From Lutimonas zeaxanthinifaciens (GTDB taxonomy: Bacteria > Bacteroidota > Bacteroidia > Flavobacteriales > Flavobacteriaceae), in the NCBI RefSeq assembly GCF_030503675.1, contig NZ_CP129964.1, forward strand, positions 3,286,001 through 3,350,000: a DNA stretch of 64,000 bases. The letters run 5' to 3'. The first letter of the stretch is position 1. Every line of letters begins with the position of its first letter. Under the pieces are notes generated by a model. It saw only the letters and a list, made by a program, of their open reading frames with translations. It did not search any database and had not been told where the DNA came from. Below are positions 1 through 64,000 of the stretch, piece by piece. Position numbers and translations under genes: made by a program.

Positions 1-1527
1 ACTGCAAGATCTGCTGAGGTTCCTACAACACTGCTTCCATCTGACCAGGAATAACTCACCCCGCCACTCGCCGTTAAGGTCGTACTTGGTACTGTACAAC
101 TCAAAGCAAGTCCGTTGTTGTTCGCTATCGCTGCCGTTGGTGGTGTATTGTCTAAAGTCGTTGATACTGTTTCTGTGTCTGTACATCCGTTAGCTCCCGT
201 TACCGTTACCGTAAATGTACCTGCTGTAGTAACTGCAAGATCTGCTGAGGTTCCTACAACACTGCTTCCATCTGACCAGGAATAACTCACCCCGCCACTC
301 GCCGTTAAGGTCGTACTTGGTACTGTACAACTCAAAGCAAGTCCGTTGTTGTTCGCTATCGCTGCCGTTGGTGGTGTATTGTCTAAAGTCGTTGATACTG
401 TTTCTGTGTCTGTACATCCGTTAGCTCCCGTTACCGTTACCGTAAATGTACCTGCTGTAGTAACTGCAAGATCTGCTGAGGTTCCTACAACACTGCTTCC
501 ATCTGACCAGGAATAACTCACCCCGCCACTCGCCGTTAAGGTCGTACTTGGTACTGTACAACTCAAAGCAAGTCCGTTGTTGTTCGCTATCGCTGCCGTT
601 GGTGGTGTATTGTCTAAAGTCGTTGATACTGTTTCTGTGTCTGTACATCCGTTAGCTCCCGTTACCGTTACCGTAAATGTACCTGCTGTAGTAACTGCAA
701 GATCTGCTGAGGTTCCTACAACACTGCTTCCATCTGACCAGGAATAACTCACCCCGCCACTCGCCGTTAAGGTCGTACTTGGTACTGTACAACTCAAAGC
801 AAGTCCGTTGTTGTTCGCTATCGCTGCCGTTGGTGGTGTATTGTCTAAAGTCGTTGATACTGTTTCTGTGTCTGTACATCCGTTAGCTCCCGTTACCGTT
901 ACCGTAAATGTACCTGCTGTAGTAACTGCAAGATCTGCTGAGGTTCCTACAACACTGCTTCCATCTGACCAGGAATAACTCACCCCGCCACTCGCCGTTA
1001 AGGTCGTACTTGGTACTGTACAACTCAAAGCAAGTCCGTTGTTGTTCGCTATCGCTGCCGTTGGTGGTGTATTGTCTAAAGTCGTTGATACTGTTTCTGT
1101 GTCTGTACATCCGTTAGCTCCCGTTACCGTTACCGTAAATGTACCTGCTGTAGTAACTGCAAGATCTGCTGAGGTTCCTACAACACTGCTTCCATCTGAC
1201 CAGGAATAACTCACCCCGCCACTCGCCGTTAAGGTCGTACTTGGTACTGTACAACTCAAAGCAAGTCCGTTGTTGTTCGCTATCGCTGCCGTTGGTGGTG
1301 TATTGTCTAAAGTCGTTGATACTGTTTCTGTGTCTGTACATCCGTTAGCTCCCGTTACCGTTACCGTAAATGTACCTGCTGTAGTAACTGCAAGATCTGC
1401 TGAGGTTCCTACAACACTGCTTCCATCTGACCAGGAATAACTCACCCCGCCACTCGCCGTTAAGGTCGTACTTGGTACTGTACAACTCAAAGCAAGTCCG
1501 TTGTTGTTCGCTATCGCTGCCGTTGGT
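1..1527 (-). repeat. Perfect 231-bp tandem repeat array (6.6 copies, 77 codons each)
   Basis: Copies begin every 231 bases (1, 232, 463, 694, 925, 1156, 1387) and I see no base differences between them. In the coding direction the copies are 1297-1527, 1066-1296, 835-1065, 604-834, 373-603 and 142-372, with a partial one at 1-141. The array continues beyond the window. The period is a multiple of three, so copy number can change without a frameshift. Each unit encodes PTAAIANNNGLALSC through to TLDNTP, with Cys at unit positions 15 and 63 and a YSWSDG...AGTFTVTVTGANGC core. That core is characteristic of Ig-like/PKD-like beta-sandwich repeats in Bacteroidota surface proteins. The first 60 bases are 29/60 G+C, which looks higher than the neighbouring genes. 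Confidence 0.97.
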
Positions 1528-3056
1528 AATGGATTTACCGTTACCGATTCGTTTGCCTCATTGTTATCCGGTGTAAAATCGTATCCATCTGAGGCAGTGA
1601 TAGAAGCCGAATTCGTATAATTTCCTGAACTTTGAACAGTTGCGGTAATTTCAATACTTTGAGAACTAAACCCTGAAATATTTGGTACAGACCAAATCCC
1701 GGTTCCTATATTATAATCTCCTCCTGAATTGTCACTTACATAGTCATAACCATTTGGTAAAAGATCTGTAACTTCTACCCCAGACGCAGTTAATAAAAAA
1801 TTATTACTCACCTGGAGAGTAAAAATCACATCTTCTCCTACACATTGATTCGTAACATTTACACTTTTTGAAAGTGCTAAATTAACCAGCGAAATAGAAA
1901 CGCTATCATCATCATCTTCATCTGTAGATCCATTTCCAGGTGTTGAATCCGGATCATAATTACCAGAAGTCTCTATTTCTGCAACGTTTTCATAATTATT
2001 TCCAATAGCATAATTAATTGTAGCTGTAATATCCAATGAAGTTGAATTGCCATTGGACAGATCTCCTATATTCCAGATTCCTGTGGAATCATCATAGCTA
2101 CCCCCTGAATGACTCACATAAGTATAACCATTTGGTAAATCGTCATTAACCGTTACACCCGTAGCATCATTCGGGCCATCATTCGTAACAGTTATGGTAA
2201 ACGTAACTTCATTTGATCCAAAAGCACCATAAACAAGTGTTTTTTCGAGACTGAGATCTGCAGGAACATAACCCCCTACATTAACTAAATCATCAAAATC
2301 TCCAATTTCCGGATTTGCCCCTCCATTACATGACGATATAAGAACTGACCCGATTTGAATTCGTTGGGCAGCATCACACGGAGTATCATCTATTAAATCT
2401 CCTCCTGATTCTATCACCAGGGGAGTATTTACCGGTAATGAAAAAGTTTTGTTGGCAGTCCAATCCATTTCACCATCCGATGCTATTGTAAACAGGTTCA
2501 CATCAAGAAAAGATGTTCCGTCAATGATCAATTGCTCTCTGTCAGGCAAGGAGTTATCTCCTATGGTTAATGAATTAAAAGCATTATTAATATTTGAATT
2601 TAATGTAATTTGATTTCCACTTACAATATAAACATCGTATGTACCAGCATTTTGACCTGGATAATTTGTTGCATTTACCCATTCACTTCCAGGAGGTTGT
2701 GACGAATCATACACACTCCAGCTGTTCACATCGGTCCAGTTACCATTATTTCTTGATCTGAAATCTCCATCATTCTGACCAAACACGCTTATCGAAAACA
2801 AAAGCAAACCAAAAATCATTAAGATTTTTAGTCCCTTCACAGAATAATTTGATTTCTTCGGGGATCTTTTCCTCAGAAAATCAATATTTTCCAGATGTTT
2901 CATTGTTAAAGAATTCATACAATTTGCTCTTAATTTGTTATTGTTAGCTGTATACGTAAATCCTGTTAACACAATTTTATCTTGTGATAACAGGGGTGAT
3001 TTATCATTTTTTGATAGCTTACCGAGTGGGGAATTTTCGGCTTTCATATCTTCCAT
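1..3056 (-). CDS. Large secreted surface protein with DUF11 domains and perfect Ig-like repeats (3' end outside window)
   Basis: The reading frame is open from position 3056 down to position 1 with no stop, so the C-terminus lies outside the window. Reading from the first ATG, residues about 1-70 are polar. A hydrophobic signal core (KILMIFGLLLFSISVFG) then ends near residue 93. Next comes a GNWTDVNSW segment typical of Bacteroidota secreted proteins, and two DUF11-type beta-sandwich domains ('NDGPNDATGVTVNDDLPNGY' and a second with 'LLPNGYDYVSD') joined by a Gly/Asp-rich linker. From position 1527 down it consists of identical 77-residue repeats, each with two Cys. In-frame ATGs at 2918 and 2903 are alternative starts that give a more normal signal peptide. 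The stretch 2904-3056 contains a strong hairpin and may be leader rather than coding. I infer export to the cell surface, probably through the type IX system and as an adhesin or gliding-type filament. The deciding C-terminal sorting domain is not visible. Confidence 0.85.
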   Translation of the reverse strand, partial: MEDMKAENSPLGKLSKNDKSPLLSQDKIVLTGFTYTANNNKLRANCMNSLTMKHLENIDFLRKRSPKKSNYSVKGLKILMIFGLLLFSISVFGQNDGDFRSRNNGNWTDVNSWSVYDSSQPPGSEWVNATNYPGQNAGTYDVYIVSGNQITLNSNINNAFNSLTIGDNSLPDREQLIIDGTSFLDVNLFTIASDGEMDWTANKTFSLPVNTPLVIESGGDLIDDTPCDAAQRIQIGSVLISSCNGGANPEIGDFDDLVNVGGYVPADLSLEKTLVYGAFGSNEVTFTITVTNDGPNDATGVTVNDDLPNGYTYVSHSGGSYDDSTGIWNIGDLSNGNSTSLDITATINYAIGNNYENVAEIETSGNYDPDSTPGNGSTDEDDDDSVSISLVNLALSKSVNVTNQCVGEDVIFTLQVSNNFLLTASGVEVTDLLPNGYDYVSDNSGGDYNIGTGIWSVPNISGFSSQSIEITATVQSSGNYTNSASITASDGYDFTPDNNEANESVTVNPLPTAAIANNNGLALSCTVPSTTLTASGGVSYSWSDGSSVVGTSADLAVTTAGTFTVTVTGANGCTDTETVSTTLDNTPPTAAIANNNGLALSCTVPSTTLTASGGVSYSWSDGSSVVGTSADLAVTTAGTFTVTVTGANGCTDTETVSTTLDNTPPTAAIANNNGLALSCTVPSTTLTASGGVSYSWSDGSSVVGTSADLAVTTAGTFTVTVTGANGCTDTETVSTTLDNTPPTAAIANNNGLALSCTVPSTTLTASGGVSYSWSDGSSVVGTSADLAVTTAGTFTVTVTGANGCTDTETVSTTLDNTPPTAAIANNNGLALSCTVPSTTLTASGGVSYSWSDGSSVVGTSADLAVTTAGTFTVTVTGANGCTDTETVSTTLDNTPPTAAIANNNGLALSCTVPSTTLTASGGVSYSWSDGSSVVGTSADLAVTTAGTFTVTVTGANGCTDTETVSTTLDNTPPTAAIANNNGLALSCTVPSTTLTASGGVSYSWSDGSSVVGTSADLA
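2962..2994. other. 33-bp imperfect palindrome (hairpin) near the 5' end of the surface-protein gene
   Basis: CCTGTTA (2962-2968) pairs with TAACAGG (2988-2994). CACAA (2970-2974) pairs with TTGTG (2982-2986). One A/A mismatch separates the two stems and the loop is 7 nt. A smaller hairpin, TATCA/TGATA, lies beside it at 3002-3016. Both fall between the ATG at 3056 and the ATGs at 2918/2903, so they are either unusually structured coding sequence or 5' leader. The minus-strand side of the stem is not followed by a T run, so it does not look like a simple terminator. Confidence 0.7.
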
Positions 3057-3288
3057 AATTATATAATTGTCTGTATGTCAACAATTTATCTCGAAGATAT
3101 TTTCATTAGTTCTAAAAGAGGAGTCCATCCTTGTTAAGAAGATGTTAATAACTCGAGAAAATTGTTAATATCCGAAACGCGTCCAAATACCCTTTATTGC
3201 GCGATTTTTCTGTTGCAAAAAAATTTTTTTTATTGTGTTGGAGAGGCACTTTTTTTTTTTGAGTATTTATTAAGTCTATATTTTACCA

Positions 3289-3296
3289 TATCTTTG
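3289..3296 (+). promoter_or_regulatory. Bacteroidota -7 element upstream of sufA
   Basis: TAtcTTTG matches the TAnnTTTG -7 consensus of the Bacteroidota primary sigma factor, 28 bases before the sufA ATG. I did not find a convincing -33 element at the usual spacing; a run of T lies upstream. It is the probable promoter of the sufABCD operon. Confidence 0.55.
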
Positions 3297-3324
3297 CACT
3301 TATTTAGAATGAATCTAATTTGTT

Positions 3325-3654
3325 ATGATACAAGTATCTGAAAAAGCAAAACTGAAAGCGATTGAGCTGATGAAAGAAGATGGTTTTGATGCTTCCAAAG
3401 ACTTTATACGTGTCGGTGTTAAAAGTGGCGGTTGTTCCGGATTATCCTATGAACTGAGTTTTGACAATGAAGAAAAGGAAAATGATAAGGTTTTTGAAAA
3501 TAATGACATCAAGATCGTAGTTGACAAGAAAAGTTTTTTATATCTGGTTGGCACTGAACTTGATTATTCCGGAGGTCTGAACGGAACTGGTTTTGTTTTT
3601 AAAAACCCCAACGCCAACAGGACTTGTGGCTGTGGTGAAAGCTTCTCTCTATAA
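3325..3654 (+). CDS. sufA: A-type iron-sulfur cluster carrier (SufA/HesB/IscA family)
   Basis: 109 aa, normal for A-type carriers, which bind a nascent [Fe-S] cluster and pass it to apoproteins in the cytoplasm. The three conserved cysteines are present: C37 in GGCSG and C101/C103 in the C-terminal TCGCGESF motif. It is the first gene of a plus-strand run, 25 bases before sufB, so it belongs to the SUF assembly operon. The start is the first ATG after the -7 box. IscA and ErpA are sister families; the SUF context favours SufA. Confidence 0.92.
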   Translation: MIQVSEKAKLKAIELMKEDGFDASKDFIRVGVKSGGCSGLSYELSFDNEEKENDKVFENNDIKIVVDKKSFLYLVGTELDYSGGLNGTGFVFKNPNANRTCGCGESFSL

Positions 3655-3679
3655 GTATTAATCGATCTAATTTAACGTT

Positions 3680-5128
3680 ATGAGCAAGTACACCGAGGAC
3701 GATCTTAAAAAAGAACTCGAAACAAAAGAATACGAGTATGGCTTCTATACAGACATAGAATCTGAAACCTTTCCAAAAGGGTTGAACGAAGATATAATCC
3801 GGGCAATCTCCAAGAAAAAAAATGAGCCTGAATGGATGACGGACTGGAGGCTTGAAGCCTTTGGAATATGGCAGAAAATGACAGAACCGGAATGGGCGAA
3901 TGTGAGATATGAAAAGCCTGATTTTCAAGGTATAAGCTACTATTCAGCTCCAAAACCCAAAAAAGAACTGGAAAGTCTGGACCAGGTAGATCCTGAACTG
4001 TTAAAAACCTTCAATAAACTGGGAATTTCTATTGATGAACAAAAAAGGTTAACTGGAGTTGCTATGGATATTGTGGTAGACTCGGTTTCAGTGGCAACCA
4101 CATTTAAAGAAACCCTTGCAGAAAAGGGTATTATATTTTGTCCCATTTCAGAAGCCATTCAAGAGCATCCGGAACTGGTCAAAAAATATATTGGGAGTGT
4201 CGTACCTAAAACGGATAATTTTTATGCGGCTTTAAATTCTGCTGTATTTACGGATGGTTCCTTCTGCTATATACCAAAAGGAGTTCAGTGTCCTATGGAA
4301 TTATCTACCTATTTCCGAATCAATGAAGGCGGAACAGGACAATTTGAACGAACCCTTGTTATTGCGGATAAAGGAAGCTATGTAAGTTATCTTGAAGGTT
4401 GTACAGCTCCCGCTAGAGATGAAAATCAATTGCACGCAGCCGTGGTTGAGCTTATCGCTTTAGATGATGCAGAAATCAAATATTCAACTGTTCAAAACTG
4501 GTTTCCTGGGGATCATGATGGAAAAGGTGGTGTTTTCAATTTTGTTACAAAAAGAGGAATTTGCCATACCAATTCAAAAATTAGCTGGACCCAGGTAGAA
4601 ACAGGTAGTGCGGTCACATGGAAATATCCAAGTTGTGTGCTAAAGGGTGATAATTCGGTTGGAGAGTTTTATTCGATTGCCGTTACTAATAATTTTCAAC
4701 AGGCAGATACAGGAACCAAAATGGTTCACCTTGGAAAGAATACGAAAAGTACAATTATTTCAAAGGGAATTTCTGCAGGGCAGTCTCAAAATTCCTACAG
4801 AGGTTTGGTGCAGGTAGGTTCCAGAGCCGAAAATGCACGGAACTTCTCTCAGTGTGACTCGCTATTGATGGGTAACGAATGCGGGGCGCATACCTTCCCT
4901 TATATCGAAGCAAAAAATAAATCCGCTCAAATAGAACATGAGGCCACCACCAGTAAAATTGGTGAGGATCAGCTTTTCTATTGCAACCAAAGAGGAATCG
5001 ATACCGAAAAGGCTATCGCTTTGATTGTTAATGGATTTAGTAAGGAAGTGTTGAATAAGCTTCCCATGGAATTTGCTGTTGAAGCTCAAAAATTACTGGA
5101 GATTTCCCTTGAGGGATCCGTCGGTTAA
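3680..5128 (+). CDS. sufB: Fe-S cluster assembly scaffold SufB
   Basis: 482 aa, full length for SufB, the scaffold subunit of the cytoplasmic SufBC2D complex on which clusters are built. The C-terminal beta-helix region carries the SQCDS and NECGAH motifs, which include the conserved cysteine thought to receive sulfur, and an [14 protein letters not shown] block typical of the SufB/SufD C-terminus. It sits between sufA and sufC in one operon. The gap to sufC is 39 bases and A-rich. Confidence 0.97.
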
Positions 5129-5167
5129 AAAGAAAAAATAGAAAAAAGTCAATAAGATCATTATACA

Positions 5168-5905
5168 ATGTTAAAGATAAAAAACCTACACGCAGGAATC
5201 GAGGATAAAGAAATTTTGAGAGGTATCGACCTTGATGTGAAACCGGGTGAAGTTCATGCCATTATGGGGCCAAACGGTTCGGGAAAAAGTACACTTTCTT
5301 CCGTAATTGCAGGAAATGAAACTTATGAAGTAATGGATGGAGATATCGAATTTCAGGATGAAAGTATTCTTGAATTAGCTCCTGATGAAAGAGCCCACAA
5401 GGGAATCTTTATGTCATTTCAATATCCTGTAGAAATCCCTGGGGTAACAACTACCAACTTCATCAAAACTGCGATCAATGCCAAACGAAAAGCCAACGGC
5501 CAGGAAGATCTGCCTGCAAGAGATATGCTTAAATTGATCAGAGAAAAGTCAGAATTGCTGGAAATGGACAGAAAATTTCTTTCGAGATCTTTAAACGAAG
5601 GGTTTTCGGGTGGAGAAAAAAAGAGAAATGAAATCTTTCAAATGGCAATGCTTGAACCAAATCTTGCTATCCTTGACGAGACGGATTCAGGCCTTGACAT
5701 CGATGCCTTAAAAGTTGTGGCCAACGGGGTAAACAAATTAAAGAATGAAAATAATGCTGTTATCGTGATTACGCATTACCAAAGATTACTGGATTATATC
5801 GTTCCGGATTTTGTTCATGTACTTCATGATGGAAAGATCGTTAAGTCGGGTGGAAAAGAGTTGGCTCATGAGCTTGAGGACAAGGGTTATGACTGGTTGA
5901 AATAA
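5168..5905 (+). CDS. sufC: Fe-S cluster assembly ATPase SufC
   Basis: 245 aa ABC-type ATPase that powers rearrangement of the SufB-SufD pair. Walker A is GPNGSGKS at residues 34-41, the signature SGGE at 147-150, Walker B LAILDETD at 166-173 and the switch His at 203. The [11 protein letters not shown] form of the signature is characteristic of SufC rather than of transporters, and there are no membrane partners nearby. sufD starts 11 bases downstream, which suggests cotranslation. Confidence 0.97.
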
Positions 5906-5916
5906 GAGGATATATT

Positions 5917-7239
5917 ATGGATTTAAAAGAAAAATTAGTAGCCTCATTTATGGCTTTTGAGAATCGGGGAAATGTTGACCTTGACTCAAAGGTGCATGAA
6001 ATCAGATCAGCAGCAATTGAAAGGTTTGAAAAGGCTGGATTTCCTGACAGAAAAAACGAAGAATGGAAATACACGTCCTTGAAAGCTTTGCTTAAAAATG
6101 ATTACTCTGTTTTTCCAAAAGCTGAAAGCGCTCTGGAGCTCAAAGATGTCAAACAATACTTTTTACATGAGATCGAATCGTATAAAATTGTATTTATTGA
6201 TGGGGTTTACAGCTCCTTTTTATCAGATACTACCCATGAAATTGCCGATATCTGTATTTTATCATCAGCTTTGAAACAACCAAAGTACAAAATGGTGGTG
6301 GATCATTATTTTGGAACTGTGGCGTCAAAAAGTGATAGCCTTACATCCCTGAACACTGCATTTTCTAAGGAGGGAGCCTTCATCAATATTCCAAAGAACA
6401 CAGTACTGCCAAAACCGATTCAAATTCTTCATTTTTCAACAGGGAATGAAAAAGAAATCATGTTGCAGCCTCGAAATTTAGTGGTTGTCGGGGAAAATTC
6501 ACATGTTCAGATCTACGAAAGACATCAAAGCCTTAGTAACAACAGTGTCCTGACAAATGCGGTGACAGAGATTTTTGCACATAAAAGGGCTATTGCCGAT
6601 ATATACAAGATCCAAAACGACCACAGTGCTGCTTCACTAATTGATAATACTTATGTTCAGCAAAAAGACAGCAGTATTGTTTCGGTCAACACCTATTCTT
6701 TTGGAGGTAAGCTGACGAGAAATAATCTTGAATTTCATCAGGAGGGAGAACATATCACTTCAAATTTGAATGGAATTTCAGTTTTGGGCAACAAGCAACA
6801 TGTAGACAACCATACCCTCGTTCATCACAAGCAGGAAAACTGTGAGAGCCATGAGTTATATAAAGGAATTTATGATGATCGTGCTACCGGAGTATTCAAC
6901 GGAAAGGTTATTGTTGACAAACTGGCCCAGAAAACAAATGCCTATCAGCAAAATGACAATATCTTGATTGGGGATAAAGCAAGTATAAATGCCAAACCTC
7001 AACTGGAAATATTTGCAGATGATGTGAAATGCTCGCATGGGTGCACTATCGGTCAACTTGATGAAAAGGCTTTATTTTACCTTCAATCCAGAGGTATTCC
7101 GAAAAAAGAGGCAAAAGCCCTCATGCTTTTCGCATTCTGTAATGATGTTGTTGAAAAAATTAAAATTGCCGGCCTTAAGACGCGGATAAACAAATTAATT
7201 GCCAAAAAACTGGATGTCAATTTAGGAATGGATATGTAG
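5917..7239 (+). CDS. sufD: Fe-S cluster assembly protein SufD
   Basis: 440 aa, the SufB paralogue that completes the SufBC2D scaffold. The N-terminal helical part holds RKNEEWKYTSLKALL, a common SufD motif, and the C-terminal beta-helix region has KCSHGCTIGQLDEKALFYLQSRG and KEAKALMLFAF, both characteristic. It is the last gene of the visible sufABCD run. The next gene is convergent with an 11-base gap, so the operon ends here; sufS comes only after two opposing genes. Confidence 0.96.
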   Translation: MDLKEKLVASFMAFENRGNVDLDSKVHEIRSAAIERFEKAGFPDRKNEEWKYTSLKALLKNDYSVFPKAESALELKDVKQYFLHEIESYKIVFIDGVYSSFLSDTTHEIADICILSSALKQPKYKMVVDHYFGTVASKSDSLTSLNTAFSKEGAFINIPKNTVLPKPIQILHFSTGNEKEIMLQPRNLVVVGENSHVQIYERHQSLSNNSVLTNAVTEIFAHKRAIADIYKIQNDHSAASLIDNTYVQQKDSSIVSVNTYSFGGKLTRNNLEFHQEGEHITSNLNGISVLGNKQHVDNHTLVHHKQENCESHELYKGIYDDRATGVFNGKVIVDKLAQKTNAYQQNDNILIGDKASINAKPQLEIFADDVKCSHGCTIGQLDEKALFYLQSRGIPKKEAKALMLFAFCNDVVEKIKIAGLKTRINKLIAKKLDVNLGMDM

Positions 7240-7250
7240 AGAATAGAGAA

Positions 7251-8111
7251 TCAGAGTCTCGCATTGGTTTCTTTAATTGCCCTCTCATTTTTGTTATCGA
7301 TCCACTTTTGGCCTTGAAGTCGGCGCATAATATTGTCAAGATTCCTCATAATGAACACATTATAAAACGCCTGAGACAGATGTTTGGGATTTCTGGCGAG
7401 TCCCCGCATACTCATTGAAAAACCAGGGGTGATATATCGCATATAATGCCAGTATCCCTCAGGCATGTAAAGGGTTTGCCCGTGATCCAGTTCAGTTTTG
7501 TATCCCCTGGCATTTTTCAGCGCCGGCCATTTTTTAAAGTCAGGATTCGAAAAGTCTATTGATTCATGAGTTATTAAGGAGTGAGGAACCTTATATAAAT
7601 GCTTCTTTTCCGCATAAGGAAACAAAATGCATTCTTTCTTACCCTGAAAATGAAAATGAAGAATGTTTGCCAGATCAATATCGTAATGCATAAAGGTATA
7701 AGAGTCTTCTCCCCCAAAAAAAAGCATAGGCAATGACTTGAGAAGACGTAATCCGATTTTAGGGAAATAAAAATCGTTTTGTAATCCTGGTACTTCTTTG
7801 AGCACATTGTATAAAAAAATACGGTAACGGGTAGGTTCCTTTTGCAACAGATCTATGTACTCCTCCATCTTCATTGTCGCATGAGGCTCATTAAAGCCAT
7901 CCTTGTAATCTACCGGCCTGTCATCATACAAGGGAACTGTTTTTTGCCCTACTTTTTCTTTGATATAATCAAAATTCCATTTTGAATTGGCGGGCCAGTC
8001 ATCAATGAGGTTTTCAATAACAACCGGAATCTGAGGCTTCAGATAATTCTGTACAAACTCATTTTTTGAAATGGTTTTAACTCTTTTTATCGGGAGAAGG
8101 TTCAATTCCAT
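7251..8111 (-). CDS. JmjC-like cupin (Cupin_8) oxygenase
   Basis: 286 aa. It resembles the cupin-like/JmjC-related Fe(II)- and 2-oxoglutarate-dependent oxygenases. The HxD pair of the iron triad reads H142-Y-D144 in MHYDIDLANILHF. The distal histidine is probably H222 in YMPEGYWHYM. The IPVVIENLIDDWPA stretch at residues 28-41 is the usual N-terminal family signature. Substrates in this family include proteins, tRNA and small molecules, so none is assigned. It starts 11 bases after the serine hydrolase stop, so the two probably form an operon lying against the suf genes. Confidence 0.85.
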   Translation of the reverse strand: MELNLLPIKRVKTISKNEFVQNYLKPQIPVVIENLIDDWPANSKWNFDYIKEKVGQKTVPLYDDRPVDYKDGFNEPHATMKMEEYIDLLQKEPTRYRIFLYNVLKEVPGLQNDFYFPKIGLRLLKSLPMLFFGGEDSYTFMHYDIDLANILHFHFQGKKECILFPYAEKKHLYKVPHSLITHESIDFSNPDFKKWPALKNARGYKTELDHGQTLYMPEGYWHYMRYITPGFSMSMRGLARNPKHLSQAFYNVFIMRNLDNIMRRLQGQKWIDNKNERAIKETNARL

Positions 8112-8122
8112 GATCTAAATAA

Positions 8123-9469
8123 CTAATTTATACTGCCTGTAATTCCACTTAAAAACGTATTAACATCAAATTTAGGATCGGATACCAATCCCAGCCTGAC
8201 CACAACTAATTGCTTGCTTGGGACAATGAAAACATATTGTCCTTTAAACCCGTTGCACGAATACATGTCTAAGGGGACATCGGGATGATGTCCTCCGGCA
8301 TTGAGCCAGAATTGAGCTCCGTATCTGCCATTTGAGGTATTTGTGGGTGTTGCAGCATATTTTACCCAGGAACTATCCAAAACCTGGTCCCCATTCCAGT
8401 TTCCTTCATGCAAATACAACAAACCGAATTTCGCCCAGTCCCTGGTGGTTGCCCACGCATAAGAAGATCCTATAAAACTACCCGAAAGATCCGTCTCTAT
8501 GACCATGGAATGCATCCCTATCCTGTCAATGAGATCTTTATACCAAAAATCCAGATATTCCTGATGACTCTTGAATTGTCTTTTTAAAAGTGGACCAGAC
8601 AAGATGTTCGTAGTTCCTGATGAATAATTCCAAAGACTGTCGGGTTTACCTACAAGTTCATTTCTGATTTGAGAGGATCCCATATCACTCTCCAGATACA
8701 ACATTTTTGTCACATCAGAAATATTAAAATATTCTTCGTCCCATGAGAGCCCGCTGTTCATCTGAAGAAGATTGTTAATGGTAATTTTACTTCTTTCATC
8801 CGATGCCCAGTCCCTGATACCTGCCAGAGAATGAATATCTATTTTGCCTTGATTTTGAAGCACCCCATACATTGTGCTTGTAATGCTTTTGGTCATAGAC
8901 CATCCATGCATCAATGTATTTTTATCAAAGCCTTCGGTGTACGTTTCATTAAGAATTTTGTCCTTGTAGATCACCAGCACCGCTCTTGTTTGCTTGAGAT
9001 CATCTTCTCCATTGTCAAAGGCATATTTTACGGCCGAATCGAGCTTTTCATAATCAACTTCCGGGAATACTGTATCGCTCTGCTTCAATTCTCCATAGGG
9101 AAAGGGCAGGGAACTATTTGTAAAATACCTGTTGGGCTTTGGGAAGTCTTTACTTGAATCATAACTGTCATTAATTAAAATAGCACCCAGACCTTCTTTA
9201 TAAACAGCTTTTCTATTCATCAATCCAAAAAGTGATGCTGTAACCGACTTTTCGTTTTCATCAATCTGGTAACTGGCCAGATTTATTGGGAAAAAGCCAT
9301 TGTCCTCATCTGACATACTCAATTGATCCCTGTTGGCAAGAAACAAACCTGACGCCATATTCTTACTGGCGTAACCTGTAACAATATTGAGAGCCGGGTA
9401 GTAAGTGACTCCAAAATAAAGTATCACTATCCAGATCAATACAAGAAGGTATTTTAACCATTTTTTCAT
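8123..9469 (-). CDS. Membrane-anchored serine hydrolase, beta-lactamase/PBP4* family
   Basis: 448 aa. A single N-terminal membrane helix (about residues 4-23) is followed by a beta-lactamase-fold domain. The catalytic SxxK is S191-M-T-K194 in HGWSMTKSITSTM, and the second motif appears as NYSSG. Class C-like serine hydrolases of this type act on peptidoglycan peptides, D-amino-acid amides or esters. The mature domain should face the periplasm. It is the first gene of a two-gene unit with the cupin oxygenase and is divergent from sufS. Its substrate cannot be told from sequence, and I would not call it a resistance gene. Confidence 0.85.
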   Translation of the reverse strand: MKKWLKYLLVLIWIVILYFGVTYYPALNIVTGYASKNMASGLFLANRDQLSMSDEDNGFFPINLASYQIDENEKSVTASLFGLMNRKAVYKEGLGAILINDSYDSSKDFPKPNRYFTNSSLPFPYGELKQSDTVFPEVDYEKLDSAVKYAFDNGEDDLKQTRAVLVIYKDKILNETYTEGFDKNTLMHGWSMTKSITSTMYGVLQNQGKIDIHSLAGIRDWASDERSKITINNLLQMNSGLSWDEEYFNISDVTKMLYLESDMGSSQIRNELVGKPDSLWNYSSGTTNILSGPLLKRQFKSHQEYLDFWYKDLIDRIGMHSMVIETDLSGSFIGSSYAWATTRDWAKFGLLYLHEGNWNGDQVLDSSWVKYAATPTNTSNGRYGAQFWLNAGGHHPDVPLDMYSCNGFKGQYVFIVPSKQLVVVRLGLVSDPKFDVNTFLSGITGSIN

Positions 9470-9493
9470 TTTGTCAATAGACTTTGATTCGCG

Positions 9494-9501
9494 TAAAAAT
9501 A
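9494..9501 (-). promoter_or_regulatory. Weak -7-like element for the serine hydrolase gene
   Basis: On the minus strand TAttTTTA matches TAnnTTTG at 7 of 8 positions, 25 bases before the ATG. It lies in the 111-base divergent gap shared with the sufS promoter. Confidence 0.3.
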
Positions 9502-9547
9502 ACTAATTTTTAAATTCATTTTCCGAGGCAATGAGTTCATACTGTCG

Positions 9548-9555
9548 TATATTTG
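9548..9555 (+). promoter_or_regulatory. -7 element upstream of sufS
   Basis: TAtaTTTG is a full match to the Bacteroidota -7 consensus, 25 bases before the sufS ATG. It means sufS has its own promoter, as expected once two opposing genes separate it from sufABCD. Confidence 0.6.
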
Positions 9556-9580
9556 TATTTTGAATGATTCTAAATAAGAT

Positions 9581-10795
9581 ATGCTAGATATAAATAAAAT
9601 CAGAGAAGATTTTCCGATTTTAAACCGAAAGGTTAATGGAAAGCCATTGGTCTATTTTGATAATGCTGCAACGTCCCAGACGCCTAAAGCTGTTATTGAT
9701 TCCATAGTTGATTATTACAGTAATTACAATGCCAACATTCATAGAGGTGTTCATACCTTGAGTCAGGAAGCAACCAATGCTTATGAAGAGGCCCGACATA
9801 AAATTCAAAAGCATTTTAATGCATCAAAGTCCTATGAAATTATTTTGACTTCAGGGACGACCCATGGTATTAACATGGTGGCTACGGGATTTGCTGACCT
9901 GCTTAATGATAATGATGAGATAATTGTATCAGCACTCGAACATCACTCGAATATCGTCCCCTGGCAAATGCTTTGCGAAAAAACAGGAGCAATACTAAAG
10001 GTGATTCCCATGACGGACGAAGGGTCACTGAATATGAAAGAATACAAAACGCTCTTGTCCGATCGTACAAAATTGGTCTTTGTCAATCATGTATCAAACG
10101 CGCTGGGTACAATTAACCCTGTTAAACAAATCATCGACATGGCTCATGAACATGGTGCTGCTGTATTGATCGATGGTGCACAGGCAACCCCTCATATCAA
10201 ACCCGATGTTCAGGAATTAGACTGTGAATTTTACACCTGTTCGGCACATAAACTCTGTGGCCCGACCGGGGTTGGAATGATCTACGGGAAAGAAGAATGG
10301 CTGCATAAACTTCCTCCATACCAAGGCGGAGGCGAAATGATAAGTGAAGTTACTTTTGAAAAAACAACTTATGCAGATCTGCCCCATAAATTCGAGGCAG
10401 GAACTCCCAATATTGCCGGTGTAATTGCTTTTGGTGTTGCATTGGACTATATGAATAGTATAGGATTTGATCAAATCGCGGCCTATGAAAATGAGTTGTT
10501 GGAATACGCTACCGAAAAACTGCTGAGCATTGAAGGAATGAAATTGTATGGTACGGCCCATGAAAAGGCAGCGGTAATTTCATTTAATATAGAGGGTATT
10601 CACCCCTATGACATCGGCTCCATCGTTGATAAGTTGGGTATAGCGGTCAGAACAGGACATCATTGTGCTCAACCCATAATGGATTATTACAGGATCCCTG
10701 GCACGGTTCGTGCTTCGTTTTCATTCTATAACACGAAAGAGGAAATCGACCTTTTAGTTGACGCCGTCATCAGGGCGAAATCCATGTTAATTTAA
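9581..10795 (+). CDS. sufS: Cysteine desulfurase SufS (group II)
   Basis: 404 aa PLP enzyme that takes sulfur from L-cysteine as an enzyme persulfide for SUF cluster assembly. The PLP lysine is K224 in CSAHKLCGPTGVG. The active-site cysteine is C362 in RTGHHCAQP, in the short-loop form typical of group II (SufS/CsdA) enzymes. Group II enzymes normally need SufE or SufU to relay sulfur, and no such gene is next to it here. It is followed 11 bases later by a META-domain gene. Confidence 0.97.
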   Translation: MLDINKIREDFPILNRKVNGKPLVYFDNAATSQTPKAVIDSIVDYYSNYNANIHRGVHTLSQEATNAYEEARHKIQKHFNASKSYEIILTSGTTHGINMVATGFADLLNDNDEIIVSALEHHSNIVPWQMLCEKTGAILKVIPMTDEGSLNMKEYKTLLSDRTKLVFVNHVSNALGTINPVKQIIDMAHEHGAAVLIDGAQATPHIKPDVQELDCEFYTCSAHKLCGPTGVGMIYGKEEWLHKLPPYQGGGEMISEVTFEKTTYADLPHKFEAGTPNIAGVIAFGVALDYMNSIGFDQIAAYENELLEYATEKLLSIEGMKLYGTAHEKAAVISFNIEGIHPYDIGSIVDKLGIAVRTGHHCAQPIMDYYRIPGTVRASFSFYNTKEEIDLLVDAVIRAKSMLI

Positions 10796-10806
10796 ATTTT
10801 TTAGGC

Positions 10807-11193
10807 ATGAAATATCTATTATTCGTTTTAACCCTTGCTCTTACTACAATGAATCCGGATAAAGAGGGTTCAGAATTGATGAAGGAATGGAAAGTCATCA
10901 AAATAAAGGGGGTCGAAAAGCTAAGCTCCTCCCCTACGATCGAATTTCAGAAAGAAGATTCAAAAGCCGGAGGTTTTGCAGGATGTAACAACTATTTTTC
11001 TACCTATAAGCTTTCTGGGAATACCTTAAGCTTTGGAAACACCGGATCAACAAGAAAAATGTGTCCGGACATGAGTGTAGAGAATGCTTTTTTGAACTTA
11101 CTACCCAGAATAGCCAGATATGAGATCGTAAAAAAAGAGCTCTACCTTTACGATCAAACCGACGAAATATTAATTACGGCTATTTCACAATAA
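10807..11193 (+). CDS. META-domain (HslJ-like) protein
   Basis: 128 aa. An N-terminal hydrophobic segment (residues 2-15) suggests export. The remainder is one META domain with the hallmark GFAGCNNYFSTYKL and TRKMCPDMSVENAF motifs, as in HslJ. HslJ-type proteins are exported and linked to heat or envelope stress, but their biochemical role is unclear. Its position 11 bases after sufS suggests cotranscription. The link to Fe-S assembly is positional only. Confidence 0.85.
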   Translation: MKYLLFVLTLALTTMNPDKEGSELMKEWKVIKIKGVEKLSSSPTIEFQKEDSKAGGFAGCNNYFSTYKLSGNTLSFGNTGSTRKMCPDMSVENAFLNLLPRIARYEIVKKELYLYDQTDEILITAISQ

Positions 11194-11375
11194 GTGTGAA
11201 TTTCCAAAAATTTGGAGTCAATTCTATTAATCCTATATTTTTACTAGGGTTTTGTTCAGCCTTTTTAAATCATTCCCACTGAATTATTTAACAAAGATCA
11301 TTTTTTGTAAACTTCGTTTTAATTTTCCCTTAGATTTTGTTAAATTATGCCTTATCTAACAAAAAACGTATTACA

Positions 11376-12452
11376 ATGAAAAAATGGTTACTAATTGTTT
11401 TGGCCGTTCCACTCCTGTTTTACTCCTGTGAGGAAAATGAAGATGTGACAATGGACCAAAATACTGCGGAAATTGACATGTCTGATTTTTATGTTTACAC
11501 AGACATGGACCTGGATCTTTTTAATAAAGAAAATGCCGGGAAGAAAAAGAATTGTCAATCCATGGTGGTGCTAAATCGAAAGTTGAAAGAAAATCCTGGA
11601 TTGTATCAAAGAATGTACAATGTTGAAAAACACACAAGAAAAACGATTGCAGCTAAAAAACCAACAGGAACTCCAGGAGGCGGCAATGGTGGCAATGGCG
11701 GCGGCGGCGACGGAGGTGGAAACGAGCCAGGACCTTATACCGGAGCAGTTTCCATTCCTGTCGTGATAAATATACTTGAGGATTTCGATGGCCAGGTTAC
11801 CCAGTCACAAATTAATTCTCAGATTGCTATCCTAAATGAAGATTTCAATAATAATAATCCGAATACTTCTTCGGTTCCGGCTGAATTTGCAGACCGAGTT
11901 GCAAATTGTAATATCAGTTTTGGTCCCGTCACTGTAAAAAGAAAAATTTCAAGCAAATCTTCATGGGGAACCAATGACAGCATGAAAGATCCGTCTCAAG
12001 GAGGAATTGCAGTTACTGATCCTTCTTCAAACCTTAACATCTGGGTTTGCAATATAGGCGGGGGAATTCTTGGTTATGCCCAATTCCCGGGAGATCCTGA
12101 CGTAGCAGGAGATGGAATTGTAATTGGTATTGATTATTTCGGTGAAACTTCAGGTCCTTATGGTGATGGAAGAACTGCCACCCATGAAGTAGGACACTGG
12201 CTAAATTTAAGACATATCTGGGGAGACGGAAGGTGTAAGCAAGACGATTTTGTTGCTGACACGCCTTCTTCAGACCGATCTAATGGTGGTTGCCCGGCAT
12301 ACCCTACGATTCATTGCAGAACCAATGATATGACAATGAATTATATGGATTATGTTTATGATGATTGTATGTATATGTTTACTAACGGACAAAACGACAG
12401 AATGAGGGCCCTTTTTGCTGAAAATGGAGCAAGAGTCAGTTTTGTAAATTAA
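11376..12452 (+). CDS. Secreted zinc metalloprotease, M43 (pappalysin-like) family lipoprotein
   Basis: 358 aa from the ATG at 11376; an in-frame start at 11337 would add 13 residues before the signal peptide and is unlikely. MKKWLLIVLAVPLLFYSC is a lipoprotein signal with C18 as the lipidated residue. A glycine-rich linker (GGGNGGNGGGGDGGG) separates a short N-terminal part from the catalytic domain. The zinc site HEVGHWLNLRHIWGD fits HExxHxxGxxH-type metzincins with the G replaced by N. A downstream NYMDYVYDDCMYMFT supplies the Met-turn. Homologues are secreted proteases of marine bacteria. A strong terminator follows at 12465. Confidence 0.88.
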   Translation: MKKWLLIVLAVPLLFYSCEENEDVTMDQNTAEIDMSDFYVYTDMDLDLFNKENAGKKKNCQSMVVLNRKLKENPGLYQRMYNVEKHTRKTIAAKKPTGTPGGGNGGNGGGGDGGGNEPGPYTGAVSIPVVINILEDFDGQVTQSQINSQIAILNEDFNNNNPNTSSVPAEFADRVANCNISFGPVTVKRKISSKSSWGTNDSMKDPSQGGIAVTDPSSNLNIWVCNIGGGILGYAQFPGDPDVAGDGIVIGIDYFGETSGPYGDGRTATHEVGHWLNLRHIWGDGRCKQDDFVADTPSSDRSNGGCPAYPTIHCRTNDMTMNYMDYVYDDCMYMFTNGQNDRMRALFAENGARVSFVN

Positions 12453-12464
12453 ATGAATCTTTTA

Positions 12465-12490
12465 GGGTGCCTTGATGGCACCCTTTTTTT
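12465..12490 (+). terminator. Rho-independent terminator after the M43 protease gene
   Basis: GGGTGCC (12465-12471) pairs perfectly with GGCACCC (12477-12483) across a 5-nt loop, followed by seven T. It lies 13 bases past the stop codon. Confidence 0.9.
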
Positions 12491-12493
12491 ATT

Positions 12494-12904
12494 ATGGTAA
12501 AAACCCTTGTCTTTCTATTATTGTCGTTCTTATCATGTATTGGGTTCCAGGACAATGAAATTTTATCTTTTGAATACGGAGCCTCGACAAGGGGATTATC
12601 CATGAAAGTGATTATCCGTAAAGACAGCACCTTTGTTTGGGATCAAGGCAAGGAAACCAAAATGAAAACTAGTAGGCCCGATTGGGTACTCCTTAATCAA
12701 CGTATCGCCCAATTTGATTTGAAAAAAATGGAACTTCTTGAAGCTCCAACTGAAGAAAGGTATTCCGATAAGGCCCTAAGTGCAAAATTAATCGTGACCA
12801 CAAAAAGTCATTCTTATGAATCCAACGAATTTGATCATGGAAATTCTCCAGAAGAAATAAATAACATCGTTGAGGTATTAACTCTTTATTTGCCTTCAGA
12901 ATAA
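12494..12904 (+). CDS. Small exported protein of unknown function
   Basis: 136 aa. It begins with a short lipoprotein-like signal (MVKTLVFLLLSFLSC, C15). The rest is a small mixed alpha/beta protein with the fragments KVIIRKDSTFVW and AKLIVTTKSHSYESNEFDHG. I recognise no family with confidence; the pattern recalls small envelope proteins found beside metalloproteases in flavobacteria. It starts only 4 bases after a strong terminator, so its promoter must overlap the end of the protease gene or it depends on read-through. Its end overlaps convergent rnhA by 9 bases. Confidence 0.7.
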   Translation: MVKTLVFLLLSFLSCIGFQDNEILSFEYGASTRGLSMKVIIRKDSTFVWDQGKETKMKTSRPDWVLLNQRIAQFDLKKMELLEAPTEERYSDKALSAKLIVTTKSHSYESNEFDHGNSPEEINNIVEVLTLYLPSE

Positions 12905-13369
12905 AGTGGCATCATTTTTCTCAAATCCTTTATCAATCAGCAAATTCTCCTTCTTTGCAGCCTCGACCGCCAATTTATCACATCGCTCGTTTTGAGGATG
13001 ATCATTATGGCCTTTGATCCAATGAAACTTGACCTTGTGTTTTTTGTACACTTTTAAAAAACGCTTCCAGAGATCCGGATTCTTTTTATCCTTAAACCCT
13101 TTCTTTACCCATCCAAATACCCAGCCTTTTTCCACAGCATCTACAACATATTTAGAATCTGAATAAATCACCACCTCAATTCCGTCTTTTTTTAACTGTT
13201 CCAAAGCGACGATGACGGCTAATAATTCCATTCTGTTATTGGTTGTCAATCTGAAACCTTCGGCGAATTCTTTCACGTAAGGTTTTCCAACCCACTCCAT
13301 AATAATTCCATAACCACCTTTTCCCGGGTTCCCGCTACAGGCACCATCGGTATAAATATTAACCTGCAT
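12896..13369 (-). CDS. rnhA: Ribonuclease HI
   Basis: 157 aa, the usual length for RNase HI, which cuts the RNA strand of RNA:DNA hybrids. The catalytic acids are visible: D8 in YTDGACSGNPG, E48 in NRMELLAV, D71 in YSDSKYV and D131 in NERCDKLA. The GWVKKGFKDKKNPDLWKRF handle region is also present. Its start overlaps the end of purN by 11 bases, so the two are translationally coupled. Confidence 0.97.
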   Translation of the reverse strand: MQVNIYTDGACSGNPGKGGYGIIMEWVGKPYVKEFAEGFRLTTNNRMELLAVIVALEQLKKDGIEVVIYSDSKYVVDAVEKGWVFGWVKKGFKDKKNPDLWKRFLKVYKKHKVKFHWIKGHNDHPQNERCDKLAVEAAKKENLLIDKGFEKNDATLF

Positions 13370-13931
13370 TTAGTTCTTTTAATAAATTTTCAATGATCAT
13401 TGGAAAATTTTCCTGTTCAAGCCTGTGTATTTTGGCCGCCACATCTTCGGGAGAATCTGAGTCACTAAGGGTCACCGCCTTTTGAAAAATAATGGCTCCC
13501 TCATCATAATGTTCATTGACATAATGAATGGTAATACCGGATTCTTTTTCCCTGTTTTCCACCACAGCTTGATGCACATGCATCCCATACATGCCTTTGC
13601 CTCCATATTTGGGCAGTAATGCAGGGTGAATGTTAATCATCCTTCCATGGAATTCTGAAATGATCGCTTTTGGAACCATTAAAAGGAACCCTGCAAGAAC
13701 AATGAAATCAGCATTTTCTTTCAAAAATGTTGAAAACTCCTCACTTTTCATATCAGTTTTACTGAAGGCCCTTACAGGAATATTCATTTTCTCCGCCCTC
13801 GCAATTACCCCGGCATTAGGATTATTTGTAAGGACACAAGAAACCCTTGCCAAATCGCTATTACTGAAATGTTTAATGATATTTTCAGCATTAGTGCCCG
13901 ATCCGGAAGCGAAAATCATAATATTAAGCAT
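13359..13931 (-). CDS. purN: Phosphoribosylglycinamide formyltransferase PurN
   Basis: 190 aa. It transfers a formyl group from 10-formyl-THF to GAR in purine synthesis. The nucleotide loop GSGTN lies at residues 10-14. The catalytic N100 and H102 sit in MINIHPALLPKYGGKG and D143 in NEHYDEGAII, matching the N/H/D triad of the family. It is divergent from acpP (171-base gap) and first in the purN-rnhA pair. Confidence 0.96.
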   Translation of the reverse strand: MLNIMIFASGSGTNAENIIKHFSNSDLARVSCVLTNNPNAGVIARAEKMNIPVRAFSKTDMKSEEFSTFLKENADFIVLAGFLLMVPKAIISEFHGRMINIHPALLPKYGGKGMYGMHVHQAVVENREKESGITIHYVNEHYDEGAIIFQKAVTLSDSDSPEDVAAKIHRLEQENFPMIIENLLKELNAG

Positions 13932-14063
13932 CTATCTAAAATTTAATGGCGCTGACAAAAAAAAGCATAATTCCTATATCTGAGAAAGAAATTGATAAGT
14001 ATTTGTTTGGATGGAGTTGTTTAACTTTTTTTTACTTTTTACCAATTTGAACCTAAAATATAT

Positions 14064-14071
14064 TATTTTTG
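14064..14071 (+). promoter_or_regulatory. -7 element upstream of acpP
   Basis: TAttTTTG matches the Bacteroidota -7 consensus, 31 bases before the acpP ATG. The leader after it is A/T-only, a feature of strongly translated genes in this phylum. Confidence 0.6.
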
Positions 14072-14102
14072 CAGCAATATTTAAATTTAAAATTAAAAAA
14101 TT

Positions 14103-14336
14103 ATGTCAGACATTGCATCAAGAGTTAAAGCTATAATCGTTGACAAATTGGGAGTGGACGAAAATGAAGTGACCAATGAAGCTAACTTTACCAACGACTT
14201 AGGAGCAGATTCATTAGATACAGTTGAGTTAATTATGGAATTTGAAAAAGAATTTGATATCCAGATTCCAGACGATCAGGCTGAGAACATTGGTACTGTA
14301 GGTCAAGCAATTAGCTATATAGAAGAAGCTAAATAA
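14103..14336 (+). CDS. acpP: Acyl carrier protein
   Basis: 77 aa acidic helical protein. The phosphopantetheine attachment serine is S37 in [10 protein letters not shown]. The length and the [21 protein letters not shown] end are those of fatty-acid-synthesis ACP. It carries acyl chains as thioesters for FabF, encoded just downstream. An 11-bp hairpin between the two genes may set their relative expression. Confidence 0.98.
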
Positions 14337-14354
14337 ATTTATACTTTACTTATA

Positions 14355-14395
14355 AAATTACGAGCTTTTCCTTAATTGGAAATGGCTCGTAATTT
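14355..14395 (+). terminator. Strong hairpin between acpP and fabF (attenuator or terminator)
   Basis: AAATTACGAGC (14355-14365) pairs perfectly with GCTCGTAATTT (14385-14395). The 19-nt loop holds a second small stem, TTTCC/GGAAA. The tail is TTTCTTGTTATTATT. It begins 18 bases after the acpP stop and ends 28 bases before the fabF start. A partial terminator or RNA-end stabiliser would let ACP be made in excess over FabF. Confidence 0.7.
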
Positions 14396-14423
14396 CTTGT
14401 TATTATTAACAAAAATTTTAAAG

Positions 14424-15677
14424 ATGGAATTAAAACGGGTAGTTGTTACAGGATTAGGAGCCTTGACTCCAATTGGAAATTCTGCTGAAGAATACTGGGA
14501 AGGTCTGGCTAACGGAGTTAGCGGAGCTGCACCTATTACCTATTTTGATGCTTCTAATTTTAAGACTCAATTTGCCTGCGAGCTCAAGAATTTCAATGTC
14601 ACTGATTTTCTTGACAGAAAAGAAGCTCGTAAAATGGACAGGTTCACCCAATATGCTATGGTTGTGGCAGATGAGGCAATTGCCGATTCTGGTCTCGATC
14701 TAGAGAAGGAAGATACTTCAAGGATTGGAGTTATCTGGGGAGCAGGTATTGGCGGTCTTGAAACTTTTCAAAATGAGGTGTTGAACTATGCCAAAGGGGA
14801 TGGTACGCCGAGATTTAATCCATTTTTTATTCCAAAAATGATTGCGGATATTGCTCCAGGGCAAATTTCAATCAAACATAATTTGAGAGGCCCAAACTTT
14901 ACAACGGTCTCTGCTTGTGCTTCTTCAGCGAATTCGATTATTGATTCCCTGAATTATATTCGTCTTGGCCAGGCTGATGTTTTGGTCACAGGTGGATCTG
15001 AAGCTGCAGTTGCTATTGCCGGTATGGGTGGATTCAATGCCATGCACGCGCTTTCAACTAGGAATGATGATCCTAAAACAGCATCTCGTCCCTTCGATAA
15101 AGACAGGGATGGATTCGTTCTTGGAGAAGGAGCAGGAGCTTTGATTCTTGAAGAACTTGAACACGCAAAGGCCAGAGGTGCAAAAATATATGCTGAGATC
15201 ATTGGTGGAGGTTTATCTGCGGATGCACACCACATTACAGCCCCTCATCCGGAAGGATTGGGCGCAAAGGCCGTGATGCAAAATTGTCTTCAAAATGCAG
15301 GAATAGGACCTGAAGAAGTAGATGCAGTAAACATGCACGGAACTTCAACTCCATTAGGAGATGTGGCTGAACTAAAAGCGGTAAAAGCGGTTTTTGGGGA
15401 CAGTGCCTATAATTTGAATATTAATTCCACTAAATCCATGACAGGTCACCTTTTGGGTGCTGCAGGTGCCATTGAAGCAATTGCTTCGATTTTATCGATC
15501 AAAAACGGATTGGTTCCTCCTACAATTAATCACTTTACCGACGACGATCAAATTGATCCGAAACTAAACCTTACATTTAATAAGGCCCAGAAAAGAGATG
15601 TCCGGGTAGCCATGAGTAACACCTTTGGTTTTGGCGGTCATAATGCCTGTATTCTTTTTAAAAAATACGAAGACTAA
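14424..15677 (+). CDS. fabF: 3-oxoacyl-[acyl-carrier-protein] synthase II
   Basis: 417 aa from the ATG at 14424 (MELKRVVVTGLGALTPIG). An in-frame start at 14376 lies inside the intergenic hairpin and would add residues not found in the family. It is a condensing enzyme that elongates acyl-ACP with malonyl-ACP. The nucleophile is C165 in TVSACASS; the two catalytic histidines lie in NMHGTSTPLGD and MTGHLLGAAG. It sits in the usual acpP-fabF-rnc order. Confidence 0.98.
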   Translation: MELKRVVVTGLGALTPIGNSAEEYWEGLANGVSGAAPITYFDASNFKTQFACELKNFNVTDFLDRKEARKMDRFTQYAMVVADEAIADSGLDLEKEDTSRIGVIWGAGIGGLETFQNEVLNYAKGDGTPRFNPFFIPKMIADIAPGQISIKHNLRGPNFTTVSACASSANSIIDSLNYIRLGQADVLVTGGSEAAVAIAGMGGFNAMHALSTRNDDPKTASRPFDKDRDGFVLGEGAGALILEELEHAKARGAKIYAEIIGGGLSADAHHITAPHPEGLGAKAVMQNCLQNAGIGPEEVDAVNMHGTSTPLGDVAELKAVKAVFGDSAYNLNINSTKSMTGHLLGAAGAIEAIASILSIKNGLVPPTINHFTDDDQIDPKLNLTFNKAQKRDVRVAMSNTFGFGGHNACILFKKYED

Positions 15678-15683
15678 ACTTGA

Positions 15684-16418
15684 ATGAATTTAATTCGCAA
15701 AATAACAAATTCTCATACTGCTAAGGATGAAGAATTTGTTATGGCGATTAAGAAAATTTTAGGCTATCGTCCCAGAAAAATTAAGTTTTACAAAGAAGCC
15801 TTTACCCATAGCTCTTTAAAAAAAATGAGCGATACAGGTAATCCAATGAATTATGAGCGCCTGGAGTTTTTAGGAGATGCCATTTTGGGGGCAGTTATCG
15901 CCAACTATTTGTTTAAAAAAATTCCATCAGGAGATGAGGGATACCTTACTCAGATGCGCTCGAAAATTGTAAGCAGGGAACATTTAAATGAGTTGGGAAA
16001 GGATCTGGACCTTATTCAGTTTGTCAAAAGTTCTGTGCCCAATTCGAACTTTGGAGACAATATTCATGGAAACCTTTTTGAGGCTCTTATCGGAGCCATA
16101 CATTCCGACAGAGGATATTCATTTACCGAAAAATTCATTTACCGTTTTGTAATCGAACCATACGTGGATATAGAGCGACTTGAAGGAAAAATCACCTCCT
16201 ATAAAAGCGTGTTAATTGAATGGAGTCAGAAGAATAAGAAAAAGATCAAATACAATGTATACGAAGACACCGGAAACGATACACTGAAACACTTTAGTGT
16301 AAAATTACTCGTAGATCTGGAGTTGATCTCAAAAGGTAGAGCCACATCAAAAAAGAAGGCCGAAGAAATAGCTTCCAAGAGGGCCTATTACAAGCTAAAA
16401 CCGCAAATAGAACAATAA
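15684..16418 (+). CDS. rnc: Ribonuclease III
   Basis: 244 aa. The N-terminal nuclease domain carries the signature NYERLEFLGDAILG (E61, D65), and a C-terminal dsRNA-binding domain starts near residue 170 (ITSYKSVLIEWSQK ... RATSKKKAEEIASKRAYYKL). It processes rRNA and structured RNAs. Where E. coli has D114 and E117, this protein reads N130 and E133 (GNLFEALIGAI). I believe Asn here may be common in this phylum but cannot check it. The gene starts 6 bases after the fabF stop. Confidence 0.95.
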   Translation: MNLIRKITNSHTAKDEEFVMAIKKILGYRPRKIKFYKEAFTHSSLKKMSDTGNPMNYERLEFLGDAILGAVIANYLFKKIPSGDEGYLTQMRSKIVSREHLNELGKDLDLIQFVKSSVPNSNFGDNIHGNLFEALIGAIHSDRGYSFTEKFIYRFVIEPYVDIERLEGKITSYKSVLIEWSQKNKKKIKYNVYEDTGNDTLKHFSVKLLVDLELISKGRATSKKKAEEIASKRAYYKLKPQIEQ

Positions 16419-16498
16419 TTTTCTGCATTTCAGACAGAAATATCAACTTTTCGCAATCGATTTCGCAAAATTTTAAGTTGATTTACCAAAAGTATCTC

Positions 16499-16506
16499 TA
16501 TTTTTG
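16499..16506 (+). promoter_or_regulatory. Promoter (-33 TTG / -7 TATTTTTG) for the IPExxxVDY gene and pyk
   Basis: TAttTTTG matches the -7 consensus. A TTG at 16478-16480 lies 18 bases upstream, close to the spacing expected for the Bacteroidota -33 element. It precedes the GTG start at 16536 by 29 bases. Confidence 0.55.
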
Positions 16507-16535
16507 CACAAATGTTTGTTTCAAACTAAGTTATA

Positions 16536-17003
16536 GTGTCAAAAATTCATTGTATTGATTTTGAGTATGATCATGATTATGATCTGATTGGGATCCACTC
16601 AACGCTTCCAGACTACCGGATGGCATATTTTTTAAATCACTACTTGGAAATTCAGCTAAGTCGCTTTAAAGAGAATCTTGATTTTAAATCGGGCAATTGT
16701 AGTTTCCCGCTTTATATATTCGAGGATAAAACGGCATTTACAACCTGGTCGTTGATCGCTAACAAACATGTGTTTACCGAAAATGTGATTCAGGGAGGAT
16801 CAAATCTGTTTCCAGAAGAAACAAAAATAACCTACCTGATTCCTGAAAAGAAAAAAGTAGATTATTTTATAAAAATATCAGGATTAAAAGATGATATGGA
16901 GCTAAATTCAGCTCTTCTTGGCATCAATAAAATAAATAATATTATAGCTTCTTATGCTATTGATCCCATGGATCTTAAATCAAGGGATAATTTAATTTTT
17001 TAA
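16536..17003 (+). CDS. IPExxxVDY family protein
   Basis: 155 aa, GTG start, chosen because no ATG fits and a promoter lies just upstream. The defining motif is intact: IPEKKKVDYFIKISG near residues 106-120. This small family is largely restricted to Bacteroidota and almost always sits before pyruvate kinase, as here (pyk starts 2 bases after its stop). No function has been established that I know of; the coupling suggests a role tied to Pyk level or activity. Confidence 0.9.
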   Translation: MSKIHCIDFEYDHDYDLIGIHSTLPDYRMAYFLNHYLEIQLSRFKENLDFKSGNCSFPLYIFEDKTAFTTWSLIANKHVFTENVIQGGSNLFPEETKITYLIPEKKKVDYFIKISGLKDDMELNSALLGINKINNIIASYAIDPMDLKSRDNLIF

Positions 17004-17005
17004 GA

Positions 17006-18430
17006 ATGAAAAAAAGAAAAAAAACGAAAATAGTTGCCACCTTAGGACCTGCAACGTCTACCAAAGAAAGAATTAAAGAAATGATGGTTGCGGGGGTAAA
17101 TGTATTCAGAATTAATTTTTCTCATGCGGACTATGAAGACGTAAAAACAAGAATTAAATTTATTCGTGAGCTCAACAGGGAAAATAATTATAATGTTGCA
17201 GTTCTTGCAGATCTTCAGGGCCCGAAACTTAGAGTTGGGGTTATGGAAGAGGGAGTAGTTCTTGAAAAAGGTGATGAATTTCAGTTTACCACCGTACAAT
17301 GTACAGGGACAAAAGAAAAGGCTTATATGACCTATCAGAATTTTCCTAAAGACGTTGAAAAAGGTGAAAAAATACTTGTAGACGACGGAAAACTTCTCTT
17401 TGAGGTTCTTGACACGGACCGGGACTCTATTGTCAATGTGAAAGTACTTCGAGGTGGGCCGCTTAATTCAAAAAAAGGGGTAAACCTTCCGAATACGAAT
17501 ATTTCCCTTCCGGCTTTGACGGAGAAAGACATTAAAGATGCCATTTTTGCTATCGAGCAGGAAGTCGACTGGATCGCACTTTCTTTTGTACGAACACCTG
17601 AAGATTTGGTAAAACTAAGTGATCTGATCAAGGAAAAATCGAGTTATAAAATTCCTATTATTGCAAAAATTGAAAAGCCTGAAGCGGTTGACAATATCAA
17701 TCATTTGACCTCTTATTGTGATGGATTAATGGTAGCCCGAGGTGATCTTGGGGTTGAAATTCCGATGCAAAAGGTCCCAATCATTCAAAAAATGCTTGTA
17801 AGAAAAGCCAAGGAAGCAAGAATCCCGGTTATTATTGCAACCCAAATGATGGAATCTATGATCTCCAGTCAGATTCCGACCAGAGCCGAGGTTAACGACG
17901 TGGCAAATTCAATCATGGATGGTGCCGATGCAGTAATGTTGTCGGGAGAAACATCTGTAGGAGAATTTCCGGTGGAGGTAATCAAGGCTATGAGAAGTAT
18001 TATTGTAAGTGTTGAAGATTCTGAATTGATCGAGGGTTACGTTCAAGGAGTTAACTGTATCAATGAGCGTTATATTTCTAAAGCGGTCTGCAGCAACGCG
18101 GCCAAACTTGCCGACGAAATCGAGGCAGCTGCCATAACAACCTTGACAAATAGTGGATATACGGCATTTCAGATTTCTGCAAGAAGGCCAAAATCGAATA
18201 TCCTTGCATTTTCCGATAATCCGAGAATACTCGCTCAACTGAATTTACTTTGGGGCGTGAAAGCTCAGTTTTATGATAAAATGGTAAGTACAGACGAAAC
18301 GGTAGAAGATCTGAATAAAATTACCTTAGAAAGAGGCTATGCCAGTAAAGGTGAATTTGTGATTAATCTTACTTCAATGCCTGTTCATGACAAAGGAATG
18401 GTAAATACCCTAAGAGTTTCTCAGATTTAA
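17006..18430 (+). CDS. pyk: Pyruvate kinase
   Basis: 474 aa glycolytic enzyme converting PEP and ADP to pyruvate and ATP. The N-terminal KTKIVATLGPAT, the active-site block IPIIAKIEKPEAV with its catalytic Lys, and MVARGDLGVEIP / IIATQMMESMI are all present, followed by the smaller C-terminal domain. It is coupled to the IPExxxVDY gene. Its stop lies 7 bases from the convergent phhA stop. Confidence 0.98.
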   Translation: MKKRKKTKIVATLGPATSTKERIKEMMVAGVNVFRINFSHADYEDVKTRIKFIRELNRENNYNVAVLADLQGPKLRVGVMEEGVVLEKGDEFQFTTVQCTGTKEKAYMTYQNFPKDVEKGEKILVDDGKLLFEVLDTDRDSIVNVKVLRGGPLNSKKGVNLPNTNISLPALTEKDIKDAIFAIEQEVDWIALSFVRTPEDLVKLSDLIKEKSSYKIPIIAKIEKPEAVDNINHLTSYCDGLMVARGDLGVEIPMQKVPIIQKMLVRKAKEARIPVIIATQMMESMISSQIPTRAEVNDVANSIMDGADAVMLSGETSVGEFPVEVIKAMRSIIVSVEDSELIEGYVQGVNCINERYISKAVCSNAAKLADEIEAAAITTLTNSGYTAFQISARRPKSNILAFSDNPRILAQLNLLWGVKAQFYDKMVSTDETVEDLNKITLERGYASKGEFVINLTSMPVHDKGMVNTLRVSQI

Positions 18431-18436
18431 AAGGTT

Positions 18437-20188
18437 TCAGGATTTATTGACCAGCCTCATGCCGTCAAGTATGAGTTGCTGTGTGGACCCATCAGTAAAG
18501 TTTTGTTTAAGATAGGCACTGATTTCGTTTCTGAACACTGAGTTTTGAACGGGATCGAGCAATTCATAAATTTCCAGCGTCAATAACCAATCCTTAGGAT
18601 ATTCTGAAACAAGGGCCTCAAATATCTTTTTTAAGAATTTCTCTTCGGATCGCTTTTGGCTTCTATATTCTCGAACTTCCTGATATAGATCAAACAAGGC
18701 CAGTTCTTTATCAGAATACGTTATTTTATGTGTTTTCTCTTTAGGCACTTCAAATTGCTGGCCAAAGGAATTGGGATCCGCAATTCCTGAAAATGCCGAT
18801 ACAACTGATTCACCTACAGCCATGTCATAGACGCCCCAATCCGGATGAAATAAAACCTGATCATTTAAGGTAACTCTGCAATTACTAAATGAGATCAAAA
18901 TGATCTTTCCCTGAAGGTTTCGCTTTCCTGTAATTATTTCGCCTTCCACAACTATTCCTCCTTCAAATTTTAAGCGAGTCTTTCTGCCTTCATAGATTCC
19001 GTAAGCTTCAAGATCAGTGGGAGACATATTTTCAATAGGGAGATTAATCCCGTGAAGCTTTCCAACCGGAGATCCAAAACCTTCAAAATGATAGGATTTG
19101 TCATGCCCTATTAGTTCTTTGTTTTTATAGGCCAGAGCAGTAGGTCCAGTGGTTTTAAAATAAATTGGCCTGTGTTTATCATCAGTAAGAACATCCGAAA
19201 ATTTCCCCGATATCTGAATTCCTGTACTTAATTCAATGGTCCCGTAGTTTTTTGATTCTATAAGTTTCTGAACCCCATTTAACCCTCCGTTCCTCAGGGC
19301 CATGGAATTTGCATATTCTTCCAAAACAAAACTCAAATGTGCAAAATCTTCAGTCACAAATAATTGTGGCTGGGGTTTGGTGATGTCAAACTCCATCTCA
19401 GCCGCTGCAATGGTATACGGAATTTTCTTCACTTTTTCACTCATGCACCATTTACTTTCACCAATAGAAGATAATAATCCCGCACCATAGATTTTAGGAT
19501 TTTCCAGAGTTCCTACCAATCCATATTCAACGGTCCACCAATGCATATTTCTTATTCCCGCCATTTCACTCGGGTCACCCATATTCTTTGAAATGAATTC
19601 TATGTGTTCCTCTGCTTCAACTATTTCTGATTCCCTTGTTGAAGGATCCTCCTTTATGATGGATAAATGCCTGATTGCCTCATATAATTCAAAATCCTTG
19701 GAAGAAGAAATTGCCTTTGCCCCTATTTCTCCAAACCTACGCAAGTATTCGGCGTATTCCGGATTGGCTATAATCGGCGCATGGCCCGCCGCTTCGTGGA
19801 TAATGTCTGGAGCCGGAGTATACTCAATATGATCAATCGTTCTGATATCAGCTGCAACAACCAAGGTGTTATAGGCCTGAAACTCCATAAAAGCATTGGG
19901 TGGAATAAACCCATCTACAGATACGGCAGCCCATCCAATTTCTTTCAGAATCCGATTCATTCCTTCCATTCTTGGTATTTCATCAATCGAAATTCCCGCC
20001 ATTTTTAAACCTGGGATATAAGACTCATGAGCTACCAGGGACAAATAATCCATGTTCTTTCTCATAACATAACGCCAAACTGCTTGATTTTGAGCCGTAT
20101 ATTCATCGTAGGGTTGTTTCACAATGAAATCCCTGAGATGATACGGAAGTTTATCCAAAACCCTGTTTGAAAGATAATTTCTTTCCAT
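18437..20188 (-). CDS. phhA: Aromatic amino acid (phenylalanine 4-) hydroxylase, long Bacteroidota form
   Basis: 583 aa, about twice the length of proteobacterial PhhA. The iron ligands of pterin-dependent hydroxylases are recognisable: H131 and H136 in IIHEAAGHAP and E221 in MHWWTVEYGL. The catalytic part fills roughly residues 80-310. The C-terminal 270 residues form an extra region (GFGSPVGKLHG, GGIVVEGEIITGKRN) typical of Bacteroidota homologues, with unknown role. The enzyme would convert Phe to Tyr using tetrahydropterin and O2. A perfect 21-bp palindrome lies just upstream of its -7-like box. Confidence 0.92.
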   Translation of the reverse strand: MERNYLSNRVLDKLPYHLRDFIVKQPYDEYTAQNQAVWRYVMRKNMDYLSLVAHESYIPGLKMAGISIDEIPRMEGMNRILKEIGWAAVSVDGFIPPNAFMEFQAYNTLVVAADIRTIDHIEYTPAPDIIHEAAGHAPIIANPEYAEYLRRFGEIGAKAISSSKDFELYEAIRHLSIIKEDPSTRESEIVEAEEHIEFISKNMGDPSEMAGIRNMHWWTVEYGLVGTLENPKIYGAGLLSSIGESKWCMSEKVKKIPYTIAAAEMEFDITKPQPQLFVTEDFAHLSFVLEEYANSMALRNGGLNGVQKLIESKNYGTIELSTGIQISGKFSDVLTDDKHRPIYFKTTGPTALAYKNKELIGHDKSYHFEGFGSPVGKLHGINLPIENMSPTDLEAYGIYEGRKTRLKFEGGIVVEGEIITGKRNLQGKIILISFSNCRVTLNDQVLFHPDWGVYDMAVGESVVSAFSGIADPNSFGQQFEVPKEKTHKITYSDKELALFDLYQEVREYRSQKRSEEKFLKKIFEALVSEYPKDWLLTLEIYELLDPVQNSVFRNEISAYLKQNFTDGSTQQLILDGMRLVNKS

Positions 20189-20531
20189 AAAGCGCCTTTT
20201 TGTAAAGTTATGGAATTTAAAAATTTTAAATTCTTTGCTGCTTTCTTAATCAAATTTGAAGTCAATTGAAATTTTCACACCACAAGCCTGCATATATTAT
20301 CAATTCTCAAGATAAAAAGGCCTGAAGTGAAAAGATTTACAAATTTACTCACGAATAACGGATATAAAATATTTGCCAAATCTTGATGGTATGAATTCTT
20401 CACTAACAAATTATTGATTCAGAGGATACTTTTCAAGATTCAATTATGCTAAAAGATTTCTAAAAAAGCTTGAAATATTGAGTTTTCCAAAATCAATTTT
20501 CTCTAAATTAGCCGGAATGCAATTTCATATC
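20189..20531. promoter_or_regulatory. Divergent phhA / M14 peptidase intergenic region
   Basis: 343 bases, very A/T-rich, and the longest gap in the window. It holds a -7-like TAacTTTA for phhA (minus strand, 20210-20203) and a perfect 21-bp palindrome at 20213-20233. I saw no consensus promoter for the peptidase operon and no RNA gene. Confidence 0.5.
20213..20233. promoter_or_regulatory. Perfect 21-bp palindrome upstream of phhA (operator candidate)
   Basis: GAATTTAAAA (20213-20222) and TTTTAAATTC (20224-20233) flank one central A. It starts 25 bases from the phhA ATG and covers the region where the -33 contact would fall relative to TAacTTTA. It could bind a dimeric regulator. The A/T-richness makes chance occurrence more likely than the length alone suggests. 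Confidence 0.45.
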
Positions 20532-21989
20532 ATGATAAAATACTTATTCGTAGTATTATTGCCTCTGACCCTTCTGGGTCAAAGACAATCTTTTGACAAA
20601 GATCTTTTTGATTCTTATGCTTTATATAAGGAAGAATCATTATTCAACAGAAGGTTTAAACATGACCAAATTCGTATTCTGATCGATTCTCTTGAGACTG
20701 AAAAGGGAATTGATATTTCAAAACTGGGGCATTCGATCCAGGGAAGAAGTATCTCAATGATCAGCATGGGGAGCGGAGAAACACAAATACTTTTATGGTC
20801 CCAGATGCATGGTGATGAATCTACGGCAACGGCCGCAATTTTTGATATCGTCAATTATTTAAAATCAAATAAATCAATTCTCGAAAAAATCAGGGTCCAC
20901 TTTATCCCAATGCTCAATCCGGACGGGGCTGAATTATTCACCAGAAGAAATGCCATTGGAATCGATATCAACAGAGATGCCCTTAACCTTCAATCTCCGG
21001 AATCGAAAATTTTAAAAAGAGTAAGAGACAGCCTCAACCCTGATTTTGGATTTAACTTACATGACCAAAGTAAATTTTACAATGCCAAAAACGCAAATAA
21101 ACCAGCTACAATCTCGTTTTTAGCCCCGGCTTTTAACGCCAACAAGGACATCAATGAGACAAGAGGTAACGCGATGAGGGTCATTGTAAAAATGAATACT
21201 GTACTACAAAGATACATCCGAGGCCAGGTGGCGCGGTACAATGATGAGTTTGAGCCAAGGGCCTTTGGAGATAACATTCAAAAATGGGGAACAAGCACCA
21301 TCTTGATAGAGTCAGGAGGGCAATATGAAGATCCTGAAAAACTTGAAATACGAAAATTAAATTTTGTGTCTATTTTGTCTGCCTTTGAATCTATTGGTTC
21401 CGAGAGCTATAAATCGGCAACACTTGATCAATATCTTTCGATCCCAATGAACGACAGAAAATTTCTTGACCTGAAAATTGAGAACCTGACTTTTTCATAT
21501 CTCGGGCAAGAGTTCAAAGTTGACCTGGGAATCAAACACAAAGAGATCGAAAACACGGATCATACTGAATTTTACTTTCTCGGAAAAGTGGTCGACATTG
21601 GAGATCTCTCCAACTACTACGGGTATACCAATCTAGACGCAGAAGGGTTTGATTTCAAAATAGGAAAAACCCATCCTAAAATACTTTCTGATTTTGAACA
21701 ATTCAAAGAACTCGATTTCAAATCGCTTCTCAGCCAGGGATATTCTGAGGTTAGCATCGAAAACTTGCCTCCTGAAATAAAATTTACCCCCTTTCCAATG
21801 AACATCATTGACGTAAAAAATATCCGGATACCGAAAAACAATACGATTCCTCAAAGTCCCTTAAGACTTGAGGAAAACCCAAGCCTTATTCTTGAAAAAG
21901 AAGGTGAGGTAATTTACGCTGTCATCAACGGATTTGTTTATCATGTAAAAAAGGGAGAAAACCTGATTAAAAATGCTGTTGTCAAGTAA
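20532..21989 (+). CDS. Secreted M14-family zinc carboxypeptidase-like protein
   Basis: 485 aa from the ATG at 20532 (signal peptide MIKYLFVVLLPLTLLG); an in-frame ATG at 20478 would place 18 extra residues before the signal. The M14 zinc ligands are H93 and E96 in MHGDESTATAA and H177 in NLHDQS. N147-R148 corresponds to the substrate-binding NR pair and E260 in ILIESGG to the general base. A C-terminal region of about 200 residues has no match I recognise. It is the first gene of a run with a TonB receptor (27 bases later) and a sugar dehydrogenase. Confidence 0.85.
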   Translation: MIKYLFVVLLPLTLLGQRQSFDKDLFDSYALYKEESLFNRRFKHDQIRILIDSLETEKGIDISKLGHSIQGRSISMISMGSGETQILLWSQMHGDESTATAAIFDIVNYLKSNKSILEKIRVHFIPMLNPDGAELFTRRNAIGIDINRDALNLQSPESKILKRVRDSLNPDFGFNLHDQSKFYNAKNANKPATISFLAPAFNANKDINETRGNAMRVIVKMNTVLQRYIRGQVARYNDEFEPRAFGDNIQKWGTSTILIESGGQYEDPEKLEIRKLNFVSILSAFESIGSESYKSATLDQYLSIPMNDRKFLDLKIENLTFSYLGQEFKVDLGIKHKEIENTDHTEFYFLGKVVDIGDLSNYYGYTNLDAEGFDFKIGKTHPKILSDFEQFKELDFKSLLSQGYSEVSIENLPPEIKFTPFPMNIIDVKNIRIPKNNTIPQSPLRLEENPSLILEKEGEVIYAVINGFVYHVKKGENLIKNAVVK

Positions 21990-22015
21990 AGGAATTTTTT
22001 AATTATATAACTGTT

Positions 22016-24301
22016 GTGAAAGTATTTTCCTTCATATGGATCATTTTTCTTTTCTATACTTCTCATCTCGAAGCCCAGTTAATTCAGGGCAAAATATTAG
22101 GCAAAGACAACAGATTGGCACTAGAAGGTGTCCTTATCTGCAATAGTTCCAAAACCGACTCTGTCTTTTCAGATATCAATGGTTTTTTTCAGGTAAATAC
22201 GCCTGGAGCATATACTTTCAGCAAAAAAGGTTATTATTCAACCGATGTAATCGTACAATCAAATATCTTTGTACTGGTTTTATTAGAAGAGAAACCTTTT
22301 GAGCTCTCAGAAGTAGTGATAAAATCAAATCACTTTCAAAGCGAATTAAAAAAAATCTCTGCATCGATTTCGATTATCCCTGAAAACCGTATCAAAAGTA
22401 ATGACGGATTAAATTTTACACCTATTCTTAATGGTGTCCCAGGGGTATTTATGCATAGCGGAACTCTTAACACAAATAGAATTACCATCAGAGGAATTGG
22501 CTCAAGAAACCTGTTTGGAACCAGTAAGATCAGAGCCTATTACGAGGACATTCCTCTGACCAACGGATCGGGGGAAACAACACTTGAGGACATGGAACTT
22601 CAAGGGATAGCAAGAATGGAAATCATCAAAGGTCCTTCATCAAGTTTATACGGTGCTGGTTTAGGTGGAACTATTCAATTGATTCCGGACAAGGGCATGT
22701 TCAATTCATTTTTTATTGAATCGTCCTATACTTTTGGGTCCTATGGACTGGGAAAATTTTGGTTGAGTTCGAACCTGGGAAATGAAGCCAACTCGGCTAA
22801 AATAAATTTTTCCAGCATGAGCAGCGACGGATACAGAGACAATAACCAGACAAATAGACAAAATCTGACTATTTCTTCCAATCATATTCTAAATAAAAAC
22901 AATGCTTTAAATGTGATTGGGAACTTCATTGATATGAAGGCTTATATTCCCAGCTCACTGGATGAAGAAGATTATTTGAATAACCCTGAAAGGGCCGCTT
23001 TTACCTGGGCAAGATCCAAAGGGTTCGAAGATTATTCTAAATTATTGCTCGGTCTTTCCTGGGAACATAATTTCAGTGAAAACTCAAAATTAATAAGCAG
23101 TGTTTTTGGAGGGTACTTTGACTCCTATGAAGCAAGGCCATTTAATATACAGGATCAAAACATTCGTTCAATAGGCCTTAGGAGCCGGTATATAAAAAAT
23201 TCGAGCCTGATTAACCGTAAACTTCTATGGACCGTTGGAATTGAGATCTTCAATGATCAAAGCCTTCTTAAAACCTATGAAAACCTTTACCGAGACTTTC
23301 CTCCTGAAACCGGAAGTGTACAGGGGGATTTACTCAGTGATTTTGATGAGAACAGATTTTATTCAAATCTATTTACCGAATGGAAATATCATTTATCTGA
23401 AAAATTCATCCTCGATCTTGGCCTTAATTTAAATCAAACAAGTTATGATCTGGATGACAACTATAATGAAAATGAGCTCGACAGATCAGGTTCCTATAGT
23501 TTTGATCTCGTCGTATCACCAAAAGCCGGCCTGACCTTTCAAGCAGATCAGTTTCGAATGTTGTTCGCAACTGTCAGTCATGGTTTTTCTCCTCCCAAGC
23601 TGGAAGAAACCCTTTTACCGGATGGCGTGATCAATACGGATATTAAACCTGAAACCGGATGGAACTATGAAATAGGAAGCCGAGGAAAATTACTAAAAAA
23701 CAGATTTAATTATGAGATTTCACTTTATCTGATGGACATTGATAACCTCCTGGTTCCGAGAAGAATAGGAGATGATCAATTTGTTGGCGTTAATGCCGGG
23801 AAAACCTTGCATAAAGGAGTAGAAATCACATTGAATTATTTTATCCTGGACAAAAAATCCATACAATTAAGCCATTCGAACTCTTTTAGTTTCCAGAATT
23901 TTAAATTTGAAGAGTTTCAGGACCTGAATCAGGATTATTCAGGAAATGACCTTACCGGAGTACCAGATAAAACCTTTTTTTCAGAATTACATCTAAATAC
24001 ATCGTCAGGTTTTTACACTTATCTTAATTACCGGTTTACGGGACAAATTCCAATAACCGATGATAATTCTGTTTATTCGGATGCTTTCCAGGTGGTGAAT
24101 TTAAAATCGGGTTATGTCAATCGAATCGGAGATCATTTTAAGTTTGAACTTTCGGTGGGCATAAACAATATTTTTAATGAAAAATATGCTTCCATGCTTC
24201 AGATCAATGCAATGGGTTTTGGTTCTAATTCCCCGAGGTATTATTATCCGGGATTGCCAAGAAACTACTACACCAGTTTTAAATTACAATACAGATTCTG
24301 A
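22016..24301 (+). CDS. TonB-dependent outer-membrane receptor
   Basis: 761 aa, GTG start giving the signal peptide KVFSFIWIIFLFYTSHLEAQ. Residues about 21-100 form a carboxypeptidase-regulatory-like domain (LALEGVLICNSSKTDSVFSDINGFF). A plug domain follows (ITIRGIGSRNLFGTSKIRAYYEDIPL ... IEIIKGP-type motif MEIIKGPSSSLYGAGLGGTI). The 22-strand barrel ends in the aromatic LQYRF. No SusD gene is adjacent, so it belongs to the siderophore/cofactor-type receptors rather than a glycan Sus pair. The ligand is unknown; the downstream PQQ-type dehydrogenase makes a cofactor such as PQQ a reasonable candidate. Confidence 0.93.
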   Translation: MKVFSFIWIIFLFYTSHLEAQLIQGKILGKDNRLALEGVLICNSSKTDSVFSDINGFFQVNTPGAYTFSKKGYYSTDVIVQSNIFVLVLLEEKPFELSEVVIKSNHFQSELKKISASISIIPENRIKSNDGLNFTPILNGVPGVFMHSGTLNTNRITIRGIGSRNLFGTSKIRAYYEDIPLTNGSGETTLEDMELQGIARMEIIKGPSSSLYGAGLGGTIQLIPDKGMFNSFFIESSYTFGSYGLGKFWLSSNLGNEANSAKINFSSMSSDGYRDNNQTNRQNLTISSNHILNKNNALNVIGNFIDMKAYIPSSLDEEDYLNNPERAAFTWARSKGFEDYSKLLLGLSWEHNFSENSKLISSVFGGYFDSYEARPFNIQDQNIRSIGLRSRYIKNSSLINRKLLWTVGIEIFNDQSLLKTYENLYRDFPPETGSVQGDLLSDFDENRFYSNLFTEWKYHLSEKFILDLGLNLNQTSYDLDDNYNENELDRSGSYSFDLVVSPKAGLTFQADQFRMLFATVSHGFSPPKLEETLLPDGVINTDIKPETGWNYEIGSRGKLLKNRFNYEISLYLMDIDNLLVPRRIGDDQFVGVNAGKTLHKGVEITLNYFILDKKSIQLSHSNSFSFQNFKFEEFQDLNQDYSGNDLTGVPDKTFFSELHLNTSSGFYTYLNYRFTGQIPITDDNSVYSDAFQVVNLKSGYVNRIGDHFKFELSVGINNIFNEKYASMLQINAMGFGSNSPRYYYPGLPRNYYTSFKLQYRF

Positions 24302-24332
24302 AAAATCGTAACTTTATATCAAAATCACAATC

Positions 24333-25445
24333 ATGAAAAAAATTCTATTCACCGTTTGCTGTTTATCCGTTTTTTTGATCCAGTGTCAAAAGAACACTGA
24401 TTTCAAGAGTACTGACGATTTCAATTATAAAGCTGAAACAGTCGTAGATAATCTCGAAATTGCCTGGGGCTTCGAATTTTTACCTGATGGTTCGATCTTA
24501 ATTGCCGAACAAGAAGGGAAAATGATTCTTTATAAAGATGGAAACAGAACAGAAATCAATGATGTTCCAAAGGTATATTATGACAATCAGGGAGGATTAC
24601 TGGATGTAAAACTTCACCCTGATTATGAGAACAACGGTTGGATCTACTTTTCGTATTCGGGAAATACGGAGGATGATGACAAGGGCTCAAATACAGTAAT
24701 CATGAGGGCAAAGTTGAAAGATAACAGCCTCATTGATAAAGAAGTAATTTATAAGGCCACTCCCAATACAAAAAAGGGGCATCATTTTGGTTCAAGAATA
24801 GAATTCGATCATGACGGGTATTTATTTTTTTCAGTCGGTGATCGAGGGAACAGAGATGTAAACCCCCAGGATATCAACAGAGACGGTGGCAAAATCTACA
24901 GGCTCAATGATGACGGAAGTATTCCAGCCGACAATCCGTTTGTCAGTATGCCCGGTTCAAAGGCGGCCGTATATTCTTACGGGCACAGAAACCCACAAGG
25001 AATGGCGCTCCACCAGAAAACAGGAAAGATCTGGATTCATGAGCACGGACCCCAAGGGGGAGATGAAATTAACATCATTGAATCCGGAAAAAATTATGGC
25101 TGGCCCATAATCACTTATGGCATCAATTATGACGGAAGCGAAATAACGGATAAGACCGAAATGCCGGGAATGGAACAACCTATTCATTATTGGGTACCAT
25201 CTATCGCACCGAGCGGAATGGCTTTTATAAATAGTGATATCTACCCTTCCTGGAAAGGTCACCTTCTAGTGGGTTCTCTTAAGTTTCAATATCTAAATCT
25301 TGTTCGTCTTGAAAATAATGCGGTGATTTCTGAAGAAAAGCTGATGGAAGACCTTGGGCGTGTAAGAACAGTCAAAATAGGACCTGACGGTTATATTTAT
25401 GTGTCTGTGGAGCAGCTGGGAATTGTCCGGTTAATGCCTTATTAA
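24333..25445 (+). CDS. PQQ-dependent sugar dehydrogenase (GSDH/YliI type) lipoprotein
   Basis: 370 aa. A short signal with C18 (FLIQC) suggests a lipid anchor, although Q before the Cys is not an ideal lipobox. The body is a six-bladed propeller of the soluble glucose/sorbosone dehydrogenase family: IAWGFEFLPDGSILIAEQEG, GHHFGSRIEFDHDGYLFFSVGDRG, YSYGHRNPQGMALH and GEINI-type GGDEINII are all family motifs. E. coli YliI (Asd) is the nearest known relative and needs PQQ plus calcium to oxidise aldoses in the periplasm. It lies 31 bases after the TonB receptor gene. Confidence 0.88.
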   Translation: MKKILFTVCCLSVFLIQCQKNTDFKSTDDFNYKAETVVDNLEIAWGFEFLPDGSILIAEQEGKMILYKDGNRTEINDVPKVYYDNQGGLLDVKLHPDYENNGWIYFSYSGNTEDDDKGSNTVIMRAKLKDNSLIDKEVIYKATPNTKKGHHFGSRIEFDHDGYLFFSVGDRGNRDVNPQDINRDGGKIYRLNDDGSIPADNPFVSMPGSKAAVYSYGHRNPQGMALHQKTGKIWIHEHGPQGGDEINIIESGKNYGWPIITYGINYDGSEITDKTEMPGMEQPIHYWVPSIAPSGMAFINSDIYPSWKGHLLVGSLKFQYLNLVRLENNAVISEEKLMEDLGRVRTVKIGPDGYIYVSVEQLGIVRLMPY

Positions 25446-25559
25446 GTGTTTTAAATTCTGTGTTTCGGCCATTCGTATTATCACTCATATTCTTTGCAAA
25501 AATTAGATGAAACCCCTGTTATTTTATCACAAAACAGCGGTCAAAATCTAATTGTTCCG

Positions 25560-25567
25560 TATCTTTG
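25560..25567 (+). promoter_or_regulatory. -7 element upstream of gpmI
   Basis: TAtcTTTG, a full match to the -7 consensus, 28 bases before the gpmI ATG. Confidence 0.6.
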
Positions 25568-25595
25568 CACCTGAATTTTCAATACGCAACAAGCC

Positions 25596-27119
25596 ATGGA
25601 AAAAAAAGTTATTCTAATTATTTTAGACGGATGGGGCGAAACCCAAAATCCGGATGTTTCAGCAATTTATCAGGCAGGTACTCCTTATTTTGATTATCTG
25701 ATCAAAAATTACCCCAATTCTAATTTAAGAACGGATGGGTATAACGTCGGTTTGCCGGATGGGCAGATGGGAAACAGCGAGGTAGGACATATGAACCTGG
25801 GGGCAGGTAGAATTGTTTATCAGGATTTTGTAAAGATCAATAACGCTGTTAACAGCGGATCTTTGGCTCAGGAAAAAGTGATTAAAGATGCTTTTGATTA
25901 TGCTAGGAAAGAAGGTAAGAAAATTCATTTTTTGGGATTGTTGTCTGACGGAGGAGTTCATTCTCATATCAATCACCTTAAGGGCCTTTTAAATGCGGCT
26001 CATGATGCAAACCTTGATGATGTTTTTGTACATGCCTTCACTGACGGAAGGGATGTAGATCCAAAATCAGGTATCGGTTTTGTAGAGGATATTGAAAATC
26101 ACATGGCTCAATCCACCGGAAAGCTTGCCAGTGTTTGTGGAAGGTATTATGCAATGGACAGGGATCAGCGATGGGAAAGAGTGAAGTTATCCTATGATGT
26201 CATGGTTAATGGCGAAGGAGAGAAATCATCAAATGCAATGGAGAGTATTCAGAAGAGTTACGATGAAGGTGTGACCGATGAATTCATCAAACCAATTGTA
26301 ATGGTTGATGATCATAATCAACCTGTAACGAAAATAGAAGAAGACGATGTTATAATTTTCTTCAATTTCAGAACTGACAGAGGAAGACAACTTACCCGAG
26401 TTCTGACCCAGGAGAATTTTCAAGAGTTTGGTATGCATACCCGCCCGCTTTATTACGTTACGATGACCAATTACGATGATTCATTTAAAGATGTCTTTGT
26501 GATCTATCCCAAGGATAATTTAAGTCAGACGCTGGGAGAGGTGCTGGAAAAAAATGGAAAAAAGCAAATTCGTATCGCGGAAACTGAAAAATATCCGCAT
26601 GTTACCTTTTTCTTCTCAGGAGGAAGAGAGGATGAATTTGAAGGAGAAAAGCGTTTGTTATGTCCCTCACCAAAGGTGGCAACTTATGATCTAAAACCTG
26701 AAATGAGTGCATATGACATTAGAGACGCCATCGTTCCTGAACTGGAGGCTCAGGAAGCAGATTTCATTTGTTTGAATTTTGCCAATACCGATATGGTTGG
26801 ACATACCGGAGTTATGGAGGCTGCCATGAAAGCTGCAGAGGCGGTAGACAGTTGTCTGGAAAAGGTTGTTACTACGGCCCTGGAAAACAACTATTCAAGC
26901 ATCATTATTGCAGATCACGGGAACAGCGAAAAGATGATCAATGAAGACGGTACACCGAATACAGCCCATACCATATATCCTGTGCCCCTCATTTTGGTCG
27001 AAAAAAATAAGGAAAACGGAATTCAAAACGGAATATTGGGAGATATTGCACCTACGGTACTGGACCTCCTACAGATTGCACAACCCGATGAAATGACAAG
27101 GGGATCGCTGTTAAAGTAG
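25596..27119 (+). CDS. gpmI: 2,3-bisphosphoglycerate-independent phosphoglycerate mutase
   Basis: 507 aa, full length. It interconverts 3- and 2-phosphoglycerate with a phosphoserine intermediate and two Mn ions. Metal ligand D11 lies in IILDGWG, the phosphorylated S61 in QMGNSEVGH, and the second metal cluster in NFANTDMVGHTG and IIADHGNSEKM. It is transcribed alone from its own -7 box. Confidence 0.98.
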   Translation: MEKKVILIILDGWGETQNPDVSAIYQAGTPYFDYLIKNYPNSNLRTDGYNVGLPDGQMGNSEVGHMNLGAGRIVYQDFVKINNAVNSGSLAQEKVIKDAFDYARKEGKKIHFLGLLSDGGVHSHINHLKGLLNAAHDANLDDVFVHAFTDGRDVDPKSGIGFVEDIENHMAQSTGKLASVCGRYYAMDRDQRWERVKLSYDVMVNGEGEKSSNAMESIQKSYDEGVTDEFIKPIVMVDDHNQPVTKIEEDDVIIFFNFRTDRGRQLTRVLTQENFQEFGMHTRPLYYVTMTNYDDSFKDVFVIYPKDNLSQTLGEVLEKNGKKQIRIAETEKYPHVTFFFSGGREDEFEGEKRLLCPSPKVATYDLKPEMSAYDIRDAIVPELEAQEADFICLNFANTDMVGHTGVMEAAMKAAEAVDSCLEKVVTTALENNYSSIIIADHGNSEKMINEDGTPNTAHTIYPVPLILVEKNKENGIQNGILGDIAPTVLDLLQIAQPDEMTRGSLLK

Positions 27120-27279
27120 CTGTAGACAGATTTATTTTCCCTTGATTATAAGCGCGTTACAAATGTAGTTGCAAGAAAATATTCTTTTTAACGTTATTTA
27201 TAGTGTTAAGTGGGTCTTTATAAAGGCTTTTGCTTGATTTAAGCACTTATTATAGTTAGATTTGATAAAAATTTTGAAG

Positions 27280-27696
27280 ATGAAGATTTTACCTAAAAAT
27301 TCTTTACTGATTGCGGTTGATTTTGATGGAACGATTGTGGAAGATGCATACCCAAAAATCGGTCAGGCCAAAATTTTCGCTTTTGACACTTTGCTCGAAT
27401 TGCAACAAAAAGGACATCGACTGATTCTTTGGACCTATCGTTACGGAGACAGATTACAGGAAGCTGTGGATTTCTGTAAAAAAAACGGCCTCGAATTCTA
27501 CGCTGTTAATAAAAGTTATCCCGAGGAGAAATTTGATGGAAGTATCAGCAGAAAGGTAAATGCAGATGTATTTATTGATGATAGAAATGTAGGAGGACTT
27601 CTGGGATGGGGAGAAATCTATCAGCAACTTTTAAAAACGGAAAAACCAAAGGAACACAAGTCTAAAAAGGGTCTTTTTGGATTGTTTAAGAGTTAA
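27280..27696 (+). CDS. HAD-superfamily hydrolase, BT0820-like
   Basis: 138 aa from the ATG at 27280; an upstream TTG at 27262 is in frame but less likely. The HAD nucleophile motif is DFDGTIVED (residues 14-22). The small size, the LILWTYRYGDRLQEAVDFCKKNG block and the VFIDDRNVGG end match the compact cap-less BT0820 family of Bacteroidota phosphatases. A basic C-terminal tail (KEHKSKKGLFGLFKS) is unusual. It starts a three-gene set with DUF4254 and a glycosyltransferase. Confidence 0.82.
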   Translation: MKILPKNSLLIAVDFDGTIVEDAYPKIGQAKIFAFDTLLELQQKGHRLILWTYRYGDRLQEAVDFCKKNGLEFYAVNKSYPEEKFDGSISRKVNADVFIDDRNVGGLLGWGEIYQQLLKTEKPKEHKSKKGLFGLFKS

Positions 27697-27702
27697 TTTT
27701 AT

Positions 27703-28305
27703 ATGAAGTCAAACGAAGCATTTACCATTTTTGAGAAAAGTATCAATGATTACCATCTTTCAGACGATGTTAATTCCACAATTAATAATCCCTACGAAAA
27801 AGCTGATATCAGGCATCTGTTCTATCATAAGAACTGGGTTGATGCCGTTCAGTGGCATTTAGAGGATATCATTCGTGATCCTGAGATCAATGCCCAGGAG
27901 GCACTCGAAATAAAAAGACGTATAGATCGATCCAATCAGGTCCGAACTGATATGGTAGAGTATATAGACAGTTATTTCATGGATCAGTATAAGGATATCA
28001 CCGTAAAAGAGAGTGCGAAGATCAATACCGAAAGCCCGGCATGGGCCTATGATCGTTTATCCATTTTGGCATTGAAAATTTACCATATGAAAGAGGAAGC
28101 TGAAAGAGAAGATGCTTCTGATTCTCATCGTGAAAATTGTTCTTTGAAATTATCGATTCTACTGGAACAAAAAAAAGACCTGAGCACTGCCATAGATGAA
28201 TTACTGGTTGATTTTGAGAATGGTGATAAATACATGAAAGTGTACAAGCAAATGAAAATGTACAACGATGATAATTTAAATCCGGTGCTTCGTGCTCGAA
28301 AATAA
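27703..28305 (+). CDS. DUF4254 domain protein
   Basis: 200 aa, all-helical and charged, with no signal peptide. It is recognised from YHLSDDVNSTINNPYEKADIRHLFYHKNWVDAVQWHLEDIIRDP near the N-terminus, the family core. DUF4254 proteins are known from Bacteroidota and usually sit beside lipopolysaccharide or heptose glycosyltransferases, as here. The next gene overlaps its end by 14 bases. No biochemical role is known to me. Confidence 0.82.
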   Translation: MKSNEAFTIFEKSINDYHLSDDVNSTINNPYEKADIRHLFYHKNWVDAVQWHLEDIIRDPEINAQEALEIKRRIDRSNQVRTDMVEYIDSYFMDQYKDITVKESAKINTESPAWAYDRLSILALKIYHMKEEAEREDASDSHRENCSLKLSILLEQKKDLSTAIDELLVDFENGDKYMKVYKQMKMYNDDNLNPVLRARK

Positions 28306-29347
28306 TTCAACTCCTCCTAAACACATACTTATTTTCCGCTTGTCGGCATTGGGAGATGTTGCCATGACAGTTCCGATTGTTCTGGCTCTGAGGCAGCAAT
28401 ATCCTGATCTTAAAATTTCCATTTTATCAAGAGCATTTTTCAAACCTTTTTTCGATGAAATACCAGAAATAAAATTTTACGCCATCGATCCTGAATACTT
28501 AAATTCAGGAATCCCTGGTCTTTATAAACTGTTTAAGAAATTATCGAAATACGATATTGATGCAGTAGCAGATCTCCATGATGTTTTAAGAACCAAGGTT
28601 CTTACAAACCTATTTAAAGCTCGTGGAGTTCATGCCGTCTCTATGGATAAAGGAAGGGCAGACAGAAAGAAACTGGTAGCCATTGGCGAAAAAAAAATCA
28701 AACCCATAAAATCAATTTTTGATCGTCATGCCGATGTGTGCAATTCACTTGGTCTGCCTATCGACCTGTCAAAAGTAAAACTATTGGAACAAAAATCCAT
28801 GTCTCCGGAGGTCGCTATAATTACCGGAGAGAAAAAAAACAAATGGATTGGAATTGCTCCTTTTGCAACCTACCAAACAAAAGTTTATCCAATGGAAAAA
28901 ATGGAGCAGGTCATTTTGGGACTCCAAAAAAACGGATACCAGATATTTCTGTTTGGAGGAGGCAAAAATGAAATAGAACCTTTGGAGAAAATCGCTTCAT
29001 CTTCAAAAAACTGTATCAATATGGCGGGGAAATTATCATTTCGTCGTGAACTTGAACTCATCAGCAATCTGGACCTTATGCTAAGCATGGACTCAGGGAA
29101 CGGCCATATGGCAGCAATGTACGAAATACCTGTAATCACCTTATGGGGAAACACCCATCCATATGCGGGATTTGTTCCGTTCAGACAGCCTTTGGAAAAC
29201 AGCCTGACATCCGACCTGAGCGAATATCCGTTTATACCTACTTCCATATATGGTGATAAAATAATACCCGGTTATGAAGATTGTATGAAATCCATAGATA
29301 CAACTACAGTTGTTGAGAAAATTAACAATATACTTAAGGAAAGCTGA
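28292..29347 (+). CDS. Glycosyltransferase family 9 (LPS heptosyltransferase-like)
   Basis: 351 aa, GTG start overlapping the DUF4254 stop. The GT-B fold of family 9 is indicated by HILIFRLSALGDVAMTVPIV at the N-terminus and by the donor-site segments NLDLMLSMDSGNGHMAAMYEIPVITLWG and IFLFGGGKNE. Family members add heptose or related sugars to lipopolysaccharide inner core at the cytoplasmic face of the inner membrane. The acceptor here is unknown. Confidence 0.9.
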   Translation: MLENNSTPPKHILIFRLSALGDVAMTVPIVLALRQQYPDLKISILSRAFFKPFFDEIPEIKFYAIDPEYLNSGIPGLYKLFKKLSKYDIDAVADLHDVLRTKVLTNLFKARGVHAVSMDKGRADRKKLVAIGEKKIKPIKSIFDRHADVCNSLGLPIDLSKVKLLEQKSMSPEVAIITGEKKNKWIGIAPFATYQTKVYPMEKMEQVILGLQKNGYQIFLFGGGKNEIEPLEKIASSSKNCINMAGKLSFRRELELISNLDLMLSMDSGNGHMAAMYEIPVITLWGNTHPYAGFVPFRQPLENSLTSDLSEYPFIPTSIYGDKIIPGYEDCMKSIDTTTVVEKINNILKES

Positions 29348-29387
29348 CTGCTCAAAACTGAAATTTCAAGTCATTATCTTTTTGTAC

Positions 29388-29395
29388 TATCTTTG
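29388..29395 (+). promoter_or_regulatory. -7 element upstream of map
   Basis: TAtcTTTG, a full -7 consensus match, 17 bases before the map ATG. Confidence 0.6.
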
Positions 29396-29412
29396 CCGCA
29401 TAATTTGGAAAT

Positions 29413-30219
29413 ATGATTAAAATTAAGACCCTTGAAGAGATTGAATTGATGAGAGAAAGTGCTCTTATCGTTTCCAGAACTCTAGGAGAAATTGCCAAAG
29501 CAATTAAACCAGGCGTAAGCACTTTGGAACTTGATAAAATCGCTGAAGAATTTATCAGAGACCAGGGAGCTATTCCCGGATTTCTTGGTTTATATGATTT
29601 TCCAAATACCCTGTGCATGAGTCCCAATGAGCAGGTAGTTCACGGGATTCCAAATAGTGATCCCTTGAAAGAAGGGGATATTATCTCTGTTGACTGCGGG
29701 GCTCTAAAAAATGGTTTTTACGGAGATCATGCATATACCTTTGCCGTTGGTGAAATAGATCCCGAAACTAAAAAGCTTCTCGAAATTACCAAAGAAAGCC
29801 TTTATGTGGGTATCAGACAATTCAGGGCGGGTAACAGGGTTGGTGATGTTGGGTTTGCGATACAGCAATTCACGGAAAGTCATGGGTATGGGGTGGTTCG
29901 AGAGCTTGTAGGCCATGGAATAGGAAAAGAAATGCATGAAGATCCTGAAATGCCTAATTACGGAAAACGAGGAAAGGGTAAAAAGTTTGTTGAGGGGATG
30001 GTTGTTGCCATTGAGCCGATGATCAATATGGGAACGCATCGCATCAAACAATACAGTGACGGATGGACCATTAAAACGGCAGATATGAAACCCAGTGCTC
30101 ATTTTGAGCATGACGTGGCCATCGTAAAAGGCAAACCGGAATTACTTTCAACCTTCCGGTATATCAATGAGGCATTGGGAATTGAAACCGATGAAGAGCT
30201 CGAATTCGGGTCTAAATAA
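29413..30219 (+). CDS. map: Type I methionine aminopeptidase
   Basis: 268 aa. It removes the initiator Met from nascent proteins. All metal ligands and the key His are visible: H78, D94 (VDCGA), D105 (YGDHAYTF), H168 (VGHGIGKEMHEDP), E201 (AIEPMINMG) and E232 (FEHDVAIV). There is no N-terminal extension. A methyltransferase gene follows after 9 bases, so they are likely cotranscribed. Confidence 0.97.
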   Translation: MIKIKTLEEIELMRESALIVSRTLGEIAKAIKPGVSTLELDKIAEEFIRDQGAIPGFLGLYDFPNTLCMSPNEQVVHGIPNSDPLKEGDIISVDCGALKNGFYGDHAYTFAVGEIDPETKKLLEITKESLYVGIRQFRAGNRVGDVGFAIQQFTESHGYGVVRELVGHGIGKEMHEDPEMPNYGKRGKGKKFVEGMVVAIEPMINMGTHRIKQYSDGWTIKTADMKPSAHFEHDVAIVKGKPELLSTFRYINEALGIETDEELEFGSK

Positions 30220-30228
30220 GCTGTTGAT

Positions 30229-30993
30229 ATGAAGGTATTCAAATTGGTCCTTAATACAATTCCCCGACCTTATTTGATCAAATTAAGTTATGTGGCTCGG
30301 CCATTCTTATCCCTTTGGTTAAAGGGAAATCGTTATACCGATCCCATCGATGGAAAAAGCTTTAAGCGTTTTTTACCCTATGGTTACGGAGTTCAAAGGC
30401 CGAATGTTCTGTCTCCGAGTACACTTTCCCTGGAAAGACATCGGTTGATATGGCTTTATCTCAAAAACGAGACGGACTTCTTTAAAAAACCGTTAAAGGT
30501 ATTGCACATGGCTCCCGAACAGTGCTTTTTATCACTGTTCCGAAAAATGAATAATCTGGATTATACAACGGCTGATCTCTATAGTCCGATCGTCGATATA
30601 AAAGCTGATATTCTTGATCTTCCTTTTGAAGATAACTCTTTTGACCTCGTTTTGTGCAATCACGTTTTGGAGCATATCGACAATGATCATAAGGCCATGA
30701 AAGAACTTTTTCGGGTCATGAAAAAAGGGGGAATGGGAATCTTTCAGGTTCCTCAGGAAATTGAGAGAGAGAAGACTTTTGAAGACCCTGCAATTACCGA
30801 TCCCGAGGATAGAGCAAAACACTTTGGGCAATACGATCATGTTAGAGTATACGGACGAGACTATTTTGACCGGCTTCGATCTGCTGGATTCAAAGTTGAA
30901 GAAGTTGATTATTCAAAAGTCCTGAGTCCCGAGGATATTGATAAATATCGACTGGCCGATGGAGAAATACTTCCTGTCTGCTTTAAACCCTGA
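30229..30993 (+). CDS. Class I SAM-dependent methyltransferase
   Basis: 254 aa. Motif I is weak (LKVLHMAPEQCFLSLF), but the methyltransferase-11 core is clear: ADILDLPFEDNSFDLVLCNHVLEHIDNDHKAMKELFRVMKKGGMGIFQVP. The N-terminal 90 residues (IPRPYLIKLSYVARPFLSLWLKGNRYTDPIDGKSF) recur in a Bacteroidota group of unknown substrate. It follows map closely and ends 12 bases from convergent batE. Confidence 0.82.
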   Translation: MKVFKLVLNTIPRPYLIKLSYVARPFLSLWLKGNRYTDPIDGKSFKRFLPYGYGVQRPNVLSPSTLSLERHRLIWLYLKNETDFFKKPLKVLHMAPEQCFLSLFRKMNNLDYTTADLYSPIVDIKADILDLPFEDNSFDLVLCNHVLEHIDNDHKAMKELFRVMKKGGMGIFQVPQEIEREKTFEDPAITDPEDRAKHFGQYDHVRVYGRDYFDRLRSAGFKVEEVDYSKVLSPEDIDKYRLADGEILPVCFKP

Positions 30994-31004
30994 TTATAGG
31001 TTTT

Positions 31005-31772
31005 CTAGATTTCCCTAATTGAAGAAGCATCAAGCCACCCCATTTTGCCGTCAGCTATTTTGATCTTTTTCCAATTGTCCAAAGACTCCAGTACGGTCAC
31101 CTTGGTACCTTCGTGAAGTTCAAAATACAATTCACTGGATTTTGTAGGTGCACTCTTCACCTCCACGGCATTTGAAAATACCACGGCCTGTATATTATTG
31201 TCTACATAATGTTTGTTCCGAAAGGCGAAAAATACAGAAGTTGTGACAAAGATCACGCATAACCCACTCGTGATAAAATAGAATCTTTTTTTGCTCGTAC
31301 TGTATGAAAAATGATAGAGCAAGAATAAAAGTGCAAAGAGGAAAGCGAGACCAACTGCTATCTTAGCCCAGGTCTCATAATTCAGCCTCAAAACTATTCC
31401 GTCCATGAACTTTTGTCCCAGGCTTTTTGGAAGAGGTTCAATATTATCAAGGGTCATCCTGTTGGCAAATTCCAGATTAAATTTAATATCATTATTGTTG
31501 GGCGCCATTTTCAATGCCTTCTCATAGTAATAAATTGACGGAGCGACCTGATTGGTTTTGTAGTAAATATTGGCCATATTAAAATACAAAGACCAGGATT
31601 CAAGCTCTTGAACTTCTATTTTCTTGTATAATTCCAAGGCCTTCAAGTAATTTTCCTGCTGGTAAAACTTGTTGGCAGATGTAAAAAGACTGTCTACATT
31701 CTGTGCCTTAAGTGATACCCCTGTCAGTGATATTACTGTGATAAGAACAATATGTATAAAACCTTTTTGCAT
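31005..31772 (-). CDS. batE: BatE: TPR / SH3-domain membrane protein
   Basis: 255 aa. A signal peptide is followed by two to three TPR units (residues about 25-110, ENYLKALELYKKIE, IYYYEKALKMAPNNNDIKFNLEFANR). Two membrane helices lie near 137-185. A C-terminal bacterial SH3 domain (AVEVKSAPTKSSELYFELHEGTKVTVLESLDNWKKI) should face the periplasm. It is the last gene of the Bat operon, known in Bacteroides fragilis for aerotolerance and in spirochaetes for stress resistance. Confidence 0.87.
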   Translation of the reverse strand: MQKGFIHIVLITVISLTGVSLKAQNVDSLFTSANKFYQQENYLKALELYKKIEVQELESWSLYFNMANIYYKTNQVAPSIYYYEKALKMAPNNNDIKFNLEFANRMTLDNIEPLPKSLGQKFMDGIVLRLNYETWAKIAVGLAFLFALLFLLYHFSYSTSKKRFYFITSGLCVIFVTTSVFFAFRNKHYVDNNIQAVVFSNAVEVKSAPTKSSELYFELHEGTKVTVLESLDNWKKIKIADGKMGWLDASSIREI

Positions 31773-31787
31773 AATTCTTAGTTACTT

Positions 31788-33548
31788 TTATAGCTGTTTG
31801 TCAATCTTTGATATTACCGTTTTCGCGTTTTCATACTCCTTCTTCATCATCACATCCGTTGAAGGTGTGTAACGCGCATAGTCACAATTTTCCAGAACTT
31901 TGCTGAACTCGCTTATCGTATCCTGATCCACCTCTTTCTTTTTAAGAATTTCAGCAATCTTCTCTCTTGATATTTCAGAGGTTTCAACATGAAGCTTTGC
32001 CTTAAGATAATTGTGAAGAGCCTTTTCCAACGCGATGTAGAACGCCTCCTTTCTTCCCAATTCTTTTTTGGCCTGAGACAGATATCTGCGCGCAAGCCTA
32101 TCCGCTTTACGCCTCTTGTTTCCTATAATATCACTATCTCTCTCCTGTTTTTTCTTTCCAATGAAAATTCCTAGCGGAATGGATAACAAAGGTAGAATCA
32201 TCAACCAATAAAATAAATTAGACCCAAAGAAATCATCTTCCTTCATGACAGAAACAAAATCAGACTTCAATGCGATATATCGAATATCCCCTTCATTACT
32301 GATCACCGATTTTTTATTTGACACAACTGCTTCATCAACGGGTTCTGCACCTTGTAAAGCATTGAGAAGAATTGGCTCAGATTCTATCGAGTAATACTTT
32401 TGTTCCTTCGGATTGAAATATGAAAAACCAACTGAAGGAATCTGGAACTTTCCTCTTGACTGAGGAACAATGGCATACTGGTCGTAAACAGACCCGGTTA
32501 ATCCGCTAAGAGTTGTTTTAATATTTTCCTTGTATTCCGGCTCATAAACCTCAAGGCCGCTTGAGGTTTCAATACCCGGTAGTTTAACCAGTTTTAGATT
32601 TCCCTTGCCTTTTAGTTCTACTTTAATCAGGGCAGATTCATTGGCCTTTAACACGGTTTTGTTCGGGGTAACCGAGAACTTATAATCACCAACGGCACCC
32701 GTAAAATTAAAAGGCTTGCCTTCTTCCGGCAATTCTTTCACCCGTATGGTCTTTTTACCTGAGGTGAGAGTGAAATTCACATCATTCATTAACATGTTTC
32801 CAAAGAAATCACGTCTTCCGATGGGAACACCTGCAGTAATTTCCATTTCCAGCGGATCTATTTCAAGTTCCCCTGATTTATGCGGTATCAATACCATTTT
32901 CCGAACAATAACAAATCGATGGGGTTTTCCACCGTAAGTGCCATTTTTTGCAACCCATTTTTTTACCTCGATGTTCTGATTCCAGAATCCATTAAAAGAG
33001 GGTGAGGAAGCTTCCCTGGTATTTTGAACATTTACCTTCTCAGTATCCACATATAATTTATACACCACAGAAATACTTTCTCCTACATAAGGCCTTAAAT
33101 TAGATACCTCAGCTACCAAATGTATATTCTGCTGCGCCACATACCTGGGATCATTTGGATCCTCCGGAATCTCAATCGCATCAGAAACCGTAACCCTTAC
33201 CGTATTTGATTTGATCTCCTCACCTTCATAGGTAATTGTTGCCGAGGGTATTATAAATGTTCCCTTTGAAATCGGCTGGATCACATAGGTATAGGTAAGT
33301 TTGTATGAAGTTCTTCCGTTGATGGAAGAAAAACTACTCGATTGACTTGGTCCGGCCAAAACCTTAAAATTCTTAAAGTCAGGAGGGGTGAAGTCATCAC
33401 CTCCCTGCCTGTCAATTGAAAATTCAATTCTCAAACGTTCATTGAGACCAAGTTCAGTCTTACTCACAGCTGTTTTAAACGTCACCTGAGCCATGACGCC
33501 TTGTACTGTCAGCAGTATTATCAATGTGCTTAAAAACTTTCGTTTCAT
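31788..33548 (-). CDS. batD: BatD: large periplasmic/membrane protein of the aerotolerance operon
   Basis: 586 aa. A signal peptide (MKRKFLSTLIILLTVQGVMA) is followed by about 400 residues of beta-rich modules (FKTAVSKTELGLNERLRIEFSID; YVGESISVVYKLYVD). One membrane helix near 440-460 (LFYWLMILPLLSIPLGIFIG) precedes a cytoplasmic helical C-terminus. Its C-terminal domain (EAFYIALEKALHNYLKAKL) resembles that of the protein at 36497. It belongs to the BatD family and is thought to scaffold the Bat complex in the periplasm. The gap to batE is 15 bases. Confidence 0.9.
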   Translation of the reverse strand: MKRKFLSTLIILLTVQGVMAQVTFKTAVSKTELGLNERLRIEFSIDRQGGDDFTPPDFKNFKVLAGPSQSSSFSSINGRTSYKLTYTYVIQPISKGTFIIPSATITYEGEEIKSNTVRVTVSDAIEIPEDPNDPRYVAQQNIHLVAEVSNLRPYVGESISVVYKLYVDTEKVNVQNTREASSPSFNGFWNQNIEVKKWVAKNGTYGGKPHRFVIVRKMVLIPHKSGELEIDPLEMEITAGVPIGRRDFFGNMLMNDVNFTLTSGKKTIRVKELPEEGKPFNFTGAVGDYKFSVTPNKTVLKANESALIKVELKGKGNLKLVKLPGIETSSGLEVYEPEYKENIKTTLSGLTGSVYDQYAIVPQSRGKFQIPSVGFSYFNPKEQKYYSIESEPILLNALQGAEPVDEAVVSNKKSVISNEGDIRYIALKSDFVSVMKEDDFFGSNLFYWLMILPLLSIPLGIFIGKKKQERDSDIIGNKRRKADRLARRYLSQAKKELGRKEAFYIALEKALHNYLKAKLHVETSEISREKIAEILKKKEVDQDTISEFSKVLENCDYARYTPSTDVMMKKEYENAKTVISKIDKQL

Positions 33549-33598
33549 TTTACCTTTACAACTTCCGATCTGTCAAAACGACAAAATTCGAATTTTAT

Positions 33599-34462
33599 TT
33601 ACCAGTCTTTATCCTGATTTAACTTTTTACCTTTTGCTTTTTTAGCGTTAACTTTTTTCTGAGTCTTATTTTCTTCATTGCTCATAGCCTCAAGAAGCTG
33701 TTCAATTTGCTGTTGACTCAACTGATTGGGCTGAGGCTGTTTCTGTTGCTCTTTCTTATCTCCCTGATCCTGTTGATCCTGATTATCCTTCTGATCCTGT
33801 TCATCTTCATTGTTATCACCCTGGTTTTGATCCTGATCTTTCTTTTCATCGTCTCCCTGCTCCTCTTCCTTGTCCTTATTCTCGCTATTTTGATCTTGAT
33901 TCTGATCCTGATTCTGGTCCTGGTTCTGATCCTTATTTTGATCCTGTTTCTGATCCTTATTCTCATCATTTTGCTGCTGATCCTTCAGTAGCTTTTGAGC
34001 CAGAGCCAGATTATAACGCGTATTTTCATCTCCCGGATTGATCAGCAGTGAGTTCTTATAGGCCTCTATTGCCTTGGCATATTGCTTTTGCTTCATCATA
34101 ACGTTTCCAATATTATGAAAAGCTTTTTCTCTGGTTTCATTATCACCAGCGCTTTTGGCAACCAGCTCATATTGAGGCAAGGCCTCTTCAAATCGGTCTT
34201 GTTCATATACAGCATTACCCAAATTGTACCCGGCCGTCCTGTAATTTGGATTCTCCTTCAGTGCCTTTTTATATTTGACCTCAGCATCCACAAACCTTTT
34301 TTCTTTAAAAAGATCATTCCCTTTTCTTAGAATCTGTTTTTCTGCAAGTTTGATTTTTGCCGGCTTCTCATTTGCTTCCGGTTTTTCCTGTTTCTCTTTT
34401 ACATTTTCCTGAGCAAAAACCGCCAAGGGTAAAAAGAAACATGTAAATACAATATTTTTCAT
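33599..34462 (-). CDS. batC: BatC: TPR protein with long Gln/Asp/Asn-rich tail
   Basis: 287 aa from the ATG at 34462, one base after the batB stop; an in-frame ATG at 34474 overlaps batB. The signal peptide is MKNIVFTCFFLPLAVFA. TPR units span about residues 45-155 (GNDLFKEKRFVDAEVKYKKALKENPNY, AIEAYKNSLLINPGDENTRYNLALA). The next 90 residues are nearly all D, Q, N, E and K in DQNQ-type repeats, encoded by short degenerate DNA repeats at about 33735-33990. It ends in a lysine-rich tail. BatC TPR proteins act in the periplasm with BatA, BatB and BatD. Confidence 0.88.
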   Translation of the reverse strand: MKNIVFTCFFLPLAVFAQENVKEKQEKPEANEKPAKIKLAEKQILRKGNDLFKEKRFVDAEVKYKKALKENPNYRTAGYNLGNAVYEQDRFEEALPQYELVAKSAGDNETREKAFHNIGNVMMKQKQYAKAIEAYKNSLLINPGDENTRYNLALAQKLLKDQQQNDENKDQKQDQNKDQNQDQNQDQNQDQNSENKDKEEEQGDDEKKDQDQNQGDNNEDEQDQKDNQDQQDQGDKKEQQKQPQPNQLSQQQIEQLLEAMSNEENKTQKKVNAKKAKGKKLNQDKDW

Positions 34463-34463
34463 T

Positions 34464-35498
34464 TTACCTTTCATTAAATAAATTCAACTTCTGTACCCAT
34501 TTGGTCTTCTTATCTAAAAGGAATACATCCAAAACAAGAAGCAACAATCCAAATCCTACGAACCACTGAAACTGATCTTTGTAATCAGAAAACTGTTTCG
34601 ACTCAAATTCCTTTTTATCCGCTTTAAGCAACAACTCTTCAACATATTCAATGGTCTTAGAGGTTTTATTACCATAAATATACTTTCCATCTCCGTTACT
34701 CGCAATATCCTTCAAAGTTTCCACATTCAACTTTGTGATGACCACCTCATCCTTTTTATCCTTTTTGTATCCCTGAAATTTTCCATTTTTCTTCACAGGA
34801 ATCGGGCTCCCTTTATTGGATCCAACCCCAATGGTATAAGTTCGTATGCCTAGGTCAACGATTTCTTTGGCTATCTTACCCGAGTTTTCTTCATGATCTT
34901 CTCCGTCAGAAATTATAAACAGGAATCGATTGGTTTGGGTGTCGTCATCAAAAAAAGTTTTTGACAACTGAAGCGCCTCATTAATGGCCGTACCCTGGGA
35001 AGAAACAATTTCCGGATTCGCATTTTGCAAAAACATTTTAGCCGCCCCGTGATCTGTGGTTATAGGCAAAAGAGGATAGGCATTCCCGGCGTAAACAATA
35101 ATTCCTACACGGTCACTTCCAAGTTTATCGATAATTTTTGAAATAATCTGTTTTGATTTCTCCAGGCGATTTGGTGCAATATCTTCGGCCAGCATACTCT
35201 TGGAAACGTCCAGAGCAAAAACAATATCCACCCCTTGCCTTTTAACCGTCTTTAATTGAGTTCCCATTTTTGGATTGACCATGGCAATAACCAGAAAAGA
35301 CAGTCCCAACAACACAAAGATCATCTTCAAAACAGGCTTGAATACTGATTTCTGAGGACTTAATCGGTTCAAAAGATCAGAACTGGCAAATTCTCTTTGT
35401 TTTCTTACTTTCCACAGCCAGCTGAGCAGGTAAAATACCAAAAGTACCGCAACTGCGATAAATAAGTAAAAATATTTTGGTTCTTCTATCTGATACAT
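34464..35498 (-). CDS. batB: BatB: membrane-anchored von Willebrand factor A protein
   Basis: 344 aa. Two N-terminal membrane helices (residues about 9-28 and 57-75) come before a VWA domain with an intact MIDAS, DVSKS in IVFALDVSKSMLAEDIAPNR, and ISDGEDHEENSG further on. A final helix near 315-333 anchors the C-terminus. The paralogue BatA is encoded just upstream with the same layout. It probably binds a partner through the MIDAS metal in the periplasm. Confidence 0.92.
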   Translation of the reverse strand: MYQIEEPKYFYLFIAVAVLLVFYLLSWLWKVRKQREFASSDLLNRLSPQKSVFKPVLKMIFVLLGLSFLVIAMVNPKMGTQLKTVKRQGVDIVFALDVSKSMLAEDIAPNRLEKSKQIISKIIDKLGSDRVGIIVYAGNAYPLLPITTDHGAAKMFLQNANPEIVSSQGTAINEALQLSKTFFDDDTQTNRFLFIISDGEDHEENSGKIAKEIVDLGIRTYTIGVGSNKGSPIPVKKNGKFQGYKKDKKDEVVITKLNVETLKDIASNGDGKYIYGNKTSKTIEYVEELLLKADKKEFESKQFSDYKDQFQWFVGFGLLLLVLDVFLLDKKTKWVQKLNLFNER

Positions 35499-35508
35499 CT
35501 TCTAAACT

Positions 35509-36495
35509 CTATATAAAACTTCTGTATACTGTAAATCTCAACATCATTTCCATTAAAATCAGAAAACCGGCCATCATCAACAAGGGCCTGAATTTTTCCT
35601 GATAGTTGTAATATTTAAATTCTTCTATTTCCGTTTTTTCAAGCTTGTTGATTTCATCGTAAATCGCCTCAAGCTTCCTGTTTCCAGTGGCTCTGAAATA
35701 CTGACCTTCTGTCTCCGCAGCAATGTATTTTAGAAGATCTTCATCTATTTCAACAGGGGCATTTCTGAAAATCAGTTTACCGTTCAAATCTTTGGCCACC
35801 GGAAACAATGCGGTTCCGTTAGTTCCCAGTCCAATGGTATACACCTTTATATTCAACTCCTTGGCCAGTTCCGTAGCTGTTTTTGGATCAACAAAACCCG
35901 TGTTATTGACTCCATCTGTAAGAAGAATAATAACCTTGCTCTTGGCCTTACTATCCTTTAACCTGTTCACAGCTGAACCAAGGCCCATACCTATGGCAGT
36001 ACCATCTTCAATCTGTCCCCATTTTATTTTTCTGATCGTATTTTGTATAATCGTCTTGTCACTTGTAATCGGAGTTTGGGTAAAGCTCTCTCCCGCGTAA
36101 ACAACAACGCCAATCCTGTCATTGGGCCTTTTTTGAACAAATTTACTGGCAACGTTTTTCAGCGCTTCCAATCTGTTCGGTTTCAAGTCCTTGGCGAGCA
36201 TACTCGCAGATACATCAATGGCCATCACGATATCAATTCCTCTTGTTGTTTTGGTTCTTTTGCTGACCTCAACATTTCTGGGCCTTGCAAGGGCAATGAT
36301 CAGTAAAACGATGGCCAATAATCTAAAAGCGTATAAAAGGGGCTTTAATCTCGACCAGATATTTTTATGTTCGAACCCTGAAGTGCTTGGTACATGCAGA
36401 TCTGCCGCGTCCTTTTTCCTCACAAAAAAGTACCAGACTGCCAGGATTGGTATCATTAACAGCAACCAAAGAAATTCCGGATTTGTAAATTCCAT
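35509..36495 (-). CDS. batA: BatA: membrane-anchored von Willebrand factor A protein
   Basis: 328 aa from the ATG at 36495, which lies one base past the stop of the preceding gene; an upstream in-frame ATG would overlap that gene. Two N-terminal helices (FLWLLLMIPILAVWYFF; LLYAFRLLAIVLLIIALA) precede a VWA domain with the MIDAS DVSAS in IVMAIDVSASMLAKDLKPNR and LLTDGVNNTGF. A C-terminal helix closes the protein. BatA and BatB are thought to form a heteromeric membrane complex. Confidence 0.93.
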   Translation of the reverse strand: MEFTNPEFLWLLLMIPILAVWYFFVRKKDAADLHVPSTSGFEHKNIWSRLKPLLYAFRLLAIVLLIIALARPRNVEVSKRTKTTRGIDIVMAIDVSASMLAKDLKPNRLEALKNVASKFVQKRPNDRIGVVVYAGESFTQTPITSDKTIIQNTIRKIKWGQIEDGTAIGMGLGSAVNRLKDSKAKSKVIILLTDGVNNTGFVDPKTATELAKELNIKVYTIGLGTNGTALFPVAKDLNGKLIFRNAPVEIDEDLLKYIAAETEGQYFRATGNRKLEAIYDEINKLEKTEIEEFKYYNYQEKFRPLLMMAGFLILMEMMLRFTVYRSFI

Positions 36496-36496
36496 A

Positions 36497-37492
36497 TTAC
36501 TCCCCATCATCTTCATTTTCTTTAGATTCAACAGTTACTGCTGGATGCAACGTATCAATAATTCCTTCCGCATCCTCTCTGTGCAGCACAATTTCATTTT
36601 GCAAAGGTTTTGATTTGGCAAATTTCACCAGGTCGGCCTCCTGAAGCAACTTTTTCAATTTATCTACTGTTTCCTGAGGAATGTTCAAATTACTGCTGCT
36701 ATTAAAATCGGTTATGGTCTCCAGAAGTTCATCCGTAGTTGACTCAAGTGCCGGAATATTCATTTCCCGCTCAATAAAAGTTCTTACAATATCAGTCAGT
36801 TCAACGTAATACATTTTGATCTTGTTCTGTGATATCAGTTTTTTCTCATCCAGTTCCTTCAACCTCATCTTTGCTGCCTCAAAAGGTGGAATTCTTGAAA
36901 TAATTTCTTCTTCCGTGGGTTTGTCTTTCAATATGAAATAAAGAATCAGCCCGATTACCACAAGCAGTAAGATGAGGCCCCAAAAATAATTGAGATAGTC
37001 ACTGAACAGGTAGGGTTCATTTTGAATATCTTTTATGTGATGCATGGGTTGCTTTAGGGTATCAACCTCAACGGTACCCACATCGATGATAACCTGATCG
37101 GTCAGGAATCTTTTGTTTTTTATAAAAATCTCCTGGCCCGGTAAAACGTATCTTCCACTATCAAAACTGGTCAGGGTATATTTTTTGATCAATCTGTTTT
37201 TTAAGGAATCAATTTTATGGGAAGTCACCACTCCTACCCTGTTCAGGCTATCAGATTCAAACTTTGGAAATCGCACACCTTCGGTTTCATCTACAATGAT
37301 CTCATAACTGATCTGTTCTCCGATTCTGATTTTAGTCGTATCAATTTTTGTTTCGACCTGTGCCTGGCCCGAAAAAGAAATCAGAAATAAAAAAGCCGCA
37401 AAACACAATTTTGCCTCAATCAAAAATCCCGGTCGCGAGAAACGCTGCCTAAAATCTTTATGGTTATATGTCTGCTTAACTACTGTTCTCAT
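36497..37492 (-). CDS. BatD-like protein of the moxR/bat operon
   Basis: 331 aa from the ATG at 37492; an upstream in-frame TTG (37507) is less likely. The signal peptide has an unusually long basic start (MRTVVKQTYNHKDFRQRFSRPGF) before the core CFAAFLFLISFSGQA. A short periplasmic beta-rich domain (IRIGEQISYEIIVDE), one membrane helix (FWGLILLLVVIGLILYFIL) and a cytoplasmic helical domain (YYVELTDIVRTFIEREMNIPALE) follow. The same plan and a similar C-terminal domain occur in BatD. It lies between DUF58 and batA as in other Bacteroidota. No symbol is established that I know of. Confidence 0.82.
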   Translation of the reverse strand: MRTVVKQTYNHKDFRQRFSRPGFLIEAKLCFAAFLFLISFSGQAQVETKIDTTKIRIGEQISYEIIVDETEGVRFPKFESDSLNRVGVVTSHKIDSLKNRLIKKYTLTSFDSGRYVLPGQEIFIKNKRFLTDQVIIDVGTVEVDTLKQPMHHIKDIQNEPYLFSDYLNYFWGLILLLVVIGLILYFILKDKPTEEEIISRIPPFEAAKMRLKELDEKKLISQNKIKMYYVELTDIVRTFIEREMNIPALESTTDELLETITDFNSSSNLNIPQETVDKLKKLLQEADLVKFAKSKPLQNEIVLHREDAEGIIDTLHPAVTVESKENEDDGE

Positions 37493-37517
37493 TGTTTCAA
37501 CTGCCAATCATTCTCTT

Positions 37518-38384
37518 TCAACCCCTTCGTTTAAAATATCCAAGTAACTTTTTAACGTAACTTTGATCCACTCTGGTGTTGATCACTCCAGAACCACTTT
37601 TGGTAAAGGAATCTTCAAAATAATCTACCGTTTCCAGATACTTCGCTCTGTAATTTGTACGTACTCTTTTCGAATTCGTATTGACCAATACGATTTTACC
37701 CGTTTCTGCGTCCCTCATGGGAACCATTCCAAGTTTAGGCATTTCCGTCTCAAGCTTATCATAAACCCGAATACCGGTTACATCGTGCTTCTTGCCTACA
37801 ATTTTCAAAGCATTGTCATATCCCGTGTCGATAAAATCTGAGAGAATAAAGACGATTGCTTTTTTCTTCATCACATTAGACAAATACTTTAAGGCATGGG
37901 TAAGGTCTGTTTTTTTACTTTTAGGTTCGAATTCAATCAACTCCCTGATAATTCTCAGAACATGGGTTTTTCCTTTTTTCGGAGGAATAAACAGCTCTAT
38001 TTCGTCGGAAAAAAGCAATAATCCAACTTTATCGTTATTTTGAATCGCAGAAAAGGCAAGGGTCGCACTTATTTCAGTAAGTATCTCTCTTTTAAACTGC
38101 TCGGTGGTGCCGAATGATTCTGATCCGCTGATATCTACCACAAGCATCATCGTAAGTTCCCTTTCTTCTTCAAAGATCTTTACATAGGGTTCGTTATACC
38201 TTGCTGTTACGTTCCAGTCAATTGATCTTATATCATCGCCATACTGATATTGCCTTACTTCAGAAAAGGTCATACCGCGTCCCTTGAAAGAACTGTGGTA
38301 TTCTCCAGAAAAGATATGATCAGACAATCTCCTTGTCTTGATCTCAATTTTCCTAACCTTTTTTAGTAATTCTTTAGTATCCAC
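37518..38384 (-). CDS. DUF58 domain protein
   Basis: 288 aa soluble protein. The N-terminal DUF58 signature is FSGEYHSSFKGRGMTFSEVRQYQYGDDIRSIDWNVTAR, followed by a VWA-like fold with the metal site DISGS in MLVVDISGSESFG. DUF58 proteins are regularly encoded beside MoxR AAA+ ATPases and are thought to be their substrates or adaptors. Here it sits between moxR and the Bat membrane genes. Confidence 0.92.
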   Translation of the reverse strand: MDTKELLKKVRKIEIKTRRLSDHIFSGEYHSSFKGRGMTFSEVRQYQYGDDIRSIDWNVTARYNEPYVKIFEEERELTMMLVVDISGSESFGTTEQFKREILTEISATLAFSAIQNNDKVGLLLFSDEIELFIPPKKGKTHVLRIIRELIEFEPKSKKTDLTHALKYLSNVMKKKAIVFILSDFIDTGYDNALKIVGKKHDVTGIRVYDKLETEMPKLGMVPMRDAETGKIVLVNTNSKRVRTNYRAKYLETVDYFEDSFTKSGSGVINTRVDQSYVKKLLGYFKRRG

Positions 38385-38472
38385 TCACCGATATTCTAAT
38401 TAAACTTCTCAAACTCTGCGATAATCTGAATTAGTCAGATTTGTGTAGCATGGTTGCTGATTTTTGAAAAGA

Positions 38473-39477
38473 CTAAGGTACCTCAACCTCATTGACAATT
38501 TTATTGATGATGTCAACGGAAGTTACGTTCTCTGCCTCGGCTTCATAGGTGATTCCTATTCTGTGTCTTAATACGTCGTGTACAACGGCCCTGACATCCT
38601 CTGGAATAACATATCCTCTTCTCTTGATAAAGGCATAACACTTTGAGGCCATGGCCAGATTGATACTTCCCCTTGGAGAGGCACCAAAACTGATCAAAGG
38701 CTTGAGTTCGTTTAAACGGTAATCTTCCGGGAATCTCGAGGCAAAAATGATATTAAGTATGTATTTTTCGATCTTCTCATCCATGTAAACTTCCTTCACG
38801 GATTCTCTTGCCCTTGAGATCTGTTCAATGGAAACAACAGGGTTAACAGTCTCATAACTACCTTTGAGATTCTGCCTCATAACCATTTGTTCATCATCAA
38901 TTTTTGGATAGTCGATAACTGTTTTTAACATAAACCTGTCTACCTGAGCTTCAGGCAACGGATAAGTTCCTTCCTGTTCTATAGGATTCTGCGTGGCCAG
39001 TACCAGGAAGGGCTCTGGCAATTTAAACGTTTCGTCTCCAATGGTCACCTGATGTTCCTGCATTGCTTCAAGGAGTGCTGACTGAACCTTTGCCGGAGCT
39101 CTGTTGATCTCATCTGCAAGCACAAAATTGGCAAAAATCGGACCTTTCTTGATAGAGAAATCATTCTCCTTCATATTGAAGATCATGGTACCAATTACAT
39201 CTGCCGGAAGAAGGTCAGGTGTAAACTGAATACGGCTGAAGGACCCTTTAACCGCTTTCGATAAGGTGTTTATAGCCAATGTTTTTGCTAAACCCGGAAC
39301 ACCTTCAAGCAAAATATGACCATCACCGAGCAAACCGATTAACAATCTTTCCAACATGTGCTTCTGACCTACGATGACCTTATTCATTTCTAATTGAAGA
39401 AGGTCGACAAATGCACTTTCTCTCTCTATTTTTTCGTTGATCAATCTTATATCAACATTCGCGTTTTGTGTATCCAT
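38473..39477 (-). CDS. MoxR-family AAA+ ATPase
   Basis: 334 aa. Walker A is GVPGLAKT in ILLEGVPGLAKTLAINTLSKA and Walker B is FVLADEINRAPAKVQSALLEAMQE; ATQNPIEQEGTYPLPEAQVDRF is the sensor region typical of MoxR. It acts as a chaperone-like ATPase for the VWA/DUF58 proteins encoded downstream. It is first in the 8.4-kb moxR-bat operon and has a -7 element upstream. Confidence 0.95.
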   Translation of the reverse strand: MDTQNANVDIRLINEKIERESAFVDLLQLEMNKVIVGQKHMLERLLIGLLGDGHILLEGVPGLAKTLAINTLSKAVKGSFSRIQFTPDLLPADVIGTMIFNMKENDFSIKKGPIFANFVLADEINRAPAKVQSALLEAMQEHQVTIGDETFKLPEPFLVLATQNPIEQEGTYPLPEAQVDRFMLKTVIDYPKIDDEQMVMRQNLKGSYETVNPVVSIEQISRARESVKEVYMDEKIEKYILNIIFASRFPEDYRLNELKPLISFGASPRGSINLAMASKCYAFIKRRGYVIPEDVRAVVHDVLRHRIGITYEAEAENVTSVDIINKIVNEVEVP

Positions 39478-39521
39478 TTATCTTGTGAAATTTCAATTTG
39501 TTCTTTAGACAACAAGGGCAA

Positions 39522-39529
39522 CAAATCTA
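39522..39529 (-). promoter_or_regulatory. -7 element of the moxR-bat operon
   Basis: On the minus strand TAgaTTTG matches the TAnnTTTG consensus, 44 bases before the moxR ATG. Confidence 0.5.
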
Positions 39530-39577
39530 AGGGATAGGTTAGTTTTTTCTTGTTAAAATTTGGTTAAAAGTAAAAAT

Positions 39578-39601
39578 AAAAAAACTCGCCAAAGTAGCGA
39601 G
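39578..39601 (-). terminator. Rho-independent terminator after panB
   Basis: On the minus strand CTCGC pairs with GCGAG (39597-39601 with 39585-39589) across a 7-nt loop, followed by seven T. It starts 10 bases past the panB stop and separates panB from moxR. Confidence 0.85.
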
Positions 39602-39610
39602 AATTCTGAA

Positions 39611-40429
39611 TTAATATTGTTCTTCCTTATTCGGGAAATCCCGAGATTTTACATCTGAAATATAACTTTTAAATGCATCCCCCATCTCGTTGTACAGGTC
39701 CAGATAACGTCTTAAAAACCTCGGACTAAATTCATGAGTCATCCCTAACATATCGTGAGTCACCAAAACCTGTCCGTCCACTCCATCTCCGGCACCAATC
39801 CCTATAATCGGAATGGACACACTTTCCGCTACTTCCCTGGCTAGCTTGGCAGGAACTTTCTCAAGGACAATGGCAAAACAGCCTAACTCTTCCAAAAGCA
39901 CCGCATCTGCCTTTAATTTGCTGGCTTCTTCATCTTTTCTTGCTCTTACTGAATAGGTTCCAAACTTATAAATTGACTGAGGCGTAAGACCCAGATGTCC
40001 CATAACCGGGATTCCGGCTGAAAGAATTCTTGTGATCGATTCTGAAATTTCCGCTCCACCCTCAAGCTTAACTGAATGTCCTCCCGATTCTTTCATGATA
40101 CGAATGGCAGAGTCCAGCGCCTGTCTTGAATTTCCCTGATATGTTCCAAACGGGAGGTCAACAACTACCAGGGCCCTTTCAATAGCCCTAACTACTGAAG
40201 AGGCATGATATATCATTTGATCCAGGGTAATCGGGAGTGTGGTTTCATGCCCTGCCATAACATTCGAAGCCGAATCTCCTACAAGAATAATATCTATCCC
40301 TGCATGATCAACAATTTTTGCCATTGTATAATCATAAGCCGTAAGCATGGCAATCTTCTCTCCCTGCTTTTTCATTTCCACCAAAGTCTTGGTAGTAATT
40401 CTCTTGTATTCCTTTTTAGCTGTGGACAT
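39611..40429 (-). CDS. panB: 3-methyl-2-oxobutanoate hydroxymethyltransferase
   Basis: 272 aa from the ATG at 40429 ([16 protein letters not shown]); an upstream in-frame start at 40450 overlaps the -7 box and is rejected. It makes ketopantoate from alpha-ketoisovalerate and methylene-THF in pantothenate/CoA synthesis. Signature regions include [34 protein letters not shown] and [13 protein letters not shown]. It is a single-gene unit with its own promoter and terminator. Confidence 0.97.
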
Positions 40430-40447
40430 AATTCTGATTTTGCAAAG

Positions 40448-40455
40448 CAAAAATA
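40448..40455 (-). promoter_or_regulatory. -7 element upstream of panB
   Basis: On the minus strand TAttTTTG is a full consensus match, 18 bases before the panB ATG at 40429. Confidence 0.6.
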
Positions 40456-40497
40456 ACGATAATTTTTATTCGCTTATCGACCGTTAACAAGATATTT

Positions 40498-41022
40498 TCA
40501 CAGTACTTTGACTGATTTGGACTTTTTTTTGTCCACTACTCTGACCAAATTCGGGAATATGGCAGGGGCAAAATTTTTAATCGGTTCATACAGGACCGAT
40601 TCCCTGGCCTTTTTCTTTTCCATAAATCTAATTCCAGAATTGATTTCTTCATAAACGATCAGCACAACGCTCAGGATCAAGGCATACTTTAAAAAACCAA
40701 ATATGGCTCCCACAAGCTTATTGAAAAAACCAAGGGCAATGGTTTCTGCAATTTTTGTAAGTGCCCGGCCCAGTAAAACCAAAGCAATTAAAATGATAAA
40801 AAAAGTTCCGGCGAAGGCCACCACCTGAATCATAGATTCATCCCAGGTTACACTATCCTTTAGAAAATCTCCAAGAAAATATGAAAAGTGAATCGCTCCA
40901 TAGATCCCTAATACCAGTCCGACCAGGGTTGTGACCTCTAGGAATAATCCATTCATGTAGCCTTTAACGGTACCAAAAATAAGTATGACTCCAATAATGA
41001 TATCAATTGTATTAAATTCCAT
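40498..41022 (-). CDS. CvpA family membrane protein
   Basis: 174 aa with four hydrophobic segments. The N-terminal IDIIIGVILIFGTVKGYMNGLFLEVTTLVGLVLGIYGAIHF is the CvpA signature. CvpA is an inner-membrane protein first linked to colicin V production and later to envelope stress and bile resistance; its mechanism is unknown. The C-terminus is basic (KKKSKSVKVL). It starts 2 bases after the stop of the helicase-nuclease gene, so the two are cotranscribed. Confidence 0.87.
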   Translation of the reverse strand: MEFNTIDIIIGVILIFGTVKGYMNGLFLEVTTLVGLVLGIYGAIHFSYFLGDFLKDSVTWDESMIQVVAFAGTFFIILIALVLLGRALTKIAETIALGFFNKLVGAIFGFLKYALILSVVLIVYEEINSGIRFMEKKKARESVLYEPIKNFAPAIFPNLVRVVDKKKSKSVKVL

Positions 41023-41024
41023 AA

Positions 41025-44000
41025 TTAACTCTTTATAATTTTAATTTCCTTGTCTAAATAAATGATAACCTTCTCTTTAACTTTGTAATTCATTTTACGC
41101 AAAACCGAGGCATAATTCTCCACCTGCAATTTATGACTGGAATTAGGCTGTCCTGTTTTGTAATCAATAACAACAACCTCATCTTCATTAAAAACTAATC
41201 TGTCCGGAATCAAAATCTCTCCTGATTCTGATAAAATTTCTCTTTCATTCATAATTTTCAGCCCGGGTTTGTAGTATTCCCTAAGATCGGGATGACAAAT
41301 TATCGTATGTATAAGATGTCTCATTTCTTCCTTTTTTTCAAGGTCCAAAAGCCCCCTGGCAACAAATTTTGATAAAGCATTTTCAACATCTTCCCATGTT
41401 TTGACAGCTTCCATAATTTCATGGATCAAATTTCCATATCCTATCGCTTCTCCTCGTTGTGAATCCCAAAGCAGTTCCGAATTTGTAACTATATGGATCT
41501 GGTGATCCTTCCAGCTGCTACTGATAAAATCTCTTTGCATTTCAGCTTCTTTCGAATCAGATTTATGTTTACCAGATCTTAACATTTCGCCGAATTCATA
41601 GCACAAAATTTCCTCTTTCCATATTCCTTCTTTCTCCAGATAATCCATAAATAGTTCGGAACTGTTTCGCAACCCTTCTTTTGAACTTTTTATTTCAGAG
41701 ATCACGTACAACTGTTCAACAGCTCTTGTCAGACAAACATAGAGTAAATTATAACTGTCAAGCTGCCTTTCTCTTTGTTGTTTTTCATAGATCTCCTCTC
41801 CGTACTCTCCTATGCTCCTGATTGCAGACCCTGAGTTTACAAGTATTTTGTCAAATCCTAAAAACCTTTCTTTATCGAGTTGGTCCAACCAGGCTTTTGG
41901 GTCCCTGTCGTCATAAAGCGCCATATTATAGGGGTAGATCACAACCGGAAATTCAAGGCCTTTGGATTTATGAATTGTCATGATTCTGACTGCCTTTATA
42001 TCTTCAGAATTGACAATATTGAGCTTTTCCTTTTTTTCCTCCCAGAAAGCTAAAAATGAAATATTCTTTTGGGATTTCCGCTGTGAATAATCAAAAACAA
42101 AGTCCATAAAGAACTGTAAAAATGAATCTGATTCCCTTGTCAGCCTAAAACTCCGGATCAGTTCTTCTACTCCCTCTAAAATTGAGTATTGATTGTAGTC
42201 CTCCTTGTCAAAAAGAACACCGTATTTCTCGAGGGCCTTAAAAAGATCTTTACTATTCAATTTTAACATACTAGTAAAAAAACCATGCTGGTCCTCTTTA
42301 ACACCCAGGTGTTGATAAAGAAACTCCAGAATTTCAAATTTAGCATCCTCATTATCTTCATCTTCAAACAATTGAAGCATGTTTATAATAAAATTTACGG
42401 CTGTATTATTCTTGAGCATCAAAGTTTCTGAACTGACTATGTCAACCCCCTTTTCAGTCAAAAACTTGGCAATGGCTGCACCCTCCTTTTTTTTTCTGAC
42501 CAGAATGCAAATCTCACTGGCATCGAATTGTGTTAAAAGTTCTTCTATTGTTTCATATACCAGTTTCGGGTACACCTCATTTCTTTCGTCATTGTTCTTC
42601 AGTGGTTCTGTAAATTGCAGTCTTACAAATCCTCCTTCCTTACTGTTCGTTTTCTGATTGTTTCCTATTCTGTAAAGTGATTTGTACTTCTCCGGCTCAA
42701 AATGATGGCCAATATGGCTAAAAAAGCCGTTGTTAAACTGGATTATTTCCCGATGACTCCTGTAGTTCGTATCAAGATTCTTCAACGTCTTTTGAATTTG
42801 AAAAGGATTCGTTTCTGTCCGGTCTTTCTCTGAAGATAAATTGATAAATTGCTCGGCATGGCCTCCTCGCCATCTGTAAATGGCTTGTTTCGCGTCTCCA
42901 ACCAACATTAGTCCGGTTTTTTCTGAACTTAGCGCATTGTCGACCAATGGAATGAGATTATTCCATTGTAATTCAGAAGTATCCTGCATTTCATCAATGA
43001 AAAAAAACTTGAATCGTTCACCTAATTTTTCATAAATAAAAGCAGCTGGTTCGTTGATAAGGTGATCACTGATCAACTGATTGAATTCAGAATTCAAACG
43101 AATATTGTTATTGATTTTGATAGCTTCCAAAGCCTGATTGATTGTCTTGATCACCGCAAGAGGAACCAGGTTCTTTAAGATCATATCATTCAACTTGTAT
43201 TCCCTGAATACCGATAAGGACTCCCAGTACAAACCGATAAGATCATTGATAATACTGTCTATGGCCGATTTTGCAGCTTCCGGTTTGTTCTTCGTATAGT
43301 AAATACCCTTTTCAAGATTCTTTGAAGTGCTGCTCTCGGCTTTAAAATCTTTGTCAACAGGCTTCAGGAGTAGTTTTTTAAAAAATTTAGGTAATTGTGA
43401 ATAATAAAAATCCGAGTGCTCAATCCCTCTCTGGTCAATCAGATCAAGTGCATTTTCACCGATCTGCTTTAAGCGCCCTAAATGATGTTTCTGACTTTTT
43501 CTCAACTTCAGTGACAGGTCTGAAAAGTCAGAGATATTTTTATTTTTCAGGGCGTCGAGTTCTTTTGAATGGTTTTCGTTTAAAATCAGCTTTGAAACTT
43601 CATAAAGATCACGACTCACATCCCAGGATTTATCTTCTAAGGTTTTCTCTCTGGAAAAATCAATAAGCAATCTGGTAAGCTCTTTATCTATACCTATCTG
43701 AGATAAAACTTCATCAACTGCTTCTCTTAAAATTGAATCCGCATCCAGTTCCACTTCAAAATCTGAGGTCAGATTCAAATCAAAGGCAAAAGACTTTATG
43801 AGTTTATTTGTAAAGCTATCGATCGTTTTAATATGGAAGGAAGCATAATTCTTTAGGATGTCCTGAAGTTTTTCCTTTGCTCTTTTTTGAATAACTTTAC
43901 TATCAAGACCGGTCTCTTCGACCAAAATAGAGATCATTCCCTCATCATCATGGCCCTCGGTCATCATTGAAAATTCTAAAAGACTTTCGAGAATTCTGTC

Positions 44001-44168
44001 CTTCATTTCGGTAGCCGCCTTATTGGTAAACGTTATGGCAAGTATATTCTGATAAGACCTGACATTAGGATCTGACAATATAATCTTTAAATATTCCTTT
44101 ACCAGGGTAAAGGTTTTTCCGCTGCCGGCGGAGGCATTATAAACTTTGAATGTTGAAGGATAGATCAC
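41025..44168 (-). CDS. UvrD-type helicase-nuclease, AddA/RecB-like
   Basis: 1047 aa, GTG start just before the conserved FKVYNASAGSGKTFTLVKEY (Walker A). Helicase motifs include FFIDEMQDTSELQW, GDAKQAIYRWRGG and AVRIMTIHKSKGLEFPVVIYP. The C-terminal PD-(D/E)xK nuclease domain shows PDRLVFNEDEVVVIDYKTG (catalytic D and K) and QVENYASVL. Enzymes of this type resect double-strand breaks for RecA together with an AddB-like partner. No AddB gene is present on either side in this window, although in many flavobacteria the two are adjacent. It is separated from feoB by a terminator-like hairpin. Confidence 0.9.
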   Translation of the reverse strand: MIYPSTFKVYNASAGSGKTFTLVKEYLKIILSDPNVRSYQNILAITFTNKAATEMKDRILESLLEFSMMTEGHDDEGMISILVEETGLDSKVIQKRAKEKLQDILKNYASFHIKTIDSFTNKLIKSFAFDLNLTSDFEVELDADSILREAVDEVLSQIGIDKELTRLLIDFSREKTLEDKSWDVSRDLYEVSKLILNENHSKELDALKNKNISDFSDLSLKLRKSQKHHLGRLKQIGENALDLIDQRGIEHSDFYYSQLPKFFKKLLLKPVDKDFKAESSTSKNLEKGIYYTKNKPEAAKSAIDSIINDLIGLYWESLSVFREYKLNDMILKNLVPLAVIKTINQALEAIKINNNIRLNSEFNQLISDHLINEPAAFIYEKLGERFKFFFIDEMQDTSELQWNNLIPLVDNALSSEKTGLMLVGDAKQAIYRWRGGHAEQFINLSSEKDRTETNPFQIQKTLKNLDTNYRSHREIIQFNNGFFSHIGHHFEPEKYKSLYRIGNNQKTNSKEGGFVRLQFTEPLKNNDERNEVYPKLVYETIEELLTQFDASEICILVRKKKEGAAIAKFLTEKGVDIVSSETLMLKNNTAVNFIINMLQLFEDEDNEDAKFEILEFLYQHLGVKEDQHGFFTSMLKLNSKDLFKALEKYGVLFDKEDYNQYSILEGVEELIRSFRLTRESDSFLQFFMDFVFDYSQRKSQKNISFLAFWEEKKEKLNIVNSEDIKAVRIMTIHKSKGLEFPVVIYPYNMALYDDRDPKAWLDQLDKERFLGFDKILVNSGSAIRSIGEYGEEIYEKQQRERQLDSYNLLYVCLTRAVEQLYVISEIKSSKEGLRNSSELFMDYLEKEGIWKEEILCYEFGEMLRSGKHKSDSKEAEMQRDFISSSWKDHQIHIVTNSELLWDSQRGEAIGYGNLIHEIMEAVKTWEDVENALSKFVARGLLDLEKKEEMRHLIHTIICHPDLREYYKPGLKIMNEREILSESGEILIPDRLVFNEDEVVVIDYKTGQPNSSHKLQVENYASVLRKMNYKVKEKVIIYLDKEIKIIKS

Positions 44169-44184
44169 GTAACCTATTTTTCAT

Positions 44185-44217
44185 AAAAGTAAGTAAAATG
44201 ATACGATCACACTTACT
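44185..44217 (-). terminator. Terminator-like hairpin between the feo operon and the helicase-nuclease gene
   Basis: On the minus strand AGTAAGT pairs with ACTTACT (44211-44217 with 44188-44194) across a 16-nt loop that can form an inner GAT/ATC stem. Four T follow. It lies 39 bases past the feoB membrane-domain stop. Confidence 0.5.
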
Positions 44218-44256
44218 CTTCAGGCCTAAAATAATTCAGTTTTTTTATTTCAGGTC

Positions 44257-45675
44257 TCAAACCAGAATTCTCCAGATCTGCGCCACTAAAAAAGTCACAA
44301 CAAATCCTAAAATAACCGGAAGAATTGAGGCTATCGTAGTCCATTTAACACTTTTCGTCTCCTTGTAAATTGTATAAATTGTTGTGCTACACGGGTTGTG
44401 CAACAGGCTAAATAACATCAGGTTAACAGCAGTAAGCAAGGTCCACCCCCCTGCTTTTAGAATGGTGGCCGTGTCCGTTGCCGAATCCAGTTCGAACATG
44501 ACACCGGCTCCTTCTCCTCCTGCAATTCCTGTAACCAGTACCGTAAGCATTAATACCGTTGGAATTACAATTTCATTTGCAGGAATGGCAACGATATATG
44601 CCAGAAGTATCACCCCGTTTAATCCCAATAAAAGTCCAAAACCATCCATGCTTTGAACCGCCCAGCCGGCAATACTCAAATCACCTATGTGAATATTCGA
44701 TATCAACCAGATAACCGCACCTGCCGGAGCTGCAAAGACAATGGCCCTCCACAACACAATCAACGTTCGGTCAATGATCGAAGTATATATCGTCTTCCAG
44801 AATCTCGGCGGCCTGTAGGGAGGTAATTCCAGATTAAACGTGGAGACCTCTCCTTTTAAAACTGTTCTTGACAGCCCCCAGGAAACCAAAAACATAAATG
44901 CAATACCCAGAATGGCTATTCCAACCACCGACAGCAGCGAGGCAAGGCTTGAAAAACCTGCTGGCACTGCTGCACCAATGAATATGGTGGCTATGAGGAT
45001 CTGAGTTGGCCAACGTCCATTACACAAAGAAAAGTTATTGGTAATAATAGCGATCAATCGTTCTCTTGGGCTGTCAATAATTCTTGTGGCGACAACTCCG
45101 GCAGCATTGCATCCGAATCCCATACTCATGGTCAAAGCCTGCTTACCGTGAGCACCTGTTCTTCTAAAAAGGTTATCCATATTAAAAGCAACTCGCGGTA
45201 AATAACCAAAATCTTCCAACAAGGTGAAAAGCGGGAAAAAAATTGCCATGGGTGGCAACATCACCGCTATTACCCAGGCAACTGCAAGATAAACTCCATC
45301 GATCAAAAACCCATCCAGCCACCATGGCATACCGATACCTGCCGCGAAATTCTTTAAAACCGGATGTAAGGTGTTCAACAGCAATTCGGCAAGCATTGCG
45401 GAAGGGTAGTTGGCGCCTTCAATGGTGATCCACAATACCAGTCCCAACAAAAGGAACATAATAGGGAAGCCCCAGGTTTTGCTTGTAACGATCTCATCGA
45501 TTTTCCGATCCAATCGAAATCGCTTTTTCCCCGATTCCTTCATCACAGCGTTTTCAGCAATTTCAGATGCATCTGCATAGATCCCTTCAGCAAGATTATC
45601 GTGAAAATCTTCTCCGATCTTCCAACGGAGTTCATTGCTCATCGCTAAAATTCTATCTACGGATGTATTTTCCAT
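44257..45675 (-). CDS. feoB: Ferrous iron transporter FeoB, membrane (channel) part encoded separately
   Basis: 472 aa from the ATG at 45675, one base after the stop of the GTPase gene. After a helical N-terminus and [23 protein letters not shown], which in ordinary FeoB joins the G domain to the membrane part, there are about eight to ten hydrophobic segments. The first gate motif reads [16 protein letters not shown], without the usual GCxVP proline; the second reads [15 protein letters not shown]. So this is the Fe(II) permease half of a split FeoB, acting in the inner membrane with the adjacent GTPase. No sequence is lost at the junction, which argues for a real gene split rather than a damaged gene. 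Confidence 0.9.
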
Positions 45676-45676
45676 T

Positions 45677-46441
45677 TTATACGAATTCTCCTGTTCTAAG
45701 TGCATCAATTATTCTTGTATCTCCCTCCAAAAGCCTCAAAGCGATCCATCTACTGTTCGGAATTTCAGGGAATTCAGACTCAATCTCCTGACTCAATTTT
45801 GTTACTGCTTTTAATATTTTCTTTGGTACATTTTTAATTTGTCGAGGTTTACATACAATTTTACCTGAAGCTATTTCATCTATGGTTTGAAGCAGTTCAG
45901 GAATACCTTTCTGATATCTTGCACTGGTCGGTACAACGGGAATTCCCAAGTCTTTGGACAAACTTCTTACATCAATATGTATGTTGTTTCTATCCGCCTC
46001 GTCCATTAAATTCAGGCATAAAACTGCCTTATCTGTGATCTCCAGTATCTGAAGAACCAAATTCAGGTTTCTTTCAAGTCTGCAGGCATCAGCTACAATA
46101 ATCGTAACATCCGGCTTCCCAAAAAGAATGAAGTTTCTCGCTACTTCCTCATCCTGTGATGTTGATAAAAGAGAATAGGTTCCGGGAAGATCTACCAATT
46201 TATATTTTTTATCAGCGAATACAAAGGCTCCCTCTGCTCTGCTAACCGTTTTACCCGGCCAGTTTCCGGTATGTTGACGAAGACCGGTAAGCGCATTGAA
46301 CACCGTACTCTTACCTGTATTCGGATTTCCCGCGATTGCCAGTACATGGTCGAAATTGGCAGTATTGACCCCCAGTTTTTTCAAACTGTCTGCATTATGA
46401 TGGACACATGATTCACATGCGGATTCTGTTTTTTTACTCAT
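45677..46441 (-). CDS. FeoB small GTPase domain protein (NFeoB) encoded separately
   Basis: 254 aa. The G motifs are complete: GNPNTGKST (G1), DLPGTYSL (G3), NLMDEAD (G4) and TSARYQKG (G5), followed by the helical guanine-dissociation-inhibitor-like region ending [17 protein letters not shown]. An N-terminal CESCVHH motif could bind metal. In most FeoB proteins this domain is fused to the channel; here it stops with TAA, and the channel ATG follows after one base. The start overlaps the preceding stop as ATGA. It should regulate or drive Fe(II) uptake through the membrane half. Confidence 0.92.
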
Positions 46442-47460
46442 GATTCAATTTTATGGATCAATATTTTAGATGCCTGGTCCTTTCTCAGTGCAATACTGCT
46501 TCCTTTGATCTTATAGGCAATTGGATTCTTCATCGGACTGCTTAAATCGATACTTATCTCTGCCCCTTTAACAAATCCAAGGTCCAATAATCTTCTCCTG
46601 TTCTCTCCTCTGCACTCTTTGGACATTCCAGTAATTTTTGCGACTTCTCCTTCAAGTAAACCTGAAAGCCTGAAGGTATCTTCTTCAACAGTTTCTTTCT
46701 TCAATTCTGCAACCGTTATGTTTGCAGCGACAATAGGAGCTAAAACAAACTCTTCTCCTTCTGAATAAAATACAATACGTTCACTGTTTTTTTCTTCAAC
46801 TCGAAGCACCGAGCCAATATGTATTTTTTCGGCCAGTATCTGCTTATAGATAACGTCAGGCTCATCCTCTATATGCACGATCTTTCCTATGCTTTCTATC
46901 TCAAGTGAAGAGAGAGGAACACCATCAATTTCTTTAAGCATTCCCAGTGTATTTGGTATCGGGTCACCATGTGGATCATACATCGGATTGCCTAATTGAG
47001 TGGCAAGGACATCTGTTTCTTCGTTACTCAGAACGTGTTCCATCTCTTCGGCCCGATCATGCCATTCAGACTTGTCAAACCCTGTCTTTTCTGCAAGGTA
47101 TTTTTCCCACAACCTGTGAACCCTGATGATTCGCAGGGCATATTGTCTGCCTTCCTTGGTAAGTCCGATAAGATCTCCCTCCACCTTGACCAATTCATTG
47201 ACCGACATTTTGTGAATGGCCTCAATAACAGTACTATCTTTAAATTTTAAGGAATTCGTAAGCGCTGTAACATCTGTTTCTGAACCATAACTTTCCAGTC
47301 TGTAGAGTTGTTTTAGAATATCCTCTATAACGGTTTTTTCATTTGATTGCCAGTTATTTCTCAATAACCAGTACCATCCTTTAACAGGCCTGAACAAGAT
47401 GTAAATTAATACTACACCTCCTGTAAAAAGTAATAAAGCTGTTAATGGATTATAAGTCAT
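46438..47460 (-). CDS. Membrane-anchored DtxR-like winged-helix protein fused to FeoA
   Basis: 340 aa. A membrane helix (residues 6-23, [18 protein letters not shown]) is followed by a winged-helix domain (about 41-108) and a DtxR-type metal/dimer region (109-170) with [13 protein letters not shown] and DPHGDPIPN, keeping the E-x-x-E-H ligands of MntR-like members. Two SH3-like FeoA domains come next (about 176-250 and 262-336; the second has [12 protein letters not shown] and [15 protein letters not shown]). FeoA assists FeoB. The anchor suggests this protein works at the FeoB complex rather than, or as well as, on DNA. It overlaps both neighbours by 1 and 4 bases. Confidence 0.88.
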
Positions 47461-48119
47461 TATTTAACGTTTTTCAAACAAAGATTATCAGCCACGCTAC
47501 TGGTTATTACCAACCTGTGGGTTCTTGTTTCAATGTGATAAGAACCATCAAAGGGCTCAATATCAATTACTTTAATTCTATCACCTAATGCCAGGTTTTT
47601 CTTGTTCAGGTATTGCAAAAATTCGGATGAAGAATCACGCACTCCGACAAAGACCCCTGATGAACCAATTTTCATTTCGGTAATCACTACTGTCTTGTTC
47701 AAAATCGTTCGTCCATGAGCATCTGGTATTGGGTCTCCGTGTGGGTCAAGTTTTGGGAATTTTAAAAATGCGTCCAATTTTTCGATCAAAACTTCAGATT
47801 TGACATGCTCAAGCTGCTCGGCAATATCATGCACCTCATCCCATTTAAAATTGAGTTTCTGCACAAGAAATGACTCCCATAACCTATGCTTACGAATGAC
47901 CTTTAAGGCGCTCTTTCTTCCCAACTCGGTTAGATGAACCCCCTGGTATTTTTTATATTCAACAAGATTCTTTGCAGACAGTTTTTTTAACATGTCGGTT
48001 ACCGAAGAGGCTTTGGTGTTGGTTTTACTTGCAATAAGATTCGTACTGACCTCACTACCCTGTCTGCTCTCTAAGTTATAAATCGTTTTTAAATAATTCT
48101 CTTCTGCCTGGGAATACAT
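47460..48119 (-). CDS. Iron/manganese-dependent transcriptional regulator, DtxR/MntR family
   Basis: 219 aa from the ATG at 48119 (MYSQAEENYLKTIYNLESRQG); an upstream in-frame TTG at 48134 lies inside the promoter region. It has a winged helix (1-70), a metal-binding/dimer domain with HDIAEQLEHVKSE and [12 protein letters not shown], and a C-terminal SH3-like domain. The position of the DtxR Cys102 ligand is Glu, as in MntR. The MntR Asp8 position looks like Asn in ENYLK. It leads the feo operon (stop/start overlap TAATG), and a palindrome sits over its promoter, so autoregulated metal repression is the simplest reading. Confidence 0.92.
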   Translation of the reverse strand: MYSQAEENYLKTIYNLESRQGSEVSTNLIASKTNTKASSVTDMLKKLSAKNLVEYKKYQGVHLTELGRKSALKVIRKHRLWESFLVQKLNFKWDEVHDIAEQLEHVKSEVLIEKLDAFLKFPKLDPHGDPIPDAHGRTILNKTVVITEMKIGSSGVFVGVRDSSSEFLQYLNKKNLALGDRIKVIDIEPFDGSYHIETRTHRLVITSSVADNLCLKNVK

Positions 48120-48131
48120 TCTATTTTTTTG

Positions 48132-48139
48132 CAAATATA
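48132..48139 (-). promoter_or_regulatory. -7 element of the feo operon
   Basis: On the minus strand TAtaTTTG is a full consensus match, 13 bases before the regulator's ATG, which implies a very short leader. Confidence 0.6.
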
Positions 48140-48147
48140 AATATATT

Positions 48148-48163
48148 TTTAGTTATACCTAAA
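48148..48163. promoter_or_regulatory. DtxR/MntR operator candidate at the feo promoter
   Basis: TTTAGTTA (48148-48155) and TACCTAAA (48156-48163) form a 16-bp palindrome with one mismatch per half-site (the complement reads TTTAGGTA TAACTAAA). The half-site resembles the TTAGGTTAGCCTAA type bound by DtxR-family repressors. It ends 9 bases upstream of the -7 box, between the -7 and -33 contacts, where a bound repressor would block transcription. Confidence 0.6.
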
Positions 48164-48192
48164 TTTTTTAGCGAAAAGACCGTATTATCTCA

Positions 48193-48212
48193 CAGAATAA
48201 CAATTTATTCTG
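48193..48212. other. Perfect 7-bp inverted repeat between the terB-like gene and the feo promoter
   Basis: CAGAATA (48193-48199) and TATTCTG (48206-48212) flank a 6-nt spacer. It lies 12 bases past the terB-like stop, so it could end that transcript, but no T run follows on the minus strand. It is also 30 bases from the DtxR-type palindrome, so a second regulatory site is possible. Confidence 0.4.
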
Positions 48213-48223
48213 TATTGAATAAT

Positions 48224-48661
48224 CTATTTCAAATGCATTAAGTCAAGTATAGACCTTTTAAAAGATTCGATGTCTGCAGAATCGAGGTTGATCGTCAATG
48301 ATTCGTCAACAATTTCATCCACAAGTTTCAGAGGAAATGCCAGGCCGGTTACGATCTTTCTCAAAACAGCGACCTCTGCATTCTCAATATGATGATCCGC
48401 TTTTACCATGACCAATAATTCATATAGTCTTTCTATTCTCTCAACGCATTCAATATGCGCCAAGGTGGGAACATTCTCAGGTGATCGCAGAATTTCCCTA
48501 AACTTTTCATCAGAAATATTATACTTTCTCGAAACTTTGGATAGAAATTCAATTTCTTCAGGCGAGATCTTATCATCAGATTTTGCAATTCTGACAATGT
48601 TTGCAAAATGACTGATGTTCCTTTTCTGTCCTATACTCATATACAAATCAGAAATTCCCAT
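48224..48661 (-). CDS. TerB-like helical protein
   Basis: 145 aa from the ATG at 48661; an in-frame GTG at 48667 is the alternative. It is all helical with the TerB-type repeat of acidic loops: RIAKSDDKISPEEIEFLSKVSRKYNISDEKF and VMVKADHHIENAEVAVLRKIVTGLAF. TerB-like domains occur in tellurite-resistance and surface-stress proteins; here no ter genes are adjacent and no function is assigned. It is divergent from mfd, with a weak -7-like TAtcTTTA upstream. Confidence 0.78.
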   Translation of the reverse strand: MGISDLYMSIGQKRNISHFANIVRIAKSDDKISPEEIEFLSKVSRKYNISDEKFREILRSPENVPTLAHIECVERIERLYELLVMVKADHHIENAEVAVLRKIVTGLAFPLKLVDEIVDESLTINLDSADIESFKRSILDLMHLK

Positions 48662-48761
48662 AGCCACAGGTGTTTAGGTTACTATCTAAAGATACAAAAA
48701 ATTAACAATCTGATAATCCAAACACTTCAAAATTTACATAAAAAGTCTGAGCTATTCGACT

Positions 48762-48769
48762 TATATTTG
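48762..48769 (+). promoter_or_regulatory. -7 element upstream of mfd
   Basis: TAtaTTTG, a full match, 17 bases before the TTG start of mfd. It supports the TTG start because a transcript beginning about 7 bases downstream has no ATG before it in frame. Confidence 0.6.
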
Positions 48770-48785
48770 CGGAAAAACAGATACT

Positions 48786-51700
48786 TTGAGTAAGCAGCAC
48801 ATTGCTCAACTATATGCCGATTTTGATAAGGTTAAAGAACTTGTAGCCCGAATTCAAAAGGATAAAACACAGATTGAAATCAACAATTTGTCGGGATCCT
48901 CTTTGTCTATGGTGATCTCATCAGTTTATGAGGCCATTGGAAAACCACTCCTGTTTATTTGTAACGATAAGGAAGAGGCCGCTTATTTTCTTAATGATCT
49001 GGAACAACTCCTCGATGCAAACAAGTCTCAAAAAAAGCACGATGTTCTTTTCTATCCAGGTTCCTACAGAAGACCCTATCAAATAGAAGATACCGATAAT
49101 GCAAATATCCTTTTAAGGGCAGAAGTGCTAAACCGGATCAATTCTCAAAAAAAACCTGCACTGATCGTAACCTATGCTGATGCTCTTTTTGAGCAGGTCA
49201 TCACTAAAAGTGAGTTGAAAAGGAATACCTTAAAATTAAATGTGGGCGATTCGCTTTCGATTGATTTTATTCACGATCTCTTACATGAATATAAGTTTAA
49301 CCGAGTTGATTTTGTAATCGATCCTGGTGACTTTGCTATTCGTGGCGGCATTATCGATGTTTTTTCCTTTTCGAACGATCACCCATTCAGAATTGAATTT
49401 TTTGGGGATGAGATTGATAGTATAAGAACCTTTGACATCGAGTCTCAGCTTTCGATTGATCGTCTGAACAAAATAGACATCATGCCGAATGTTGAAAACA
49501 AGTTTCTTGAAGAAAAAAGGCAAAGTTTTTTAAACTATATTTCTTCAAAAACAGTGATTTTTGCCAAAAACAACGAGCTGAACAAACACAGGCTTGACAA
49601 ACTGTTTGAAAGGGCAAAAGAAGCATTTGAGAAACTGGAAGGTGAAATAAAACAGAGCAGCCCGGAGGAACTGTTTTGTACGGGAAACCTGATCGAAGAA
49701 CGGCTATCTGAATTTAACTGCGTGTTTATCGATCAAAAGGGTATTCAGGAAAAGCATGAGGCAATAAATTTTAATACCATTCCTCAACCGGCCTTTAATA
49801 AACAGTTTGAGCTGCTTATTGAAAAGCTTAATGAGAATACGAATAAGGGGTTTGTCAATTATCTGTTCTGTGATAATGAGAATCAAGCCAAAAGATTTCA
49901 TGATATTTTTGATGATCTTGAGACCGAAGTTCAGTATGAGACGGTGACCACACCTTTGTATCAGGGATTCACAGACCGAGATTTAAAAATTGTCTGCTAT
50001 ACTGATCATCAAATCTTTGAGCGCTACCATAAATTCAGATTAAAAAGTGGTTTTGCCAAAAAGCAATCCATCCAGCTCAAAGAGCTGACCAACCTGGAAA
50101 TCGGAGATTATGTTACGCATATTGATCATGGTATCGGACGATTTGGAGGACTTCACAAGATCGAAGTCGAAGGCAAGAAGCAGGAAGCCATCAAGCTCGT
50201 ATACGGCGAAAGGGACGTTTTGTATATAAGTATACATGCACTGCATAAAATTACCAAATACAATGGTAAAGAAGGGAAAGCTCCCAAGGTGCATAAATTA
50301 GGGTCAAACACCTGGAAAAATTTAAAACAGAAGACAAAGACACGGGTTAAACACATTGCTTATAACCTGATTGAATTATACGCCAAAAGGAAACTTCAGA
50401 AAGGATATGCTTACAAACCGGATAGTTATTTACAGCATGAACTTGAAGCAAGTTTTATTTATGAAGACACGCCTGACCAGTTGAGTGCCACAGAGGCGGT
50501 AAAGATCGATATGGAAAAGGACCAGCCCATGGACAGACTGATCTGTGGAGATGTTGGTTTTGGCAAGACGGAAATCGCTATAAGGGCAGCTTTTAAGGCA
50601 GTCGACAACGGAAAGCAGGTTGCAATACTTGTACCCACCACCATACTCGCCTTTCAACATGCAAAAACCTTTAGAGAACGATTACAGGATTTTCCTTTAC
50701 GTGTCGATTATCTGAATCGGTTCAGAACCGCAAAACAAAGAAAAGAAGTTCTTGCCGGATTGAGTGACGGCAGCATTGATATTATAATTGGCACCCATCA
50801 GTTGGTAAGTAAAAATGTCTCTTTTAAAGATCTCGGGCTGCTTGTTATTGATGAAGAACAGAAATTCGGTGTGGCCGTTAAGGACAAATTAAAAACGCTG
50901 AAAGAGAATATAGACACCTTGACCCTTACTGCAACGCCGATCCCAAGAACACTTCAATTTTCTCTTATGGCTGCCCGGGATCTATCTGTAATCAAAACAC
51001 CCCCTCCTAACCGACACCCCATTGAAACAAATGTGATCCGGTTTGGAGAAGAAACGATTCGGGATGCGATTCGATACGAAATACTCAGAGGTGGACAGGT
51101 TTTCTTTATTCATAACCGAATAGAAAATATTAAGGAAGTGGCCGGGCTTATCCAGCGACTCGTACCAGACGCAAAAATTGGAATAGGCCACGGGCAGATG
51201 GAAGGCAGGAAACTGGAGCAGCTGATGCTTCAGTTTATCAATGGAGATTTCGATATTTTAGTGAGTACCACAATTGTCGAAAGCGGTCTTGATGTTCCCA
51301 ATGCCAATACCATATTTATAAATAATGCCAACAATTTCGGACTGAGTGACCTTCATCAAATGAGGGGTCGTGTTGGGAGGTCGAACAAAAAAGCCTTTTG
51401 TTACCTCATCACCCCTCCCTACCATATGATGACTGATGATGCCCGCAAACGAATTCAGGCACTTGAATTACATTCGGATCTTGGAAGCGGTTTTTACATT
51501 GCGATGAAAGACCTCGAAATCAGAGGTGCAGGGGATCTTCTGGGTGCTGAGCAAAGCGGGTTTATAAATGATATTGGTTTTGAAACGTATCAGAAAATCC
51601 TCAATGAAGCTATTCAGGAACTGAAAGAAAATGAGTTCAAGGAGCTATACCATCAGGATGGTGAACCAACTCGTGAATATGTAAAAGAGGTTCAGATTGA

Positions 51701-52139
51701 CTCTGATTTTGAAATTCTTTTCCCTGACGATTATATCAACAACATTGCGGAAAGACTGAGTTTGTACAAAGAGCTGAGTGAACTGGAAACCGAAGAAGAA
51801 CTCAAGTCTTTTGAAGAAAAACTGGTTGACAGATTTGGTGAACTTCCTGTTGAGGCAGTAGACCTTTTGAATTCTGTCAGGCTTAAGTGGATTGGAAAAC
51901 AACTTGGCCTTGAGCGTCTGATTATAAAACAAAAAAGAATGATCGGCTATTTCGTTTCTGATCAGCAAAGCGATTTTTATCAAAGTGAATATTTCACCAG
52001 GACCCTTCAGTATGTGCAGAAAAACAGCACTTCTTGCGTAATGAAAGAAAAAGAGACCAAGAAAGGCCTCCGGTTGTTAATTACCTTCATCCGAATAGAC
52101 AGTATTGAAAAAGCATTAGAAACTCTAAAAAGCATTTAG
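48786..52139 (+). CDS. mfd: Transcription-repair coupling factor Mfd
   Basis: 1117 aa with a TTG start, chosen because the first in-frame ATG (M43) would cut into the conserved N-terminus (SSLSMVISSVYEAIGKPLLF). Mfd removes RNA polymerase stalled at DNA damage and recruits the excision-repair enzymes. The order is UvrB-like N-terminal modules, the RNA-polymerase-interacting CarD-like domain (LEIGDYVTHIDHGIGRFGGL near 430-445), the helicase motor with GDVGFGKTE, VIDEEQKFGV and TATPIPRTL, the MRGRVGRS motif, and the C-terminal TRCF domain. The length is normal. Confidence 0.96.
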   Translation: MSKQHIAQLYADFDKVKELVARIQKDKTQIEINNLSGSSLSMVISSVYEAIGKPLLFICNDKEEAAYFLNDLEQLLDANKSQKKHDVLFYPGSYRRPYQIEDTDNANILLRAEVLNRINSQKKPALIVTYADALFEQVITKSELKRNTLKLNVGDSLSIDFIHDLLHEYKFNRVDFVIDPGDFAIRGGIIDVFSFSNDHPFRIEFFGDEIDSIRTFDIESQLSIDRLNKIDIMPNVENKFLEEKRQSFLNYISSKTVIFAKNNELNKHRLDKLFERAKEAFEKLEGEIKQSSPEELFCTGNLIEERLSEFNCVFIDQKGIQEKHEAINFNTIPQPAFNKQFELLIEKLNENTNKGFVNYLFCDNENQAKRFHDIFDDLETEVQYETVTTPLYQGFTDRDLKIVCYTDHQIFERYHKFRLKSGFAKKQSIQLKELTNLEIGDYVTHIDHGIGRFGGLHKIEVEGKKQEAIKLVYGERDVLYISIHALHKITKYNGKEGKAPKVHKLGSNTWKNLKQKTKTRVKHIAYNLIELYAKRKLQKGYAYKPDSYLQHELEASFIYEDTPDQLSATEAVKIDMEKDQPMDRLICGDVGFGKTEIAIRAAFKAVDNGKQVAILVPTTILAFQHAKTFRERLQDFPLRVDYLNRFRTAKQRKEVLAGLSDGSIDIIIGTHQLVSKNVSFKDLGLLVIDEEQKFGVAVKDKLKTLKENIDTLTLTATPIPRTLQFSLMAARDLSVIKTPPPNRHPIETNVIRFGEETIRDAIRYEILRGGQVFFIHNRIENIKEVAGLIQRLVPDAKIGIGHGQMEGRKLEQLMLQFINGDFDILVSTTIVESGLDVPNANTIFINNANNFGLSDLHQMRGRVGRSNKKAFCYLITPPYHMMTDDARKRIQALELHSDLGSGFYIAMKDLEIRGAGDLLGAEQSGFINDIGFETYQKILNEAIQELKENEFKELYHQDGEPTREYVKEVQIDSDFEILFPDDYINNIAERLSLYKELSELETEEELKSFEEKLVDRFGELPVEAVDLLNSVRLKWIGKQLGLERLIIKQKRMIGYFVSDQQSDFYQSEYFTRTLQYVQKNSTSCVMKEKETKKGLRLLITFIRIDSIEKALETLKSI

Positions 52140-52160
52140 TTAATTTCTTGTTGATAAGTC

Positions 52161-52177
52161 TGCTCATATTTTGAGCA
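52161..52177 (+). terminator. Small hairpin after mfd (weak terminator)
   Basis: TGCTCA pairs with TGAGCA across a 5-nt loop, 21 bases past the mfd stop. No T run follows, so termination is uncertain. Confidence 0.3.
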
Positions 52178-52307
52178 ATCCAACTTTGTTCAATCCTATT
52201 TTTTTGTACTTTTTTAAAAAAATTAAATGCAACTATTTGCACAGTTGCCTATGAAAAATAACCCTGCTAAAATTTTTAGTGGCGGGGTCTCGCCTAAAAA
52301 ACAGTAT

Positions 52308-53642
52308 ATGAAGAAAAACACTACAAAGAAAATTTATGTTCTTGACACTTCTGTATTATTATTTGACCACAACTCCATCACCAGTTTTGAAGAAAACGAT
52401 GTAGCAATTCCGATCACGGTCCTTGAGGAACTTGACCAATTTAAAATCGGGAATGAGACAAAAAACTTTGAAGCCAGAGAGGTAATCCGATTTTTGGACA
52501 AACTTTCTGGAAACAATGGATTAAACAAATGGATGGAACTTGGCGACGAAAGGGGTAAGATCAAAGTAATCATGGATGAGCTCACTCTCGATAAGATGGA
52601 TGCTGAAGAGATCTATGGTAACCGTAAAAATGACCATAAAATTATTAATGCCGCTATTTCGCTTCAAAATGAAGAAAAAAGACATCAGATTATCTTAGTA
52701 ACAAAAGATATCAATCTCAGAATTAAGGCCAAGGCGATTGGACTGATCTCTGAAGATTATGAAACGGGCAAGGTCAAAAACCTCAAGAAATTTTCAGAGG
52801 GCCTTCCTGTAATTGAAAATATAGATGCTGAGATCATTCAACGCATCTATCAGAAAAACAAGGTAAAAGAAAAAGGCATTTTAGGAAAAGAGAAAGTGAC
52901 CAATGGCTATTATATCCTGAACAATTGTACGAATTCAGTTCTTGCCAGATACAATGGAGAATCTGATTCGATTGAAAAAGTGGATAAGAAATACGTGTTT
53001 GGAATTAAACCCAGAAATGCTGAACAAACCTTTGGGCTAAATGCCCTACTTAATGAAGATATCAAACTCGTTGCTTTGGAAGGTGTGGCTGGAACCGGGA
53101 AAACGTTACTGGCTCTGGCTTCGGCCCTTGAGCAAAAAAACAAGTACGATCAAATCATTCTGGCGCGGCCTATCATACCTTTGAGTAACCGTGAAATAGG
53201 ATTTCTTCCGGGCGATGCTGAGGATAAAATTTCCCCTTATATGCAACCCTTGTGGGACAACCTGAATTTTATCAAAAATCAATTCAAGGCAAATGAAAAA
53301 AAGAGTCGTGTTCTACAGCAATTAGAAGAATCTGGGCTTTTAACAATAACAGCGCTTGCCTTTATCAGAGGTCGAAGTCTTACCAATGCTATGTTTATAA
53401 TTGATGAAGCACAAAATTTAACACCTCACGAGGTAAAAACCATCATAACAAGAGCAGGTGAAGGTACAAAAGTGATCTTTACCGGAGATATCAATCAAAT
53501 AGACACGCCTTACATGGATGAGCACAGTAATGGCCTGACCTATTTGATCGACAGGCTAAAAGGAAATGCTCTCTTTGCACACATTAAACTAGAAAAGGGA
53601 GAACGTTCTCAATTAGCCAATTTAGCAAATGAAATGCTTTAA
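52308..53642 (+). CDS. PhoH family protein (PIN domain + PhoH ATPase)
   Basis: 444 aa from the ATG at 52308 (MKKNTTKKIYVLDTSVLLFD); in-frame starts at 52227 and 52251 would add up to 27 residues with no domain. The N-terminal PIN nuclease-like domain holds D13 in VLDTSVLLF. The C-terminal PhoH ATPase has Walker A GVAGTGKT, Walker B MFIIDEAQNLTPHEVK and FTGDINQID. PIN-PhoH proteins (PhoH2) are RNA helicase/ribonucleases. The leader holds small hairpins. A strong terminator follows. Confidence 0.92.
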   Translation: MKKNTTKKIYVLDTSVLLFDHNSITSFEENDVAIPITVLEELDQFKIGNETKNFEAREVIRFLDKLSGNNGLNKWMELGDERGKIKVIMDELTLDKMDAEEIYGNRKNDHKIINAAISLQNEEKRHQIILVTKDINLRIKAKAIGLISEDYETGKVKNLKKFSEGLPVIENIDAEIIQRIYQKNKVKEKGILGKEKVTNGYYILNNCTNSVLARYNGESDSIEKVDKKYVFGIKPRNAEQTFGLNALLNEDIKLVALEGVAGTGKTLLALASALEQKNKYDQIILARPIIPLSNREIGFLPGDAEDKISPYMQPLWDNLNFIKNQFKANEKKSRVLQQLEESGLLTITALAFIRGRSLTNAMFIIDEAQNLTPHEVKTIITRAGEGTKVIFTGDINQIDTPYMDEHSNGLTYLIDRLKGNALFAHIKLEKGERSQLANLANEML

Positions 53643-53654
53643 CAATTTTCCTTT

Positions 53655-53690
53655 CCCAGGGATTCAACCTCTACGAATCTCTGGGTTTTT
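53655..53690 (+). terminator. Rho-independent terminator after the phoH-type gene
   Basis: CCCAGGGATTC (53655-53665) pairs with GAATCTCTGGG (53675-53685) with one G-T wobble, a 9-nt loop and five T. It starts 13 bases past the stop. Confidence 0.9.
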
Positions 53691-53735
53691 CTGTTACATT
53701 TTTTCAAGTCAGTCGTCATAAGTAAAACACTACTT

Positions 53736-54188
53736 ATGAAAAAATTAATAGTACTCGTTGCCATCGTCTTAAGCGCTTCCTGTGCGACCAATACCTCCTT
53801 TAATACTTTTTATCAAAATCATGAGGATGATTCAAACTTCTCTTTTGGCCTTAGCAGCTCCTTAATTGCTACATTCTTACCTGATGAGGATCTTGAAGAT
53901 ATAAAGCCTTTACTGAAAAAAGCAAAACACATCAGAATTCTGGTTTTCTCTGAAAACGCGGAGGACAAGTCTCAGAAGTTCAAAAACTTTATCAACAGAT
54001 CAAAATTTGAAGAAATGGTCAAATTGAGAAGTGAAAACGACAAAATTGCTTTTTTTACGCTTGAGAAAAGAGAAAGAATTAAAGAAATCGTACTCGAGAT
54101 CTCTTCAGGAGATGACTTGGTCTTGATTGGTTTAAAAACAGATTTAACCAAAAAAGATCTGGATAAATTGCTTGAGACTGAAGTGTAA
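53736..54188 (+). CDS. DUF4252 lipoprotein
   Basis: 150 aa. The lipoprotein signal MKKLIVLVAIVLSASC ends at C16. The core SLIATFLPDEDLEDIKPLLKKAKHIRILVFSEN followed by KFKNFINRSKFEEMVKLRSENDKIAFFTLEK is typical of DUF4252, a small Bacteroidota envelope family that is often encoded near ECF sigma genes; none is adjacent here. No function is established. It is a single-gene unit, convergent with the SDR gene (6-base gap). Confidence 0.85.
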   Translation: MKKLIVLVAIVLSASCATNTSFNTFYQNHEDDSNFSFGLSSSLIATFLPDEDLEDIKPLLKKAKHIRILVFSENAEDKSQKFKNFINRSKFEEMVKLRSENDKIAFFTLEKRERIKEIVLEISSGDDLVLIGLKTDLTKKDLDKLLETEV

Positions 54189-54194
54189 AAAAAT

Positions 54195-54989
54195 CTAAGT
54201 CACTTTGATTTTTCTGATCATTCTCGACAATATCAACGGAAAGAATCTTTTAACCCATACGGCCAGTCGCTCCAGGAACCCGCCAATCACAACCTCCTGG
54301 CGTTGTTTCCTGATGGCTCTGATGGCTTTTTTAGCAAAAACATAAGGGTCCAGACCATTTTCTGTAGCACGATCCATTGTTCCTTGTTTCTCGCCCGAAC
54401 CTGTGACCGCGTTGATGGAAACATTCGTTTTTACATAACCCGGACAGATCAGCGTGACTTTAATATTGTCCTCAAATAATTCTGCCCTTAAGGAATCAAA
54501 AAATCCGTGTAACGCATGTTTTGATGCCGAATATGAACTCCTGAGAGGTGTCCCTATTTTTCCAACAACACTGGTGACCACCACAAATTGACCTTCGTCT
54601 TGTTCTCTGAAATGAGGAATAAGTGCCTTGGTCAATGCAATTGTCCCAAAATAGTTGATATCAATTATTTTTTTGTCCACAGCCAGTTCAGTGTCAGCTG
54701 CCAAAGCTCGTTGGCTTATTCCCGCATTGTTGACCAGGATATCAATTTTTCCAAAGTAGTCAATGGCTTGATGAGCTGCTTCTGACATGGTTCCATATTG
54801 CTCAAGATCAAGCTCGAGAAGTTTTATTTTATTGGGAAATTTGCATCGTGATCGAACGCTTTCCAATGATTCAAGATTTCTAGAAGAGAGGATCAAACGT
54901 GTACCTTGTTCCGAATATTCGCTGGCTAGGGCAGCTCCTATTCCAGAAGAAGCCCCTGTAATCCAAACAACCTTGTTATTACTTGTCAT
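54195..54989 (-). CDS. Short-chain dehydrogenase/reductase
   Basis: 264 aa classical SDR. The dinucleotide motif TGASSGIGAAL is at residues 12-22, NNAGIS follows, and the catalytic Tyr/Lys is in YSASKHALHGFFDSLRAEL. The C-terminal end is hydrophobic and basic (WVKRFFPLILSRMIRKIKV), so it may associate with the membrane, as in DHRS7-like members. The substrate is unknown. It is transcribed alone from a -7 box. Confidence 0.92.
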   Translation of the reverse strand: MTSNNKVVWITGASSGIGAALASEYSEQGTRLILSSRNLESLESVRSRCKFPNKIKLLELDLEQYGTMSEAAHQAIDYFGKIDILVNNAGISQRALAADTELAVDKKIIDINYFGTIALTKALIPHFREQDEGQFVVVTSVVGKIGTPLRSSYSASKHALHGFFDSLRAELFEDNIKVTLICPGYVKTNVSINAVTGSGEKQGTMDRATENGLDPYVFAKKAIRAIRKQRQEVVIGGFLERLAVWVKRFFPLILSRMIRKIKVT

Positions 54990-55020
54990 ATATGATGATT
55001 CTCAATTTTAAGAAGTTTCT

Positions 55021-55028
55021 CAAATATA
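55021..55028 (-). promoter_or_regulatory. -7 element upstream of the SDR gene
   Basis: On the minus strand TAtaTTTG is a full match, 31 bases before the ATG. Confidence 0.55.
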
Positions 55029-55087
55029 ATAAGTTTAGGCCTTAGGTGAGCAGCTGCTCCTGATAATATCAATATGACGGAATATTG

Positions 55088-55095
55088 TACATTTG
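55088..55095 (+). promoter_or_regulatory. -7 element upstream of the thioredoxin-like gene
   Basis: TAcaTTTG is a full match, 13 bases before the ATG at 55109. Confidence 0.55.
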
Positions 55096-55108
55096 TTAAA
55101 AATCCTTT

Positions 55109-56455
55109 ATGAAGACTTATTTACTTGTTATTCTTCTCGCCGCAAGTTCATACATGCAGGGACAATATTCTATAAAGGGAACCATTGAACCGGACCATGA
55201 CTATTCTTGGATTCTACTTTATCAAATGCAAAACGGAGAGCAGAGTTATGTGGACAATGCTGATGTCATAGATGGTCAATTTACCTTTAATGTTGATGAA
55301 AATCAATCTCCTGGTATCTATCGTGCGTATTATCAGATTGAGAACAATTTATATGTTGAATTTATCTATAATAAGGAAGAGGTTGAGTTTTCATTTAATC
55401 CGGATAATCCGGAATCTACCATCTATTTTTCAGAATCAGCTGAAAACAAAATTTATCAGGATTATTACAAAAGCATAAGAGCGAAACAGGAAGAATTAGA
55501 TTCCGTTCAAGTACTCTTTTTTGAATCCACGGATAAAAAGGAAAAGAAAGCATTAAAAAAATCGTACACTGCGATTCTTGATGAGCTCATTGCAATTCAA
55601 AAAGATTATGAATCGGGGTCCAATGAGTTACTTGCAAATCATTTTATTCGGGCAAGTGCGCAACACAATGCTGCAGAGCCCATCGAAAACCCCCAGGAGT
55701 ACCTGAGCACCATTAAAATGCACTTTTTTGATGCAATGGATCTTTCTGACGAGGTCCTGTGTCATTCAACTTTTATATACAACAGACTAAACGATTATGT
55801 TTTTTATCTGAATCAGGCTGAAACCCTTCAAAGGCAAAATGAACTGCAAATGGATGCCATTGAAAAAGCAGTTCTTTGGATGGATAGTTATAATGATATC
55901 AAACTGAAATTCGAGGAAGAATTGCTTGAGACTTATCTTGAACAGGAAAATGTGGTTATGATCAATCACGTCCTAAATGAATATTACTCAAAGTTGCCTG
56001 AAGCGTATTTAGATAAAGAGATGATCGGTAGAATCAATGCTGCGATAAAAACGATGATCGGAGTCAGGGCACCTGATTTCAGCTGGTCTGAGAACGGTGT
56101 TGAAACATCGTTGTATGAACTCTCGGGAACAGATTATTATGTGGTGTTGTTTTTTAGCTCTAATTGTCCTCATTGCCAAATAGAAATACCTGAGTTCTAC
56201 AAGTTCATAAGCGGCATAGAAAATATCAAAGTTGTGGCTGTTGGGCTTGAAGACGAAAAAAGAAGCTGGGAAATCATGACGAAAGATTACAACGAATTTA
56301 TCAATATTCTGGATCTAGATAAATGGTCAAGTCAAAAAGTTGAGAATTACGGGATCACGGCAATACCTACTTATCTGGTTCTTGATTCGGACAAAAATAT
56401 CCTTGCCAAACCTGAAGATTTCAACGAGTTAAAATCGTTATTTGAAACAAGGTGA
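55109..56455 (+). CDS. Periplasmic thioredoxin-like protein with DUF4369-type N-terminus
   Basis: 448 aa. The signal peptide is MKTYLLVILLAASSYMQG. An N-terminal beta domain (YSIKGTIEPDHDYSWILLYQ ... VDNADVIDGQFTFN) resembles DUF4369, a long helical middle follows (residues about 115-320), and a TlpA/AhpC-like thioredoxin domain ends the protein. The redox motif is CPHC in FFSSNCPHCQIEIPEF. Such proteins reduce or rearrange disulfides in the periplasm. The partner is unknown. Confidence 0.87.
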   Translation: MKTYLLVILLAASSYMQGQYSIKGTIEPDHDYSWILLYQMQNGEQSYVDNADVIDGQFTFNVDENQSPGIYRAYYQIENNLYVEFIYNKEEVEFSFNPDNPESTIYFSESAENKIYQDYYKSIRAKQEELDSVQVLFFESTDKKEKKALKKSYTAILDELIAIQKDYESGSNELLANHFIRASAQHNAAEPIENPQEYLSTIKMHFFDAMDLSDEVLCHSTFIYNRLNDYVFYLNQAETLQRQNELQMDAIEKAVLWMDSYNDIKLKFEEELLETYLEQENVVMINHVLNEYYSKLPEAYLDKEMIGRINAAIKTMIGVRAPDFSWSENGVETSLYELSGTDYYVVLFFSSNCPHCQIEIPEFYKFISGIENIKVVAVGLEDEKRSWEIMTKDYNEFINILDLDKWSSQKVENYGITAIPTYLVLDSDKNILAKPEDFNELKSLFETR

Positions 56456-56471
56456 TGTTTTGATCAATATA

Positions 56472-56831
56472 TTAAAAAAGGTGAAAAGCATCTTTTATAT
56501 GCTCAATTGAAAATTCTTCAGGACTTTTGATAACAGCGATGATGTCAAAGCGAATTTCCTTATCGATTTTTCTGGACACAACATAATTATGAGCCGCTTT
56601 CAATAAAAACTTCATTTTTTGTCCATTTACAAATTCCTGGGGATTTCCGAAATGCCTGTTGGATCTGGTTTTTACCTCAACGATAACAATCAAATCATCC
56701 TTTTGGGCTATGATGTCAATTTCAACCTTTTGAAAACGCCAATTCCGTTGCCTGATATGATAACCCTTTTCCCTCAGAAAATCAACTGCAATCTTTTCTC
56801 CTGCAAGTCCGAGTTCATTATGAACCGCCAT
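56472..56831 (-). CDS. YraN family (UPF0102) endonuclease-like protein
   Basis: 119 aa from the ATG at 56831 (MAVHNELGLAGEKIAVDFLREKG); a longer start at 56882 would run into the neighbouring gene. The restriction-endonuclease-like core is EIDIIAQKDDLIVIVEVKTRSNRHFGNP, with the D and the E-x-K metal site intact. The function is unproven. It starts 4 bases after the LD-carboxypeptidase stop. Confidence 0.9.
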   Translation of the reverse strand: MAVHNELGLAGEKIAVDFLREKGYHIRQRNWRFQKVEIDIIAQKDDLIVIVEVKTRSNRHFGNPQEFVNGQKMKFLLKAAHNYVVSRKIDKEIRFDIIAVIKSPEEFSIEHIKDAFHLF

Positions 56832-56835
56832 GAAC

Positions 56836-57840
56836 TTATTCAAATTTAATTTTAGCCCTGTTCTTGTTGGCTTGTATATCAACGTAACTCCCTAGAAGCA
56901 GAGATCGGTTGTCATCGAGATGCCCGGCAGGAAAATCAAAAACAATCGGAAAATCTGTCCCTTCGGCTGCCTCCAGAACAATTTCTTCGAGTGACTTTCC
57001 AAAAGGGTTACTCTCATTTGGTTTTAGTTTAAAATCGCCAACGACTATGCCTTTACAGCCTTTAAAATATCCTGCTCTTTTTAAGCTGACCATCATACGG
57101 TCAATATGATACAGGGCCTCTCCTACGTCTTCTATGAAAAGAATTTTTCCCTGCATGTTCAGATTAGTGTCAGAAGCCAGCATACTGTAAACAATTGAAA
57201 GGTTACCTCCCACCAGCTGACCGGTGGATTTTCCCATTCGGTTGAATTTTGAGGATGGTATCTTATATTGCATCTTCTTTCCAAATAAGGCACGGTACAA
57301 AGAGTGAATGGACTCTTTCTGAATCGGGTCCTCGAGTTCCAGAGTTACAGGCATCTGACCATGAACCGACTGGTAGCCAAGATCATGTAATTTGTTATGC
57401 AATACCGTAATATCAGAATAACCAATGATCCATTTTGGATTTTCTGCAAAACCACTAAAATCCAGATCATCAATGATCCTGACGGTGCCATATCCCCCTC
57501 TTGCAGCCCATATCGCTTTGATACTCGGGTCATCAAGGGCTTTTTGAAGATCGGACAGCCTTTCCTCATCCGTACCTGCAAAAGTATTGTCCTCTGAAAG
57601 TAAATGATTCCCGAAAAATACGACAAGTCCCCAGTGATTCGCCAGTTCTATTCCTGCATCAACGGCGCTTCTGTCTTTAATTTTTCCCGCAGGTGCCAGG
57701 ATAATAATGGTATCCCCTTTTTTTAAACTTGGAGGCTTTACAAGATCTCTGGTAATCATCATTTCTTCATCATTCTGAGCCTGAACCTGTTGTGCTATGA
57801 CCACAAACAAACACAGGAAAAAAGTGATATGTCTTTTCAT
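56836..57840 (-). CDS. LD-carboxypeptidase, peptidase family S66, exported
   Basis: 334 aa from the ATG at 57840. A signal peptide (MKRHITFFLCLFVVIAQQVQA) puts it in the periplasm, unlike E. coli LdcA. The nucleophile Ser is in IIGYSDITVLH, with WAARGGYGTVRIIDDLD before it and the Glu/His partners in LFIEDVGEALYHIDRMM and FPAGHLDD. It would trim the terminal D-Ala from murein tetrapeptides for recycling. It is paired with yraN. Confidence 0.9.
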   Translation of the reverse strand: MKRHITFFLCLFVVIAQQVQAQNDEEMMITRDLVKPPSLKKGDTIIILAPAGKIKDRSAVDAGIELANHWGLVVFFGNHLLSEDNTFAGTDEERLSDLQKALDDPSIKAIWAARGGYGTVRIIDDLDFSGFAENPKWIIGYSDITVLHNKLHDLGYQSVHGQMPVTLELEDPIQKESIHSLYRALFGKKMQYKIPSSKFNRMGKSTGQLVGGNLSIVYSMLASDTNLNMQGKILFIEDVGEALYHIDRMMVSLKRAGYFKGCKGIVVGDFKLKPNESNPFGKSLEEIVLEAAEGTDFPIVFDFPAGHLDDNRSLLLGSYVDIQANKNRAKIKFE

Positions 57841-57964
57841 AAAAATCATAAATTAATTTTCGATAAAAGTATAATTTAAAAACGATATAGAACTCGCTCC
57901 TTGAAGTTCAAACAGAAAGGATTTGATAATTTAAAATAAAGAGGGTCATGTTTTCCCTTTTTCT

Positions 57965-57972
57965 TACTTTTG
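57965..57972 (+). promoter_or_regulatory. -7 element upstream of metG
   Basis: TActTTTG is a full match, 18 bases before the metG ATG. Confidence 0.55.
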
Positions 57973-57990
57973 TGGTCTTAATTTTATGAC

Positions 57991-60048
57991 ATGCAAGATC
58001 CAAAAAGATATACAATAACAGCCGCTTTGCCTTATACCAATGGCCCGGTACATATTGGCCATTTAGCAGGGGTTTATGTTCCTGCTGATATTTATGCCCG
58101 ATACCTAAGGTTAAATGATAAGGAAGTTGCTTTTGTCTGTGGTTCTGACGAGCATGGGGTGCCAATTACTTTAAAAGCGAAGGCAGAGGGGACAACGCCG
58201 CAGGCGGTAGTTGATAAATACCATGAAATCATTAAAAAATCTTTTCAGGAATTTGGAATCACCTTTGATAATTATTCAAGAACCTCAGCTAAAATTCATC
58301 ACGAAACTGCTTCTGAGTTTTTTAAGGATCTATACAAGCATGGAAAGTTTATCGAAGAGACTTCGGCACAACTTTACGACGAAAAGGCAGAACAGTTTTT
58401 AGCAGACCGATTTGTAGTGGGTACCTGTCCAAAATGTGGTTTTGAAGAAAGTTATGGAGATCAATGTGAGAACTGCGGGACAAGTCATAATGCAAAGGAC
58501 CTGATTAATCCAAAATCAGTAATTACAGGAAACGTGCCATCTCTAAAAGAAACAAAGCACTGGTATTTACCTCTGAATGAATATGAAAAATGGCTGGATG
58601 AATGGATTCTTCAAGGCCATAAAAAGGATTGGAAAGCCAATGTTCTCGGTCAGGTAAAATCATGGATCGATGACGGTTTAAAACCAAGAGCCGTTACCCG
58701 AGACCTTGACTGGGGAATACCTGTTCCGGTTGAAGGCGGAGAAGGAAAGGTTCTTTATGTCTGGTTTGATGCTCCGATCGGATATATTTCTTCAACCAAG
58801 GAATGGGCCGAAAAAACGGGTAAGGACTGGGAGCCCTTCTGGAAGGATAAGGAAACAAAATTATTACACTTTATAGGAAAGGACAATATCGTGTTTCACT
58901 GTATCATTTTCCCTTCCATGCTAAAAGCTCAGGGAAGCTATATCCTACCCGAAAATGTTCCTGCCAATGAATTTCTGAATCTCGAAGGAAACAAAATTTC
59001 AACGTCAAAAAACTGGGCAGTCTGGCTTCATGAATACCTACAGGATTTTCCTGAAAAGCAGGATGTGCTTCGATATGTTCTGACAGCAAATGCACCTGAA
59101 ACCAAGGATAACGATTTTACATGGAAAGATTTTCAAGCCAGAAACAACAATGAACTCGTTGCTATTTTCGGAAATTTTGTAAACAGGGTGGTTGTTTTGA
59201 CCAATAAATACTATTCGGGCCTTGTCCCGGCTGCAGGAGCTTTATCAGAAGTGGACCAACAAACCCTGGATACGATGCATTCGTATCCTGAAATCATATC
59301 AAAATCTATTGAGCGATTCCGGTTTAGAGAAGCCCTTTCTGAATTGATGAATCTTGCAAGGCTGGGTAATAAGTACCTTGCAGATGAAGAACCCTGGAAG
59401 AAAATCAAAACTGATCCTGAAAGGGTTAAGACAATTATGTACGTTGCCCTTCAGATCGCTTCAGCCTTGTCTGTTTTGAGTGAACCCTTTTTACCTTTTA
59501 CCAGCAAAAAATTAAAGGAAATCCTTAATTTGGATGAAAGATTGGATTTAAGGTGGAAATCGGTAGGGCCCAATACTATTTTAATAGCTTCGGATCACAA
59601 AATCAATAAGGCCTCTCTCCTTTTTTCAAAAATTGAAGATGCCGAGATTCAAAAACAGATCGATAAACTGGAAGCTTCCAAAACAAGTGCTGAAGAAGTC
59701 AAGCTGGAGCCTCAAAAAGAGACTATTAGTTTTGAGGATTTTACTAAACTGGATATTCGTATAGGAACAATTCTTGAAGCTGAAAAAGTGCCGAAAACAA
59801 AAAAACTTCTCAAGTTGAAAGTAGATGTTGGCATTGATACCCGCACAATCGTGAGTGGTATTGCAGAAAGTTTTGACCCTTCTGAAATTATAGGCCAAAA
59901 GGTTACGGTACTGGTAAACCTTGCCCCAAGAAAATTAAGAGGTGTGGAAAGTCAGGGAATGATTTTGATGAGTGATACCCAGGATGGAAAACTAAGTTTT
60001 ATTGAACCCGACGGAGATACGGTCACGAACGGGGAAAAAGTTAGCTAA
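57991..60048 (+). CDS. metG: Methionyl-tRNA synthetase
   Basis: 685 aa. The class I signature HIGH is at residues 21-24 ([19 protein letters not shown]). The zinc knuckle is [18 protein letters not shown]. The second signature reads KISTS ([16 protein letters not shown]) in place of KMSKS, a known variant in this enzyme. A C-terminal EMAP/Trbp111-type tRNA-binding domain ([18 protein letters not shown]) is fused, as in other Bacteroidota. It is a single-gene unit. Confidence 0.98.
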
Positions 60049-60067
60049 AAAATAAAATCAGACGGAT

Positions 60068-60103
60068 AAAACATGGACCGAGGAATTTGTTTCATGTTTT
60101 TTT
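60068..60103 (+). terminator. Terminator after metG
   Basis: AAAACATG (60068-60075) pairs with CATGTTTT (60093-60100), followed by further T. It starts 20 bases past the stop. The loop is 17 nt, which weakens it. Confidence 0.5.
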
Positions 60104-60196
60104 ATGCCCTAAATTGAGGTTTTGAAAAATTTAATCATCCTTGTCAACCTTTAAACAGGTTATTACGTCTTTATAGATGTAAGGCCTTTTGGAAGC

Positions 60197-60754
60197 ATGC
60201 TCAAAATAATTAAAATAAACAGCAATTCAGAATTAATCAGGCAGTCGCTTCAAAATAACAGAACGGCGCAAAAGTTGTTATACGAGAAATTTTCTCCAAA
60301 AATGCTGAGTCTGTGTGCGTATTATATAAAAGACTTACAAAAATCGGAGGAGGTGATGTTAAATGGTTTTCTAAAAGTGTTTACAAAACTTCATCAGTAC
60401 TCCGAAAAAGGAAGTTTTGAAGGTTGGATCCGAAAAATCATGGTCTATGAATGCATATCGTATTTACGAAAAAAGAACAACCTGCTTTTCACAGATACGA
60501 TTGAATCGTTTGAAAGCATCGTGGATAACGAAATCGAATTAAAGATCGCTGTTGAAGACCTTCAAATTTATATCAACAAATTGCCAGAGGGCTGTAAAAT
60601 TGTTTTTAACATGTATGTTATCGAGGGGTATAAGCATGCTGAAATCGCTGAAATTCTAAACATCAGTGTCGGAACCTGCAAGACCCAGCTCCACAGGGCC
60701 CGGAAAACGTTACAGGAAATGATTTCATATCATCAAAAAAAGAAAGTATTATGA
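60197..60754 (+). CDS. ECF-type RNA polymerase sigma factor
   Basis: 185 aa. Region 2 is LLYEKFSPKMLSLCAYYIKD through FEGWIRKIMVYECISYLRKK and region 4 is VIEGYKHAEIAEILNISVGTCKTQLHRARKTLQEM, the helix-turn-helix that reads the -35 site. It is typical of extracytoplasmic-function sigma factors of Bacteroidota. The next gene overlaps its stop as ATGA and encodes a one-helix membrane protein, the place where an anti-sigma factor is usually found. Confidence 0.93.
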   Translation: MLKIIKINSNSELIRQSLQNNRTAQKLLYEKFSPKMLSLCAYYIKDLQKSEEVMLNGFLKVFTKLHQYSEKGSFEGWIRKIMVYECISYLRKKNNLLFTDTIESFESIVDNEIELKIAVEDLQIYINKLPEGCKIVFNMYVIEGYKHAEIAEILNISVGTCKTQLHRARKTLQEMISYHQKKKVL

Positions 60755-61506
60755 AACGGTATAAATACAGAGAATCTCTTCAGAACAGAACGATTGATCC
60801 TTCTTCAGGTTCCTGGGATCAACTGGCGACAAAATTAGATGCTCATCAAAATAAAAGAAGGTCCAGGAATTGGATGCTATTGAAAATCGCTTCTTTCATT
60901 TTGCTATTGGTTTCTGTCGGAATTTATTACTTTCAACCTATACCAATTGCAGTTCCTGTTCAGGAAATTGCAGCTCCTGTTTCCGTTGAGGATCTAAAAG
61001 ATATCCCGGGTAATGAGGTTGTAACCGAAACTGAAATTGTTGAGATATCAAACCCTCCCTATCAGAAATCAACCCCTCCTGAAAATCAAAGTGCTGATAA
61101 ACCAGACGTTCTGCAAATTGCTAAGAATCCTTCAATAAATAGTGAAGAAACTGAACTCAGCTCTGCTAAAATTGCCTCCTCAAAAAGCCTTGGCATTTCA
61201 AAAACCAGTGATGATCCGGATTTTAAGATCGAAAAATATGAGCAGGTTGCTGCAGAAATATCGTCTTCAGAGGACTATTCTGTTGAAGATGAACTATTAG
61301 ACCAGGAAATTGATCAGTTACTCCATGATTCCAAACTGAAACTCATAGTAAACGGACAGATTTCACCCAAAAAATACGTCAATACAGATGCCCTCTTGAA
61401 TTCGGTTGAAGATGATCTCGACAAAGATCTTAGGCAGCAATTAATTGAAAAAATCGTCAATACACTCAAAAAAGACAAAGAAGTAGTAACCTCGGAAGAA
61501 AACTAA
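60751..61506 (+). CDS. Single-pass membrane protein, possible anti-sigma partner
   Basis: 251 aa. A cytoplasmic N-terminus of about 45 residues (SLQNRTIDPSSGSWDQLATKLDAHQNKRRSRN) precedes one membrane helix (LLKIASFILLLVSVGIYYF, residues 48-66). An acidic, Ser/Glu-rich region of 180 residues with low complexity follows. No zinc anti-sigma HxxxC motif is visible. Overlap with the sigma gene and the topology suggest an anti-sigma-like role, but the sequence does not match a known anti-sigma family that I recognise. Confidence 0.7.
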   Translation: MKRYKYRESLQNRTIDPSSGSWDQLATKLDAHQNKRRSRNWMLLKIASFILLLVSVGIYYFQPIPIAVPVQEIAAPVSVEDLKDIPGNEVVTETEIVEISNPPYQKSTPPENQSADKPDVLQIAKNPSINSEETELSSAKIASSKSLGISKTSDDPDFKIEKYEQVAAEISSSEDYSVEDELLDQEIDQLLHDSKLKLIVNGQISPKKYVNTDALLNSVEDDLDKDLRQQLIEKIVNTLKKDKEVVTSEEN

Positions 61507-61524
61507 TTCCCCAACATATCCACC

Positions 61525-62580
61525 ATGAAAAAAATAGTTCTATTTACATTTCTATTCAGCCATCTTATGCTCTGTTTTGAAATTTCTGCACAGGAAACAG
61601 ACGATACTTTGCAACAAAAAAAGGATCAGATCATACGAGAAGAAAAAGAAGCTTTAAAGAAAAAGGTACTCGCCATAAATGAACGGTTCAATGAGGGTGA
61701 GATCAGCTCAGAGGAAGCTGAGAAACTCAAAGAAGAAGCTGCCGAAATTCATGCTTTAAACATTGAAAACAAAATCGCAATCCTTGAAAATTCCGTGGCC
61801 TTGTCTGAAAGAGGTGGAGTTTACAAAGATACAATAGATACCAGCACAGAAAAGGGTAAAGATCCCTCGAGGCTTAAGATCCAGGTCTTTGATGATGAGG
61901 ATCAATTAATTGAAATCTCAACCGGACAACAAAAAAAATATGACAAAAGAACGCATTCTAATTTATTGGTTGCCTTTGGTTTTAACAATGCAATTATTGA
62001 AGGCCAGTCGATAAACAAGTCTCCCTATAAAATGGGGAAAAGCAAATTTTTTGAAATGGGATGGACATGGACCACTCGTCTGGCTCAGAACTCAAATTCA
62101 GTTCGGTTCAGGTATGGTTTTGCGTTTCAATTCAACGGATTGAACCCTACCGATAACAAGTATTTTGTTCAGGATGGAGAGCTAACCTATTTAGAAGAGT
62201 TTCCAGGAAGTCTGACGAAATCAAAACTGCGCATGGATAATCTGGTCGTACCTATCCATTTTGAATTTGGGCCTTCCCGTAAAATTGACAAAGGAAATTA
62301 TTTTAGATATTCTACACGAAAAAAATTCAAATACGGAATCGGAGGCTATTTTGGATTCAATCTGAGAACCCGGCAAAAACTAAAATATACCGAAGACGGT
62401 TCAAAACGAAAAGATAAGATCACACAAAGTTATAATACGAGTAATTTGATCTATGGTATAAGCAGTTATATAGGAGTAGATGCTTTTTCAGTATATGTGA
62501 AATACGATTTGAACAGAATCTTCAACGAACCAAATCGAAAGGAAAATAATATTTCTTTAGGGCTGCGTTTCGACCTTTAG
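61525..62580 (+). CDS. Outer-membrane beta-barrel protein with N-terminal coiled coil
   Basis: 351 aa. The signal peptide MKKIVLFTFLFSHLMLCFEISA is followed by a charged helical stretch of 70 residues (coiled-coil-like, KDQIIREEKEALKKKVLAINERF) and then a barrel of alternating strands from about residue 140 (SNLLVAFGFNNAI, FRYGFAFQFNGL, KYGIGGYFGFNLRTRQ). The last strand ends in the outer-membrane signal LGLRFDL. It forms an operon with the sigma factor and membrane protein. The ligand or cargo is unknown. Confidence 0.82.
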   Translation: MKKIVLFTFLFSHLMLCFEISAQETDDTLQQKKDQIIREEKEALKKKVLAINERFNEGEISSEEAEKLKEEAAEIHALNIENKIAILENSVALSERGGVYKDTIDTSTEKGKDPSRLKIQVFDDEDQLIEISTGQQKKYDKRTHSNLLVAFGFNNAIIEGQSINKSPYKMGKSKFFEMGWTWTTRLAQNSNSVRFRYGFAFQFNGLNPTDNKYFVQDGELTYLEEFPGSLTKSKLRMDNLVVPIHFEFGPSRKIDKGNYFRYSTRKKFKYGIGGYFGFNLRTRQKLKYTEDGSKRKDKITQSYNTSNLIYGISSYIGVDAFSVYVKYDLNRIFNEPNRKENNISLGLRFDL

Positions 62581-62596
62581 AAATAAGACATAAAGG

Positions 62597-62622
62597 CCCA
62601 GGGCATATTTTCTCTGGGTTTT
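62597..62622 (+). terminator. Terminator after the outer-membrane barrel gene
   Basis: CCCAG (62597-62601) pairs with CTGGG (62614-62618) across a 12-nt loop, followed by four T and ATTATTT. The stem is short but all strong pairs except one. Confidence 0.55.
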
Positions 62623-62656
62623 ATTATTTCAGGTATCGTTTCTGTTCCTGAAATAA

Positions 62657-62664
62657 TACCTTTG
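62657..62664 (+). promoter_or_regulatory. -7 element upstream of tex
   Basis: TAccTTTG is a full match. It lies 19 bases before the ATG at 62684 and overlaps nearly all the space before an earlier in-frame ATG at 62666, which favours the later start. Confidence 0.55.
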
Positions 62665-62683
62665 CATGTATCAAAGCTTATCC

Positions 62684-64000
62684 ATGCAAGTACTCAATTA
62701 TATCAATTCTAAAACGAATCTTCCTCTGAAGGGGATTGAAAATACAATTCAGCTTCTTGATGAAGACTGCACCGTTCCTTTTATCTCGAGATATAGAAAA
62801 GAGCGCACCGGAAATCTTGATGAGGTAGAGATTGGTAAAATTCTTGAATTCAAAAAATCATTTGAGGAATTAGAAAAAAGGAAAGTTTCCATATTAAAAT
62901 CCCTTGAGCAACAGGAAGTTCTATCCAGCCGGTTACAAGCTCAGATCGAATCGGCAACGGATTTAAACACACTTGAGGACCTCTATCTTCCGTTCAAGAA
63001 AAAGAGAAAGACAAAAGCAGAAAAAGCCAGGCTCAACGGATTGGAACCCCTGGCAAAGATCATTATGAGTCAGAAGCAGGATCGTCTGGATCATATTGTC
63101 ACACGCTTTACATCCAAAGAACTTGATGAAACTGAAGCACTCGAAGGGGCCAGGCATATCATCGCCGAATGGATCAACGAAAGAAGCAGCATCAGAAACA
63201 AAATAAGATGGCATCTCAGCAAGTTCGCAAAAATAGAAACCAAAGTAATCAAGTCTAAACAAGAACTCGATAAGGCACAAAAATTCAAAGATTATTTCAA
63301 CTGGGAAGAGGCCTTGAAAACCTGCCCGTCTCATCGCCTCCTTGCGATTCTTAGAGCGGAAAGAGAAGGATATATACGCGTAAGTATAAGCATCGATAAA
63401 GAAAAGGTTCTCAAGGAGATCAAGGAAAGCGTAATTTCAAATTACAATGAAGGCTCAGTTCAGATTGATATGGCCATTGATGATGCCTTTAAAAGACTAC
63501 TTTTTCCTTCCCTTTCCAACGAAATTCTTCAATTGGAAAAGGAAGATGCTGATGATAAAGCCATTTCCGTTTTTTCCAAGAATCTTAGACAATTATTGCT
63601 TGGAGCGCCCCTGGGCGAGAAAAAAATTCTTGCTATTGATCCGGGTTTTAGAACAGGTTGTAAGATTGTTTGTCTTGATGCTCAGGGAAGGCTGGAACAC
63701 AATGAAACCATATTTCCACATCCTCCACAAAATGACTCCAGAAATGCAATTAAGAAAATAAGTTCTCTTGTTGATGCCCACCGAATAGAAGCCATAGCCA
63801 TTGGCAACGGGACGGCCTCCAGAGAAACTGAAAGCCTTGTAAAAAGGATACGATTTAACAGAGATGTTGAGGTATATGTGGTCAATGAGGCCGGAGCTTC
63901 AATTTATTCAGCGTCTCGCATCGCAAGAGAAGAATTTCCTAATTATGATGTCACGGTAAGAGGTGCCGTTTCTATCGGGAGAAGACTTTCAGACCCTTTA
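62684..64000 (+). CDS. tex: Tex family RNA-binding transcription accessory protein (N-terminal 439 codons)
   Basis: The frame stays open to the window edge, so the C-terminus (helix-hairpin-helix and S1 domains) is missing. The N-terminal Tex signature is TVPFISRYRKERTGNLDEVEIG, followed by LEDLYLPFKKKRKTKAEKA. The RNase H-like YqgF domain begins near residue 310 (ILAIDPGFRTGCKIVCLD). Tex binds nucleic acid and affects transcription; in several bacteria it is linked to toxin expression and stress survival. Confidence 0.95.
   Translation, partial: MQVLNYINSKTNLPLKGIENTIQLLDEDCTVPFISRYRKERTGNLDEVEIGKILEFKKSFEELEKRKVSILKSLEQQEVLSSRLQAQIESATDLNTLEDLYLPFKKKRKTKAEKARLNGLEPLAKIIMSQKQDRLDHIVTRFTSKELDETEALEGARHIIAEWINERSSIRNKIRWHLSKFAKIETKVIKSKQELDKAQKFKDYFNWEEALKTCPSHRLLAILRAEREGYIRVSISIDKEKVLKEIKESVISNYNEGSVQIDMAIDDAFKRLLFPSLSNEILQLEKEDADDKAISVFSKNLRQLLLGAPLGEKKILAIDPGFRTGCKIVCLDAQGRLEHNETIFPHPPQNDSRNAIKKISSLVDAHRIEAIAIGNGTASRETESLVKRIRFNRDVEVYVVNEAGASIYSASRIAREEFPNYDVTVRGAVSIGRRLSDPL

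Follow-up and report, generated by a model that had tools for sequence, protein, structure and literature searches.

The window, a stretch of 64,000 nt from Lutimonas zeaxanthinifaciens (GCF_030503675.1, contig NZ_CP129964.1, positions 3,286,001-3,350,000, forward strand), carries four tightly coupled open reading frames on its minus strand at 44257-48119. These encode a soluble DtxR, a fusion protein, a FeoB GTPase, and a FeoB channel:

47460..48119 (-): dtxR, soluble DtxR/MntR-type repressor, 219 aa (Pfam Fe_dep_repress, Fe_dep_repr_C, and FeoA)
46438..47460 (-): membrane-tethered DtxR-SH3-FeoA fusion, 340 aa (Pfam, AF2 model, 80 homologous loci)
45677..46441 (-): separate FeoB GTPase domain, 254 aa (Pfam FeoB_N, 205 bits)
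44257..45675 (-): separate FeoB membrane channel, 472 aa from its ATG (Pfam Gate and FeoB_C)

The coupling described in the sequence-only reading was confirmed at each junction in the sequence. dtxR and the fusion have one base in common at 47460 (TAATG), the fusion and the GTPase gene have four bases in common at 46438-46441 (ATGA), and a one-base gap at 45676 separates the GTPase gene from the channel gene (TAA-A-ATG). dtxR starts with ATG; an alternative TTG at 48134 falls within a promoter-like element. A Feo system comprises FeoA and FeoB, plus FeoC in Gammaproteobacteria, and this operon is a variant of that system. Homologous loci were sampled as the best 80 of at least 590 confirmed stretches, a set enriched for close homologues, and their start codons were picked by script. 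Most loci of this sample had no extra conserved gene 3' of FeoB.

The fusion is composed of the following parts:

47395..47448 (-): transmembrane helix, residues 5-22, N outside and C inside (AF2, homologue hydropathy, flank charge)
47170..47334 (-): degenerate winged helix, residues 43-97, with the recognition helix at about 75-87 (low identity, Pfam)
46951..47160 (-): metal-binding/dimerization domain, residues 101-170 (Pfam 92.7 bits, ligand conservation)
46702..46938 (-): first SH3 domain, residues 175-253, the usual SH3 of DtxR/MntR (AF2, Foldseek, profile alignment, motif conservation)
46450..46677 (-): second SH3 domain (FeoA2), residues 262-337, a true FeoA domain (best Pfam FeoA stretch 264-336)

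The AF2 model (mean pLDDT 94.6, pTM 0.87) contains the helix at 5-22, the winged helix, the dimerization helices, and two SH3-like barrels by strand order. A hydrophobic N-terminal segment was found in 79 of the 80 homologues (best 80 of at least 590 stretches), the exception being locus L113. In all 79, the C-side flank was more positive than the N-side flank (mean net charge +4.41 vs -0.47), which places the N-terminus outside and the DtxR and FeoA parts in the cytoplasm. These observations support the earlier claim of a real membrane helix, and a misread helix or chance reading frame was rejected on the same hydrophobic segments and flank charges. A P-x-x-G juxtamembrane motif follows the helix, as it does in 69 of 79 homologues (best 80 of at least 590).

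Pfam matched Fe_dep_repr_C at residues 101-170 (92.7 bits), while FeoA (80 bits) gave two stretches at a lax threshold and one at E 0.001. The sequence-only reading had assigned two SH3/FeoA domains; both barrels are present, but only the second resembles a true FeoA. The first carries a conserved H-x-E-D-E-P motif at 196-201, and FeoA2 is 41-46% identical to the stand-alone FeoA that three genomes use with this FeoB subtype. The earlier comparison with FeoC is no more than an analogy: none of five window proteins matched FeoC in Pfam at E values up to 1, and residues 43-100 hold no cysteines.

Two alignments of the fusion were used. A1 combined the window's fusion with 20 of the 21 remaining full-length ones (L023 omitted). 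A2 comprised the window and 74 of the 80 loci, with L044, L047, L050, L055, and L058 thinned as close relatives and L083 omitted for an unknown residue. Mean pairwise identity among fusions was 0.32 in the winged helix, 0.20 in the recognition helix, and 0.61 in the metal domain, compared with 0.57 and 0.57 for the recognition helix and metal domain of the soluble DtxRs of the same operons. The helix and wing carried a net charge of -0.82 in the fusion vs +2.51 in the soluble partner, and the fusion was the less positive of the two in 43 of 51 pairs. The Pfam DNA-binding domain PF01325 was recognized in 51/51 operon-encoded soluble DtxRs vs 4/75 fusions (E 0.001), whereas PF02742 was found in 75/75 fusions (both fusion counts drawn from the best 80 of at least 590). 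The window's fusion is one of the four, its Fe_dep_repress match at 43-96 lying just above the cut-off (26.9 vs 26 bits). Judged by identity and charge, the DNA-reading winged helix of the fusion appears to have decayed. The ligand set consists of D47 together with H115, E119, H134, E138, E141, and H142 of the metal domain. H115, E119, H134, E141, and H142 were kept in 51/51 sequences, D47 in 49/51, and E138 in 46/51 (window included), and five metal ligands belong to the invariant residues of the 75 fusions (from the best 80 of at least 590).

FeoB followed the fusion directly in 79 of the 80 loci (best 80 of at least 590), the 80th ending at a contig edge; a gene order that recurs this often is not due to chance. 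Fusion homologues occurred in about ten phyla among the matches listed, and a lineage-specific oddity was rejected on this ground. The domain order of membrane helix, HTH_DtxR, and FeoA beside a split FeoB, whose recurrence in Bacteroidota the sequence-only reading had proposed to check, was found again across these phyla. Among 148 genomes of the phylum, own genome included, the matches listed placed the FeoB subtype in 22/22 fusion genomes and the fusion in 22/25 genomes with the FeoB subtype. The three fusion-less genomes are from one family and also have a split FeoB; a stand-alone FeoA replaces the fusion there, which supports the fusion as the carrier of this FeoB's FeoA. The fusion and FeoB together are a broadly distributed, conserved architecture. 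An ordinary DtxR was rejected as a description of the fusion because the protein has a membrane helix, its recognition helix has decayed, and its linkage to FeoB is constant. That linkage, the conserved ligands, and the decayed recognition helix all bear out the earlier picture of a membrane-anchored metal-sensor core carrying the FeoA of FeoB.

The two FeoB proteins carry three further features:

46406..46417 (-): N-terminal C-x-x-C of the GTPase, C9-C12 (77 of 78 sequences)
45001..45123 (-): pore signature GCNAAG with NNFxLCNGRWP (near-invariant in 77 sequences, window included)
44380..44400 (-): second pore signature HNPCSTT (H 74/74, N 74/74, and C 73/73 sequences with a letter there)

Besides FeoB_N, the GTPase matched part of FeoB_Cyto, and the channel matched Gate (87.9 bits) and FeoB_C (50 bits). 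Against the NCBIfam feoB equivalog cut-off of 316 bits, the GTPase and channel parts reached just 210 and 171 bits. Channel scores were 647-1039 bits within the subtype vs at most 140 bits for other FeoBs (148 genomes, matches listed). Of ten comparison frames, nine were ordinary FeoBs and one (L086) was an antisense frame; the nine mostly have C-A-I-P-A and P-F-x-T-C-S-A-R-L-P in place of GCNAAG and NNFxLCNGRWP. The pore cysteines C190 and C430, common to ordinary FeoBs, are retained. By scores and signatures, the channel is a member of a distinct FeoB subfamily, and the genome also encodes a separate, ordinary FeoA-FeoB.

The split of FeoB was earlier called uncommon. It is real here, as two open reading frames, but alongside the fusion it is the rule, with 73 of 79 evaluable loci split (best 80 of at least 590). 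This association would suit a simple tether, in which the helix and DtxR core do no more than keep FeoA close to the separated GTPase and channel, making up for the lost covalent link, with metal binding incidental. We consider this very unlikely: six loci of the same sample pair the fusion with a single-chain FeoB, the three fusion-less genomes manage with a split FeoB and plain FeoA without a tether, and five metal ligands would have stayed invariant in 75 fusions for an incidental site.

Of the 78 sequences whose G1 motif could be read (window among them; best 80 of at least 590), 77 have the GTPase CxxC, which the three fusion-less subtype genomes lack; the GTPase frames of L054 and L108 were broken and their G1 motif unreadable. 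This pattern, together with the anchoring of conserved metal sites next to the channel, could describe a relay in which the membrane-bound DtxR core accepts the ion at the channel mouth and passes it on, serving transport rather than feedback. However, the CxxC correlation hangs on one fusion-less family, and L115 has a fusion without CxxC. DtxR/MntR sites are, moreover, reversible sensors that change shape, and we regard a metal acceptor or chaperone as unlikely.

Upstream of dtxR, two candidate control elements were found:

48149..48162 (-): DtxR-type operator-like palindrome TTAGGTATAACTAA (TTAG-N6-CTAA)
48132..48139 (-): Bacteroidota -7-like element TATATTTG, 9 bases downstream of the box (read from the sequence)

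We take TATATTTG to be a -7-like element by its likeness to the Bacteroidota consensus. Operators were counted in 47 of the 50 dtxR-led loci plus the window, three loci lying too near the contig start, and in all 30 dtxR-less loci. The TTAG-N6-CTAA box preceded 34 of the 48 dtxR-led operons (window included), compared with a chance expectation of 0.34-0.35 on average (shuffled and first-order Markov). Among operons without a dtxR lead, a perfect box lay upstream of 14/30 (Markov mean 0.14) and a box with at most one mismatch upstream of 17/30; all counts are from the best 80 of at least 590 stretches. Since a predicted DtxR-type box precedes the operon, the soluble DtxR plausibly performs gene control and is probably the transcriptional regulator of the operon.

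We favor, somewhat better than evenly, a metal-controlled uptake system acting at two levels, whose anatomy, conservation, and gene linkage are shown and whose workings we infer: the soluble DtxR, and an anchored sensor-FeoA that adjusts a distinct split FeoB. At high cytosolic metal, the soluble DtxR would bind the TTAG-N6-CTAA box and turn transcription off. The fusion would be the FeoA subunit of the transporter, held at the inner membrane by its helix, and its DtxR core would sense cytosolic metal. FeoA has been reported to stabilize GTP-bound FeoB (PMC8980893, available text). FeoA2 would engage the separate GTPase in its GTP state and help to keep the channel active. Metal in two conserved sites, one of them common to the core and the first SH3 as in DtxR, would lock the fusion dimer and shift FeoA2 off the GTPase, and uptake would stop fast without new transcription. 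The fusion thus probably throttles the FeoB channel directly; that it touches FeoB, which way the effect runs, and which metal acts are our inferences.

The origin of the anchored sensor was traced through ABC-3 permeases with a C-terminal DtxR. The membrane segment of the fusion matched the last helix in 18 of 18 ABC-3-DtxR proteins in a single register. In hhalign, fusion residues 1-250 were colinear with a permease tail (255-505, pairwise E 2e-35) made up of the last helix, DtxR, and SH3. A first tree (40 fusions, 18 ABC-DtxR, 23 operon-linked soluble DtxRs) resolved into three groups but did not inform the root. Another tree, built on a different sample (21 fusions, 18 ABC-DtxR, 11 operon-linked soluble DtxRs, and 15 further soluble ones), set the fusions and ABC-DtxR proteins against the soluble DtxRs (97/95), with an assumed root, 139 columns, and soluble rows mostly from Bacteroidota. 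The tail of an ABC-3 (TroC/MntB-like) permease-DtxR protein appears to be the source of the anchored sensor or to share an ancestor with it.

This kinship raises the alternative of an anchored repressor whose DtxR part is either cut free by a protease or active while still anchored, with FeoA2 passive. In Chlamydia, the DtxR part of the ABC permease YtgC-YtgR is cleaved off and represses its own operon, and such permease-repressor fusions were reported from 11 phyla (PMC5599777, available text). The same source describes DNA binding by YtgR, although YtgR is of the ABC-3-DtxR kind, in which 0 of 18 proteins had the Pfam DNA-binding domain; a missing Pfam hit is therefore no proof of lost DNA binding. 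The colinear first 250 residues and the window's winged helix, which still attains the Pfam cut-off, also fit a repressor. Its recognition helix and wing are, however, poorly conserved and less positive than those of the operon partner, and a soluble DtxR with a recognizable DNA-binding domain lies immediately upstream of the fusion in 50/80 loci (best 80 of at least 590). We judge an anchored repressor improbable and retain the two-level system.

The label of an iron (feo) operon given in the sequence-only reading is unproven, since the ligands are of the Mn type and the genome has a second, ordinary FeoA-FeoB. In the profile alignment, D47 and E138 agree with Mn repressors, and among solved structures the full core comes closest to Mn repressors (Foldseek and profile alignment); the two-domain MntR proteins of B. 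subtilis and E. coli rank below IdeR/DtxR (profile alignment). In the own genome, the best ABC-3 match was partial at 24 bits (cut-off 20.1) and the one Nramp match reached 69 bits (cut-off 29.8), both weak vs the strong ones of relatives (120-254 and 180-460 bits, respectively). Several fusion genomes (e.g., G001, G005, and G012) have a strong Nramp transporter and this genome has a weak match, so Mn could also enter by a route other than the operon. The fusion occurs in 22 of 60 relatives, the own genome counted among them, and in 0 of the 12 with a strong ABC-3 permease (P 0.0019, ignoring kinship, with 20 of the 22 from one genus). ABC-DtxR (13) and the fusion (22) did not overlap among the matches listed in the 148 phylum genomes, a result without significance (P 0.11), and Nramp did not separate the groups. 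Gene complementarity hints weakly at Mn specificity. Taken from ligands and relatives, Mn(II) is more likely than Fe(II) to be the metal sensed and probably transported.

An ordinary second iron importer of the same architecture, sensing and transporting Fe(II), would be compatible with the main mechanism. Regulators of the DtxR family can be iron-responsive even with a different set of ligands, and FeoB homology and the retained C190 and C430 also speak for iron. The ordinary FeoA-FeoB already in the genome, the Mn-type D47 and E138, a pore signature unlike that of ordinary FeoB, and the weak ABC-3 and Nramp matches speak against it, and we lean away from this possibility. A sharper form of the two-level system, put forward tentatively and a little short of an even chance, is a repressor family turned membrane-bound allosteric subunit, in which a DtxR from an ABC manganese permease joined to FeoA would gate a separate and widespread FeoB subfamily, a 'Meo' Mn(II) importer, through direct metal feedback that needs no transcription.

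The system bears on how FeoB is switched and on what FeoA does. With a well-understood metal sensor attached to FeoA at the membrane, the switch becomes testable with defined ligand mutants. This FeoB subfamily would be annotated as ferrous iron transport, and its metal may be manganese. No earlier description of the fusion was found in the accessible portions of the open-access journal literature searched.

Like known Feo systems, the operon encodes a FeoB_N GTPase, a Gate/FeoB_C channel, and a FeoA domain alongside. Here, however, FeoB is in two proteins with a distinct pore signature and a CxxC on the GTPase, and FeoA is fused to an anchored metal sensor, with no FeoC match. Relatives of FeoB proposed as Mn(II) carriers form the 'Meo' branch of Feo, in whose description FeoA-like domains in pairs and a FeoA carrying an extra domain are also noted (PMC8749426, available text). 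The present FeoB relative may likewise serve Mn(II), but the words 'split' and 'DtxR' are absent from the available main text of that paper. In Bacteroides fragilis FeoAB, FeoA is also covalently tied into the transporter complex, but its fusion partner is the FeoB GTPase, and no metal sensor is included (PMC8980893, available text). Porphyromonas gingivalis PgMntR, a DtxR with two C-terminal FeoA domains, is encoded in an operon with the manganese transporter FeoB2 (PMC4805248, available text). The present fusion resembles it in its two C-terminal SH3/FeoA domains and its operon with a FeoB-type transporter. PgMntR differs in being described as a DNA-binding protein of high solubility, and the available text of that paper nowhere uses the word 'transmembrane', whereas the fusion is anchored. 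In a search for twin-FeoA DtxRs like PgMntR, the regions of G163, G094, G131, and G117 with long DtxR frames held ordinary single-SH3 DtxRs.

With YtgCR and other ABC-3-DtxR proteins, the fusion has in common the last transmembrane helix, the juxtamembrane segment, a winged helix mostly without a Pfam DNA-binding hit, and the metal domain, together with the SH3 domain in L106 and L143. Unlike them, it has no ABC-3 permease domain (no PF00950 match) beyond that last helix; it adds a FeoA domain, and its partner is FeoB rather than an ABC ATPase. The system links two literatures, that of ABC permease-repressor fusions and that of Feo.

The operon on the minus strand of the window spans 44257-48119 and consists of four genes, whose junctions in the order dtxR/fusion/GTPase/channel read TAATG, ATGA and TAA-A-ATG. 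The tight coupling of four genes proposed by the sequence-only reading was thus borne out.

Features of the operon and its upstream region, read from sequence (the four genes as ORFs)
47460-48119, minus strand: dtxR, 219-aa soluble DtxR
46438-47460, minus strand: fusion, 340 aa
45677-46441, minus strand: FeoB GTPase, 254 aa
44257-45675, minus strand: FeoB channel, 472 aa
48149-48162, minus strand: operator-like box TTAGGTATAACTAA, a short way upstream of the TATATTTG element

Upstream on the same strand lies a TerB-like gene (48224-48667, Pfam 31 bits), which is also present at the congeneric locus L005. The genome is a single contig of 3.53 Mb. The DtxR metal domain was matched at three genome sites, two of which belong to this operon; the third DtxR-family protein (G000:C1:2165689, locus L002) carries His where both operon DtxRs have the primary-site Glu.

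The fusion was searched for with an alignment of 21 close homologues in a contig scan, and the best 80 of at least 590 confirmed stretches were kept as loci. The search for the fusion beside split FeoB in Bacteroidota, which the sequence-only reading had proposed, found it there and in other phyla. By sequence-record titles, with numerous metagenome bins, these best 80 loci come from Bacteroidota, Ignavibacteria, Chloroflexi, Acidobacteria, Verrucomicrobiota, Calditrichaeota, Gemmatimonadetes, Planctomycetota, Balneolales, KSB1 and one Methylococcaceae MAG. Among the matches listed, the nearest named relatives are Flavobacteriaceae, e.g., Aureibaculum. FeoB directly follows the fusion in 79 of the best 80 loci (73 split, 6 single-chain), and in the 80th (L101) the sequence stops 138 bases past the fusion frame. 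A soluble DtxR directly precedes it in 50 of the same 80; linkage of the fusion is therefore firm to FeoB but loose to the soluble DtxR. The full-length fusion occurs in 22 of 60 near relatives, own genome counted: besides the window's genome, 19 of 21 congeners have it, as do two genomes from two other genera of the same family, one from each.

The channel belongs to a distinct FeoB subfamily, here called the subtype. Among the matches listed for 148 genomes of the phylum, own counted, channels within the subtype scored 647-1039 bits and the next FeoB match 140 bits; the subtype was found in 25 genomes and the fusion in 22, all of them within the 25. The signatures GCNAAG and HNPCSTT and a further stretch are near-invariant (73-77 sequences with letters there), and nine ordinary FeoBs encoded at the same loci depart from these signatures but share the cysteines. 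One rival explanation is that the system is a second iron importer of the ordinary type. The window's genome already encodes an ordinary FeoA (76-aa frame) and an ordinary FeoB (704-aa frame) elsewhere. In 9 of 77 loci (L046, L048, L050, L051, L053, L054, L059, L060 and L097), an FeoB frame of the ordinary family starts no more than 2.5 kb from the channel gene, and this coexistence argues for different jobs. In 5 of 77 loci (L043 9230-9982, L047, L050, L053 and L099), a Phenol_MetA_deg-family outer-membrane-type protein is encoded downstream of the channel gene (PF13557 confirmed for L043, the others assigned by clustering), and could provide an outer-membrane route for the metal. A similar protein, assigned by eye, lies beside a different FeoB at L165 (6826-7638). 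FeoB frames are interrupted at L054 (7018-9220, GTPase and channel as two fragments each) and L108 (6962-7792, GTPase as two fragments), representing either broken genes or assembly errors.

The fusion has strong Pfam matches to the DtxR metal domain and FeoA, and a match to the DNA-binding domain at threshold only. Its AF2 model, built on a 75-sequence alignment (mean pLDDT 94.6, pTM 0.87), shows helices at 5-22 and 29-57, the latter long and running into the winged helix, as well as dimerisation helices and two SH3-like barrels. The N-terminal helix is hydrophobic in 79 of 80 homologues (the exception, L113, lacks it) and is followed by a positive C-side flank in 79 of 79 homologues having it. 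Together with the modeled helix, these features uphold the membrane helix of the sequence-only reading, which is almost certainly a real membrane anchor; we place its N terminus outside.

Related genomes also encode ABC-3 (TroC/MntB-like) permeases that carry a DtxR at the C terminus. A position-specific matrix from 79 fusion N-termini, run along 18 of these proteins, matched best at the last permease helix in all 18, at a constant distance of 38 residues ahead of the winged-helix anchor. Scores there were 13-32, and the rest of each protein gave 0-11. When the matched stretch was shuffled 2000 times with its composition kept, no more than 4 shuffles scored as high. Residues 1-250 of the fusion aligned with 255-505 of the L106 permease (hhalign, pairwise E 2e-35), whose tail carries its own SH3/FeoA domain. 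In the DtxR-domain tree, a split with support 97/95 separates fusions and permease-DtxR proteins from 26 soluble DtxRs. On the simplest path to the anchor, the permease would have been lost and FeoA gained, a direction that we infer.

A second rival explanation treats the fusion as a releasable repressor. Its precedent is Chlamydia YtgCR, from which the DtxR part is cleaved to repress the operon that encodes it; permease-DtxR fusions are reported from 11 phyla (PMC5599777). None of the 18 permease-DtxR proteins matched the Pfam DNA-binding domain; 4 of 75 fusions did (the window's is one), as did all 51 soluble partners. The metal domain was matched in all fusions and partners. Across 51 operons that encode both proteins (the window's among them), the recognition helix averaged a pairwise identity of 0.20 in the fusion and 0.57 in the partner. 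The metal domain averaged 0.61 and 0.57, respectively, and the fusion's SH3/FeoA domains 0.45 and 0.53, better conserved than the partner SH3 at 0.30. Mean net charge of recognition helix and wing was -0.82 versus +2.51, and in 43 of 51 pairs the fusion had the less positive value. The fusion has thus kept its sensor, while its DNA reader appears decayed; it probably has no operator-specific repressor role. The mismatch-free box TTAG-N6-CTAA stands upstream of 34 of 48 dtxR-led and 14 of 30 fusion-led operons. Mononucleotide shuffles of the dtxR-led set gave a mean of 0.34 (maximum 3 of 48), first-order Markov sequences 0.35 (maximum 2) for dtxR-led and 0.14 (maximum 1) for fusion-led operons, and box density in the full set of 80 loci was 0.016 per 200 bases. 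The box fits repression by the soluble DtxR and does not tell the metal.

The metal ligands of the fusion are conserved in the same 51 operons: H115, E119, H134, E141 and H142 in all, D47 in 49 and E138 in 46. Within the first-SH3 motif 196-201, all 51 fusions have H196, D199 and P201, and 49 have E198 and E200. At this place DtxR itself contributes further metal ligands; the title of structure 1c0w names a metal-binding SH-like domain. By profile alignment, Asp 47 and Glu 138 are the same as in aligned Mn repressors. At these positions, DtxR carries Met10 and Cys102, both named in PDB titles. The soluble partner has Asn in 36 and Asp in 15 at the first of these positions. Foldseek with the model retrieved full-length DtxR/MntR structures, led by the manganese-dependent repressor 5zr6 (TM-score 0.86 on target). 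The profile search ranked 5zr4/5zr6, DR2539, ScaR, SloR and MtsR over IdeR and DtxR, and the two-domain MntR of B. subtilis, without SH3, lower; all but MtsR of those top entries are named manganese regulators in structure titles. Ligands and fold slightly favor Mn(II) as the principal metal.

Three subtype genomes have no fusion, and all belong to one family, f35 (loci L162, L163+L170 and L164), with the order stand-alone FeoA, FeoB GTPase, FeoB channel and a separate convergent DtxR gene. Their FeoA stands in place of the fusion and is 41-46% identical to its second SH3 domain, FeoA2. FeoA2 is thus the system's own FeoA, with the anchored DtxR as an extra part. Both SH3/FeoA domains described in the sequence-only reading were recovered as barrels, and this comparison identified the second as FeoA. 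An N-terminal CxxC is present in 77 of 78 fusion-linked GTPases, window included; L115 has the fusion without it. The three f35 GTPases also lack it, which counts as one event at best since f35 is one lineage. In the window, the motif lies at 46406-46417, and metal or redox sensing is possible. The f35 loci offer a natural comparison for asking what the anchored sensor adds.

A metal sensor and FeoA in one membrane-held chain most simply suggest product feedback. Bacteroides fragilis FeoA binds the FeoB GTPase in its GTP-like state and slows its hydrolysis; this is proposed to be the state active in transport (PMC8980893). FeoA2 probably acts on the FeoB GTPase. With the sensor metal-free, FeoA2 would be free to hold the GTPase active; once metal is loaded, it would be withdrawn. 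That the feedback is inhibitory in direction is somewhat favored. Rival explanations are a metal-handover role and a mere tether. The main weakness is that all functional claims are drawn from sequence and predicted structure.

No description of this combination of parts, of the FeoB subfamily or of its spread was found in the literature searched. Every part has a known relative, namely Feo, DtxR/MntR, YtgCR, the twin-FeoA PgMntR and FeoAB fusions. Unlike ordinary Feo, the window system has an FeoB that is not a single chain and a pore signature that is not ordinary. The fusion differs from YtgCR in having no permease domain, and from the soluble PgMntR in being membrane-anchored.
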